Shown here: piece by piece, positions 1 to 30,398 of the stretch
Position numbering within the stretch: the stretch's first letter is position 1
Layout of the letters: the number at the start of each line of letters is the position of its first letter
DNA from: a virus
DNA length: 30,398 bases
Virus record (IMG/VR): IMGVR_UViG_3300034759_000309
Span: 1 to 30,398 of that record
Reading direction: 5' to 3' (one strand)
Translations under genes and position numbers: made by a program
Notes under the pieces: generated by a model
Seen by the model: only the letters and a program-made list of their open reading frames with translations
Database searches by the model: none
Told to the model about the DNA's origin: nothing

Positions 1-464
1 GGATTTGACTTGTTTGTGGCATTTATTACATTTTCAATCATTTCAACAAATGTTGAATATTTTATTTTTATTGATGTTTCTTTATCACTTTCTTTAATAA
101 TTTTTGTAATATCTATTACATACTCAGGTAAAACTATCGGCAACCGCGCTTCAATTTCATTGCCGGTGGCAGATATGGTTAGTTCGTTTTCTTTTGCTGT
201 AAAGCTGATATCATCGTCGGGCAATTGTCTGATGATGTTGGCGAATGTTTCGGCCTTTACTGCAATACTGCCGTTTTCTATTACGTTTGCGTCAATGTAT
301 TGGTTCATGCCTGCATTGTCTGATGATGCTGTCAACTTTAACCTGCTTTTTTCTGCATCTATAAAAATAGATGCCCACAGAGGATTAACAGGTTTTTTAG
401 GCACCATCCTGATTAAATTTTCAATCGCTTCTTTTAAAATGCTGTTTTTAACAGTAAATTTCAT
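1..464 (-). CDS. dnaN: DNA polymerase III beta sliding clamp, N-terminal part (runs off the left edge)
   Basis: The first 154 codons of a sliding clamp, which encircles DNA and holds polymerase on it. The protein starts MKFTVKNSILKEAIENL and shows the domain 1 pattern: a helix, a strand with LKLTASSDNAGM where clamps carry an LTATD-like motif, then GSIAVKAETFANIIRQLPDD and a short ISATGNEIEARLPI strand pair. This order is typical of bacterial DnaN, which is about 370 residues, so domain 2 is only begun and domain 3 is missing. The ATG at 464 has an AAGGAGTGATATT ribosome-binding site. A clamp gene with no dnaA, recF or gyrB nearby suggests a replicon-encoded rather than a chromosomal-origin copy. 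The identification rests on motif order read by eye. Confidence 0.88.
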   Translation of the reverse strand, partial: MKFTVKNSILKEAIENLIRMVPKKPVNPLWASIFIDAEKSRLKLTASSDNAGMNQYIDANVIENGSIAVKAETFANIIRQLPDDDISFTAKENELTISATGNEIEARLPIVLPEYVIDITKIIKESDKETSIKIKYSTFVEMIENVINATNKSN

Positions 465-469
465 AATAT

Positions 470-612
470 CACTCCTTATTTTTTTTATTAAAATAGCCCG
501 GGGTTTTTATATCCGGGCAAGTTTTTAGTTTTGAAATATTAGATCGTTACTCTTGTTTTTTATATATTTTCCTTTTTATATATTTTCCTTCGTTAAAATC
601 GATCCTGTTGAC
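470..612. repeat. dnaN leader segment, duplicated at 1498-1632
   Basis: The dnaN 5' leader and the last codons of the gene upstream of it occur a second time at 1498-1632. Shared features in order are the ATATCACTCCTTATTTTTTTT ribosome-site side, a GCCCGG...CCGGGC hairpin (496-518 here, 1532-1554 in the copy), the TTTTGAAATAT block and the TCGTTAAAATCGATCCTG stretch coding for the C-terminus. The hairpin is followed by an A-rich tract on the minus strand, so it is a leader hairpin at least as much as a terminator. Confidence 0.8.
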
Positions 613-1113
613 TGTTTTGGGATTTGGTACTAGAGTATAGGAGTATGTGTATACGGTGTTGTTCATGACAACAAGCGCCCATCTATCGTCCGGTTCTTCG
701 CCATATGCATCGGCTTTGCCGTTAAGAATATATCCACGCGGCTTTAAGATTTTTACAATAATGTAGCAGAGCCACTTTTCCGCATTGTAATTGTTCATTC
801 CTTCAGCTGCACTGATATATTCTCCATTTTTCGATGCATACCAGCAACTATAATATCCCGGCTGGGTTTTAGGAGGGCGAATACCTTCACTTTCACGTAA
901 AACAGTTTGAGATTCTTTGTCAAAATAGAACTCTCCTTCGATTCCGTATCTTTTCAAAGCTTCTTCTTCTGAAATCATTTTTAGCTCGGCTATTTTTCTT
1001 ATGTCCCGGGCTTCCCTGCGGAACATTGCCAAATTATTGATAAGATCAACAGTTTCTCTGTCTAAATTTTTATCAGGATAAAATTCACCACTGAAGTCAG
1101 TCACATAACTCAT
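547..1113 (-). CDS. Hypothetical protein of a phage/plasmid-type family
   Basis: A soluble protein of about 188 residues without signal peptide or membrane segment. The start chosen is the ATG at 1113 (MSYVTDFSG), 12 bases after AAAGGAG; the ATG at 1125 touches the Shine-Dalgarno sequence and is unlikely. The second half has the pattern CWYASKNGEY, then a helix (EKWLCYIIVKIL), then GYILNGKADAYGEEPDDRW and a final strand. An order of helix, GY...G...YGEE.DD and V..N.V is known to me from short phage and plasmid proteins of unknown role. Its 3' end and downstream spacer are duplicated near 1600. Confidence 0.6.
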   Translation of the reverse strand: MSYVTDFSGEFYPDKNLDRETVDLINNLAMFRREARDIRKIAELKMISEEEALKRYGIEGEFYFDKESQTVLRESEGIRPPKTQPGYYSCWYASKNGEYISAAEGMNNYNAEKWLCYIIVKILKPRGYILNGKADAYGEEPDDRWALVVMNNTVYTYSYTLVPNPKTVNRIDFNEGKYIKRKIYKKQE

Positions 1114-1254
1114 AAAATAATTCATCTCCTTTATTTTTTTAAATTTAAATATAGCAAAACCCGCATGAGCTACAGGCTTTAGCAAGCATCATTATAGAAG
1201 CAGAGCATGCCTGCCTCTATAACCTAAAATTCTATTTTTTTATACAAAACTGTT

Positions 1255-1482
1255 TTATTTGGAAGAAACAAGCGCCCAGAATGACTCCAGGGCACTTGTT
1301 AAATTTACATTGCCGTTGAATATACCATCATATAAAGCTGTAGTTATTTCATTTTTCTTAACTGCAGCTGTTCTTAAAATACGTGTAAAATCATACATTA
1401 AAACTTTACCGTCCTGACCGTCTCGCTTCATGTGCCAGTTGCATAATATACATACAACAAAAGTATTTGCATCATCTACCAA
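1255..1482 (-). pseudogene. 3' fragment of the zinc-finger gene at 2300-2746, fused to a dnaN-type leader
   Basis: Seventy-five codons that closely match the C-terminal half of the protein at 2300-2746, sharing NTFVVCILCNWH, RTAAVKKNEITTALYD and LTSALxSFWALVS. The part carrying the CxxC pairs is absent. Similarity to the parent extends a few codons upstream of the TTG at 1482 (EYYS). There it switches abruptly to a copy of the dnaN leader, including its AAGGAGTGATATTA ribosome site. It is therefore a chimeric relic; translation from the TTG is possible but no function is implied. Confidence 0.7.
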
Positions 1483-1497
1483 CGAATAATATTCCTT

Positions 1498-1632
1498 AAT
1501 ATCACTCCTTATTTTTTTTAAAATTAAAACTGCCCGGAACTTTCATTCCTGGGCAAGTTTTCAATTTTGAAATATCGGTTCGTTGCTTTTATTTTTTATA
1601 TATTTTCCGTCGTTAAAATCGATCCTGCAGAA
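1498..1632. repeat. Second copy of the dnaN leader and upstream gene end
   Basis: A diverged copy of 470-612. The minus strand reads the last codons of the 547-1113 gene (VDFN-like, here IDFNDGKYIKNK), the GCCCGG/CCGGGC-type hairpin at 1532-1554 and the dnaN ribosome-binding site. Homology stops near 1632, where an IS605-type end remnant begins, so the rest of the duplicated gene was probably lost through that insertion. Confidence 0.75.
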
Positions 1633-1639
1633 AATGTGG

Positions 1640-1849
1640 ATACCAATCTGATGCGGATAGGGTGGGGCATTAAACATAGCTGTGAGAACGTTTGATGCTC
1701 TCGGGGCATGACCCCGTGAGAAATGGGAGCGCGACACCCTTTAAGACCAAGGTGATAAAACGGTCAAACTGGGGAATACTAGCTAACCTGCGGCGTGTGC
1801 CGCCGTCTCACGGTGAGATGCCCCCTAATTCTTTAGGAGAGGATGTCAC
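1640..1849 (+). mobile_element. Remnant of an IS200/IS605-type right end
   Basis: About 210 bases rich in small hairpins (GCGGC GTGT GCCGC near 1790, TCTCAC GGTGAGA near 1810). They end in CCCCCTAATTCTTTAGGAG followed by AGGATGTCAC. The tnpB element at 24261 and the relic at 6463 end in the same way on the opposite strand: a palindrome around CTTTAG, then GAGGA-GTCAC. I could not find a convincing tnpB coding tail here. It is best explained as a solo right end, possibly with the guide-RNA scaffold that overlaps such ends. Confidence 0.5.
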
Positions 1850-2163
1850 TGCCCCTCATAATCTTCTATCTTTTTAAAAACCATTTTGCCTGTGCCGTTC
1901 ATTTCTACGGAAAACGCTTCTTTTTTTGTGCTTTCTTTTGGTTCAGGCAAAACTTTGTTTAAAAATTTAACAAGAACTACAAGAATCTTAAGGCTTATAT
2001 AATCTCTTACCGTTAAAAGATTTCCGCCGCATTCAGGACATGGTTTATTTATCCAATTTCGATAAAAATTTAAAGCTTCATCAGGATTGTCGAATTCTAG
2101 TTCTTCTCTATAATTGCAATTGTCGCATTTTATGCCTTTTATTTTTAAGGAAAACACTTTCAA
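1846..2163 (-). CDS. Small zinc-ribbon hypothetical protein
   Basis: A 105-residue protein starting at a TTG (2163) eight bases after AGGAGG. The N-terminal half has a probable zinc site: CDNCNYR near residue 14 and CPECGG near residue 42. An amphipathic helix follows (LKILVVLVKFLNKVLPEPK), then a charged tail ending EMNGTGKMVFKKIEDYEGQ. A paralogue that shares IKCDN, WINKPCP.CG.NLLT.RDYI and the EMNGTGK tail lies at 14278-14605, but is frameshifted. The start overlaps the stop of a tiny upstream frame (TTGA). Function unknown; these ribbons often bind nucleic acid or a partner protein. Confidence 0.65.
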   Translation of the reverse strand: MKVFSLKIKGIKCDNCNYREELEFDNPDEALNFYRNWINKPCPECGGNLLTVRDYISLKILVVLVKFLNKVLPEPKESTKKEAFSVEMNGTGKMVFKKIEDYEGQ

Positions 2164-2250
2164 TTTTGCTTCCTCCTTTGTTTTTCGGATTCAGCGATAT
2201 GGGAGTTCTTGTACTTCTCAAAAAAATATGATTTTACATCATCTGTCATT
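2160..2250 (-). pseudogene. Tiny gene with a one-base homopolymer frameshift
   Basis: The ATG at 2250 follows GGGAGTGAAAAA and encodes MTDDVKSYFF. It then meets a TGA because of a run of eight A on the plus strand (from 2220). With seven, the frame would continue EKYKNSHIAESEKQRRKQN and stop in a TGA that overlaps the TTG start of the next gene, a typical coupled arrangement. Either an assembly error or a genuine indel. Confidence 0.45.
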
Positions 2251-2299
2251 TTTTCACTCCCGTCATATAGGCATATCTTTATTGATTTTTGCCCCTGTT

Positions 2300-2746
2300 T
2301 TAGCTGAAAGAAACAAGCGCCCAGAACGACTTCAGAGCGCTTGTTAAATTCATATTACTGTTGGTTATGCTATCATATAAAGCTGTAGTTATTTCATTTT
2401 TCTTGACTGCGGCTGTTCTTATGCTGTGCATAGAATTATACATTAAGATTTTATCACCCTGACCGTTATGCTTTATGTGCCAGTTGCATAATATACATAC
2501 AACAAAAGTATTTGCATTATCTACTATTGAATAATATTCTTTTTTTACTTTTATAAGTTTTGCCGTAAGCGGCAGACCTTCATAGCCGCAATGGATGCAG
2601 CGTGCTTCGCTTTCAACCGCTTCAACAGTATATGGCTGTTTTGTCTGCATGTTTATGCCCGCAACATATATTAAATGTTTAAATCTAATATGCGGGGAAA
2701 AGCATTCAGAACATACATGGATGTCATTGATATACTGCATGTCCAT
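2300..2746 (-). CDS. Hypothetical protein with N-terminal zinc finger
   Basis: A 148-residue protein. The first half holds two cysteine pairs, CSEC near residue 12 and CIHCGY near residue 50, which fits a zinc ribbon. The second half (VVCILCNWH, helix KKNEITTALYD, LTSALKSFWALVS) is probably a small alpha/beta domain. The ATG at 2746 is preceded by GAAGAGATCTGATC. Its 3' half is duplicated at 1255-1499. I do not recognise a named family; the neighbours are other small zinc-ribbon proteins and radC. Confidence 0.6.
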   Translation of the reverse strand: MDMQYINDIHVCSECFSPHIRFKHLIYVAGINMQTKQPYTVEAVESEARCIHCGYEGLPLTAKLIKVKKEYYSIVDNANTFVVCILCNWHIKHNGQGDKILMYNSMHSIRTAAVKKNEITTALYDSITNSNMNLTSALKSFWALVSFS

Positions 2747-2801
2747 GATCAGATCTCTTCTTTCTTCCCAAAGATAAAAACGAAAAGGGAAAAACGATCT
2801 G

Positions 2802-3248
2802 CTACAGCAAGCGTCTTTCCTTTATGCTAACATATCGATTTTCACCGATAATGATATGATCGAGCAGCTTTATGCCGATTATATCACCAGCTTTGGCTAG
2901 ATTTTTTGTGATCTGTATATCGATATCGCTCGGCTCAGGATTGCCGGATGGATGGTTGTGAGCAATTATTATAGAACTGGCATTATGCATTACTGCTCTT
3001 TTATATATTTCTCTGGGGTGAACAATGCTTTCATCCACCGAGCCATGGCTTACTTCGAATATGCCTGTTATATTGTGTTTTGTATCAAGCGTTATTAATA
3101 CAACGATTTCTTCAGCCAAATTTTCCATGTCAAATACTTTATTAATTATTTCCACTACATCTTCTGGCGTTTTAACAGGGTTAAAATTGTATTCTTCCGA
3201 TTTTTCTCTAACAACCTTCAGCTTTAAAAGCGAAACAATTTCCTTCAT
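2802..3248 (-). CDS. radC: RadC-family JAB/MPN domain protein
   Basis: A 148-residue protein that matches the C-terminal JAB/MPN domain of RadC. The JAMM-type metal site is plain: a Glu in the strand near residue 70, AHNHPSGNPEPSDIDI around residue 95-110 (HxH then Asp), and the closing LLDHIIIG...VS..E signature. The N-terminal helix-hairpin-helix of full RadC (about 220 residues) is absent, as in many plasmid and phage copies. RadC is a predicted metalloprotein of unclear biochemical role, long and probably wrongly linked to repair. A stable hairpin separates its ribosome-binding site from the ATG. Confidence 0.9.
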   Translation of the reverse strand: MKEIVSLLKLKVVREKSEEYNFNPVKTPEDVVEIINKVFDMENLAEEIVVLITLDTKHNITGIFEVSHGSVDESIVHPREIYKRAVMHNASSIIIAHNHPSGNPEPSDIDIQITKNLAKAGDIIGIKLLDHIIIGENRYVSIKERRLL

Positions 3249-3290
3249 AATTATTGACCGATGCGGTTTTCTGCACCGGTTCCTCCTTTC
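3249..3290 (-). promoter_or_regulatory. Hairpin between Shine-Dalgarno and start codon of radC
   Basis: On the minus strand AAAGGAGGA (3281-3290) is followed at once by ACCGGTGC-AGAAAACC-GCATCGGT (3257-3280), then CAATAATT and the ATG. The eight-pair stem includes one G-U. Unfolded, the spacing is over 30 bases and initiation should be poor. Folded, the Shine-Dalgarno lies about nine bases from the ATG. No in-frame ATG, GTG or TTG lies closer. Confidence 0.6.
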
Positions 3291-3307
3291 CTTTATAAAT
3301 TTAGATT

Positions 3308-3341
3308 AACGTGGGAAACAGATTTGACTGTTCCCCACGTT
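3308..3341 (-). terminator. Hairpin between the AAA+ ATPase and radC genes
   Basis: An inverted repeat, ACGTGGG-AACAG on one side and CTGTT-CCCACGT on the other. It lies 18 bases past the stop of the AAA+ ATPase gene on the minus strand. The uridine tract is better on the plus-strand side (GTTTTTG), so termination may be bidirectional. Confidence 0.55.
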
Positions 3342-3358
3342 TTTGTACATTTTTAAGT

Positions 3359-4405
3359 TTAAGCCGCAAGAAACACTTCTTTATGTTCCTTAGACCATGC
3401 AGTAAATTCCGGCAACGCGATAAAAGAATCACCTGCTCCGCCGGAAAATATATCTTTCAGCACGAGTACCTGAAATTCAGCGGGGATTTTTTTAATGTAA
3501 TGCATCAGGTTTGCAGCAAATTTTCCGGCATTTTTCCTCTTTTTTGCAGCTACAATCCTTGCAGCCAGAGCACCGCATACCGCATACGTTACATCCGGTC
3601 GTGTAGGGGCACTTACATCTTCACCGTTCAAAATTGCATCGGGATCGGGCATTTCGTCCCTTAGTCTGCAGAAAGCCGTAAATTCCGCCGCCGGCCCATC
3701 ACCCACACAACCGGCTATGGCTTTTTGATCCATGCCGCTGTTTGCAATTATTTTGCTGACATAATCGCCCCATATCCTTGGTGTAGGGTAGGCTACCTGT
3801 CCGGTCGGCTTCCAGAGCAGATTAGGCCTATAGTTCAGAAACGAAATAACTTCTTCCCTGACATTATTGTCATATGCCCATGCCTTCCATGCTTCGAAAT
3901 TTACTTCTATCCCTTCGCTTTGGATGTCCATGGGTGGAAGCGAACAGGCGACGGGAATGTGGACGAACCGGTTCGCAAGGCTGGATATGATTTGATAAGT
4001 ACCGGCCTTGTCCGACACTCTGTTTGATGCCGCTACCACCCTCCAGCCGTCTGGCAGCTTATACTCACCAAGCCTGCGATCCAGAACAAGCTGAAGAGCT
4101 GCAGCCTGAACATCTCGCGGGGCTTGAAGAAGCTCGTCGAGGAACAACAGGCCGTATTTTCCGTCTCTTTTTTCCTCCGGGAGCTCAACCGGAGGATACC
4201 ACTTAGTTCTTCCTGTTTCATGGTCTGGTACCGGTATTCCCCTGAGATCTACAGGACTCATTTGGCTTAACCGGAGGTCGATTAATTTCCAACCTCGTTC
4301 CTGTGCCTCTTGTCTTATCATTGATGATTTGCCTACGCCTGGAGGCCCCCAGAACAAGATTGGAAGATTAACATCAATTAAATTTTTCAGGGTTTTGATA
4401 AGCAA
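3359..4405 (-). CDS. MoxR-like AAA+ ATPase
   Basis: A 348-residue ATPase starting with TTG at 4405, after AAAGGGTG. Walker A is GPPGVGKSS near residue 20, Walker B is GLLFLDELLQA near residue 88, sensor 1 is ASNR near residue 126 and the arginine-finger region is SLANRFVH. These are the hallmarks of MoxR-type AAA+ proteins, ring-forming chaperone or remodelling ATPases. They usually act with a von Willebrand A-domain partner encoded next door. No such partner is visible here; the next gene upstream is a small unknown. The C-terminal 150 residues form a helical lid without recognised motifs. The protein it remodels cannot be inferred. Confidence 0.85.
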   Translation of the reverse strand: MLIKTLKNLIDVNLPILFWGPPGVGKSSMIRQEAQERGWKLIDLRLSQMSPVDLRGIPVPDHETGRTKWYPPVELPEEKRDGKYGLLFLDELLQAPRDVQAAALQLVLDRRLGEYKLPDGWRVVAASNRVSDKAGTYQIISSLANRFVHIPVACSLPPMDIQSEGIEVNFEAWKAWAYDNNVREEVISFLNYRPNLLWKPTGQVAYPTPRIWGDYVSKIIANSGMDQKAIAGCVGDGPAAEFTAFCRLRDEMPDPDAILNGEDVSAPTRPDVTYAVCGALAARIVAAKKRKNAGKFAANLMHYIKKIPAEFQVLVLKDIFSGGAGDSFIALPEFTAWSKEHKEVFLAA

Positions 4406-4447
4406 TTATGAACACCCTTTCATATAAATTTTAATTAAGAATAAATC

Positions 4448-4472
4448 GAGCCTTGCAATGATAGCAAGGCTC
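4448..4472 (-). terminator. Intergenic hairpin
   Basis: A perfect nine-base inverted repeat, GAGCCTTGC with GCAAGGCTC. It lies between the 4515 gene and the AAA+ gene, in the leader of the latter. It lacks a long uridine run, so attenuation or mRNA stabilisation is as likely as termination. Confidence 0.5.
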
Positions 4473-4514
4473 CAACATTAAAATATAAATCCCAGACAAT
4501 CTGTTTGGTGCTTT

Positions 4515-4919
4515 CTACAATCTGCCCAACAATTCTTCGCGAATTATAGTCTTGACACCGGATGGCGTACGATCATGAGGATCGCCTGTATACTGTAGCA
4601 GTGCATTACCGGATTCATCAAATACTGTAACCAACCGTCCATCGCTTTGCCATTTATATTTTTTCCCGTGTACAGTTACTGTACGTAATTTGCCATCGGC
4701 ATAATTGGTAGTCGGACGTTCGAGAACTATTTCAAGCCGTGCAATTTTGCTCCCCTTACGCAAGGGTGGACGTTCTGACAGTTCCTTTAAAGCATTTAGC
4801 GCATCATCAAAGTTAGTAAAGGGTGGTTCATAAGAAGCAGGGATAAAATCGTAATAAGTGGCTCCATCTGGTGTTTTATCCATACGCTGTGCCCGATATA
4901 GATATACAGGTTTAGACAT
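4515..4919 (-). CDS. Hypothetical protein
   Basis: A 134-residue soluble protein beginning MSKPVYLYRAQRMD, with AAAAGGAGGAATTTTTAA before the ATG. It is rich in short beta strands (RLEIVLERP, LRTVTVHGKKYKW, GRLVTVFDESGNALLQYTG) and has no cysteine cluster, signal or membrane segment. I do not recognise the family. Its leader is nearly the same as that of the small gene just upstream (4987-5163), so the two may have arisen or be controlled together. Confidence 0.6.
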   Translation of the reverse strand: MSKPVYLYRAQRMDKTPDGATYYDFIPASYEPPFTNFDDALNALKELSERPPLRKGSKIARLEIVLERPTTNYADGKLRTVTVHGKKYKWQSDGRLVTVFDESGNALLQYTGDPHDRTPSGVKTIIREELLGRL

Positions 4920-4920
4920 T

Positions 4921-4973
4921 TAAAAATTCCTCCTTTTGTTTTTTAAATTTCCGTCCCGATAGTTTCGAAACGG
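4921..4973 (-). repeat. Leader module, copy A (copy B at 5164-5218)
   Basis: Both leaders read, on the minus strand: a CCG...CGG hairpin around ACTAT, the tract AAATTTAAAAAA, then AAAGGAGGAATTTT and the ATG. Copy B has a perfect seven-base stem, CCGTTCC/GGAACGG (5196-5218); copy A (4951-4973) is weaker. The similarity reaches upstream of any ribosome-binding need, so it is a duplicated 5' untranslated region. Confidence 0.65.
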
Positions 4974-4986
4974 TAAAATATAAAAC

Positions 4987-5163
4987 CTAAGCAACCTGCC
5001 TACAGTCAGATGTTAAGATAAAGCATTGTTCGGCAGGATATATGGCAACATGATCGTTGCTGCATAAAATTACTGTTGCGGTACCGTGAATACCGTCAAA
5101 TTCGATCAATCTGGCTAGTCCCTTTGGTGTTTCTATAAGCTCGCGAACTTCTTTGTAATACAT
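4987..5163 (-). CDS. Small hypothetical protein (58 residues)
   Basis: The ATG at 5163 follows AAAAGGAGGAATTTTAA, as good a ribosome site as any in the window. The product begins MYYKEVRELIETPKGLARLI and ends in SDCRQVA with a TAG stop. It has a strand-rich core (GTATVILCSNDHVAIYP) and three scattered cysteines. No family recognised. The duplicated leader it shares with the 4515 gene supports it being a true gene. Confidence 0.6.
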   Translation of the reverse strand: MYYKEVRELIETPKGLARLIEFDGIHGTATVILCSNDHVAIYPAEQCFILTSDCRQVA

Positions 5164-5218
5164 TTAAAATTCCTCCTTTTTTATTTTTTAAATTTCCGTT
5201 CCAATAGTTTCGGAACGG
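5164..5218 (-). repeat. Leader module, copy B
   Basis: Partner of 4921-4973. The hairpin CCGTTCC/GGAACGG at 5196-5218 lies about 25 bases upstream of the AAGGAGG site of the 58-residue gene. Confidence 0.6.
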
Positions 5219-5298
5219 CTGTATATATAACAAAGTTCTCCGGTTATGCTGGAGAACTAAATAAAGTTATTTTAAAAAAACAAAAACATAAGTCAATA

Positions 5299-5317
5299 AG
5301 AGGGGGGCGCCCCTCTT
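5299..5317 (-). terminator. Terminator of the 5319-6335 gene
   Basis: The GC-rich palindrome GAGGGG...CCCCTC begins one to two bases after the TAA stop of the minus-strand gene. A T-rich stretch follows 10-15 bases later. Its position strongly suggests transcript end formation. Confidence 0.6.
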
Positions 5318-5318
5318 C

Positions 5319-6335
5319 TTATACTGCTTGGCTTTCCATTTGCCTTTCTACACCGAACAGCTCTTCTAAAACATCATCCATTTCGTTTGCTTCGAAGAAT
5401 TCTCGCCAGTTTTCCAGCTTTTCATAAAAATCTTCTACGGAGTTTGCCCATCTTGAAAATTCTTCGCAAACGAAATCTATGGCCTTAAATATAGCTTCGT
5501 ATCCTTTGTTTGCTTTTTCTGCAATGTTTTTTATATTGTTCAGCGAATCTAAAGATTCCCAGAGCAATTCGGATATTCTGTCAAGCAAGGAATTAATGTA
5601 TTCTTCCATGCTGCTTATTTCATCAATATTGGTTCTAATATCATATTCTGTTAAATTAACAAACATCAGATCTTTGTTTGAAATATTATTTTTTAATATT
5701 AATTGAAAACGTTTTTCAGCCTCGTACGGGTTGGGTGCATCCTTTATTTGGTCTATCGTTTTGTATATTTCAATCATAAATCGCAGAAAGTCAATAAAAT
5801 CGTAAAAACTCTTAATATCGGCGACAAACTCAACATCATCATATTCATCATAATCAGCATAATCCGATATTGGTGGGAGTTTAAACTTTATACTGTAATA
5901 ATTACATATTCCATAACTATAACTATCTTCATATGAAATTGATTTTAGACACTGGTTGATAACATCTTTTGTATCTTTACTACAATCGCAGTTTTCCCAG
6001 TATTCTCCGTTATTCATCTGTTCCAATGTATCTCTTATATCGTCTCCGACCACATCGTGAAACAGCGAAAGAAGTCTATCGCTGTTAGAACTGTCACAAA
6101 ACTCAGATGGCGGACAGGGTTCATATATTTTAACTGATTCTTCGTGCGTTTCACTTTCATAAGTACTGGCATCATCCGGAATGTCACGAATAGCTTTTTC
6201 AGCTTCTGTTATAATATTGTTTATATCGCTGAGCATTACCGCATATTTAAGCGGCACGGAAATGTCGTATTGATTAAACAGTTTAAATAACTTTTTTATA
6301 TCTTCATGTAAAATAATTTCTTCTTGGCATAACAT
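5319..6335 (-). CDS. Large acidic hypothetical protein
   Basis: About 338 residues from the ATG at 6335 (MLCQEEIILHEDIKK), chosen because GGAAGAGGTG lies eight bases upstream; the more upstream ATG at 6374 lacks such a site. The protein is strongly acidic, with runs such as DYADYDEYDDVEF, and largely helical. Its C-terminal third (EDFYEKLENWREFFEANEMDD) looks like coiled coil or helical repeats. There is a small Cys group near residue 120 (CDCSKD) but no clear zinc site. No recognised domain. A DNA mimic or a structural role could be imagined from the charge, but nothing in the sequence proves it. Confidence 0.6.
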   Translation of the reverse strand: MLCQEEIILHEDIKKLFKLFNQYDISVPLKYAVMLSDINNIITEAEKAIRDIPDDASTYESETHEESVKIYEPCPPSEFCDSSNSDRLLSLFHDVVGDDIRDTLEQMNNGEYWENCDCSKDTKDVINQCLKSISYEDSYSYGICNYYSIKFKLPPISDYADYDEYDDVEFVADIKSFYDFIDFLRFMIEIYKTIDQIKDAPNPYEAEKRFQLILKNNISNKDLMFVNLTEYDIRTNIDEISSMEEYINSLLDRISELLWESLDSLNNIKNIAEKANKGYEAIFKAIDFVCEEFSRWANSVEDFYEKLENWREFFEANEMDDVLEELFGVERQMESQAV

Positions 6336-6462
6336 CTTTACGCACCTCTTCCTTAAATATATTAATACACTCATTTCGTTCGAGGTGAGCTACTTTGCAT
6401 AGCAGTATAAACATTGGTGGGGACAACGGTATCCACAGGCATTATGATATATTCCCCAATCA

Positions 6463-6731
6463 TCACATCCTCCCACCCCTAAAGGGGTGGGGTTCCCCTT
6501 CAGGGATAGCTGGTTTACGGATGCCCAACCAGACCTAAGCAGCCTGTCTGAACGTCCCCTGTTCATGGCCTTCAGGTGTGGTTTTTCTCCACACGAACAG
6601 GTTGACCGCCGGGCGTGCCAGCGCGCCCACTACTCCCGCCGATTCGATAAAATTAGACCGGCCTCGCGGAGATACCTTTGAAGAATATTGTACGTGCCCA
6701 CCATGTCAGCATTTAATGCTTGCCCGCAATG
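6463..6731 (-). mobile_element. IS200/IS605-type element remnant (tnpB tail plus right end)
   Basis: On the minus strand a 5'-truncated tnpB tail (to 6630) is followed by about 160 bases of hairpin-rich sequence. The remnant ends in CCCCTTTAGGGGTGGGAGGA then TGTGATGA, the classic subterminal palindrome of IS605-type right ends. The stretch after the stop would hold the right-end guide RNA scaffold. The element has lost its left end and most of its gene. Confidence 0.75.
6630..6731 (-). pseudogene. tnpB: C-terminal tail of a TnpB nuclease
   Basis: Thirty-three codons reading HCGQALNADMVGTYNIL and onward to a TAG at 6630. The CG...NAD..G..NIL pattern is the last part of the zinc ribbon plus the RuvC-III aspartate of TnpB. 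Everything upstream is missing. It sits directly against, and overlaps by a few codons, the 3' end of the 6713-7165 gene. Confidence 0.8.
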
Positions 6732-7165
6732 GACGAATAATCCCGGTAAAAGCAGTTAATACTTCTGCAAAACTCTACCAGTTCTTCTTTTGGTTTATAA
6801 TATACAACAGCAATTAGAGATTCTAATACAGTTTTTGCGGCATAGCTCATCATCCTTTCGGATGCCGTAATACCATACCACACGCATGCAGCGCCTTTTA
6901 CTGGGTATCTCCCGGCCAAATATTCGCATTTTTCTTTTCTATCGTTTTTATGGCAGTAAGCGCACGGTTCGGTCACATCGGGGTCCCAAAATATATCCCC
7001 CATTCTGTCGACCGTTTTTTGAGCAAACTTCCATAATATTTTTAAAAAATCTATATTTGTTTTAATACCTTTTTCTTCCAAACTTTTTTGTACAAGTAAA
7101 ACCCACTCGTCTTCATCTTTAGCCATTCCAAAGTCAGGCAGACAGATGACATTTAATTCGTTCAT
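6713..7165 (-). CDS. Hypothetical cysteine-containing protein, probably 3'-truncated
   Basis: A 150-residue open frame starting MNELNVICLPDFGMA. A short cluster CAYCHKNDRKEKCEYL near residue 67 with a further Cys near 85 may bind metal. The last codons (SSIAGKH) overlap the tnpB relic in another frame, so the native C-terminus was probably replaced when that element inserted. The region before the ATG is occupied by the structured-RNA element at 7171-7514, leaving only a weak AGGCGG site ten bases upstream. Expression may therefore be impaired. No family recognised. Confidence 0.5.
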   Translation of the reverse strand: MNELNVICLPDFGMAKDEDEWVLLVQKSLEEKGIKTNIDFLKILWKFAQKTVDRMGDIFWDPDVTEPCAYCHKNDRKEKCEYLAGRYPVKGAACVWYGITASERMMSYAAKTVLESLIAVVYYKPKEELVEFCRSINCFYRDYSSIAGKH

Positions 7166-7170
7166 AGAAA

Positions 7171-7514
7171 AAATACCGCCTGGAGACCTGTCCCCTTCAG
7201 GGGACGGGAGGAAAGGCGGCTAGGCCACCTCTCCCGCAGAGGGCTATTCACCCAACTCCGGGTCAGTGCCCGGGTGAAATTCCCCTTCGGCAATGCCCGG
7301 CAGGCTTAGCACAGTTCCCGACCGTGCGCGGCATTCAGCGGTTCTGCCGGAGTGGTCCGGACTAGGGGAGCATCCGGACGTCCTTGATAGCCCGCCGGGC
7401 GGAGAGCTAACTGAGGAAGGAGGGCCTTCCGACTTGTTGCCCTGAGCCTAGTCACGGAGTTTCCCTCAGGCCCGCCAACCTAAGCCCTACGCCTTTAGGC
7501 GTAGGGTCCGTGAC
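7171..7514 (+). ncRNA. Palindrome-bounded structured RNA element, copy 1 (OMEGA/HEARO-like candidate)
   Basis: A GC-rich block in AT-rich surroundings. It starts with hairpin GTCCCC-TTCA-GGGGAC (7190-7205) and ends with CCCTACGCC-TTTA-GGCGTAGGG (7485-7506) plus TCCGTGAC, the design of IS605-family ends. The core (about 7255-7430) aligns with 17616-17800 over its whole length. The long-range stem GCCCGGCAGGC (7295-7305) with GCCCGCCGGGC (7390-7400) is kept in copy 2 with a C-G to T-A change on both sides, which supports RNA folding. Conserved loops include AGCGGTTCTGCCGG and ACTAGGGGA. It encodes no protein. The plan recalls standalone OMEGA RNAs of IscB-type elements, but that assignment is from memory and unproven. 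Confidence 0.65.
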
Positions 7515-7552
7515 TTTTGTTGCCTCCTTTTGCATTTTTAATTAAATATAAG

Positions 7553-7584
7553 AGCGCCGGGTTAACCTGAAAAACTCCGGCGCT
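7553..7584 (-). terminator. Hairpin downstream of the gam-like gene
   Basis: A perfect eight-base stem, AGCGCCGG with CCGGCGCT, 43 bases beyond the stop of the minus-strand gam-like gene, followed on that strand by TTATATTTAATT. A likely intrinsic terminator. Confidence 0.55.
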
Positions 7585-7627
7585 GTCTGGTACTGTAATG
7601 CTAATAATAATCCTAATCCCGGCAGCC

Positions 7628-8185
7628 TTATATAATTTCCACAGAAAATTTTGGCGGCCGTTCAACCAGGGCTATGCCATCAACAACTTCACCTGTATCA
7701 AGCACCGCTTTGCCGTTATGCTCTTTGAGCTTTTTCTTGAGTTCAGCCTTTTTAATCTTCGGTTCCATTTCGATATATTCAGGTGCGTTTTTCAGAAGCC
7801 ATTTAACGAGAGCGTCGTCATCATATACATATTCCTCCCCTATATCTCTTATTTTGGTTTTGCCGTAGGGCAGGCTGATGGTCTTTATTGATGGATCTTG
7901 GGCATACAAGCTGCGGTGGTATTCTTCCAAAAGACCGGTAAAGAAATCTATGTTTCTCTGTATTTTTTTATCTTCCTCCTCATACCAGCTTTTTATCTTT
8001 TCTATTTCCTCATCCATCAGTTTTTTGTTTTCTTCTCTTGTCTGATAACGCTTTTTAAGTTTTTTTAAAGCCCAATTAGCCTGAGCTTTATCCGTTATTC
8101 TAAACCGCTGTTTTAGTTCCTGCTTTTCTTCTTCGCTGTCAGGAACATCATCAATATCCAGTATATCCAGCTTTTCAACAGCCAA
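7628..8185 (-). CDS. gam: Gam-like DNA-end-binding (host nuclease inhibitor) protein
   Basis: A 185-residue protein with a TTG start at 8185 (AAAGGAG ten bases before). Its layout matches the Mu Gam family: a helical region with RITDKAQANWALKKL, then a long coiled coil containing EIEKIKSWYEEEDKKIQRNI and FFTGLLEEYHRSL. The strand TISLPYGKTKIR follows, then DDDALVKWLLKNAPEYIE and the C-terminal V.G..LVERPPKFSVE. Mu Gam is a bacterial Ku homologue that coats double-stranded DNA ends and blocks exonucleases such as RecBCD. Length is close to the usual 170-180. In this setting it would protect linear or broken forms of the element, or join in recombination. Confidence 0.85.
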   Translation of the reverse strand: MAVEKLDILDIDDVPDSEEEKQELKQRFRITDKAQANWALKKLKKRYQTREENKKLMDEEIEKIKSWYEEEDKKIQRNIDFFTGLLEEYHRSLYAQDPSIKTISLPYGKTKIRDIGEEYVYDDDALVKWLLKNAPEYIEMEPKIKKAELKKKLKEHNGKAVLDTGEVVDGIALVERPPKFSVEII

Positions 8186-8223
8186 AACAAATCATCTCCT
8201 TTAAAATTTTATAAAAAAGAACG

Positions 8224-8249
8224 GAACCGGAAACATTAATTTCCGGTTC
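8224..8249 (-). terminator. Intrinsic terminator after the solitary CRISPR repeat
   Basis: On the minus strand a perfect ten-base stem GAACCGGAAA/TTTCCGGTTC with a six-base loop is followed by CGTTCTTTTTT. This is the best-formed terminator in the region. It lies 16 bases after the end of the CRISPR repeat, and upstream of the gam-like ribosome site. Confidence 0.75.
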
Positions 8250-8265
8250 TCCCTGTTCCGCCTTC

Positions 8266-8297
8266 GTTTCAATCCACACCTCCACGTGAGGGACGAC
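8266..8297 (-). CRISPR. Solitary type I-C-like CRISPR repeat
   Basis: Thirty-two bases which on the minus strand begin GTCGTCCCTCACGTGGAGG and end GTGTGGATTGAAAC. This is the form of type I-C repeats: GTCG start, short CCTC/GAGG hairpin, and the GTGGATTGAAAC end that makes the crRNA 5' tag. No second copy was found in the window and no cas gene is present. It lies 20 bases past the stop of the clamp-like gene and is followed by a strong terminator at 8224-8249. This repeat-plus-terminator layout matches solitary repeat units described as RNA anti-CRISPRs. A remnant of a lost array is the alternative. Confidence 0.8.
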
Positions 8298-8317
8298 TCC
8301 CGGGAAGCTGTACCAGT

Positions 8318-9148
8318 TTAACAGCTCTTTGTTTTTATAGGCATAATTATGGCTTGTACTGTATCTTTAGAAAAAATAACAGGTGATAGTGAATCTTCCC
8401 ATTTGACGACAATTTCGTCACTATTATTAAAACAATCTAGAATATAGTCTACGAATTCAGGATTCAGAGCTATTTGCGTTCCATCAAAATTAGCTATAAG
8501 AACTTTTTGACCTGCTAACTCAACTATATATAGTTGAAACTTTTTACCAAATTCTTCCTTTCTGATCGATGCACTTTCTGTTAATTTCATACTGTTGTCT
8601 TTAATTATTTCTTCAATATCTGGAAATTCTCCTTTGATATCATATACCATTTCTGACCCAGTTTGACCCGGAAAAGCACATAAAGGAAGAAGAAACTTAG
8701 GGTCCTTGATATCTATAGTGTCCCATGTTATTAACTTTCCTTTAAGATGCTCCGGAATTTCATTGCAATAAATATTTATACCAATAAAACCATTTGTAGC
8801 AGATATCTTGTCTGAATATATTTTGACACAATGTAAAATTGGAAAAATAAATGGTAATTCTTCGTAATCCTTTTTACAAAACCTGGTGGCTAGATAAAAA
8901 TTCTTTTCAAATGAATTTAAAGTATTGCTTTGGATCTTGGTGTTAATGATTTTTTTGACAGTAGTTCGATATTCTGCTTTTGCTGCTTCTAATTCTTCCT
9001 CAGCGCTTTTAATTTTTTGTAAAACTTCTTCGTCTTCATATATATCTTCATATACCAAGTCATCATATTCATCATACTCATTTCGAGCATTGTTTAGTTT
9101 TTTCTCAGCGTTTAAAATTTTTTCTTTTAGCTCTTTTAAAAATTCCAT
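8318..9148 (-). CDS. Divergent sliding-clamp-like protein with N-terminal coiled coil
   Basis: About 276 residues from the ATG at 9148 (MEFLKELKEK), chosen because GAAGAGGTG precedes it. The first 75 residues are a charged coiled coil (KEKILNAEKKLNNARNEYDE). The rest reads like clamp modules: PILHCVKIYSDKISATNGF echoes the first clamp strands, and the C-terminus FVDYILDCFNNSDEIVVKW, then DSLSPVIF and AIIMPIK, echoes the last DnaN domain (LLDAL..., DS.SP..., MPMRL). Full clamps are about 370 residues in three domains; only about 180 are clamp-like here, so two domains at most. It could be a clamp paralogue, decoy or modulator alongside the dnaN at the left edge. Similarity is judged by eye. 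Confidence 0.55.
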   Translation of the reverse strand: MEFLKELKEKILNAEKKLNNARNEYDEYDDLVYEDIYEDEEVLQKIKSAEEELEAAKAEYRTTVKKIINTKIQSNTLNSFEKNFYLATRFCKKDYEELPFIFPILHCVKIYSDKISATNGFIGINIYCNEIPEHLKGKLITWDTIDIKDPKFLLPLCAFPGQTGSEMVYDIKGEFPDIEEIIKDNSMKLTESASIRKEEFGKKFQLYIVELAGQKVLIANFDGTQIALNPEFVDYILDCFNNSDEIVVKWEDSLSPVIFSKDTVQAIIMPIKTKSC

Positions 9149-9247
9149 TTTATACACCTCTTCCATATAAATTAAAATTAAGATAATAATTTAAGTCTCA
9201 AAGCTTATAATTACAAACTTTTATAAACTCTTAGAAAAAATAATGTT

Positions 9248-9928
9248 TTATGTTTGTAATTCGACAATAGCTTTTTTTATAGCTTCCGCAGCTTCACGTG
9301 CCGAAAGAAGTTCTTCTACACCTGTACCCCTGATTTGGGGAGAAATATTAAAGTCAACGGCATACAGGTTATCGGCGGGGATAAAGTCTACTGCGAACAA
9401 AGGGTATTTAATTCGTTTATGGTATCCGTCTTTCTCTTGTAACAATATCTTAATATCTACTTCCCCACAATTAGACCGCCAATCATTCCGGCTGGCAAAT
9501 TCCAGCCAGAATATTTTGTTTCCAATCTGGAGATAACGCCAGCTTACCCCCATGCCAGACGGTTGGGCGGGAATATACTCAGCAGCAAAGCAATCAGGAT
9601 ATTTCTCCATTGCTTCACATAGCGGAATCTGGATTTTCCCTTCTCCGCAATGAGCTTTTTCATCAAGATATACAACTACAGTGAAAATCCTGTCAATATA
9701 TGGAATATCCTTGTATTTGTGCAGCATATACTTATAAACGTCTTTCACACGTCCAAAGAACGGCACTTTTAATCCCAATGACTTGAGGAATGATAACATA
9801 TCTGGCCGGCTCATGCCACCACGCGACATGCGTTCAAAAACAATACTGGTGTCATAAATGTCGAACCAGTGGTCATAGTAATCAACAAAGTCCGAAATTA
9901 ACCGGATTTTAGCATTAATATTGTTCAA
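9248..9928 (-). CDS. Hypothetical protein with ATP-grasp-like C-terminus
   Basis: A 226-residue protein with a TTG start at 9928 after AGAGGATGTAAA; an ATG in the same site is followed at once by TAA. Near residue 32 it has ERMSRGGMSRPDML, mid-protein FTVVVYLDEKAHCGEGK, and near the end PLFAVDFIPADNLYAVDFNISPQIRGTG in two adjoining strands. The VDF....YAVDFN.SP order resembles the metal-binding end of ATP-grasp enzymes and I associate it with phage-type ATP-grasp proteins. No partner gene clarifies a substrate. The start lies close after the 9945-10871 gene and may be co-transcribed with it. Confidence 0.55.
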   Translation of the reverse strand: MNNINAKIRLISDFVDYYDHWFDIYDTSIVFERMSRGGMSRPDMLSFLKSLGLKVPFFGRVKDVYKYMLHKYKDIPYIDRIFTVVVYLDEKAHCGEGKIQIPLCEAMEKYPDCFAAEYIPAQPSGMGVSWRYLQIGNKIFWLEFASRNDWRSNCGEVDIKILLQEKDGYHKRIKYPLFAVDFIPADNLYAVDFNISPQIRGTGVEELLSAREAAEAIKKAIVELQT

Positions 9929-9944
9929 TTTACATCCTCTCTTT

Positions 9945-10871
9945 TTAGTGAACTGTCATTTCCTTAGAAGAAGGAATTTCCGACCAAACTATATCCGTCA
10001 CTTCACCTAAAAACGAACATTTGTAATGCACGTTTATATCTGGTTTCCCGCTTGTTTCAGGAGGATATATCAGCAACGCAATTTCATACCCTCCATCAAT
10101 GATATCAGCGTTTACAAATTTTACATTAGCAGTTCTTATAAATTGGCGCATGTTAATTGATTCAAAGATACGATCCAGCCCTAAAAATTCATTTCGTGCT
10201 ATATAGCTGAACCCATTTTTTTTGGGGGCTACGATTTCAGCATCTATAAGGCCTGTAAGTGGCCATTCGAAATTTATCGGATAAAAATATGTGTTCTTAA
10301 TTTCAGAGTCAGACGTTATATTCAACAGATTATTTATTAGCCTGATCTGAAATTCTTTGCTTTTGATAATGTTAAAGAGCGTTTTTTCAGCTTCTAACCA
10401 ATATTTTTCATCCTCTAGCTTTTTAGCAAATTTACAGCATTCTTCTATTAATGCTTCTATACCTCTTTCATTTTTGTAAAAAAAGTCATAAATAAGTTTA
10501 AATGATTCGGATGGCTTCAGATAAGGCATAGCCTTGAATATTTCTCTATGCTTGCCCTTGTAAGTTATATTATTGTTTATAGCCAGACCGGTATAGTCCA
10601 GATATGCATTAATACCATTTACACCGGCTATTTTTTTAACTTTTCCCGCCTGCGCGTTTTCCTGCATTACCGTTTGCGATATTTTCTGCAGTAAGAAACT
10701 AATGCTATCAACAAAACTGCCTAAATCTCTGTATATATTATATACAGTTTGTTCACAGGCATTACTGGTATTCTTGATATGGTGTCTTTTGCCGCATATA
10801 TTACATTTGCCCTGCTTAATACCCAGTGATACCGCTGCGGTAAATGACTCTATATCGTTGTAATAAAACAT
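9945..10871 (-). CDS. Hypothetical protein with N-terminal zinc-finger-like motif
   Basis: A 308-residue protein; the ATG at 10871 has GGGAGG nine bases upstream. Residues 22-40 hold CNICGKRHHIKNTSNAC, a probable zinc knuckle (C..C....HH........C). The middle is helical (KLIYDFFYKNERGIEALIEE), and the last third is strand-rich with FIRTANVKFVNADIIDGGYE. It ends with CSFLGEVTDIVWSEIPSS. No family recognised. Spacing to the downstream gene is 16 bases, suggesting an operon of two. Confidence 0.6.
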   Translation of the reverse strand: MFYYNDIESFTAAVSLGIKQGKCNICGKRHHIKNTSNACEQTVYNIYRDLGSFVDSISFLLQKISQTVMQENAQAGKVKKIAGVNGINAYLDYTGLAINNNITYKGKHREIFKAMPYLKPSESFKLIYDFFYKNERGIEALIEECCKFAKKLEDEKYWLEAEKTLFNIIKSKEFQIRLINNLLNITSDSEIKNTYFYPINFEWPLTGLIDAEIVAPKKNGFSYIARNEFLGLDRIFESINMRQFIRTANVKFVNADIIDGGYEIALLIYPPETSGKPDINVHYKCSFLGEVTDIVWSEIPSSKEMTVH

Positions 10872-10894
10872 CGGAATCTGCCTCCCTGCAATTT

Positions 10895-11290
10895 TTAATT
10901 ATCAATAATAATTGTTGTTTGCGGATATATATAGGGTGGCCCAGGGAAATACCCATCAGTTTCTATGTCGTCTGCTTCTTCACCAACACGGACAAAGATG
11001 TAATTGCCGTCTTCTTCATCATCTTCGTCAGAATCGTTACTGCAATCAAGATTGTTTAACGCCTCCTTTATTGCCGCTATGCTTTTGAATTCCTGATACC
11101 ATTTAATGCTGTCCCATTTATAAACTACTGCGTCTTCGTATTCCGTCTTTTCTGCATTATTTAAAACTTCAAAAGGCGATTCATCATCGGGGCTGAAGCT
11201 GCCCTTTAATACTTCACCAGTTAGAAATGCTATAAATTTCTCATGTGCCTTTTTTGTCATCCCGATTGCGACTTCGGAATAATAACCCAT
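10895..11290 (-). CDS. Hypothetical phage-type protein
   Basis: A 131-residue protein beginning MGYYSEVAIGMTKKAHEKF, with a good AAAGGAGAAATTAAA site. It has a VYKWDSIKWYQEF helix near residue 60, an acidic linker (NDSDEDDEEDG) and then YIFVRVGEEADDIETDGY. The MGYYS start, a central W.S.KWY and a late F.R.GE..DDIE recall small phage proteins of unknown role. It precedes the 9945 gene in the same direction. Confidence 0.6.
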   Translation of the reverse strand: MGYYSEVAIGMTKKAHEKFIAFLTGEVLKGSFSPDDESPFEVLNNAEKTEYEDAVVYKWDSIKWYQEFKSIAAIKEALNNLDCSNDSDEDDEEDGNYIFVRVGEEADDIETDGYFPGPPYIYPQTTIIIDN

Positions 11291-11328
11291 TTTTAATTTC
11301 TCCTTTCTATTTTTTTTATAATATATAA

Positions 11329-11396
11329 AAGAGCCGTATCATGTACAGCTCTTACTTTTATAGAAAAATCAAACCTGCTAAACGCGTCAGCAGGTT
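11329..11396 (-). terminator. Two hairpins between the 68-residue membrane gene and the 10895 gene
   Basis: AAGAGC...GCTCTT (11329-11353) and the perfect AACCTGC...GCAGGTT (11372-11396) lie one after the other. They are downstream of the 11464-11670 gene and upstream of the 11290 start. Either could end the first transcript. Confidence 0.45.
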
Positions 11397-11463
11397 AAAA
11401 CTGTTTTTAAAAATAATATACCAACAATAGAAATCCCAATTCATGAGGAAGATTACAATATCC

Positions 11464-11670
11464 TTATGTTTTCTGATTTCTCTTATGTTTTACTAAGCCA
11501 TAAATAATATTCCCCGTAACCAGCCCTATTCCAAAAACCAAAGCATGTGCTATAATTATGTTAAGCGATCCAAAACATCCTGCTATCTTAATTATCCATA
11601 TCACAACTGCAGCAAGGGCGAAGAACAATATTCCTTTGATTACAACTGACGATAAATGAGGTGATAACAT
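11464..11670 (-). CDS. Small two-helix membrane protein
   Basis: A 68-residue protein with two hydrophobic segments (about residues 10-28 and 36-58) and a basic tail KHKRNQKT, which would place the C-terminus in the cytoplasm. A strong AAGGAGG lies eight bases before the ATG. That ATG shares bases with the ATG of the divergent Nudix-like gene: the four bases CATG (11668-11671) hold both starts, and each ribosome site lies inside the other gene. Holin-like or accessory-membrane roles are possible but unproven. Confidence 0.5.
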   Translation of the reverse strand: MLSPHLSSVVIKGILFFALAAVVIWIIKIAGCFGSLNIIIAHALVFGIGLVTGNIIYGLVKHKRNQKT

Positions 11671-12811
11671 GATTAAAAACCTCCTTGGTTATTTTATGAC
11701 TTATATGGCCGGAATACTAACTTCTCTATTTGCAAATTACATCTGGGCATGGTATGAAAAACGTGGTTGGCGTCGGTTGAAAAGGTTTTTGCCTCGTATT
11801 TCAAAACAATTACAGTACAACAAACCGGAACATGGTTTTCTAAAGGCAGGAAAAACTACAGTTCCCTGGGTAGTCTGCTCTTACGGCCCATATACACCAG
11901 AAAACATCGAAATATTCTATAACCCCAACGAAATAAAAAGGCCTCCGGAAATACGTCAGCTTTATCAGGAACTGGTTAAGGATATTAGAAAAAAAGAAAT
12001 TAAAGGTGAATCGGTTCCTTTTAACGGTTTAGGCTATCAGCTGGAAAAATTCTTTGTTGATTATCGCAGAGGCGAACACGAAGAGCCGGTGTTAAAGCTT
12101 TATTTCAGGCCCACGGATTATTTTACCATGCTTGTCACGGATAATCGTCTTGATGAATCTATTATCGTTAACAACACAAAAACAACACTTCGTCAGAAAT
12201 ATGCTTCATATATTGACCTTGCTTACAGCCCAGTTTTGGAATTTGCCACACATTTTGGAGTAGGAATTATGATTATAACATCAGATGAAAAAATAATTTT
12301 TTCCGAACGCGGTCCTACTGCCGTGGATTCTTTTGTTTTCTTTCCTTCTGTTGCAGAAGGCTCCAACCGGCCCGCAGATGCTTTACATAACGGAGGCCCA
12401 GATCCTTACAGAACTGCAGTTAGAGGTATTGCTGAAGAAATGGGAATTGATGTAAAACCCGAACAGGTTAAATTTCTATCCATTGGCGCAAATGCTGTAT
12501 TATGCGAATATGCTCTTTGCGGTGTCGTATATACGGATTATTCATCCGGCGAACTTAGCGAAATACGTTCGTTAGGCATTCCAAAAGACAGATGGGAAAA
12601 TCAGCGTCTCCACTTTGTAACGTTCTCTCCCAGCGCTGTTGCAGACTTCATGGCAGCTAACAAACCATGGTCACCATTTGCTGTTGCCTGCACTGTTCAT
12701 GCGCTTTATGATGCATTTGGACCACAGCGTATAATTGAAGCTTTTAGAAATATAAAGATAGAGCTTAGTCAAAAACTTCCTAAGGAATTCCAATTTATTG
12801 AGGGGGCATAG
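11669..12811 (+). CDS. Membrane-anchored Nudix-like protein
   Basis: A 380-residue protein, the only confident plus-strand gene. GAGGTGATAAC precedes the ATG. One N-terminal membrane segment (about residues 7-27, YFMTYMAGILTSLFANYIWAW) is followed by a basic stretch. Around residues 245-262 is a degenerate Nudix box, GGPDPYRTAVRGIAEEMGI: the core A.RG..EE.GI is present, but the spacing and the first Glu of the classic GX5EX7REUXEEXGU are not clear, so hydrolase activity is uncertain. Nudix enzymes cleave nucleoside diphosphate-linked compounds. A membrane anchor plus a nucleotide-binding domain recalls sensor-effector proteins of conflict systems, but no partner is visible. A terminator overlaps its stop codon. 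Confidence 0.7.
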   Translation: MIKNLLGYFMTYMAGILTSLFANYIWAWYEKRGWRRLKRFLPRISKQLQYNKPEHGFLKAGKTTVPWVVCSYGPYTPENIEIFYNPNEIKRPPEIRQLYQELVKDIRKKEIKGESVPFNGLGYQLEKFFVDYRRGEHEEPVLKLYFRPTDYFTMLVTDNRLDESIIVNNTKTTLRQKYASYIDLAYSPVLEFATHFGVGIMIITSDEKIIFSERGPTAVDSFVFFPSVAEGSNRPADALHNGGPDPYRTAVRGIAEEMGIDVKPEQVKFLSIGANAVLCEYALCGVVYTDYSSGELSEIRSLGIPKDRWENQRLHFVTFSPSAVADFMAANKPWSPFAVACTVHALYDAFGPQRIIEAFRNIKIELSQKLPKEFQFIEGA

Positions 12812-12819
12812 CCCCCTCA
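12800..12819 (+). terminator. Terminator overlapping the stop of the Nudix-like gene
   Basis: GAGGGGGC-ATA-GCCCCCTC is a perfect eight-base stem whose loop includes part of the TAG stop, followed by ACTTTTCTTCCTTATTTTT. The convergent minus-strand gene at 12851 ends nearby, so it may serve both directions. Confidence 0.75.
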
Positions 12820-12850
12820 CTTTTCTTCCTTATTTTTCAATGAAACAAAA

Positions 12851-14281
12851 TTAATTTATAGCAACCTTATCTTTCGTTTTTACTGGAAGTTCTTTTAAAG
12901 CTTTTTCCAGTTCGTTTATTATTTCTTCTATTTTAAAAGCAGTCAGCTCTATCTTGTTTAAAGACCGTCCAAAGGTGAAACTTTCTTCTTCGTCTCTATC
13001 ACGAAAAACATTCTTGGAAAGTTTCTCGGGATCAGGCAAATATTCTCTGCCTATAGAATAGGGCACATGATAACAAAACATGCCAATTTTCGGAAAGGAA
13101 AATTTCAGTTCATAAAGATCATAGTAATTTTTAATTGCAGGTTCGACGGTGCAATTTTTGCACGGCCCTATTTCTTCGATATAGTCAAGAGGATGCATTC
13201 CCATTTCCATTGCGTTATCATAGCAATTATCGCAGAGCCATACTTTCTCTTTTTTATCGCCGCCTTTGATAAAAAAAAGATCGTATTTTACGCCAGCTTT
13301 AATCATTTTTCTAAGTGCATAATCCTTTTTATCGTAAAGCTCGGGATAACCGGTTTTTGCCGCTCGGTTCAAAAGACTCAGCCAAAAACACACACGCGGA
13401 GCCGGATCATCTGTTTTCTCTTTTATCAAATCGGGAATTACCCGCAACTGCTGTACTCTCTCATTGAGCTTCTTTTGATATATTTCTTTTGCTCTTTTGC
13501 TTGCTTCTGCCCATTTTCTTATCTCTGCTGAATGTTTTCCAGCCCATTTTCTTAAAGACGAAAGTTTTATCAGCACCATGGGTGATGCAGAACGATAATG
13601 AGGATTTTTTACTTCAACTGTCTCAAGTTCACTAACGATGTTTCTGATTCTGTTAACCGATATTCCAAATTCACCGGCTGCCGTGTCCGCCGTAACCCAT
13701 CTGTCATTCCATGCGTTGACCAGGACATCGTCGGGTAAAAGTTTTTGATGCTCAGTTAAAATTTCTAAATCCGGTGGTTCGAATATCCAATCGGGTTCTC
13801 TATCAGATTTAAAATTATACAATTTAAAAACATTATGAAGTTTGACAGCCTTTATATATTCTTCCGGCAGCATTTTTTCAAACTTATTATATCGGTCATA
13901 AGTCAAAGCTTCATTGATTCCCAAATTTGTCAACCGATATTTTAAACTTTTTAACATTTCTTTTCCGTGTGTTATTGTTTGCTGGTAATTATACATATCC
14001 AGGTCATTTTTTGTAAAAAATTGGCCATTTGTATCAGAAACCATTCTAGCCCATCGGCATAGCATTTTGTAGCCTGTATACTGTCTTAAAGCTTCATTTA
14101 TTTCTTTTCTTATATTTTTAAGTTGCGCAACGTTTTCTGCCAACCTTAAAATCCTTGCCGCTATTTTGCTTTCAGCATGACCTGAATTTGCCGCAACCGT
14201 CTTTAAATGCTCTATAAAAGGTTTGGTGAACCTTTCATCCCAGCCCTTTATTTTCAATAACGCTCGTTCTAAATAATTCAT
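12851..14281 (-). CDS. Large hypothetical protein with helix-turn-helix-like and zinc-binding segments
   Basis: A 476-residue protein. The N-terminal 160 residues are helical. Residues about 195-225 (WVTADTAAGEFGISVNRI then RNIVSELE) look like a helix-turn-helix. A probable zinc site, CDNCYDNA and later CKNCTV, lies near residues 350-380. The ATG overlaps the stop of the upstream, frameshifted zinc-ribbon gene (ATGA), so translation is probably coupled. DNA or RNA binding is plausible from these elements. No known family; it may be a replicon-specific regulator or replication accessory factor. Confidence 0.65.
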   Translation of the reverse strand: MNYLERALLKIKGWDERFTKPFIEHLKTVAANSGHAESKIAARILRLAENVAQLKNIRKEINEALRQYTGYKMLCRWARMVSDTNGQFFTKNDLDMYNYQQTITHGKEMLKSLKYRLTNLGINEALTYDRYNKFEKMLPEEYIKAVKLHNVFKLYNFKSDREPDWIFEPPDLEILTEHQKLLPDDVLVNAWNDRWVTADTAAGEFGISVNRIRNIVSELETVEVKNPHYRSASPMVLIKLSSLRKWAGKHSAEIRKWAEASKRAKEIYQKKLNERVQQLRVIPDLIKEKTDDPAPRVCFWLSLLNRAAKTGYPELYDKKDYALRKMIKAGVKYDLFFIKGGDKKEKVWLCDNCYDNAMEMGMHPLDYIEEIGPCKNCTVEPAIKNYYDLYELKFSFPKIGMFCYHVPYSIGREYLPDPEKLSKNVFRDRDEEESFTFGRSLNKIELTAFKIEEIINELEKALKELPVKTKDKVAIN

Positions 14282-14605
14282 TCCTCTCCACCTCTAATAG
14301 GCTTAAATTTTACTTTCCCCGTGCCGTTCATCTCCAGGGAGAATACCTCTTTTTCCTCATCATTTTTTGGTTCGGGCAAAATTCGTATTTAAAATATCGA
14401 CGCAAAGTATTATCATTTTTAATATAATATAATCTCTTAATGTCAACAAATTTTGTCCACATTTTGGGCATGGCTTATTTATCCATTTTTTATATTTTTC
14501 TATAACTTCATTTGCATTCCTACATTTGCATTCTACAACTTCTTCATAGTCACAATCAGGATTATCACATTTTATACCTTGTATATTTAATTGCAACGCC
14601 TTCAT
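14278..14605 (-). pseudogene. Frameshifted paralogue of the 1846-2163 zinc-ribbon gene
   Basis: From the ATG at 14605 (GAAAGGAAAA eight bases before) the frame reads MKALQLNIQGIKCDN, CDYEEVV and WINKPCPKCGQNLLTLRDYI, then stops at 14360. In the next frame the sequence continues ILPEPKN...FSLEMNGTGKVKFK, just as in the paralogue (VLPEPKE...FSVEMNGTGKMVFK). It ends in a TGA overlapping the ATG of the 14281 gene. One extra base around AATACGAATTTTG explains the break. The conserved tail and coupling suggest the full-length form was functional recently, or that the shift is an assembly error or is programmed. Confidence 0.7.
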
Positions 14606-14649
14606 GAAGATTTTCCTTTCTTTACTTTTTTCCCAACTGATTAGACTGA

Positions 14650-15099
14650 TTAGACAATATATTTCGCCAGTTCCCATATTAAAGCTACACACACAGCAGG
14701 GAATACCAAGAGTCTTTCGGCTATACCGCCCGTTCTGACAATCGGAATCCCTATCTGCGGGCCTATTGGCCAAAGAAGCTGGATTCCACTTGGATTCAGC
14801 ATATCTGCCATTATATGCGATGCATAGCCTGTTACTATAAATATCCAGTTAGCTGGCATAAATATTTTAGCTAACACATAAACAATTCCTAATGCTACAA
14901 GCGAATGAGTGGCTCTTCTGTGTCCGATTATTGGCCTTGCCAAAACCGCTCCAGCACCAACCGCATCAAAGTCAGGAATGATTGATACCACAGCGCTTAA
15001 TATTGCTCCGTTTATAACTTTTTCTGCAGGCAGCCCCATCTTTACAGTCAACATCGTTCCTGCTGCCAGTCCTATTACAGTATGTGTTTTCCAGCGCAT
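14650..15099 (-). CDS. YdjM/YbcI-family (DUF457) membrane metal-dependent hydrolase-like protein
   Basis: A 149-residue protein from the ATG at 15099 (MRWKTHTVIGLAAG), the usual start of this family. Membrane segments alternate with the conserved polar motifs KTH..G, IIPDFDA near residue 45, GHRRATHSL near 60, and GYASHIMADML with GIQLLWP near 90-105. These His/Asp sets are held to bind metal. In E. coli the family includes the LexA-regulated YdjM. A longer frame from a GTG at 15150 is open, but that GTG abuts the ribosome site. A strong hairpin lies between the ribosome site and the ATG. Confidence 0.8.
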   Translation of the reverse strand: MRWKTHTVIGLAAGTMLTVKMGLPAEKVINGAILSAVVSIIPDFDAVGAGAVLARPIIGHRRATHSLVALGIVYVLAKIFMPANWIFIVTGYASHIMADMLNPSGIQLLWPIGPQIGIPIVRTGGIAERLLVFPAVCVALIWELAKYIV

Positions 15100-15157
15100 G
15101 ATACTTGCAAGGGCTTCAGATACATTTATCCGAAGCCCTTGTTTATTCACCCCTTTT
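15100..15157 (-). promoter_or_regulatory. Long hairpin between Shine-Dalgarno and start codon of the YdjM-like gene
   Basis: AAAAGGGG (15150-15157) is followed on the minus strand by eight bases, then a 15-pair stem beginning CAAGGGCTTCGGATA with a four-base loop (15108-15141), eight more bases and the ATG. It resembles the radC case at 3249-3290. Folding would shorten a 50-base spacing to about 16 unpaired bases. Confidence 0.5.
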
Positions 15158-15162
15158 ATAAT

Positions 15163-15330
15163 TTATTTTTCTTTAGATTTCGGCGAGTTTACATTATCTT
15201 GTTTCTTGCTTCTTTTTAAAAAATCAATGATTAAACCCGCATCTCGAAAACCTATTCCGTATTTCAGCAATTCTGCCTTTTTTTCTTTATCTGTTCCATG
15301 CAGTTCTATGCACGAGAGCAATTTTATCAT
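15163..15330 (-). CDS. Small hypothetical protein (52-55 residues)
   Basis: It follows nrdG by ten bases and precedes the YdjM-like gene. The frame reads MIKLLSCIELHGTDKEKKAE and ends in the lysine-rich SPKSKEK. The ATG at 15330 touches the GGAAAGG site, so the in-frame TTG at 15321 is the better start. The helical, charged product has no recognised motif. Its place suggests an nrdG operon member. Confidence 0.5.
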   Translation of the reverse strand: MIKLLSCIELHGTDKEKKAELLKYGIGFRDAGLIIDFLKRSKKQDNVNSPKSKEK

Positions 15331-15340
15331 CCTTTCCGAT

Positions 15341-16021
15341 TCAAATTCCTCTTACAGAAGCTCTGACATGCAGATCGTCTGCCATTTTTCTTACTTCTTC
15401 CGGAGGATATGGATTTAACTTATTCAGTTCAGGATCAATCAGCGTATCCCCCAGCCTGAACTGTTGAATGACATATCTTTCATAAGGAATCAGTTTCCGT
15501 ATTTGAATTATGTCTTCCAGGGTTAAGACAGGAACAAGTGTTGTCCTGAATTCGTGTGGTATCCTCGACTTTTTCAAGGCTTCTATACTTTCCCTGATAC
15601 TTTGGACATGGCCGTCTGTGCATTTGTTAATATAGCTGTATTTGTCCAAGGGAGCTTTGATGTCCATGGCGACATAATCCAGAATAGGGAGCAGTTCTTT
15701 TAGCTTGTCCGGATTTGTGCCGTTAGTGTCCAGTTTCACTTTCAGGTCCAGTGATTTTATTTTTTCAATAAAATCACCCAAATCCGGCTGTAGTGTCGGC
15801 TCCCCTCCAGATATGCAAACACCGTCAAGCTTGTCCTTTCGGTTGTCTAAATAAAAAAGAATATCGTCTTCAAAATACTTGGGCAGTTTTTCGGGATTTA
15901 GAACGAGATTCCGGTTATAACAGTATCTACAACGTAGATTGCAACCACCTGTGAAAATTGTAGCACAAATATTCCCAGGAAAATCAATTATGCTTACTTT
16001 TTGGAAGCCCCTGATAACCAT
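15341..16021 (-). CDS. nrdG: Anaerobic ribonucleoside-triphosphate reductase activating protein (radical SAM)
   Basis: A 226-residue activase that installs the glycyl radical on NrdD using S-adenosylmethionine. The N-terminus has SIIDFPGNICATIFTGGCNL, leading into the radical SAM triad CNLRCRYC (three Cys around residue 29-36). It then has the SAM-binding CISGGEPTLQ near 77 and TNGTNPD. This matches the NrdG/PflA-like type found in Clostridia. The ATG at 16021 is preceded by GGAGGT at seven bases; a TTG slightly upstream is not needed. Its partner nrdD lies 4 kb upstream on the same strand, not adjacent. A relic of its 5' end lies at 16591-16730. Confidence 0.9.
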   Translation of the reverse strand: MVIRGFQKVSIIDFPGNICATIFTGGCNLRCRYCYNRNLVLNPEKLPKYFEDDILFYLDNRKDKLDGVCISGGEPTLQPDLGDFIEKIKSLDLKVKLDTNGTNPDKLKELLPILDYVAMDIKAPLDKYSYINKCTDGHVQSIRESIEALKKSRIPHEFRTTLVPVLTLEDIIQIRKLIPYERYVIQQFRLGDTLIDPELNKLNPYPPEEVRKMADDLHVRASVRGI

Positions 16022-16055
16022 TGAGTTTACCTCCAACTTTGTTAAAATAATTTAT

Positions 16056-16081
16056 GGCAAGAAGGAAAGCTCCCTCTTGCC
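16056..16081 (-). terminator. Hairpin upstream of nrdG
   Basis: GGCAAGAGGG with its pairing arm CCTTCTTGCC forms a near-perfect stem between the 16160 membrane gene and nrdG. It probably ends the upstream transcript, with a short AT-rich tract following on the minus strand. Confidence 0.5.
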
Positions 16082-16159
16082 AGTGTAAAAGATTTTGCTA
16101 AATATCTTGTAACTATATCATTTTTTTCTTTTCTGGATGTCTTGGTCTCAAAAGACCTT

Positions 16160-16480
16160 TTATATCTTTTGTAACAACATAAATCTGATCATATAACAAA
16201 CAGTAAGGATAATACACGCCAACATATTAATAATTATTACATTTATTGATTTTTTATCTCCCAAAGAAAACTTTGCTGCAAAAAGAGTGGTCGAAATTAA
16301 TATTATTAATCCCCCCATAATCATACAAAATTTTGTTGCTCTATCTGAAATAATGAACTCTAATATTTTCTGCAATACTTCCTCAGATATGAAAGAAGGT
16401 CGAGGAAGTGTAATACATGCACTTATAACAGCAATTAAGAATAAAATTATCCATAGATAATACAAATTATTATTATTCAT
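16160..16480 (-). CDS. Three-helix membrane protein
   Basis: A 106-residue protein with hydrophobic stretches at about 8-25 (LWIILFLIAVISACITL), 50-70 (FCMIMGGLIILISTTLF) and 82-102 (VIIINMLACIILTVCY). CAAGGAG precedes the ATG with normal spacing. No recognised family. It lies between nrdG and the nrdG relic, so it may have arrived with, or been duplicated in, the same rearrangement. Confidence 0.55.
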   Translation of the reverse strand: MNNNNLYYLWIILFLIAVISACITLPRPSFISEEVLQKILEFIISDRATKFCMIMGGLIILISTTLFAAKFSLGDKKSINVIIINMLACIILTVCYMIRFMLLQKI

Positions 16481-16590
16481 TGTAACAAACTCCTTGTTTA
16501 ACTTATTTTTTAATTATATTCTATACTTATTTTAATTTTCCTATATAGTAAGTCCAATTTACTTTATTTTTTTGCTAATATAAAGTAATT

Positions 16591-16730
16591 GGGCAGTTTT
16601 TAAGAATTTAGAAGATATTACAGTTGTGGCAGTATCCGCAAACGCAGATTCAATCACCTGTGAAAATTATTGCACAAATATTCCCAGGAAAATCAATTAT
16701 GCTTACTTTTTGGAAGCCCCTGATATCCAT
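16591..16730 (-). pseudogene. nrdG: Relic of the nrdG 5' end
   Basis: From the ATG at 16730 the frame reads MDIRGFQKVSIIDFPGNICA, like nrdG (MVIRGFQKVSIIDFPGNICA). It is then interrupted by a TGA just before the radical SAM cysteines (GYCH still readable). DNA similarity to 15890-16021 continues to about 16591 and includes the GTAAACTCA leader. It is a partial duplication, no longer coding. Confidence 0.85.
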
Positions 16731-16735
16731 TGAGT

Positions 16736-16996
16736 TTACATCCAACCTATGTTGAATAATATTTCGCAGTCACAGTGACCACCGTGGCTGTCAAAATATT
16801 TAAGCGTTTTTTCAATATCGATTTCCGGCATTGTTTGCAATATCCGAATTGCGTATGATTTGTCATAACCGCCGTTGCATTTCCACGTGGTATTTCCATC
16901 CTTATCTTCTTTAAAGTTACAGCCTTCAGATCCGGCTAATCGTTCACAAAATTCATCCCACCTGGGATGCTTCGGATTCATTATTGTTTTCATCAT
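16736..16996 (-). CDS. DUF2695-like small protein
   Basis: An 86-residue protein from the ATG at 16996, seven bases after GAGAGGGG. It carries MNPKHPRWDEFCERL, a helix IRILQTMPEIDIEKTL and the closing YFDSHGGHCDCEILFN, the pattern I associate with DUF2695 proteins. The His/Cys cluster HGGHCDC may bind metal. Its last codons (GWM, TAA) coincide with the duplicated nrdG leader, where the original GGAGGT has become GGATGT. It overlaps the 3' end of the upstream gene by 44 bases. Confidence 0.65.
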   Translation of the reverse strand: MMKTIMNPKHPRWDEFCERLAGSEGCNFKEDKDGNTTWKCNGGYDKSYAIRILQTMPEIDIEKTLKYFDSHGGHCDCEILFNIGWM

Positions 16997-17567
16997 TTTT
17001 AACCCCTCTCTTTTTTTTATCAAAAAAAGTTTTAAAATCAATTGTACATAAAATTGACCTTAATGAGTATGTTTTAATTAAATCTTTGAAAAATACTTCG
17101 GGCCTATTGTCCGGGATATTATTATACCGTATATAATCTATATGCGAAACGTAATCAATCTTAACAGGCTTATCTGGAACTTCGACATATTCATGTTTTA
17201 TATTGGTTAATCCGATCAAGCTTTCCTGGCACTGGACATTTTGGTTGATCACCCAATGCTCGCCTGTTAGCGAAGCATCCACGACATGTTCTACTACTTT
17301 TTCGGGAAAAATTAAATTGCCAGGAAGTATATGACTTTCATCTACAGTATAAACATACAATAATGGTGCTATTTTTGTATATCTATACAAAAATGCGAGG
17401 TTTTTTGCAATTTGAATCCCTGCTGGCATAGCGGATAAACAACCCTCTATACTATCGCAGAAACAAATGCGCTTAATTTTTCCATCTTCTCCTTCGATCC
17501 GTTGTTTTGGTATCCTCGGGATCAATATGTTCCTCTTGATTTTTTCTAGTGATACATGATATAGCAT
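16953..17567 (-). CDS. Hypothetical protein, possibly with altered 3' end
   Basis: A 204-residue protein beginning MLYHVSLEKIKRNILIPRIP, with GGGAGAGAAGAAA before the ATG. RICFCDSIEGCLSAMPAG near residue 33-50 and a strand-rich middle (LLYVYTVDESHILPG) are notable. A YHVS...PRIP...CLSA.P start is familiar from clostridial and phage proteins of unknown role; a relation to ADP-ribosyltransferase-like folds is only a guess. The last 14 codons overlap the next gene. A run of eight A just before (16983-17012 region) would, with one more A, give a stop ahead of that gene's ribosome site. Confidence 0.55.
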   Translation of the reverse strand: MLYHVSLEKIKRNILIPRIPKQRIEGEDGKIKRICFCDSIEGCLSAMPAGIQIAKNLAFLYRYTKIAPLLYVYTVDESHILPGNLIFPEKVVEHVVDASLTGEHWVINQNVQCQESLIGLTNIKHEYVEVPDKPVKIDYVSHIDYIRYNNIPDNRPEVFFKDLIKTYSLRSILCTIDFKTFFDKKKRGVKNDENNNESEASQVG

Positions 17568-17609
17568 TTTCTTCTCTCCCGCGTCATAGAAAAGTACCGC
17601 TTTCGCGGA

Positions 17610-17800
17610 GAATTATTTGTTCAGCTCCGGGGCAGAGCCTGGGTGAGATTCCCCCTTCGGTAATGCCCGGTAGGCGTAGCACGGTCTTGGTCGTGCACGG
17701 CGTTGAGCGGTTCTGCCGGAAGGGTCAAGACTAGGGGAACATCTGGACGTCGCTTTGTAGCCTACCGGACGGAGGGCTAACTAAGGAGGGTGGACCTTCC
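17610..17800 (+). ncRNA. Structured RNA, copy 2 (homologous to 7255-7430)
   Basis: GC-rich and collinear with copy 1. Shared blocks are CTCCGGG-type hairpin, CCCTTCGG.AATGCCCGG, AGCGGTTCTGCCGG, ACTAGGGGA.CAT, TGGACGTC and GGGCTAACT.AGGAGG, ending in ACCTTCC. Stem GCCCGGTAGGC (17665-17675) with GCCTACCGGAC (17760-17770) keeps pairing through base changes on both sides. Stem GTCTTG/CAAGAC (17684-17689, 17726-17731) replaces a differently paired stem in copy 1. The outer IS-like hairpins of copy 1 are not obvious here, so this may be a trimmed copy. Like copy 1 it begins just upstream of a minus-strand start codon. Confidence 0.6.
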
Positions 17801-17904
17801 ATTGTATAATGGATATGCAAACTTATTAGGTATAAAACAATCAGGTTTTTCTTTCTTTTCTATAAAACAGATACAATCTTTAATCTCTTTATAGTTTTTT
17901 ATTT

Positions 17905-18297
17905 TTAATCATTCTTTCTTGTTTTTATTTTTTCATATGGATAGTCGATTATTTTCAGAAATTCTTCTGTTTTATATTCCATTGGCGTATTATAAAGTTT
18001 ATAGAATTCTTCGTTTCTTAAAAAAACGCAACCGGGACATGTCAGATACTTATTCACCACACCTGTCCCGTCATCCCGATAATCCATCACAAGCCCCGTT
18101 GTAATACGACGTCCGCATATAGGGCAAACAGGCGCAGCTATAAGCTGTTGATAGGATTCATTATCTAACAGTTTAGCAGCTTCTTCATCAAAAATGTTGA
18201 CGTAATACTCATTATAATTAATTAGATGTTCCTGCTTTTGTATAAGTTTTTGATACAAATCAGGATGAACTGATTTACTGACTTTTATGATTTGCAT
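17905..18297 (-). CDS. Zinc-ribbon hypothetical protein
   Basis: A 130-residue protein; AAAGGAG precedes the ATG at 18297. The N-terminal half is helical (SVHPDLYQKLIQKQEHLI). The middle carries CPICGRR near residue 58 and CPGC near residue 87, a spaced zinc ribbon. The C-terminus is charged. No family recognised. Its ribosome-binding site overlaps the read-through frame of the small upstream gene. Confidence 0.6.
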   Translation of the reverse strand: MQIIKVSKSVHPDLYQKLIQKQEHLINYNEYYVNIFDEEAAKLLDNESYQQLIAAPVCPICGRRITTGLVMDYRDDGTGVVNKYLTCPGCVFLRNEEFYKLYNTPMEYKTEEFLKIIDYPYEKIKTRKND

Positions 18298-18409
18298 ATA
18301 TAAAAGCTCCTTTCTTATCTATTTTAATCTTTATTTGCATTAATTCCATCTTTTCCTTTTTAACTATTCTGGCAATGGGTCTTACAGAAGCGGAATCCAG
18401 TCTTGGGTC

Positions 18410-18532
18410 CTAAACTTCCATGATGGCATTTTTCTTTGCTTGGTCAGAAGATGTGCCCTGAACTGTAATTGTAGTTATAGGGAATATAACGGAATCATCT
18501 CCTATTCCCATAATTTGTACTGTATAATACAT
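18410..18532 (-). CDS. Small gene interrupted by an in-frame amber codon
   Basis: The ATG at 18532 follows AAGGAGG with ideal spacing and encodes MYYTVQIMGIGDDSVIFPIT, ending ...KKNAIMEV at a TAG (18410-18412). The same frame continues without break as DPRLDSASVRPIARIVKKEK and on to a stop at 18275, overlapping the next gene by 23 bases. The continuation reads like native protein, a typical tail for this sort of small phage-type protein. The TAG is probably a recent nonsense mutation of AAG or CAG. Recoding cannot be excluded, but TAG is used as an ordinary stop elsewhere in the window. Confidence 0.55.
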   Translation of the reverse strand: MYYTVQIMGIGDDSVIFPITTITVQGTSSDQAKKNAIMEV

Positions 18533-18571
18533 TTGCAATGCCTCCTTGTTAATCAATTAAGTGAAAGCTCC

Positions 18572-18732
18572 TTAAAATATTTTACCGATCGAATTTAAAG
18601 GGATAATCAGGTATCGCCCGTTTAAATCATATAAACGTGCGTCATGATCTTCCTGGTTCAGCTTTCGGTTTTGAAATAATGTCGATACCCTGTTTCATCT
18701 ATTGTTAAACATAAACGGCCATTATACAGCAT
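18572..18732 (-). pseudogene. Frameshifted small gene
   Basis: After AAGGAGG an ATG at 18732 opens MLYNGRLCLTIDETGYRHYF, which stops after five more codons. Another frame carries on with KLNQEDHDARLYDLNGRYLI and stops at 18572, just before the ribosome site of the next gene. The length is not a multiple of three, so at least one indel separates the parts. Assignment is by reading sense only. Confidence 0.4.
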
Positions 18733-18791
18733 CTGCCTTTTTATCCTCCTTAATCCAACCTTATCCAAAAGTTATGAAATCTGGCAGATTA

Positions 18792-19259
18792 TTACATAGA
18801 AATATATATGCATACCATATCGGGAACAACAGAGTTGGGAACAAACTGGGAAACGTATTTCAAAAACGACCTTGGTGAATAGTCATTCTCTTCAGCGTAT
18901 TCTTCAGCAGCAGATAGGATCTCCTTCTTGTTGTACGATCCGACATAAACTTCCATAGGTTCCTGACCTACCCAAAAATAACGCTTTGCGTCTCCTTGTG
19001 TAAATTCAAGAAAAGATAAACCGTCGCTGGTAATATGGTCATATTGAGAATACACAACTACCTTGTCAAAATCCTGAGCGAATAAACGACCTCCGTCATT
19101 AAGATCTGGCATGACAGCTACTACCAACAACGATTTGACATTGTTATCGGCTAAAAGTTTACCATCTTCTGTGCTGTAGCCCTCTTGCACAAGACCATCA
19201 ATAAACTCCTGTTCCGTTAGTTCCCCAAAGAACAATCCATCATTAAATGTTATTTGCAT
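18792..19259 (-). CDS. Hypothetical protein
   Basis: A 155-residue acidic soluble protein beginning MQITFNDGLFFGELTEQEF, with GGAGGGG ten bases before the ATG. Strands and helices alternate (VKSLLVVAVMPDLNDGGRL, KVVVYSQYDHITSDGL). The end is hydrophobic (VPDMVCIYISM). No cysteine cluster or signal. No family recognised; it belongs to a run of three small same-strand genes. Confidence 0.55.
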   Translation of the reverse strand: MQITFNDGLFFGELTEQEFIDGLVQEGYSTEDGKLLADNNVKSLLVVAVMPDLNDGGRLFAQDFDKVVVYSQYDHITSDGLSFLEFTQGDAKRYFWVGQEPMEVYVGSYNKKEILSAAEEYAEENDYSPRSFLKYVSQFVPNSVVPDMVCIYISM

Positions 19260-19287
19260 ATGATATACCCCTCCATGTTTATTAAAT

Positions 19288-19587
19288 TTAAAACAAAATC
19301 TTAACGGTGCCCCTTTTTATATTTCCTGCACTGGGACCATAATTCATCATTACCAATCCTGCTGCTACCCTGGCTTCTCCAGGATGATCAGGGTATTCTT
19401 TTTCAGCCCTATCCATTTCTAATTTGCAAATATCTTGCCAGTCATCTTCTGAAATGATTATTTTGGTTGGGTCTATATCGCTTTTTCCATCCCAACCCAA
19501 CTCTTTGTAAAAATTAAGTATTCGGATTAATACACTTTCGCCGCCAATCTTTCGATAATCGGGCATTACCAATACTTTTGACTCCAT
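19288..19587 (-). CDS. Hypothetical protein
   Basis: A 99-residue protein (MESKVLVMPDYRKIGGESV), with CGGAGGGATTTTTC before the ATG. It has an acidic helix EDDWQDICKLEMDRAEKEYP and a late GEARVAAGLVMMNYGPSAG. No recognised motif, signal or membrane segment. It lies 28 bases upstream of the 19259 gene and could be co-transcribed with it. Confidence 0.55.
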   Translation of the reverse strand: MESKVLVMPDYRKIGGESVLIRILNFYKELGWDGKSDIDPTKIIISEDDWQDICKLEMDRAEKEYPDHPGEARVAAGLVMMNYGPSAGNIKRGTVKILF

Positions 19588-19654
19588 GAAAAATCCCTCC
19601 GGATCTTATTTTTTAATTAAAAAAAGCGGAATGACCTGCCGCCTTTTTTAACAG

Positions 19655-19915
19655 TTAAGCTTTCAAACCGAATACCTTGTCATAATAAGCTGCACGTCTC
19701 GCTTCGATTGGCAAATCTTCTTCATACATGCGAGAATTGTTGTCCCAGTCTTCATAGCATTCAGGGCAGAAATAAGAGTTTAAAACTGCAATAAGATATC
19801 CGTTTTTCGCCGGTTCGTTGCATCTGTCGCAAATGCCGCAACCGCCAAGTTTTTCAGTGTCTTCTGCAGTTGCCTCATAAACAACATATCCAGCATTGCT
19901 TTTGAACTTTTTCAT
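19655..19915 (-). CDS. Small zinc-finger-like protein
   Basis: An 86-residue protein from the ATG at 19915 (MKKFKSNAGYVVYEATAEDT), chosen because AGGAGG lies nine bases upstream. It has CGICDRCNEP near residue 25 and CPECYEDW near residue 50: four to five cysteines in two pairs separated by a strand, a classic small treble-clef or ribbon. The tail (PIEARRAAYYDKVFGLKA) is helical. The role is unknown; comparable phage proteins are often nucleic-acid binding. A CCGCC/GCGG hairpin follows its stop (about 19621-19647). Confidence 0.6.
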   Translation of the reverse strand: MKKFKSNAGYVVYEATAEDTEKLGGCGICDRCNEPAKNGYLIAVLNSYFCPECYEDWDNNSRMYEEDLPIEARRAAYYDKVFGLKA

Positions 19916-20051
19916 AAGCAAAAACCTCCTGTTCATTTTTTTATATATATAAAATAAGAACAGAATGATCTGCTGTCCTTATTTTGTCGTTATACAAAAT
20001 CTCTTCGGACATGCCGGAGAGATAAATATTATATACTGTTTTACTACAGTT

Positions 20052-20294
20052 TTACCTTTTATCTGTTTGCTTTAAATGGGTAGGCGGATAGGCCCTAATA
20101 TACTTTGCAATAACTATAATTGAAAATATTGCAAAGATAAGGTCGTGAACATAAACTTTGCCAAACAACGTTAAGTTCCGAACCCAAGGTATTTGCCCTA
20201 TAGTATATTCCTGAATTAAAAAAAGCACACAAAAGGCAAGAACGTAAAGATTGTAAACCGCAACAACATCCATGATCTTTCTCAGCATCGTCAT
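20052..20294 (-). CDS. Two-helix membrane protein
   Basis: Eighty residues (78 if the second ATG at 20288 is used, which sits better after GGGAG). Hydrophobic segments lie at about 10-28 (VVAVYNLYVLAFCVLFLI) and 50-66 (DLIFAIFSIIVIAKYI), with a polar tail PPTHLKQTDKR. No family recognised. The gene follows nrdD after a terminator hairpin. Confidence 0.5.
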   Translation of the reverse strand: MTMLRKIMDVVAVYNLYVLAFCVLFLIQEYTIGQIPWVRNLTLFGKVYVHDLIFAIFSIIVIAKYIRAYPPTHLKQTDKR

Positions 20295-20324
20295 ACGCTC
20301 CCTTCGCTACTTATAGAAATTTTA

Positions 20325-20353
20325 GGAGTGCAGGTTCATAGAGCCTGCACTCC
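20325..20353 (-). terminator. Terminator after nrdD
   Basis: GGAGTGCAGG and CCTGCACTCC pair perfectly around a nine-base loop, eleven bases after the nrdD stop on the minus strand, followed by TAAAATTT. It separates nrdD from the small membrane gene. Confidence 0.65.
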
Positions 20354-20363
20354 GTCTCTTTTC

Positions 20364-23300
20364 TTAAATGTTATAGGTTACCCTTTCCTTATACTCTTCC
20401 TGTTTCCCTTTATTCCAATTCTGCATCGGGCGATAATATCCAACCACGCGGCTCCAGACTTCAGATTCCTTACCACAGTGCGGACAGGTGAAATGCTCAC
20501 CCGGAATATATCCGTGGTCGGGACAAATCGAAAACGTTGGTGTGAAAGAAAGATACGGCAGCTTATACTGCGTAAAAATACGCTGCAATAACTTCTTGAG
20601 TGCATTAGTATCTTCTATTTTTTCTCCCGTAAACATGTGAAGCACTGTGCCGCCCGTATATTTCGTCTGAAGCTCATCCTGCAAATCAAGAGCTTCAAAG
20701 ATGTCATCGGTATAATTTACAGGAAGTTGGGTAGAGTTGGTATAATAAGGCGTATCTTTCCCTGCAGTAATGATCTCGGGATACAGTTCTTTATCAATTT
20801 TCGCCAGTCTGTAGCTTGTCCCTTCTGCAGGCGTCGCTTCCAAATTAAACATTTGCCCTGTTTCTTCCTGAAATCTTATTAATAAAGACCGCAGATGATC
20901 CAAAACTTTAAGTGCAAATTCTTGACCTTCGGGTGTTCCTATATCTTTACCCATGAAGTTCAGCAGCGCTTCATTCATACCGATTATGCCGATTGTGTTG
21001 AAGTGATTGGCCCAGTACTGGCCGAAACGTTCTTTTACCATTCTCAAGTAGTATTTAGAATACGGATAAAGTCCCAGTTCGGTCATTTGTTCAACAATTC
21101 TTCGCTTAATCAACAAACTGTCTTTGGCTAACTCTGCCAGAAATGTTAAACGTTCTAAGAAATCCTGCTCGTTCTTAGACTTGTAACCAATCCTCGGCAG
21201 ATTTAAAGTAACTACTCCGACAGAACCGGTGAGCGGATTGGCACCAAAAAGCCCGCCTCCCTTGCGCTGTAGTTCACGCACGTCCAGCCTCAGCCTGCAA
21301 CACATAGAACGCACTTGCTCGGGGCTTAAGTCCGAATTGATGAAGTTCGCAAAATAAGGCGTACCATATTTTGCCGTCATTTCCATGATATCCCCACACA
21401 CAGAACTGTCAAAGAATTCTTCAGTAATGTTGTATGTTGGGATCGGAAACGTAAAGATTCTACCTTTAGCATCCCCTTGACTCATAACCTCACAAAATGC
21501 CTTATTAATCATATTCATTTCTTCTTGGTAGTCTCCATAAGTGGGATCGTAGAACATTCTTTTGCCACCAAAGATTACAGGCTCTTTTTTCATATGTGCC
21601 GGTACTTGTACATCAAAGGTAAGATTGACAAAAGGAGTGTTGCCTGTAATAAAGACTTTGCCCTTACGGCGAGCAACGACAGTTTCGTTTTTGGTATGCG
21701 GACACCATATTACGCCGTCATAATCTATTTCTTCGATGCTTGTGATGTGGGTATCCGCATGGTCAATCAATCTCAAGACGTACACAGACTTTTTATTCAG
21801 CAACTTGGGGTTAAGATCCATTCTTCTCGTCATACAGGTGACTCCATAGCCAGCATTGACTGCAACCTGCATAAGGTCGTCCCGTAACCGTGCTGAAGCC
21901 GTAGCAATTTTGGACTTAAAGTCCCCGTCCGCGCGGAGATAAGTCCTGAGAAATTCGCGGCAGACTTCCCTCCCGCCCTGTTTGATCTTTTCTGGCACAA
22001 ACTTGATGTCACAGGCAGATTGGGGGACAGAATCAACAAAACCGAAGAACTCAAGGATCTTCCTTGTTCCTTCGGCGTTGATCCGGTACACCCAGCATTT
22101 ATTTCCAAGACCATATTGTTCATGTACCGAGTATTTGAATGGCTTCAGCAGATCCTCAATTTCTCTAGTACAGTCAGGATGTTTTGTGGGCGACTGTACG
22201 ATGCTTATCCTACCGCTTCCCCTTCCGCTCCAGTCATAGCTTCCGTCAGCCAGTATCCATGCTGCCAGCTTGACTATCCGCATGTCAACCGGTTCCTGTG
22301 GTTTGATATTCACAGTTCCTTTACCCGCCACGGGAACAAGAGGCCCTGTTTTCAGGTCGAGTATTTTTTCAACAGGTTCCATAACATACTGGTCGCTGTT
22401 GAAAACTCTCCTCACAACTCTATGGCGCGGCGAGACTAGTTGGTCTGTTATACGGCTTTTGAGTCGATACATCTTGCCTTTGTAAGGACGCGCAAATACG
22501 GTTTCAACCGGCAAATACTCAATGGTCTGGCTATCAAGGTTGAACGTCGCTATGGTCATGCCGGGCTTGACTTCGTTATACTTCTTCCACCCTTCAATGG
22601 TCAGGATCTCTGTATCTTCGCTGACGCATTGAAACCCGACGCGCGTCGGCACGTTAATGTTGAAAATGAACTCCTGCATGGCCTGCTTAACATCTTTGTA
22701 GGAGAGGCCGTCATGGCGCACGAAAGGGGCCAGGTAGGTATCGAAGTTCGCCAGTGCCTGTGCTCCTGCCGCTTCACCCTGCAAAGTATAAAAGAAGTTC
22801 ACAATTTGTCCCAAAGCTGATCGAAAATGCTTAGGTGGAGCACTTTCTATTTTTTGCGGTGCACCTTTAAAACCCTCAGTCAAAAGATCGGCAAGGTCCC
22901 AGCCACAGCAATATGGAGATAAGAGGCCCAGATCGTGAATATGAAAATCGCCGTATTCATGTGCTTCCTTAATTTTGGGTGGATATATCTTTTCCAGCCA
23001 GTACTTCTTGGACATAGCTGATACCATGTGGTTATTCAGCCCCTGCAAGGAAAAATTCATATTGCTGTTTTCTTTAACTTCCCAGGTTTTTTCGGTAATA
23101 TAATCTTGTATTAAACGGCCACTGTTTATAAGGAGATTCTGGAAATTTCGAATCTCTGCGTGCTGTTGTCTGTAAAGAATATAGGCTTTAGCAGTCTTGG
23201 CGTGGCCGTTTTCGATAAGGACCTTTTCGACGATATCTTGCACGTCTTCTACGGAAGGTATTGCAACGCCGTATTTTTCTTCCAGTATTTTAACAACCTG

Positions 23301-23432
23301 ACCGGCCAAATACTTGGCTCGGTCAAAGTCCTGGCCGCCAACTGCTCTAGCGGCCTTAAAAATGGCGTTGGTAATCTTCTCTTCGTCAAATGGAACAATT
23401 CTACCGTCACGCTTTTTAATTTTTGTCAGCAT
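20364..23432 (-). CDS. nrdD: Anaerobic (class III) ribonucleoside-triphosphate reductase with intein
   Basis: A 1022-codon frame giving a 692-residue NrdD after removal of a 330-residue intein. It reduces NTPs to dNTPs with a glycyl radical made by NrdG. An ATP-cone (KIKKRDGRIVPFDEEKITNA, about 1-95) is followed by the catalytic barrel with NVPTRVGFQ|TPFVNLTFD split by the intein. SMCCRLRLD comes next, then the C-terminal zinc site CPDHGY...CPHCG and the glycyl-radical loop RVVGYYRP (Gly998 of the precursor). The start is the ATG at 23432 after AGGAGGAGG; longer frames upstream lie in tdk. It overlaps the end of tdk by 17 bases, so the two are translationally linked. The ATP-cone implies dATP feedback control. 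Confidence 0.95.
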   Translation of the reverse strand: MLTKIKKRDGRIVPFDEEKITNAIFKAARAVGGQDFDRAKYLAGQVVKILEEKYGVAIPSVEDVQDIVEKVLIENGHAKTAKAYILYRQQHAEIRNFQNLLINSGRLIQDYITEKTWEVKENSNMNFSLQGLNNHMVSAMSKKYWLEKIYPPKIKEAHEYGDFHIHDLGLLSPYCCGWDLADLLTEGFKGAPQKIESAPPKHFRSALGQIVNFFYTLQGEAAGAQALANFDTYLAPFVRHDGLSYKDVKQAMQEFIFNINVPTRVGFQCVSEDTEILTIEGWKKYNEVKPGMTIATFNLDSQTIEYLPVETVFARPYKGKMYRLKSRITDQLVSPRHRVVRRVFNSDQYVMEPVEKILDLKTGPLVPVAGKGTVNIKPQEPVDMRIVKLAAWILADGSYDWSGRGSGRISIVQSPTKHPDCTREIEDLLKPFKYSVHEQYGLGNKCWVYRINAEGTRKILEFFGFVDSVPQSACDIKFVPEKIKQGGREVCREFLRTYLRADGDFKSKIATASARLRDDLMQVAVNAGYGVTCMTRRMDLNPKLLNKKSVYVLRLIDHADTHITSIEEIDYDGVIWCPHTKNETVVARRKGKVFITGNTPFVNLTFDVQVPAHMKKEPVIFGGKRMFYDPTYGDYQEEMNMINKAFCEVMSQGDAKGRIFTFPIPTYNITEEFFDSSVCGDIMEMTAKYGTPYFANFINSDLSPEQVRSMCCRLRLDVRELQRKGGGLFGANPLTGSVGVVTLNLPRIGYKSKNEQDFLERLTFLAELAKDSLLIKRRIVEQMTELGLYPYSKYYLRMVKERFGQYWANHFNTIGIIGMNEALLNFMGKDIGTPEGQEFALKVLDHLRSLLIRFQEETGQMFNLEATPAEGTSYRLAKIDKELYPEIITAGKDTPYYTNSTQLPVNYTDDIFEALDLQDELQTKYTGGTVLHMFTGEKIEDTNALKKLLQRIFTQYKLPYLSFTPTFSICPDHGYIPGEHFTCPHCGKESEVWSRVVGYYRPMQNWNKGKQEEYKERVTYNI
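21639..22628 (-). other. Intein with LAGLIDADG homing endonuclease inside nrdD
   Basis: Residues 269-598 of the nrdD precursor. It begins CVSEDTEILTIEGWKKYNEV (block A, Cys1). Block B-like LVSPRHRVVRR lies near 332-342, and two LAGLIDADG motifs, LAAWILADGSY near 389 and FLRTYLRADGDF near 494, mark a homing endonuclease. The end is VARRKGKVFITGN, followed by Thr+1. The usual penultimate His is Gly here, while the final Asn is kept, so splicing may depend on another residue. The insertion point, inside the strictly conserved NVPTRVGFQTPF active-site loop, is typical of inteins. Confidence 0.93.
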
Positions 23433-24006
23433 GTTTTTCCTCCTCCTGTTTTTTATACCAGCAACGCCGGCACAGGGCAATGTAATTATTGCCCAACACA
23501 ACATCCTCTGTTTTGTTAAACTTGGGCCAGCAGCGGACTGCTGGATTGCCGCACTCAGTACAAACACCGTATACCTGAGTAATCACATCGGCTCTGGCTA
23601 AGAGTTCGGGCATCGGCCCAAAAGACCGCCCATCAGCCAGGAGTGTTAGACCAGCACCAATAACAATATGCTCACTTTTTACAAGTTCTTCTATTACAGT
23701 AATGATGCTGGCCGGGAATAACTGAATTTCGTCGATGCCAACAACTTCAATATGAGGATCTAACTTTGTCAGTATTTCCTCAGGGTCTTTAATTTCGATT
23801 CCGGGCATTTGGATACCGTTGTGTGCAACAACTTTCCCGGTTGCTTTGTAGCGGTCCTGTGACCCCTTAGGATAAAATAATTGGACCTTACGTCCGGCCC
23901 GAATAAAAGTTTCCAACCGAGTTAGCAATGTGCTTGTTTTGCCGGCAAACATAGAACCTGAAGTAATTAACTCGAATAAACTGTTGTCCTTACGATAATA
24001 CAACAT
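23416..24006 (-). CDS. tdk: Thymidine kinase (type II)
   Basis: A 196-residue kinase that phosphorylates thymidine to dTMP in nucleotide salvage. The P-loop GSMFAGKTSTL lies near residue 17, the DEIQLF motif (Walker B-like) near 92, the lasso region with FGPMPELLARAD, and a zinc site CTECGNPAVRC plus CRRC near the end. The start is the ATG at 24006 behind AGGGGGTGATAAAA; a GTG three codons upstream overlaps that site. It overlaps nrdD, making a dNTP-supply operon. Such pairing is common in phages and large plasmids. Confidence 0.93.
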   Translation of the reverse strand: MLYYRKDNSLFELITSGSMFAGKTSTLLTRLETFIRAGRKVQLFYPKGSQDRYKATGKVVAHNGIQMPGIEIKDPEEILTKLDPHIEVVGIDEIQLFPASIITVIEELVKSEHIVIGAGLTLLADGRSFGPMPELLARADVITQVYGVCTECGNPAVRCWPKFNKTEDVVLGNNYIALCRRCWYKKQEEEKHADKN

Positions 24007-24030
24007 TTTTATCACCCCCTGTTTTACATA

Positions 24031-24062
24031 AAAAAGAGTGCGGATTTCCGCACTCTTTTTTT
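24031..24062 (-). terminator. Hairpin in the tdk-nrdD leader
   Basis: AAAAAGAGTGCGG and CCGCACTCTTTTTT form a perfect stem with poly-U in both directions. It sits between the interrupted lipoprotein-like gene and the tdk ribosome site. It may end the former or act as an attenuator of the tdk-nrdD operon. Confidence 0.75.
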
Positions 24063-24260
24063 AAAACTATATTTTTTACCTGAATCATTTATTTTTCTTC
24101 TAACTTTGTTATTCCGCCGCCATTGCTAATATAGAGATATTTAATACCTGTTATATTATCTTCCAAAATATAGATATCCCTGAAACTTTTAGGAAAATGT
24201 TGTTTATAAACAATTTTGAATCTATAATCCTGCATACCGCCTACTTTAGAGCATGCTGTT

Positions 24261-25841
24261 GTGACTTCCTCCCACGTCTAAAGACATGGGCTTCCCGTTG
24301 GGGCAAATGAAACCCTTGGCGCGGTTACAGTGGTAAACGCTCCTTTTGACCCGTTGCCGGATGAGCTCCCACAGGCGACCGTCACACCGTCGCAACTACT
24401 CCAGGTGCTTTGGTTCAGGCCGCAGCCCTTGGAGATACTTTTGTATATTTGTTTAATCTTTTATCCCACCGGTATACTTCCGGTGCTTTAAGAGTAAACT
24501 GCTGCTTTGAATCACAGCGGCCGTAAAGGTAGTTCTTTAAAATGCCATTTGCACCGTTTAAATCGGCATGGATTATCGCACCGCATTTTCTGCAGCGCCA
24601 AAGGCCCCTGTGGACCCGGTAGGATTTGTTCCTTGCTCCGCAGCAGCTGCATGTCCGAGAGCTGTATCTCTCACTTCCTTTATCAGGCCGTATTTGCTTG
24701 AGCAGGGACTTGTATGCATGCTGCTGCTCAATTTGAGCATACGGCAGTTGGTTGATCTTCTGGTTGGATTTTTTGCCTTTGTCACCTGTCCTGGACGCCC
24801 GCCGGAGATCGGTTAAATCACCCAACACAGAAACAGCTGTGTTTTCCGTCCAGTCCAGTTCGGCCATCAGCTTGGTTAAAGCGTTGGTCAATTGCTTTAT
24901 CCAGCGGTCCAGCTTTTTGAGAACCTTGCGCTTGGCGTTTAAAAGCGTCTTCCATCTCCGGGAACCTTCTTTCAGTCTTGACATCTTCTGCTGAAACTCA
25001 GCCGTTATTTTGTTCCGATACTGGATTAAAGAAAGCAGTTCCCGGCAGACGATTAACTGCTGGCTGCCTTCCGTGGATACTCTGGCAATCAGAGCCGTAT
25101 TCAGGTCATACGCCGATACTCCATTACCTGTAATTAAAGGCACTGCACCAAAATCCCAGGTAATGTGCATCTCTAATCCTGTGACTTTTCTTCTGCGGTA
25201 AACAGCTTTAATCTTTGCCTCAACAGGCGTGCCGACCAGAATAGTACCATCCGGTAATTTAAGTGAATCAGCACCTTCCGGCAGAGGCACCTCGACATCA
25301 TCTAGCTTACGGGCTAATTTCAAAGTTATCGTGTCCTTACGGTATTCGAATCCCTGTCGTTTCCAGGTAATGGTGCGCAGCATGTTTTTGTTTTTAAAGC
25401 CCGGCGGCTGCATTTCATCGTGGCCGTTTTTATGATGCCCGGCATACGACCGCACCGCTTCAAAATATTCTTCCACTACAGCTTGAGCACTCTGCGAATG
25501 AAGCTGCTTCCAGGATTCGTAATGTTTAAACTTCTCCTTCAGTTCACTTTCAGTCGGATACTTTTCATTTTTCTTGCGGGCTTCCCGGCTGTGCCATACA
25601 CAGGAGTTCCAGATTTTTGTGGCGGCCAGCATGGATCTTTTAAATACGGGCAGCCAGATATCCAGTGAAAGCGGTATTGCTCTGGTTAAATACAGCCGGT
25701 TTTCTTGTTTTTTGCCTTTTTTCTTCGCCCAGCCCATTTTTTCACCTTCCGTTCATCCCGATATTTTTTTGCTGGGGAAACTTACTCCCCAGCAAAAAAG
25801 CTGCTTTCATCCCACCCTTTAAAAGAGATGGGTTTTCTCGC
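24261..25841 (-). mobile_element. IS200/IS605-type element carrying tnpB only (IS1341-like)
   Basis: The left end has hairpin CCCATCTCTTTTAAAGGGTGGG (25811-25832) and a long palindrome TTTTTTGCTGGGG/CCCCAGCAAAAAA (25765-25799). The right end has CCCATGTCTTTAGACGTGGG (24271-24290) followed by AGGAAGTCAC. Between tnpB and the right end are about 150 bases of GC-rich sequence, the expected place of the guide (omega) RNA scaffold. No tnpA is present, so transposition would need a helper. Boundaries were set from the palindromes and by restoring the interrupted gene. Confidence 0.8.
24415..25737 (-). CDS. tnpB: TnpB RNA-guided nuclease-like protein
   Basis: A 440-residue protein; GGAAGGTG precedes the ATG. 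TnpB proteins are RuvC-type nucleases guided by the transposon right-end RNA. Visible parts are an N-terminal nucleic-acid-binding half and a RuvC-I-like segment with SAYDLNTALIARVS near residue 208. A long coiled region and SVLGDLTDLRRAS near 304 follow, where the usual catalytic Glu of ..EDL.. appears as Gly. The zinc ribbon is CSCCGARNK...CRKCG, and RuvC-III is HADLNGANGIL with its Asp. The changed second site could mean a nuclease-dead protein, or a rearranged Glu such as the one in YAQIEQQHAYKSL. Confidence 0.85.
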   Translation of the reverse strand: MGWAKKKGKKQENRLYLTRAIPLSLDIWLPVFKRSMLAATKIWNSCVWHSREARKKNEKYPTESELKEKFKHYESWKQLHSQSAQAVVEEYFEAVRSYAGHHKNGHDEMQPPGFKNKNMLRTITWKRQGFEYRKDTITLKLARKLDDVEVPLPEGADSLKLPDGTILVGTPVEAKIKAVYRRRKVTGLEMHITWDFGAVPLITGNGVSAYDLNTALIARVSTEGSQQLIVCRELLSLIQYRNKITAEFQQKMSRLKEGSRRWKTLLNAKRKVLKKLDRWIKQLTNALTKLMAELDWTENTAVSVLGDLTDLRRASRTGDKGKKSNQKINQLPYAQIEQQHAYKSLLKQIRPDKGSERYSSRTCSCCGARNKSYRVHRGLWRCRKCGAIIHADLNGANGILKNYLYGRCDSKQQFTLKAPEVYRWDKRLNKYTKVSPRAAA

Positions 25842-25891
25842 AGCAATTCTATAATGCATAAAATATATTTTTTCATATTTCCTCCCCACCA

Positions 25892-26266
25892 CTACAATTT
25901 CCTTGTATCAAACAATTCGTTTACAACATTTCTGGCGAATTCCGCTATTTCTATCCGGCTTTGAACATCCCCCTGGTATATTCTAGGAACATTATACAAA
26001 TTACATAAACGATTTAAAACCCTAACTGAAACGATAAGAGAATCATGTTGTATTTTTCTCTGGCGATCAAGCTCGACAATATATGCTCTATAGTCTTCGG
26101 GTTCCATTCTGAACCGGGCGGCGGTAATTGCACCTTCCATAGCATTGACTCTTTCTATGTATCTTCCACAATCTGCTATGATGTCTTCTATCAGTCTGGA
26201 ATCTTCTTGAAGATTGTCGCCTTTCTCGATTTCTGCAAGAAGTTCATTGAATTTTTCTCTTAGCAT
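25892..26266 (-). CDS. DUF3232-like helical protein
   Basis: A 124-residue helical protein from the ATG at 26266 (MLREKFNELLAEIEKGD), behind AAGGAGG. Notable stretches are FRMEPEDYRAYIVELDRQRK and NRLCNLYNVPRIYQGD, with a closing AEFARNVVNELF. I associate the pattern with DUF3232 proteins from Firmicute phages and plasmids, function unknown. The gene lies directly upstream of the interrupted lipoprotein-like gene. Confidence 0.55.
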   Translation of the reverse strand: MLREKFNELLAEIEKGDNLQEDSRLIEDIIADCGRYIERVNAMEGAITAARFRMEPEDYRAYIVELDRQRKIQHDSLIVSVRVLNRLCNLYNVPRIYQGDVQSRIEIAEFARNVVNELFDTRKL

Positions 26267-26297
26267 TTTTTTCTTTTCCTCCTTGATTTGTCTCCTT

Positions 26298-26453
26298 TTA
26301 ATAAGCAACACAAATACCTATGGTTGCCAACATAAACCATATCCCTATCCATAAATAGTCTTCATTTTTCTTTTTATTATTCTTCCATAAAAATAAACAG
26401 CAAAAGAAAAAACATATGCTACCTAAAATTGCAATGGTCTTGAAAAATAACAA
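26298..26453 (-). CDS. Tiny membrane protein (51 residues)
   Basis: A TTG start at 26453 follows AAGGTGAGTTCAA. The product has two hydrophobic segments (FFKTIAILGSICFFFCCLFL and a later IWFMLATIGICVAY) with a basic, polar loop between (KNNKKKNED). Its stop lies next to the ribosome site of the DUF3232-like gene, so the two are probably co-transcribed. Confidence 0.45.
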   Translation of the reverse strand: MLFFKTIAILGSICFFFCCLFLWKNNKKKNEDYLWIGIWFMLATIGICVAY

Positions 26454-26523
26454 TTGAACTCACCTTTTTTTCTTGGGATTTTATCCCTGTATTAATTTTA
26501 CTACTGAACGTATTGTTTGGCAA

Positions 26524-26595
26524 ATTAGAATTAAAATGCCTGCAGCGGATTGCGTGACTTTCTGCAGGCATATTTCTAGTTTTGTTTCTTTTGAT
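26524..26595. repeat. Intergenic hairpin repeat, copy 1
   Basis: About 70 bases matching 30255-30325. A TGCCTGCAG/CTGCAGGCA hairpin (26537-26570) has the loop CGGATTGCGTGACT, then CATATTTCT and a T-rich tail. The loop and flanks are conserved as well as the stem, so it is a duplicated unit rather than a chance terminator. Confidence 0.7.
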
Positions 26596-26608
26596 TTAAT
26601 ACTATCCA

Positions 26609-26851
26609 TCAAGCAATTGAAGCGGCTTCTTCTTTAAACTTATATATCGGCAAAAGTTTTTCACCAACTGCTTTTTGATTTTTAACCAACTTTTCTATTT
26701 CGTCTAAAATGCTGTCGTCATAGTATTCCTCGGCGCAATTTTCACACATGTATACTGGCACATCTTTTATTATTATATGGTTCCCGTTTAGGTTCTGCTC
26801 GATATCTTTTTTCATTCTTTTTAAGTCATGTCCGCAAAATACACACTTCAT
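26609..26851 (-). CDS. YgiT-type zinc-finger antitoxin-like protein
   Basis: Eighty residues with MKCVFCGH at the start and CENCAEEYYDD near residue 36: the two CxxC pairs of the YgiT/MqsA N-terminal zinc domain, followed by a short helical tail without the DNA-binding domain of full MqsA. AAAGGAGCGATAAAA precedes the ATG. It directly follows a DUF4258 gene; this pair is a recurrent toxin-antitoxin-like arrangement, with this one as the antitoxin. Confidence 0.75.
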   Translation of the reverse strand: MKCVFCGHDLKRMKKDIEQNLNGNHIIIKDVPVYMCENCAEEYYDDSILDEIEKLVKNQKAVGEKLLPIYKFKEEAASIA

Positions 26852-26886
26852 TTTTATCGCTCCTTTTTATATTTACGGCTTTATAT

Positions 26887-27198
26887 TCACAGCCAACCAT
26901 TTTTTCTGGTTTTATAATCACTTTCAAATCTATTATCTGGTATATATACCGTTTTTATGACAATTTTTTCTTCATAATTTACAAAAACCACATGATAGGG
27001 TTTATAAAATAAAAAGAATATTATATAAAATTCTCCATAACCGTATCGCCATATATATTCTATAATTTCTCCTTTTATAATCCCGTTTTTTACATTATCT
27101 CTTGTTATATTATATTTACTTATTTTTTCCAGAGCATGTTTTGTCCAAATTAATTTATTGTTATTTACCTTTTCTATTATTTCAAGTGGCTTTTCCAT
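26887..27198 (-). CDS. DUF4258 toxin-like protein
   Basis: A 103-residue protein with WTKHALEKISKYNITRDNV, then IIKGEIIEYIW and late VVFVNYEEKIVIKTVYIPD. The W..HA..KI......R..V...I..GEIIE order is that of DUF4258, a RelE/HigB-like fold thought to act as an mRNA-cleaving toxin. It stands first in a two-gene unit, 35 bases before the YgiT-type antitoxin gene, with a good AAAGGAG site. Activity is not shown by sequence alone. Confidence 0.75.
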   Translation of the reverse strand: MEKPLEIIEKVNNNKLIWTKHALEKISKYNITRDNVKNGIIKGEIIEYIWRYGYGEFYIIFFLFYKPYHVVFVNYEEKIVIKTVYIPDNRFESDYKTRKNGWL

Positions 27199-27532
27199 TT
27201 TTATTCTCCTTTTTAATTTTACAGTATTTCTACTTAAAAAACAAGAATAATATATTTTAAGCTATTTGCGATGTAGGCATTTTTACAATAAAACTGCTTA
27301 AAATTGGGGTCTAAGGAGCTTTTAAATTCTTATCGGGGGATATTTCCTCCTTCAAGGAATACTAGTTATTCAGCGGATATGTCCCCATACCTTATTAATG
27401 CGAGAAAAAGGTACATAGCGGAGACACCCTGCTGCTCCGGCAACGTTTCTTTACTTCCCACAGGAAAATACTTTGTACCCCTATTGCCTTGTGGATTTCT
27501 TTTATTCCCATCCTACCTACATGTGGATAATT
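27199..27532. other. Intergenic stretch between the transposase and the toxin gene
   Basis: About 330 bases without a supportable gene. It probably contains the right end of the transposase-bearing insertion sequence, but I could not match an inverted repeat to the region upstream of the transposase. An imperfect inverted repeat TATCGGGGGATAT/ATATGTCCCCATA lies at about 27333-27395. Confidence 0.4.
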
Positions 27533-28846
27533 CTATGCCACTTTTACCAGGCTTCTCATTTTTTCCTGCTGTTTTTCCTTTATCCTTCCTACGGCCATCG
27601 CCAACATCACACACAAAGCAATACCGCATCTGACTGCCATTTTCTTCTTGCCCCGGATGTAGTGTTTCTCAAAACCAAAGGATACATCCAGCCTGCTATT
27701 CACCCTCTCTACAGATGTCCTTTTATCGTAATACTTTTCCCACTTGTAGCTGGCTCTGTCGATCGGTGTGAATATCCTTCTATCCGTCTCCAGTGGTATC
27801 CGTATCCCTTGCTTTACTGTACATATATCCATGCTCTTGCAGCATAATCCATACTGCTTTGCCGGACATAGCTTCTTCAGCGTGTTCCTGTCTTTTTCAA
27901 AACCCCCTACACACATTTCTCTTCTTTCAAGCGTCTTTTCACAATAACAATATACATTCCCTTTATAGTCGTATACCACATTCTCATATCCCGGCAACTG
28001 CCGTGTCTCTTCTCCATCCTTCCAGCAGTTCCTGATATCTATCACCGGCTTGATCCCAAACTGATCATACAGCTTTATTATTAGTTTGCTGTCATCATAT
28101 CCCCGGTCAGCTTCCATCGTCTCACAAGTTTCAAGTATTTCAGGCCGCTCTTGCTCTAGTCTATCAACCATCCGGTGAGCTTCATTAATGTCCGGCTCCG
28201 ATGCTTTGGTTACACTGTAGCCCACCGGTAGATCATAATTCGAATCCACGACGAGGTGCAGCTTATACCCAAACCACTTCACAATCTTTTCCCAAGCACT
28301 CCCGTCTTCTCTGATACCACGATACTCCTTTTTACCCCAATCAGCATCTTTGTCTCTACGCCCATCCGTTTCCTTATTTTTATTTTTACCCGTAGCCAGT
28401 GAGCTTATTGCCTTGCTATCAATAGCTAGATCTTTCCCAAAGTCGGGTAAGAGTCTTCTCAACTCTTCTACCAGCGTCTCAAAAATTTTATTGATTTTTT
28501 CCTCATGAATTAGCAGCTTCTTTAAGAATCTCGTGTAGACCCATTCGGGGGGAACTGCTTTGTCACCACTTCCATAAAAACCACACATAAAGCGCAGTTG
28601 CCCGTTCCTTGAAAGCTCACGTCTTAAGCTTTCTACAGATGTGTGCTGGAATACCACACCTGCCAACACTGAGTTCCACATCGCACGGATCGGATAATCA
28701 TCCCGGCCATTCTTGCGTTCCTTCTCCAGCTTGCACATCAGGTCTTCGTCAGGCATATATTCAATGACTAATCTTAATCTTTCCAGATCGCCTAATTCTT
28801 CAATTTCTTCCCACCTAAACATCGATATTTGTGGTATAATAGCCAT
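27533..28846 (-). CDS. DDE transposase (IS1182/IS4-like)
   Basis: A 437-residue transposase, apparently intact. DDE residues are readable: LAIDSKAISS near residue 140, then ETMEADRGYDDSKLI near 243, and RTSVERVNSRLDVSFGF near 383. Between the second and third are cysteines (CYCEKTLERREMC, CPAKQYGLCCKS) typical of the IS1182-like group. The first 100 residues (EYMPDEDLMCKLEK, SVESLRRELSRNGQLRFMCG) match the helical N-terminal domain of such enzymes. The ATG follows an AAGGGGGTTC site. The element's ends were not defined. Confidence 0.85.
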   Translation of the reverse strand: MAIIPQISMFRWEEIEELGDLERLRLVIEYMPDEDLMCKLEKERKNGRDDYPIRAMWNSVLAGVVFQHTSVESLRRELSRNGQLRFMCGFYGSGDKAVPPEWVYTRFLKKLLIHEEKINKIFETLVEELRRLLPDFGKDLAIDSKAISSLATGKNKNKETDGRRDKDADWGKKEYRGIREDGSAWEKIVKWFGYKLHLVVDSNYDLPVGYSVTKASEPDINEAHRMVDRLEQERPEILETCETMEADRGYDDSKLIIKLYDQFGIKPVIDIRNCWKDGEETRQLPGYENVVYDYKGNVYCYCEKTLERREMCVGGFEKDRNTLKKLCPAKQYGLCCKSMDICTVKQGIRIPLETDRRIFTPIDRASYKWEKYYDKRTSVERVNSRLDVSFGFEKHYIRGKKKMAVRCGIALCVMLAMAVGRIKEKQQEKMRSLVKVA

Positions 28847-28925
28847 AGGTGAACCCCCTTTTCTTTAGTGTGTGGGAACTTGGGTAATTCCATTATACAC
28901 TACGGAGAAGCGGGTTTCACCTATT
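28846..28925 (-). promoter_or_regulatory. Transposase promoter with nested inverted repeats
   Basis: A TATAAT -10 box (28892-28897) is read toward the transposase. It is nested in ATAGGTGAA.CCC/GGGTTTCACCTAT and TAGTGT/ACACTA inverted repeats. A transcript starting near the left end would fold so as to hide the GGGGGTTCACC ribosome site, a known way in which insertion sequences limit read-in expression. Confidence 0.5.
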
Positions 28926-28954
28926 TTATTGTTCTTTTACCGATCCTTGGGGTG

Positions 28955-29135
28955 AATTTTTAAATTTTCAATATGCCATACCCTGAAAGCTGCTTAAATA
29001 CGTCATATTTTGGGGTAAAATATTTTTTGATAGCTCTTGTACAAGCCTATCCATCATTGTCTTGCCACATCGCAATTAGCTCATTTTTAACTCAAATCAA
29101 ACCGTAATCCATCTGTCGGTCCATTTAAATAAACA
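28955..29135 (-). pseudogene. Possible decayed gene fragment
   Basis: The minus strand reads ELIAMWQDNDG, a TAG, then ACTRAIKKYFTPKYDVFKQL and SGYGILKI with a stop near 28965. The text looks protein-like but has no start codon with a ribosome site, and a stop lies just upstream. Probably a relic broken by the neighbouring insertion. Confidence 0.3.
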
Positions 29136-29144
29136 CAATTTTAA

Positions 29145-29357
29145 CTACTCGATCGCGCTATATGAGTAGAGATAATCTACATCTTCTGGCTTCAGTTCAG
29201 TATGGCAGTACGCACAATAAGCTATATCGGATTCTCCTTCATCCCAATGAGCCACATAACCCCTGTCTGAATCATAGGTTATAGCAAGACGTAAATGTCT
29301 TAAGGTGAGATAGAAGTCCTCAGTGTTGCCGCATTTGGGGCATGCAATCTTTTTCAT
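29145..29357 (-). CDS. Small zinc-ribbon protein
   Basis: A 70-residue protein (MKKIACPKCGNTEDFYL) with a second pair CAYCHTEL near residue 48, making a clear C..C...C..C ribbon with a beta-rich middle. GGAGGGAACGAA precedes the ATG. Like other short ribbons in the window it is probably a nucleic-acid or protein adaptor; the family is not recognised. Confidence 0.65.
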   Translation of the reverse strand: MKKIACPKCGNTEDFYLTLRHLRLAITYDSDRGYVAHWDEGESDIAYCAYCHTELKPEDVDYLYSYSAIE

Positions 29358-29400
29358 TTCGTTCCCTCCAATCGTTCAACTATCCTATAAAAAAAGTTTT

Positions 29401-29696
29401 TCAGCATACTTCCTTTCCGGAGTGTATTTTTAACATCTCCAAATTGTTTTTAATTAACATTTCCCATTGTTCAATGTCTTTTTGTAACCAATCTATTGCA
29501 TCGTCTAGTGTTATACAACCACCGACATTTTATAGTTGCTCAATTATCCTTATTATTTTTTTGTCGTCAGCGATAAACTCTTCAGCGTTTTTGATTACTT
29601 CATACATATCATAAGGCGGATTGATCAGTTCGCCCAGTTCCGCTTGGCAATTGTATCACCAAGGGTTTCCTTTATTTCTTTTGTTACGTTTGTCAT
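29401..29696 (-). pseudogene. Frameshifted small gene
   Basis: MTNVTKEIKETLGDTIAK (ATG at 29696, right after AAGGAGGT) ends after a few more codons. The neighbouring frame then carries AELGELINPPYDMYEVIK and NAEEFIADDKKIIRIIEQL, a TAA, and a further ITLDDAIDWLQKDIEQWEML stretch stopping at 29401. Two short coding pieces or one decayed gene are possible; at least one indel is needed. Confidence 0.4.
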
Positions 29697-29710
29697 ACCT
29701 CCTCCTTTTT

Positions 29711-29734
29711 CCCTGCCTATATCCCCCGGCAGGG
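29711..29734 (-). promoter_or_regulatory. Leader hairpin before the frameshifted gene
   Basis: CCCTGCC and GGCAGGG pair perfectly, immediately upstream of AAAAAGGAGGT, the same hairpin-then-ribosome-site plan as in other leaders of the window. It could equally end the preceding transcript. Confidence 0.45.
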
Positions 29735-29808
29735 CGGGGAAAAGTTTAACAAGTCTAGCTAAAATCACTTGTGTCAGGCTTGGCAGTGCTCCTTCGTATT
29801 TTTGCAAA

Positions 29809-29987
29809 TTACTTTGTTTTCCTTGTGCTCCTAGTTTCCTCGGGTATAACACTGCCTACTGCTTTTAACAAGCTTTCTATTGCATCTAAAAGATTATCAC
29901 GTATTTCTATCTCTTCTTGCAATTTCTTTACTTCTTGTTTAAGCCTTCTAATTTCATCTAACAGATATTCCTTATGTTTTTTTTCAT
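29809..29987 (-). pseudogene. Coiled-coil gene broken at a run of eight A
   Basis: GGAGGATTAAAATAA and an ATG at 29987 open ATG-AAAAAAAA-CAT. As written the frame stops within ten codons. One more A gives MKKKHKEYLLDEIRRLKQEV, then KKLQEEIEIRDNLLDAIESL and a basic tail to the TAA at 29809, a convincing coiled coil. Slippage on the A run, an assembly error or a true mutation are all possible. Confidence 0.5.
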
Positions 29988-30009
29988 TTATTTTAATCCT
30001 CCATTCCGC

Positions 30010-30192
30010 TTATGCCCATTTATTCCATACCGTATATGTGTGGTGGGTTAATCTGCAGTGTAAGCCGAAAACAATTTTTATGATTATTTCTTTTACGCTG
30101 TGAAATATTACCATAAATGGGGCTTCGCCTATAGGCGTATTGATTGACTTCTTAAAATTGCATTGATTACATTCGTAACTTGTTTTTAACAT
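30010..30192 (-). CDS. Small Cys/His protein
   Basis: Sixty residues from the ATG at 30192 (MLKTSYECNQCNFKKS), chosen for the GGAGG nine bases upstream. CNQC near the start and HCRLTHH near residue 46 could form one zinc site. A hydrophobic stretch (FMVIFHSVKEIIIKIVFG) lies between. No family recognised. Confidence 0.5.
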   Translation of the reverse strand: MLKTSYECNQCNFKKSINTPIGEAPFMVIFHSVKEIIIKIVFGLHCRLTHHTYTVWNKWA

Positions 30193-30254
30193 ATGAAAAA
30201 CCTCCAAAAAGTGTTATCTAATTCCATTAGTCATGCATAACGATCACAACTACC

Positions 30255-30325
30255 TTTAAAAATTAAAACGTCTGCAGCGGATTGCGTGACTGCCTGCAGG
30301 CATATTTCTGTTTCTGCTTCTTTTT
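30255..30325. repeat. Intergenic hairpin repeat, copy 2
   Basis: Copy of 26524-26595. CTGCAG-CGGATTGCGTGACTGC-CTGCAG with flanks TTAAAA and CATATTTCTGTTT. Differences from copy 1 lie mostly in the outer stem and the tail. Confidence 0.7.
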
Positions 30326-30397
30326 GTTTGGGGCCACCTGTGTATATGGTTTCCTATGCCACAAATTTCTAGCTTTATAGATTTGTTTTTTTGTCAT
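30263..30397 (-). CDS. Possible small basic protein
   Basis: An open frame of 44 codons from an ATG at the window edge: MTKKQIYKARNLWHRKPYTQ, then VAPNKKKQKQKY. The W..KP.T.V.PNKK pattern recalls short basic proteins in Firmicutes. The last 14 codons run through the hairpin repeat, so that end may be fortuitous. Its ribosome-binding site lies outside the window, so the start cannot be judged. Confidence 0.35.
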   Translation of the reverse strand: MTKKQIYKARNLWHRKPYTQVAPNKKKQKQKYACRQSRNPLQTF

Positions 30398-30398
30398 A

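Follow-up and report, generated by a model that had tools for sequence, protein, structure and literature searches.

A probable ORF-less IsrB-type OMEGA element directly upstream of a start codon on a virus contig

Known OMEGA systems and the two copies in the window

IsrB is an RNA-guided DNA nickase without HNH, and the IsrB lineage led to Cas9; to our knowledge, a biological role for IsrB has not been established. A solved example is DtIsrB of Desulfovirgula thermocuniculi (PDB 8dmb; PMC9581776). Its omegaRNA carries a 20-nt guide directly 5′ of the scaffold, the TAM is NTGA, and disruption of the adaptor pseudoknot abolishes nicking (PMC9581776). IscB omegaRNAs belong to the same RNA superfamily (HEARO, Rfam RF02033), and the same paper, citing earlier work, states that IscB can use standalone omegaRNAs in trans. 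Miniature elements associated with IS200/IS605 palindromes are short, lack ORFs and have palindromes at their ends (PMC7290912). For IsrB, a literature search (with the 2021 OMEGA and 2009 HEARO papers outside its scope) returned no title or abstract on standalone guide RNAs. Standalone omegaRNAs are already known for IscB, then; the locus described here is of an ORF-less IsrB type, in a phage, and is accompanied by a truncated second copy.

The locus lies in IMG/VR record IMGVR_UViG_3300034759_000309, the whole of which (30,398 bases) is the window analysed here; its assignment to a virus is the database's own. Genes in the record include a Mu-Gam-like protein, a RadC-like repair protein, a MoxR-like ATPase, an anaerobic ribonucleotide reductase and a thymidine kinase. 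Among 20 window proteins scanned against PHROGs there was no clear structural gene, and the sole match to a tail family was weak and fell on the RadC-like protein.

An initial annotation had described two diverged, collinear, GC-rich copies without protein genes, with cores at 7255-7430 and 17616-17800, the first within a feature at 7171-7514. That description holds: the copies align collinearly at 81% identity over 179 nt (E 5.7e-41), with a BLAST score of 157 bits, where none of 987 scored dinucleotide shuffles exceeds 28.3 bits, their GC contents are 63% (copy 1) and 58% (copy 2) in a contig of 39%, and the ORF list places no protein gene inside either. The description needs correcting in that the copies run on the minus strand, extend over ~7166-7514 and ~17588-17804, and differ in that copy 2 is without the 5′ domain. 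The features are as follows, the basis of each being given in brackets; L102 is a relative on another virus contig that is described below.

~7166-7514, minus: copy 1, a complete ORF-less miniature element very probably of the IsrB type, with left end, omegaRNA scaffold and right end (Rfam HEARO, L102 identity, nhmmer)
7545-7573, minus: promoter-like TTTTCA-17-TATATT upstream of the guide (consensus match only)
7515-7534, minus: predicted guide position in the 5′ flank, TGCAAAAGGAGGCAACAAAA (place of the 20-nt guide in DtIsrB)
7523-7528, minus: Shine-Dalgarno AGGAGG within TGCAAAAGGAGGCAACAAAA (sequence)
7451-7514, minus: 5′ stem S1, GTCACGGA / TCCGTGAC, pairing 7507-7514 with 7451-7458 around SL1 and the SL2 adaptor loop (GCGG) (fold, alignment)
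7485-7506, minus: SL1-equivalent hairpin CCCTACGCC-TAAA-GGCGTAGGG, the left-end palindrome inside the RNA (fold)
7295-7400, minus: long-range stem S3, pairing 7389-7400 with 7295-7306 and enclosing SL4, SL5 and SL6 (fold, alignment)
7330-7348, minus: SL5, carrying the AACCGC adaptor partner (fold, alignment)
7176-7219, minus: right-end palindrome, followed by TATTTTTTCT and then the insertion point (homologous to the L102 right end after isrB)
7162-7165, minus: ATGA flanking the right end, predicted TAM (NTGA) and start codon of ORF 6713-7165 (NTGA of DtIsrB)
~17588-17804, minus: copy 2, a 5′-truncated IsrB-type scaffold (IsrB profile positions 75-241, E 5.4e-35)
17597-17608, minus: minimal right-end hairpin of copy 2 (fold)
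17584-17587, minus: ATGA flanking the right end of copy 2 (sequence)

Both copies terminate in GCGGTA, a T-rich run and CT, and are followed by ATGA. The two IS605-style palindromes claimed for copy 1 are present. The one at 7485-7506 is a perfect 10-bp palindrome (DNA fold z -4.5) that lies within the 5′ domain of the RNA, and the one at 7176-7219 forms the right end. Copy 2 lacks S1, SL1 and SL2, so that its 5′ third is missing.

RNA class and structure

The initial annotation had called the element OMEGA/HEARO-like and had proposed searching both copies with the Rfam model. Copy 1 matches RF02033 over the full model (1-211; window 7514-7274) at 82.9 bits with E 1.6e-15, narrowly short of the 83-bit gathering score, whereas copy 2 alone gives chance matches only and no HEARO match. 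As to the kind of RNA the call was correct; the sub-type, however, is IsrB and not IscB, since the nearest relatives precede isrB. Copy 1 is 76% identical to the published DtIsrB omegaRNA over 108 nt (E 2.6e-17), an alignment that covers CTCCGGCAGAACCGCTnAATGCCGC, one side of the adaptor pseudoknot in the adaptor stem-loop. A search with RF02033 of genomes of one order (that of L014, Peptococcaceae) recovered a number of loci similar to copy 1 and to the DtIsrB RNA alike. Six of the loci (L088-L092 and L094) encode proteins that bear the PLMP and arginine-rich RuvC signatures but lack HNH, and most of the nearest RNAs have an isrB-like ORF directly downstream. An IsrB-type RNA profile scores IsrB types at 118-196 bits and other HEARO loci at about 32 bits or less, with one intermediate HEARO locus (L115) at 55 bits; copy 1 matches it with an nhmmer E of 1.3e-53, the profile including copy 1 itself.

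These comparisons bear on two other identities. An IscB-type (HNH-containing) HEARO guide RNA served by a host IscB would account for the Rfam match, and related Clostridia do have IscB-linked and apparently standalone HEAROs. Against this, both BLAST and the profile place copy 1 with IsrB RNAs, it has the IsrB-type SL2/SL5 adaptor, and the closest element (L102) encodes IsrB; on the profile and L102 comparisons the IscB sub-type was rejected, and we regard it as very unlikely. A fragment of another known element, such as the group II intron that the initial annotation had named as a refuting match, has a negligible chance of being correct: nothing was found in its favour, a whole-window Rfam scan gives only HEARO here and no intron, and the L102 alignment contradicts it. 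As a statement of identity only, copy 1 is in all likelihood an ORF-less IsrB-type element. It resembles DtIsrB and other IsrB OMEGA systems in how the scaffold is built, in having adaptor and nexus pseudoknots, in the place of the guide at the 5′ side and in the NTGA right flank. It differs from them in that they have isrB, that the core is only 76% identical, and that copy 1 and L102 form another sub-lineage.

The minimum-energy RNA fold of copy 1 shows S1, SL1, SL2, S3, SL4, SL5 and SL6 (z -3.6). The covariation that the initial annotation looked to a deeper alignment for is found among 18 IsrB-type RNAs, whose kinship inflates counts of two-sided change. RNAalifold predicts 53 pairs from these rows, 37 with two-sided compensatory changes. 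When the published DtIsrB structure is imposed instead, 93.0% of cells pair, compared with 77.6% after shuffling and at most 49% when the structure is slid, and two-sided changes are seen at 46 of the 85 pairs (29.6 in shuffled alignments, with 0 of 500 shuffles reaching 46); the L094 row is essentially the DtIsrB RNA, so the imposed structure and the alignment are not fully independent of each other. Copy 1 forms 62 of the 76 non-gap pairs of that structure (a count in which adaptor columns are partly misplaced) and retains the family-invariant bases, with S1, S3 and both pseudoknots pairing.

Individual elements behave differently. The initial annotation had claimed an 11-base long-range stem maintained by changes on both arms. 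The stem is real (S3), and 8 of its 12 pairs show two-sided changes in the 18-sequence alignment. Between the two copies themselves, one pair goes from C-G to U-A on both arms, two changes are one-sided and the terminal pair is broken in copy 2, so that the original claim rested on thin data. The nexus pseudoknot, between the SL4 loop and the region after S2, pairs in 98.9% of cells and has two-sided changes in 3 of its 5 pairs. The adaptor pseudoknot, in which GCGG of the SL2 loop pairs with CCGC of the SL5 loop (group B), is present in all 17 sequences having both sides, copy 1 included, and absent from copy 2; its pairs hardly vary, which is conservation rather than covariation.

Relatives, insertion site and guide

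A motif scan of viral contigs gave four true relatives (L101-L104). An isrB-like ORF lies directly downstream in three of them (L102-L104) and only the start of one in L101. Four other matches (L100, L105, L106 and L136) consisted of the short motif without the scaffold and were discarded as chance. L102, on IMGVR_UViG_3300022514_000030 (172,670 bases), has an omegaRNA that shares 86% identity with copy 1 over 278 nt, followed by isrB and a right end, the last being 77% identical to that of copy 1 over 69 nt and beginning ~9 nt before the isrB stop. The best solved match of its 342-aa IsrB is DtIsrB (8dmb, E 6e-51, residues 2-296); IscB structures give N-terminal matches only, far weaker than 8dmb, and the NCBIfam IscB model matches below cut-off over the N-terminal half only. 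Because copy 1 keeps the left end, scaffold and right end of L102 without isrB, it corresponds to an L102-like element minus isrB. It is also nearer to the L102 RNA (85% identity) than to copy 2 (74% over 197 columns), so the window copies are not a recent duplication. In L102 an 8-nt exact repeat, AAAGGAGG, occurs at the isrB ribosome-binding site and at the isrB 3′ end (a repeat of such length occurs in 1.8% of shuffles). We offer only as a suggestion that recombination between AAAGGAGG repeats might have removed isrB; the copy 1 junction does not agree exactly with the product this predicts.

Loss of the ORF recurs and is not peculiar to this phage: three further elements (L107b, L108 and L110, from two genomes of the same order as L014) keep the RNA and right end and have lost isrB or retain only its ends. 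In L107a (L107 1530-2850) isrB is full-length with one in-frame stop, a TGA, and two ORF-deleted elements, one in L107 and one in L108, lie on the same contig. This interrupted copy is the only near-full-length isrB of its type found in that genome (G470), where the IsrB family may be dying or may be served by another effector. As a separate observation, the virus record that holds L103 (G518) has an IsrB-type system and, apparently, one of the IscB type as well. Nucleotide searches with copy 1 of phage and plasmid collections gave no match, nor did exact-pattern scans for the shared core in viral and genome contigs or a scan for the right-end pattern.

Joining the flanks of copy 1 gives AAAAGGAGGCAACAAAA|ATGAACG, a canonical ribosome-binding site and start of ORF 6713-7165, with 8 nt between the Shine-Dalgarno and the start. 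Copy 1 thus sits exactly between Shine-Dalgarno and start codon, and its natural guide would be that ribosome-binding site. The ATGA at the right ends of copies 1 and 2 fits the NTGA of DtIsrB. About ten relatives have similar right-end flanks (TTGA in L090, L091, L094, L107b, L108, L109, L110 and L116, ATGA in L088 and GTGA in L103), some of these boundaries having been placed with NTGA in mind. The flank in L102 is ATGG (TTGA if the boundary is placed otherwise), which makes the TAM of the copy 1/L102 sub-lineage uncertain. AGGAG or GGAGG at ribosome-binding-site spacing occurs in the 5′ flank of 6 of 19 IsrB-type elements (L102, L104, L116, L088, L101 and copy 1) versus 3.8% of nearby control windows (binomial 5e-5), a post hoc count in that the motif was seen first in copy 1 and L102, with 2 of the 19 coming from related loci of one genome. 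For other HEARO loci the figures are 5 of 50 versus 3.1%. Where the right flanks of the IsrB-type elements inserted at ribosome-binding sites are readable, they are ATGA, ATGG or TTGA and constitute the start codon.

Two promoter-like sites were found in the region against 0.2 expected, and one finishes ~30 nt upstream of copy 1. If this predicted promoter is used, with a start ~7 nt on, the transcript would open with roughly the expected 20-nt guide. No second site for the copy 1 guide with fewer than six mismatches beside NTGA occurs in the window, and a protein-based search with the flanking genes found no empty-site relatives.

Possible function and competing readings

Read from its sequence, copy 1 is very probably a non-autonomous element derived from an IsrB OMEGA transposon by deletion of the ORF, and it is placed directly 5′ of ATGA. 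Neither isrB nor iscB is seen in the 30-kb record, which makes copy 1 an ORF-less derivative rather than an autonomous IsrB system and leaves the linked iscB that the initial annotation had suggested looking for without a counterpart. Its proposal of a non-autonomous IS605-superfamily element agrees with the hairpin ends and the missing nuclease; mobility is the conditional part, as a Y1 transposase (PF01797) is absent from this record and from the L102 record. Both activities would therefore have to come in trans, and the IsrB partner is hypothetical.

A mechanism can be proposed from the biochemistry of DtIsrB and from the report that standalone IscB RNAs function in trans. The omegaRNA would be transcribed from the promoter of the gene that copy 1 interrupts, and about 20 nt of flank at its 5′ end, which hold the ribosome-binding site, would be the guide. 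An IsrB provided in trans, from another element of the host or from a co-infecting phage, would bind the copy 1 RNA and nick the empty site (ribosome-binding site plus ATGA). The nick might favour recopying into empty alleles or retention of the element after excision, and a Y1 transposase, also in trans, would move it. Copy 2 would be an older relative from which the domain next to the guide and the partner of the adaptor pseudoknot are gone. Its guide would lack a defined start, and as breakage of the pseudoknots abolishes nicking by DtIsrB, copy 2 is probably inactive. Guide activity of copy 1 in trans is plausible, and we put its chances at about even. A more specific version is doubtful: a parasitic, guide-only homing element carried by phages, with the ribosome-binding site as guide and the gene promoter as RNA promoter, through which the phage would turn an IsrB of cellular or co-infecting origin against rival or sister genomes, nicking those that lack the insertion.

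A serious competitor, to which we give somewhat less than an even chance, makes the same identity claim and differs on function, taking both copies as dead remnants of IsrB elements without RNA activity. The record has no effector, copy 2 has lost the domains whose adaptor is needed for nicking by DtIsrB (PMC9581776), and the copies have diverged to 74% identity over 197 columns. Copy 1, however, keeps the family-invariant bases, is 85% identical to the RNA of L102 and still forms S1, S3 and the two pseudoknots. It is improbable that the locus acts only as DNA, as an IS200/IS605 MITE with transposition hairpins, or in cis as a 5′ leader of the downstream gene. Such readings would explain the hairpin ends and the place directly upstream of a start codon, but conservation as well as covariation spans the whole scaffold, the nexus pseudoknot included, which neither a MITE nor an unrelated leader needs, and the gene downstream of copy 2 is unrelated to that downstream of copy 1. 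Copy 1 shares with the palindrome-associated miniature elements its short, ORF-less form and end palindromes; it differs from them (PMC7290912) in that its interior is a full structured guide RNA. With the standalone IscB omegaRNAs, as cited in PMC9581776, it shares a guide RNA without adjacent effector that could act in trans. In contrast to these, copy 1 is of the IsrB type and lies on a virus contig, and comparison with a phage relative shows its origin by ORF deletion.

Copy 1 would thereby be a natural, well-delimited test case for IsrB acting in trans. A guide-only element with a known insertion site and an isrB-bearing viral relative allows a direct test of IsrB in trans, and the same elements allow asking whether nicking at the empty site aids spread. 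The predicted promoter, the ribosome-binding site as guide and the start codon as TAM give a concrete assay target.

Several other features of the window are recorded here. A tnpB gene at 24415-25737 (minus), with a Cas12f1-like TNB domain, has its own 3′ omegaRNA-like region at ~24249-24470. Part of 6471-6677 (minus) aligns with that RNA region; this segment matches sot0042 below threshold (32 bits, E 5.9e-5), has the TnpB-type 3′ end CCACCCCTTTAGGGGTGGGAGGA, and is likely a standalone TnpB omegaRNA without adjoining tnpB, 500 bases from copy 1. The NRDD match of the anaerobic ribonucleotide reductase (20364-23567, minus) is split by an intein-like block that begins CVSEDTEI and finishes VFITGN. 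Adjacent small ORFs at 26609-27198 (minus), a YgiT/MqsA-like zinc protein and a small basic protein, resemble a toxin-antitoxin pair by eye only. Two similar short zinc-ribbon-like proteins (1846-2163 and 14360-14773, minus) share GIKCD..C.... and KPCP.CG.NLLT.RDYI and are apparent paralogues.

Follow-up and report, generated by a model that had tools for sequence, protein, structure and literature searches.

In type I-C CRISPR systems, pre-crRNA is cut by the nuclease Cas5. For Cas5d, a 3-bp stem with a tetraloop has been reported as the minimum (PMC7064716). Viral sequences hold 2,103 solitary repeat units (PMC10651486). Some solitary repeats are RNA anti-CRISPRs (Racrs), such as RacrIC1 of a Bifidobacterium pseudocatenulatum prophage, which lies 11 nt after the acrIC5 gene, is expressed together with it, and has been shown to inhibit type I-C (PMC10651486; Camara-Wilpert et al. 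2023). In the case of RacrIF1, stem changes that prevented Cas6f binding led to the loss of all inhibition (PMC10651486). Repeats found outside arrays need not be well conserved to work, since functional ectopic repeats are often degenerate, as in CreTA (PMC9458426).

Here we describe a repeat at positions 8266-8297 of a 30,398-base stretch of DNA (the window), which is the virus record itself. Like RacrIC1, it is a solitary I-C repeat located a few bases 3' of a same-strand gene, without cas genes; unlike RacrIC1, which follows acrIC5, it follows a weakly clamp-like gene, has a broken stem, and is known from sequence alone. Being intergenic, isolated, and part of a virus record, it resembles the viral solitary repeat units (PMC10651486). 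Among the viral and array repeats compared here its best identity is 87.5%; SRUFinder, which draws on a repeat list of its own, asks for 90% identity or more to a known repeat and a bit score of at least 41.1. The closest true arrays found, those of Nitratidesulfovibrio vulgaris plasmids, share 27 of its 32 bases (37 bits) and the same start and end motifs; unlike these real arrays with their many copies, it is present as a single copy. Finally, it is a degenerate repeat outside an array, as are CreA and other ectopic degenerate repeats (PMC9458426), although the second pseudo-repeat, CreT toxin, and target site that accompany CreA were not found here. The repeat joins the I-C solitary repeat units, a class already known, in which some members are RNA anti-CRISPRs. 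Features of the locus are summarized in Table 1.

Table 1. Features at and around the solitary repeat, in 5' to 3' order of the minus strand; positions are those of the window.
Feature	Positions	Strand	Details
282-aa protein, last ~50 residues weakly beta-clamp (DnaN)-like	8318..9166	(-)	3' untranslated tail contains the repeat
20-nt linker, stop codon to repeat	8298..8317	(-)	in the native transcript, predicted base-pairing with positions 12-23 of the repeat
Solitary, diverged type I-C CRISPR repeat	8266..8297	(-)	GTCGTCCCTCACGTGGAGGTGTGGATTGAAAC, read from 8297 to 8266, 32 nt
16-nt gap, repeat to terminator; would-be pseudo-spacer start	8250..8265	(-)	unique sequence directly 3' of the handle
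Intrinsic terminator	8213..8249	(-)	GAACCGGAAA-TTAATG-TTTCCGGTTC, then CGTTCTTTTTT T tract
Mu Gam-like DNA-end-protection (host-nuclease inhibitor) protein	7628..8185	(-)	PF07352, E 7e-26; phrog_2205, E 6e-46

Identity and surroundings of the repeat

The repeat carries both type I-C anchors exactly (GTCG at the 5' end, GTGGATTGAAAC at the 3' end), conforms in sequence to an I-C repeat by descent (GTCG start, GTGGATTGAAA(C/T) end, 32 nt), and has a wholly intact 11-nt 5' handle. Chance alone would yield the two anchors with correct spacing 7e-6 times in the 30.4-kb window, and the pair at its exact spacing appeared in none of 100 shuffles of the window. The middle 16 bases are nearer to known I-C middles than 99.5% of their own shuffles. 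No second copy was detected in the 30.4-kb window when up to 3 anchor mismatches were allowed, nor were two or more repeats flanking a spacer, as in viral mini-CRISPR arrays, present in the window; the repeat is single and intergenic, with no partial repeat within 100 bp. Among the scanned proteins of the virus record none was identified as the product of a cas gene, and the locus has no Rfam match. Given the anchors, the solitude, the middle-base match, and the 27/32 match to true arrays, the 8266-8297 sequence is a genuine type I-C repeat, solitary and diverged. An earlier sequence-only reading of this DNA had described a repeat with type I-C ends, standing alone without cas genes 20 nt past a stop codon (that of ORF 8318-9166, minus strand), and followed 16 nt later by a perfect ten-pair terminator, all of which our analysis bears out. 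Its statement that every landmark of a I-C repeat is present holds for the anchors and for the presence of CCTC/GAGG; however, the latter lies one base off the canonical register and the canonical stem is broken.

Comparison of the 32-mer with the repeats of other genomes, suggested by the same reading, yielded no counterpart: the exact sequence was absent from both the viral collection and the genome collection (85,000 species), and near variants (bases 5, 6, 14, 20, and 32) were likewise absent from the genome collection. Degenerate-pattern searches of the viral collection returned one relative, L003, which is the nearest viral solitary repeat among the matches listed (28/32 identical, 87.5%) and whose 4 differences are all transitions, 2 of them in the stem. 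A match of the extended unit to the N. vulgaris arrays (E 0.02) was judged a chance spacer match on top of the repeat match. Searches with single proteins (Gam, clamp-like, ATPase) found no related viral loci and no related virus sharing the locus, a comparison that the earlier reading had suggested; an alignment search returned one distant viral Gam locus, without the repeat. A Gam-repeat linkage through a viral contig that holds both (G003/L036) was rejected because the Gam gene and the solitary I-C repeat are more than 5 kb apart.

The gene upstream of the repeat encodes a protein whose last ~50 residues weakly match the DnaN of Thermoanaerobacterium plasmid pMU3262 (pairwise E 0.001). No Pfam or PHROG family was found for it, and its predicted fold models were too low in quality for use. 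The next gene downstream, past the terminator, is the Gam-like gene. Since dnaN, ssb, and gam are clustered in that order on pMU3262, the neighbours are more suggestive of a module for DNA replication and end protection than of a counter-defence patch. Of the earlier proposal that Gam and clamp form such a patch, the Gam assignment is sound and the clamp likeness weak, while the gene order on pMU3262 points to replication and not to counter-defence. The plasmid and the virus record have gam and DUF3232 in common, and pMU3262 also carries a lone annotated cas6 adjoining an AAA ATPase (L121:29020-29748).

Elsewhere, the virus record encodes an anaerobic ribonucleotide reductase NrdD (20364-23567; 1067 aa), in which a long, intein-like extra stretch interrupts the family match, and a probable toxin-antitoxin pair (26609-27198) in which a DUF4258 protein adjoins an MqsA/YokU-like antitoxin. 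Two direct repeats were observed, one of 248 bp (1250-1497 and 2295-2542; 84% identical) over the ends of two similar ORFs, and one of 118 bp (15942-16059 and 16651-16768; 88% identical) around the start of a radical-SAM (NrdG-like) gene. The record also holds a DDE transposase (DUF772; 27533-28846) and an IS605-type TnpB (24415-25737), which accounts for the Cas12f matches of that ORF.

Solitary type I-C repeats in viral sequences

A scan of IMG/VR with the pattern GTCG-N16-GTGGATTGAAA(C/T) returned at least 119 stretches. At least 97 of the matches listed are solitary, the repeat of our own window counted, and all seven canonical pairs are retained in at least 67 of the 97, compared with 1% of shuffled middles. 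Solitary I-C repeats are thus common in viruses, in agreement with what has been reported on solitary repeat units and Racrs (PMC10651486). The tetranucleotide AAAC directly follows 11 of the 97 listed repeats on the 3' side; after the 144 array repeats, no 4-mer occurs more than 4 times in this place, and AAAC does not rank with the most frequent ones. A ribosome site and ATG lie within 80 nt downstream in 18 of the 81 listed viral solitary repeats with good stems, in 4/81 of a control for which a shorter upstream stretch was used, and in 1/144 of the array repeats, and many viral solitary I-C repeats may thus lie in the 5' leaders of genes.

Terminators are rare on either side of the surveyed units: in 4 of 73 listed viral I-C solitary units, 8266-8297 included, one lies no more than 110 nt downstream, and in 5 of 73 one lies upstream. 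A terminator of its own is therefore rejected as a hallmark of such units, contrary to the earlier description of the repeat as having one, and the 8213-8249 terminator (10 perfect stem pairs, 11 if the T-G closure is counted) is best assigned to the clamp-like gene, whose 3' tail then includes the repeat. No promoter was found in the 20-nt linker (8298-8317), and minus-strand promoter-like sites within ORF 8318-9166 are weak and at background density. This geometry would allow co-transcription of the repeat with ORF 8318-9166.

Hairpin of the repeat

In its canonical register, the I-C stem is a 7-pair palindrome of bases 3-9 with bases 15-21. The 8266-8297 repeat lacks this palindrome: 6 of the 7 pairs are possible, with 3 G-U wobbles and a C7-A17 mismatch, and the stem energy is +1.6 kcal/mol, versus -15.1 for an intact repeat and typically -10 to -15 kcal/mol for array repeats. 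It is the weakest stem among the 81 listed viral solitary I-C repeats with at least 6 pairs. Predicted folding of the native transcript gives the canonical pairs a probability of approximately zero, with the 3' half of the repeat pairing instead with the 20-nt upstream linker, and the whole unit folds no better than its shuffles (z -0.68). CCTC/GAGG can form a shifted 4-pair hairpin, one base out of register (-4.5 kcal/mol); because this is above the minimum reported for Cas5d (PMC7064716), some Cas5 binding is possible. A host-repeat-like hairpin, which a Racr needs for Cas binding, was looked for and is absent apart from this possible shifted hairpin, and we therefore do not class the unit as a Racr, although it may yet act weakly as one.

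Candidate explanations

At roughly even chances of being correct, the reading that we prefer takes 8266-8297 for a former or weak Racr, an I-C solitary repeat carried in the mRNA tail of the clamp-like gene. The unit would have arisen from a CRISPR repeat, or from an earlier unit of the Racr type, and since degenerated. Its ancestor would have been a decoy, the repeat hairpin of which was bound and cut by host Cas5, tying up Cas proteins in dead complexes. The present copy would be passively transcribed in the 3' untranslated tail, ending at the gene's ordinary terminator, and is predicted to be inactive or weak because the normal register no longer permits a Cas5 hairpin. Consistent with this are the exact anchors combined with the weakest stem listed, the lack of a close repeat in 85,000 species genomes, and the loss of RacrIF1 activity upon stem change (PMC10651486). 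Counting against it are the intact anchors and 11-nt handle, the shifted hairpin above the Cas5d minimum, and the precedent of functional yet degenerate ectopic repeats such as CreTA.

A Racr still active against a host I-C system is a tentative alternative. Here, the clamp-gene transcript would read through the repeat to the terminator, and Cas5 would bind the handle and the shifted 4-pair hairpin, leading to sequestration of Cas proteins. In favour of this explanation, an RNA anti-CRISPR as proposed in the sequence-only reading, the I-C repeat of the virus record is solitary, intergenic, and without cas genes, it is of the same kind as RacrIC1 and in a similar place just 3' of a gene (PMC10651486), full-stem solitary I-C repeats are abundant in viral contigs (at least 67), and the shifted hairpin satisfies the Cas5d minimum. 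The explanation loses ground on the canonical stem, the weakest of the 81 listed, on the other pairing favoured in the native context, on the terminator, which is atypical of such units, and on the searches, in which no matching repeat in the genome collection and no related phage with the unit were found. A more specific form, in which an I-C RNA anti-CRISPR without the canonical Cas5 hairpin relies on the 11-nt handle plus an extended or shifted hairpin and is expressed along with a replication-clamp gene, is in our judgement improbable.

Two further possibilities are both very unlikely. The repeat and the next ~35 nt could constitute a crRNA-like, one-repeat guide RNA that, like viral mini-arrays and CreA, redirects the Cascade of the host to a gene promoter or to some other element. 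Unique sequence does directly follow the intact 5' handle, and degenerate ectopic repeats can function (PMC9458426); however, the window lacks a second repeat, the terminator stem occupies the pseudo-spacer after 16 nt, phage matches are partial and at chance level only, and no site with an I-C-like PAM plus seed for the pseudo-spacer occurs across the window, so that the spacer-like part is not accompanied by the nearby PAM-flanked partial target of a CreA guide. With equally slight probability, the repeat could be regulatory, a site in the 3' tail at which Cas5 binds or cleaves the clamp-like mRNA and through which host I-C activity alters clamp-gene expression. Its place between stop codon and terminator would suit this, and the 18/81 listed viral solitary repeats just before gene starts suggest a regulatory role for some, but 8266-8297 lies in a 3' tail and its Cas5 hairpin is poor. 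Least probable is that the repeat is what remains of a CRISPR array or serves as an attachment site through which host arrays are entered by integration, since despite the true I-C repeat sequence no second repeat, spacer-repeat spacing, cas genes, or adjacent integrase were found.

If the degenerate repeat preferred here is indeed inactive, sequence motifs alone overcall RNA anti-CRISPRs, and stem energy belongs in the screen. An active unit would reveal how much divergence from the host hairpin a repeat mimic can tolerate while still blocking I-C immunity, and would link such decoys to replication genes.
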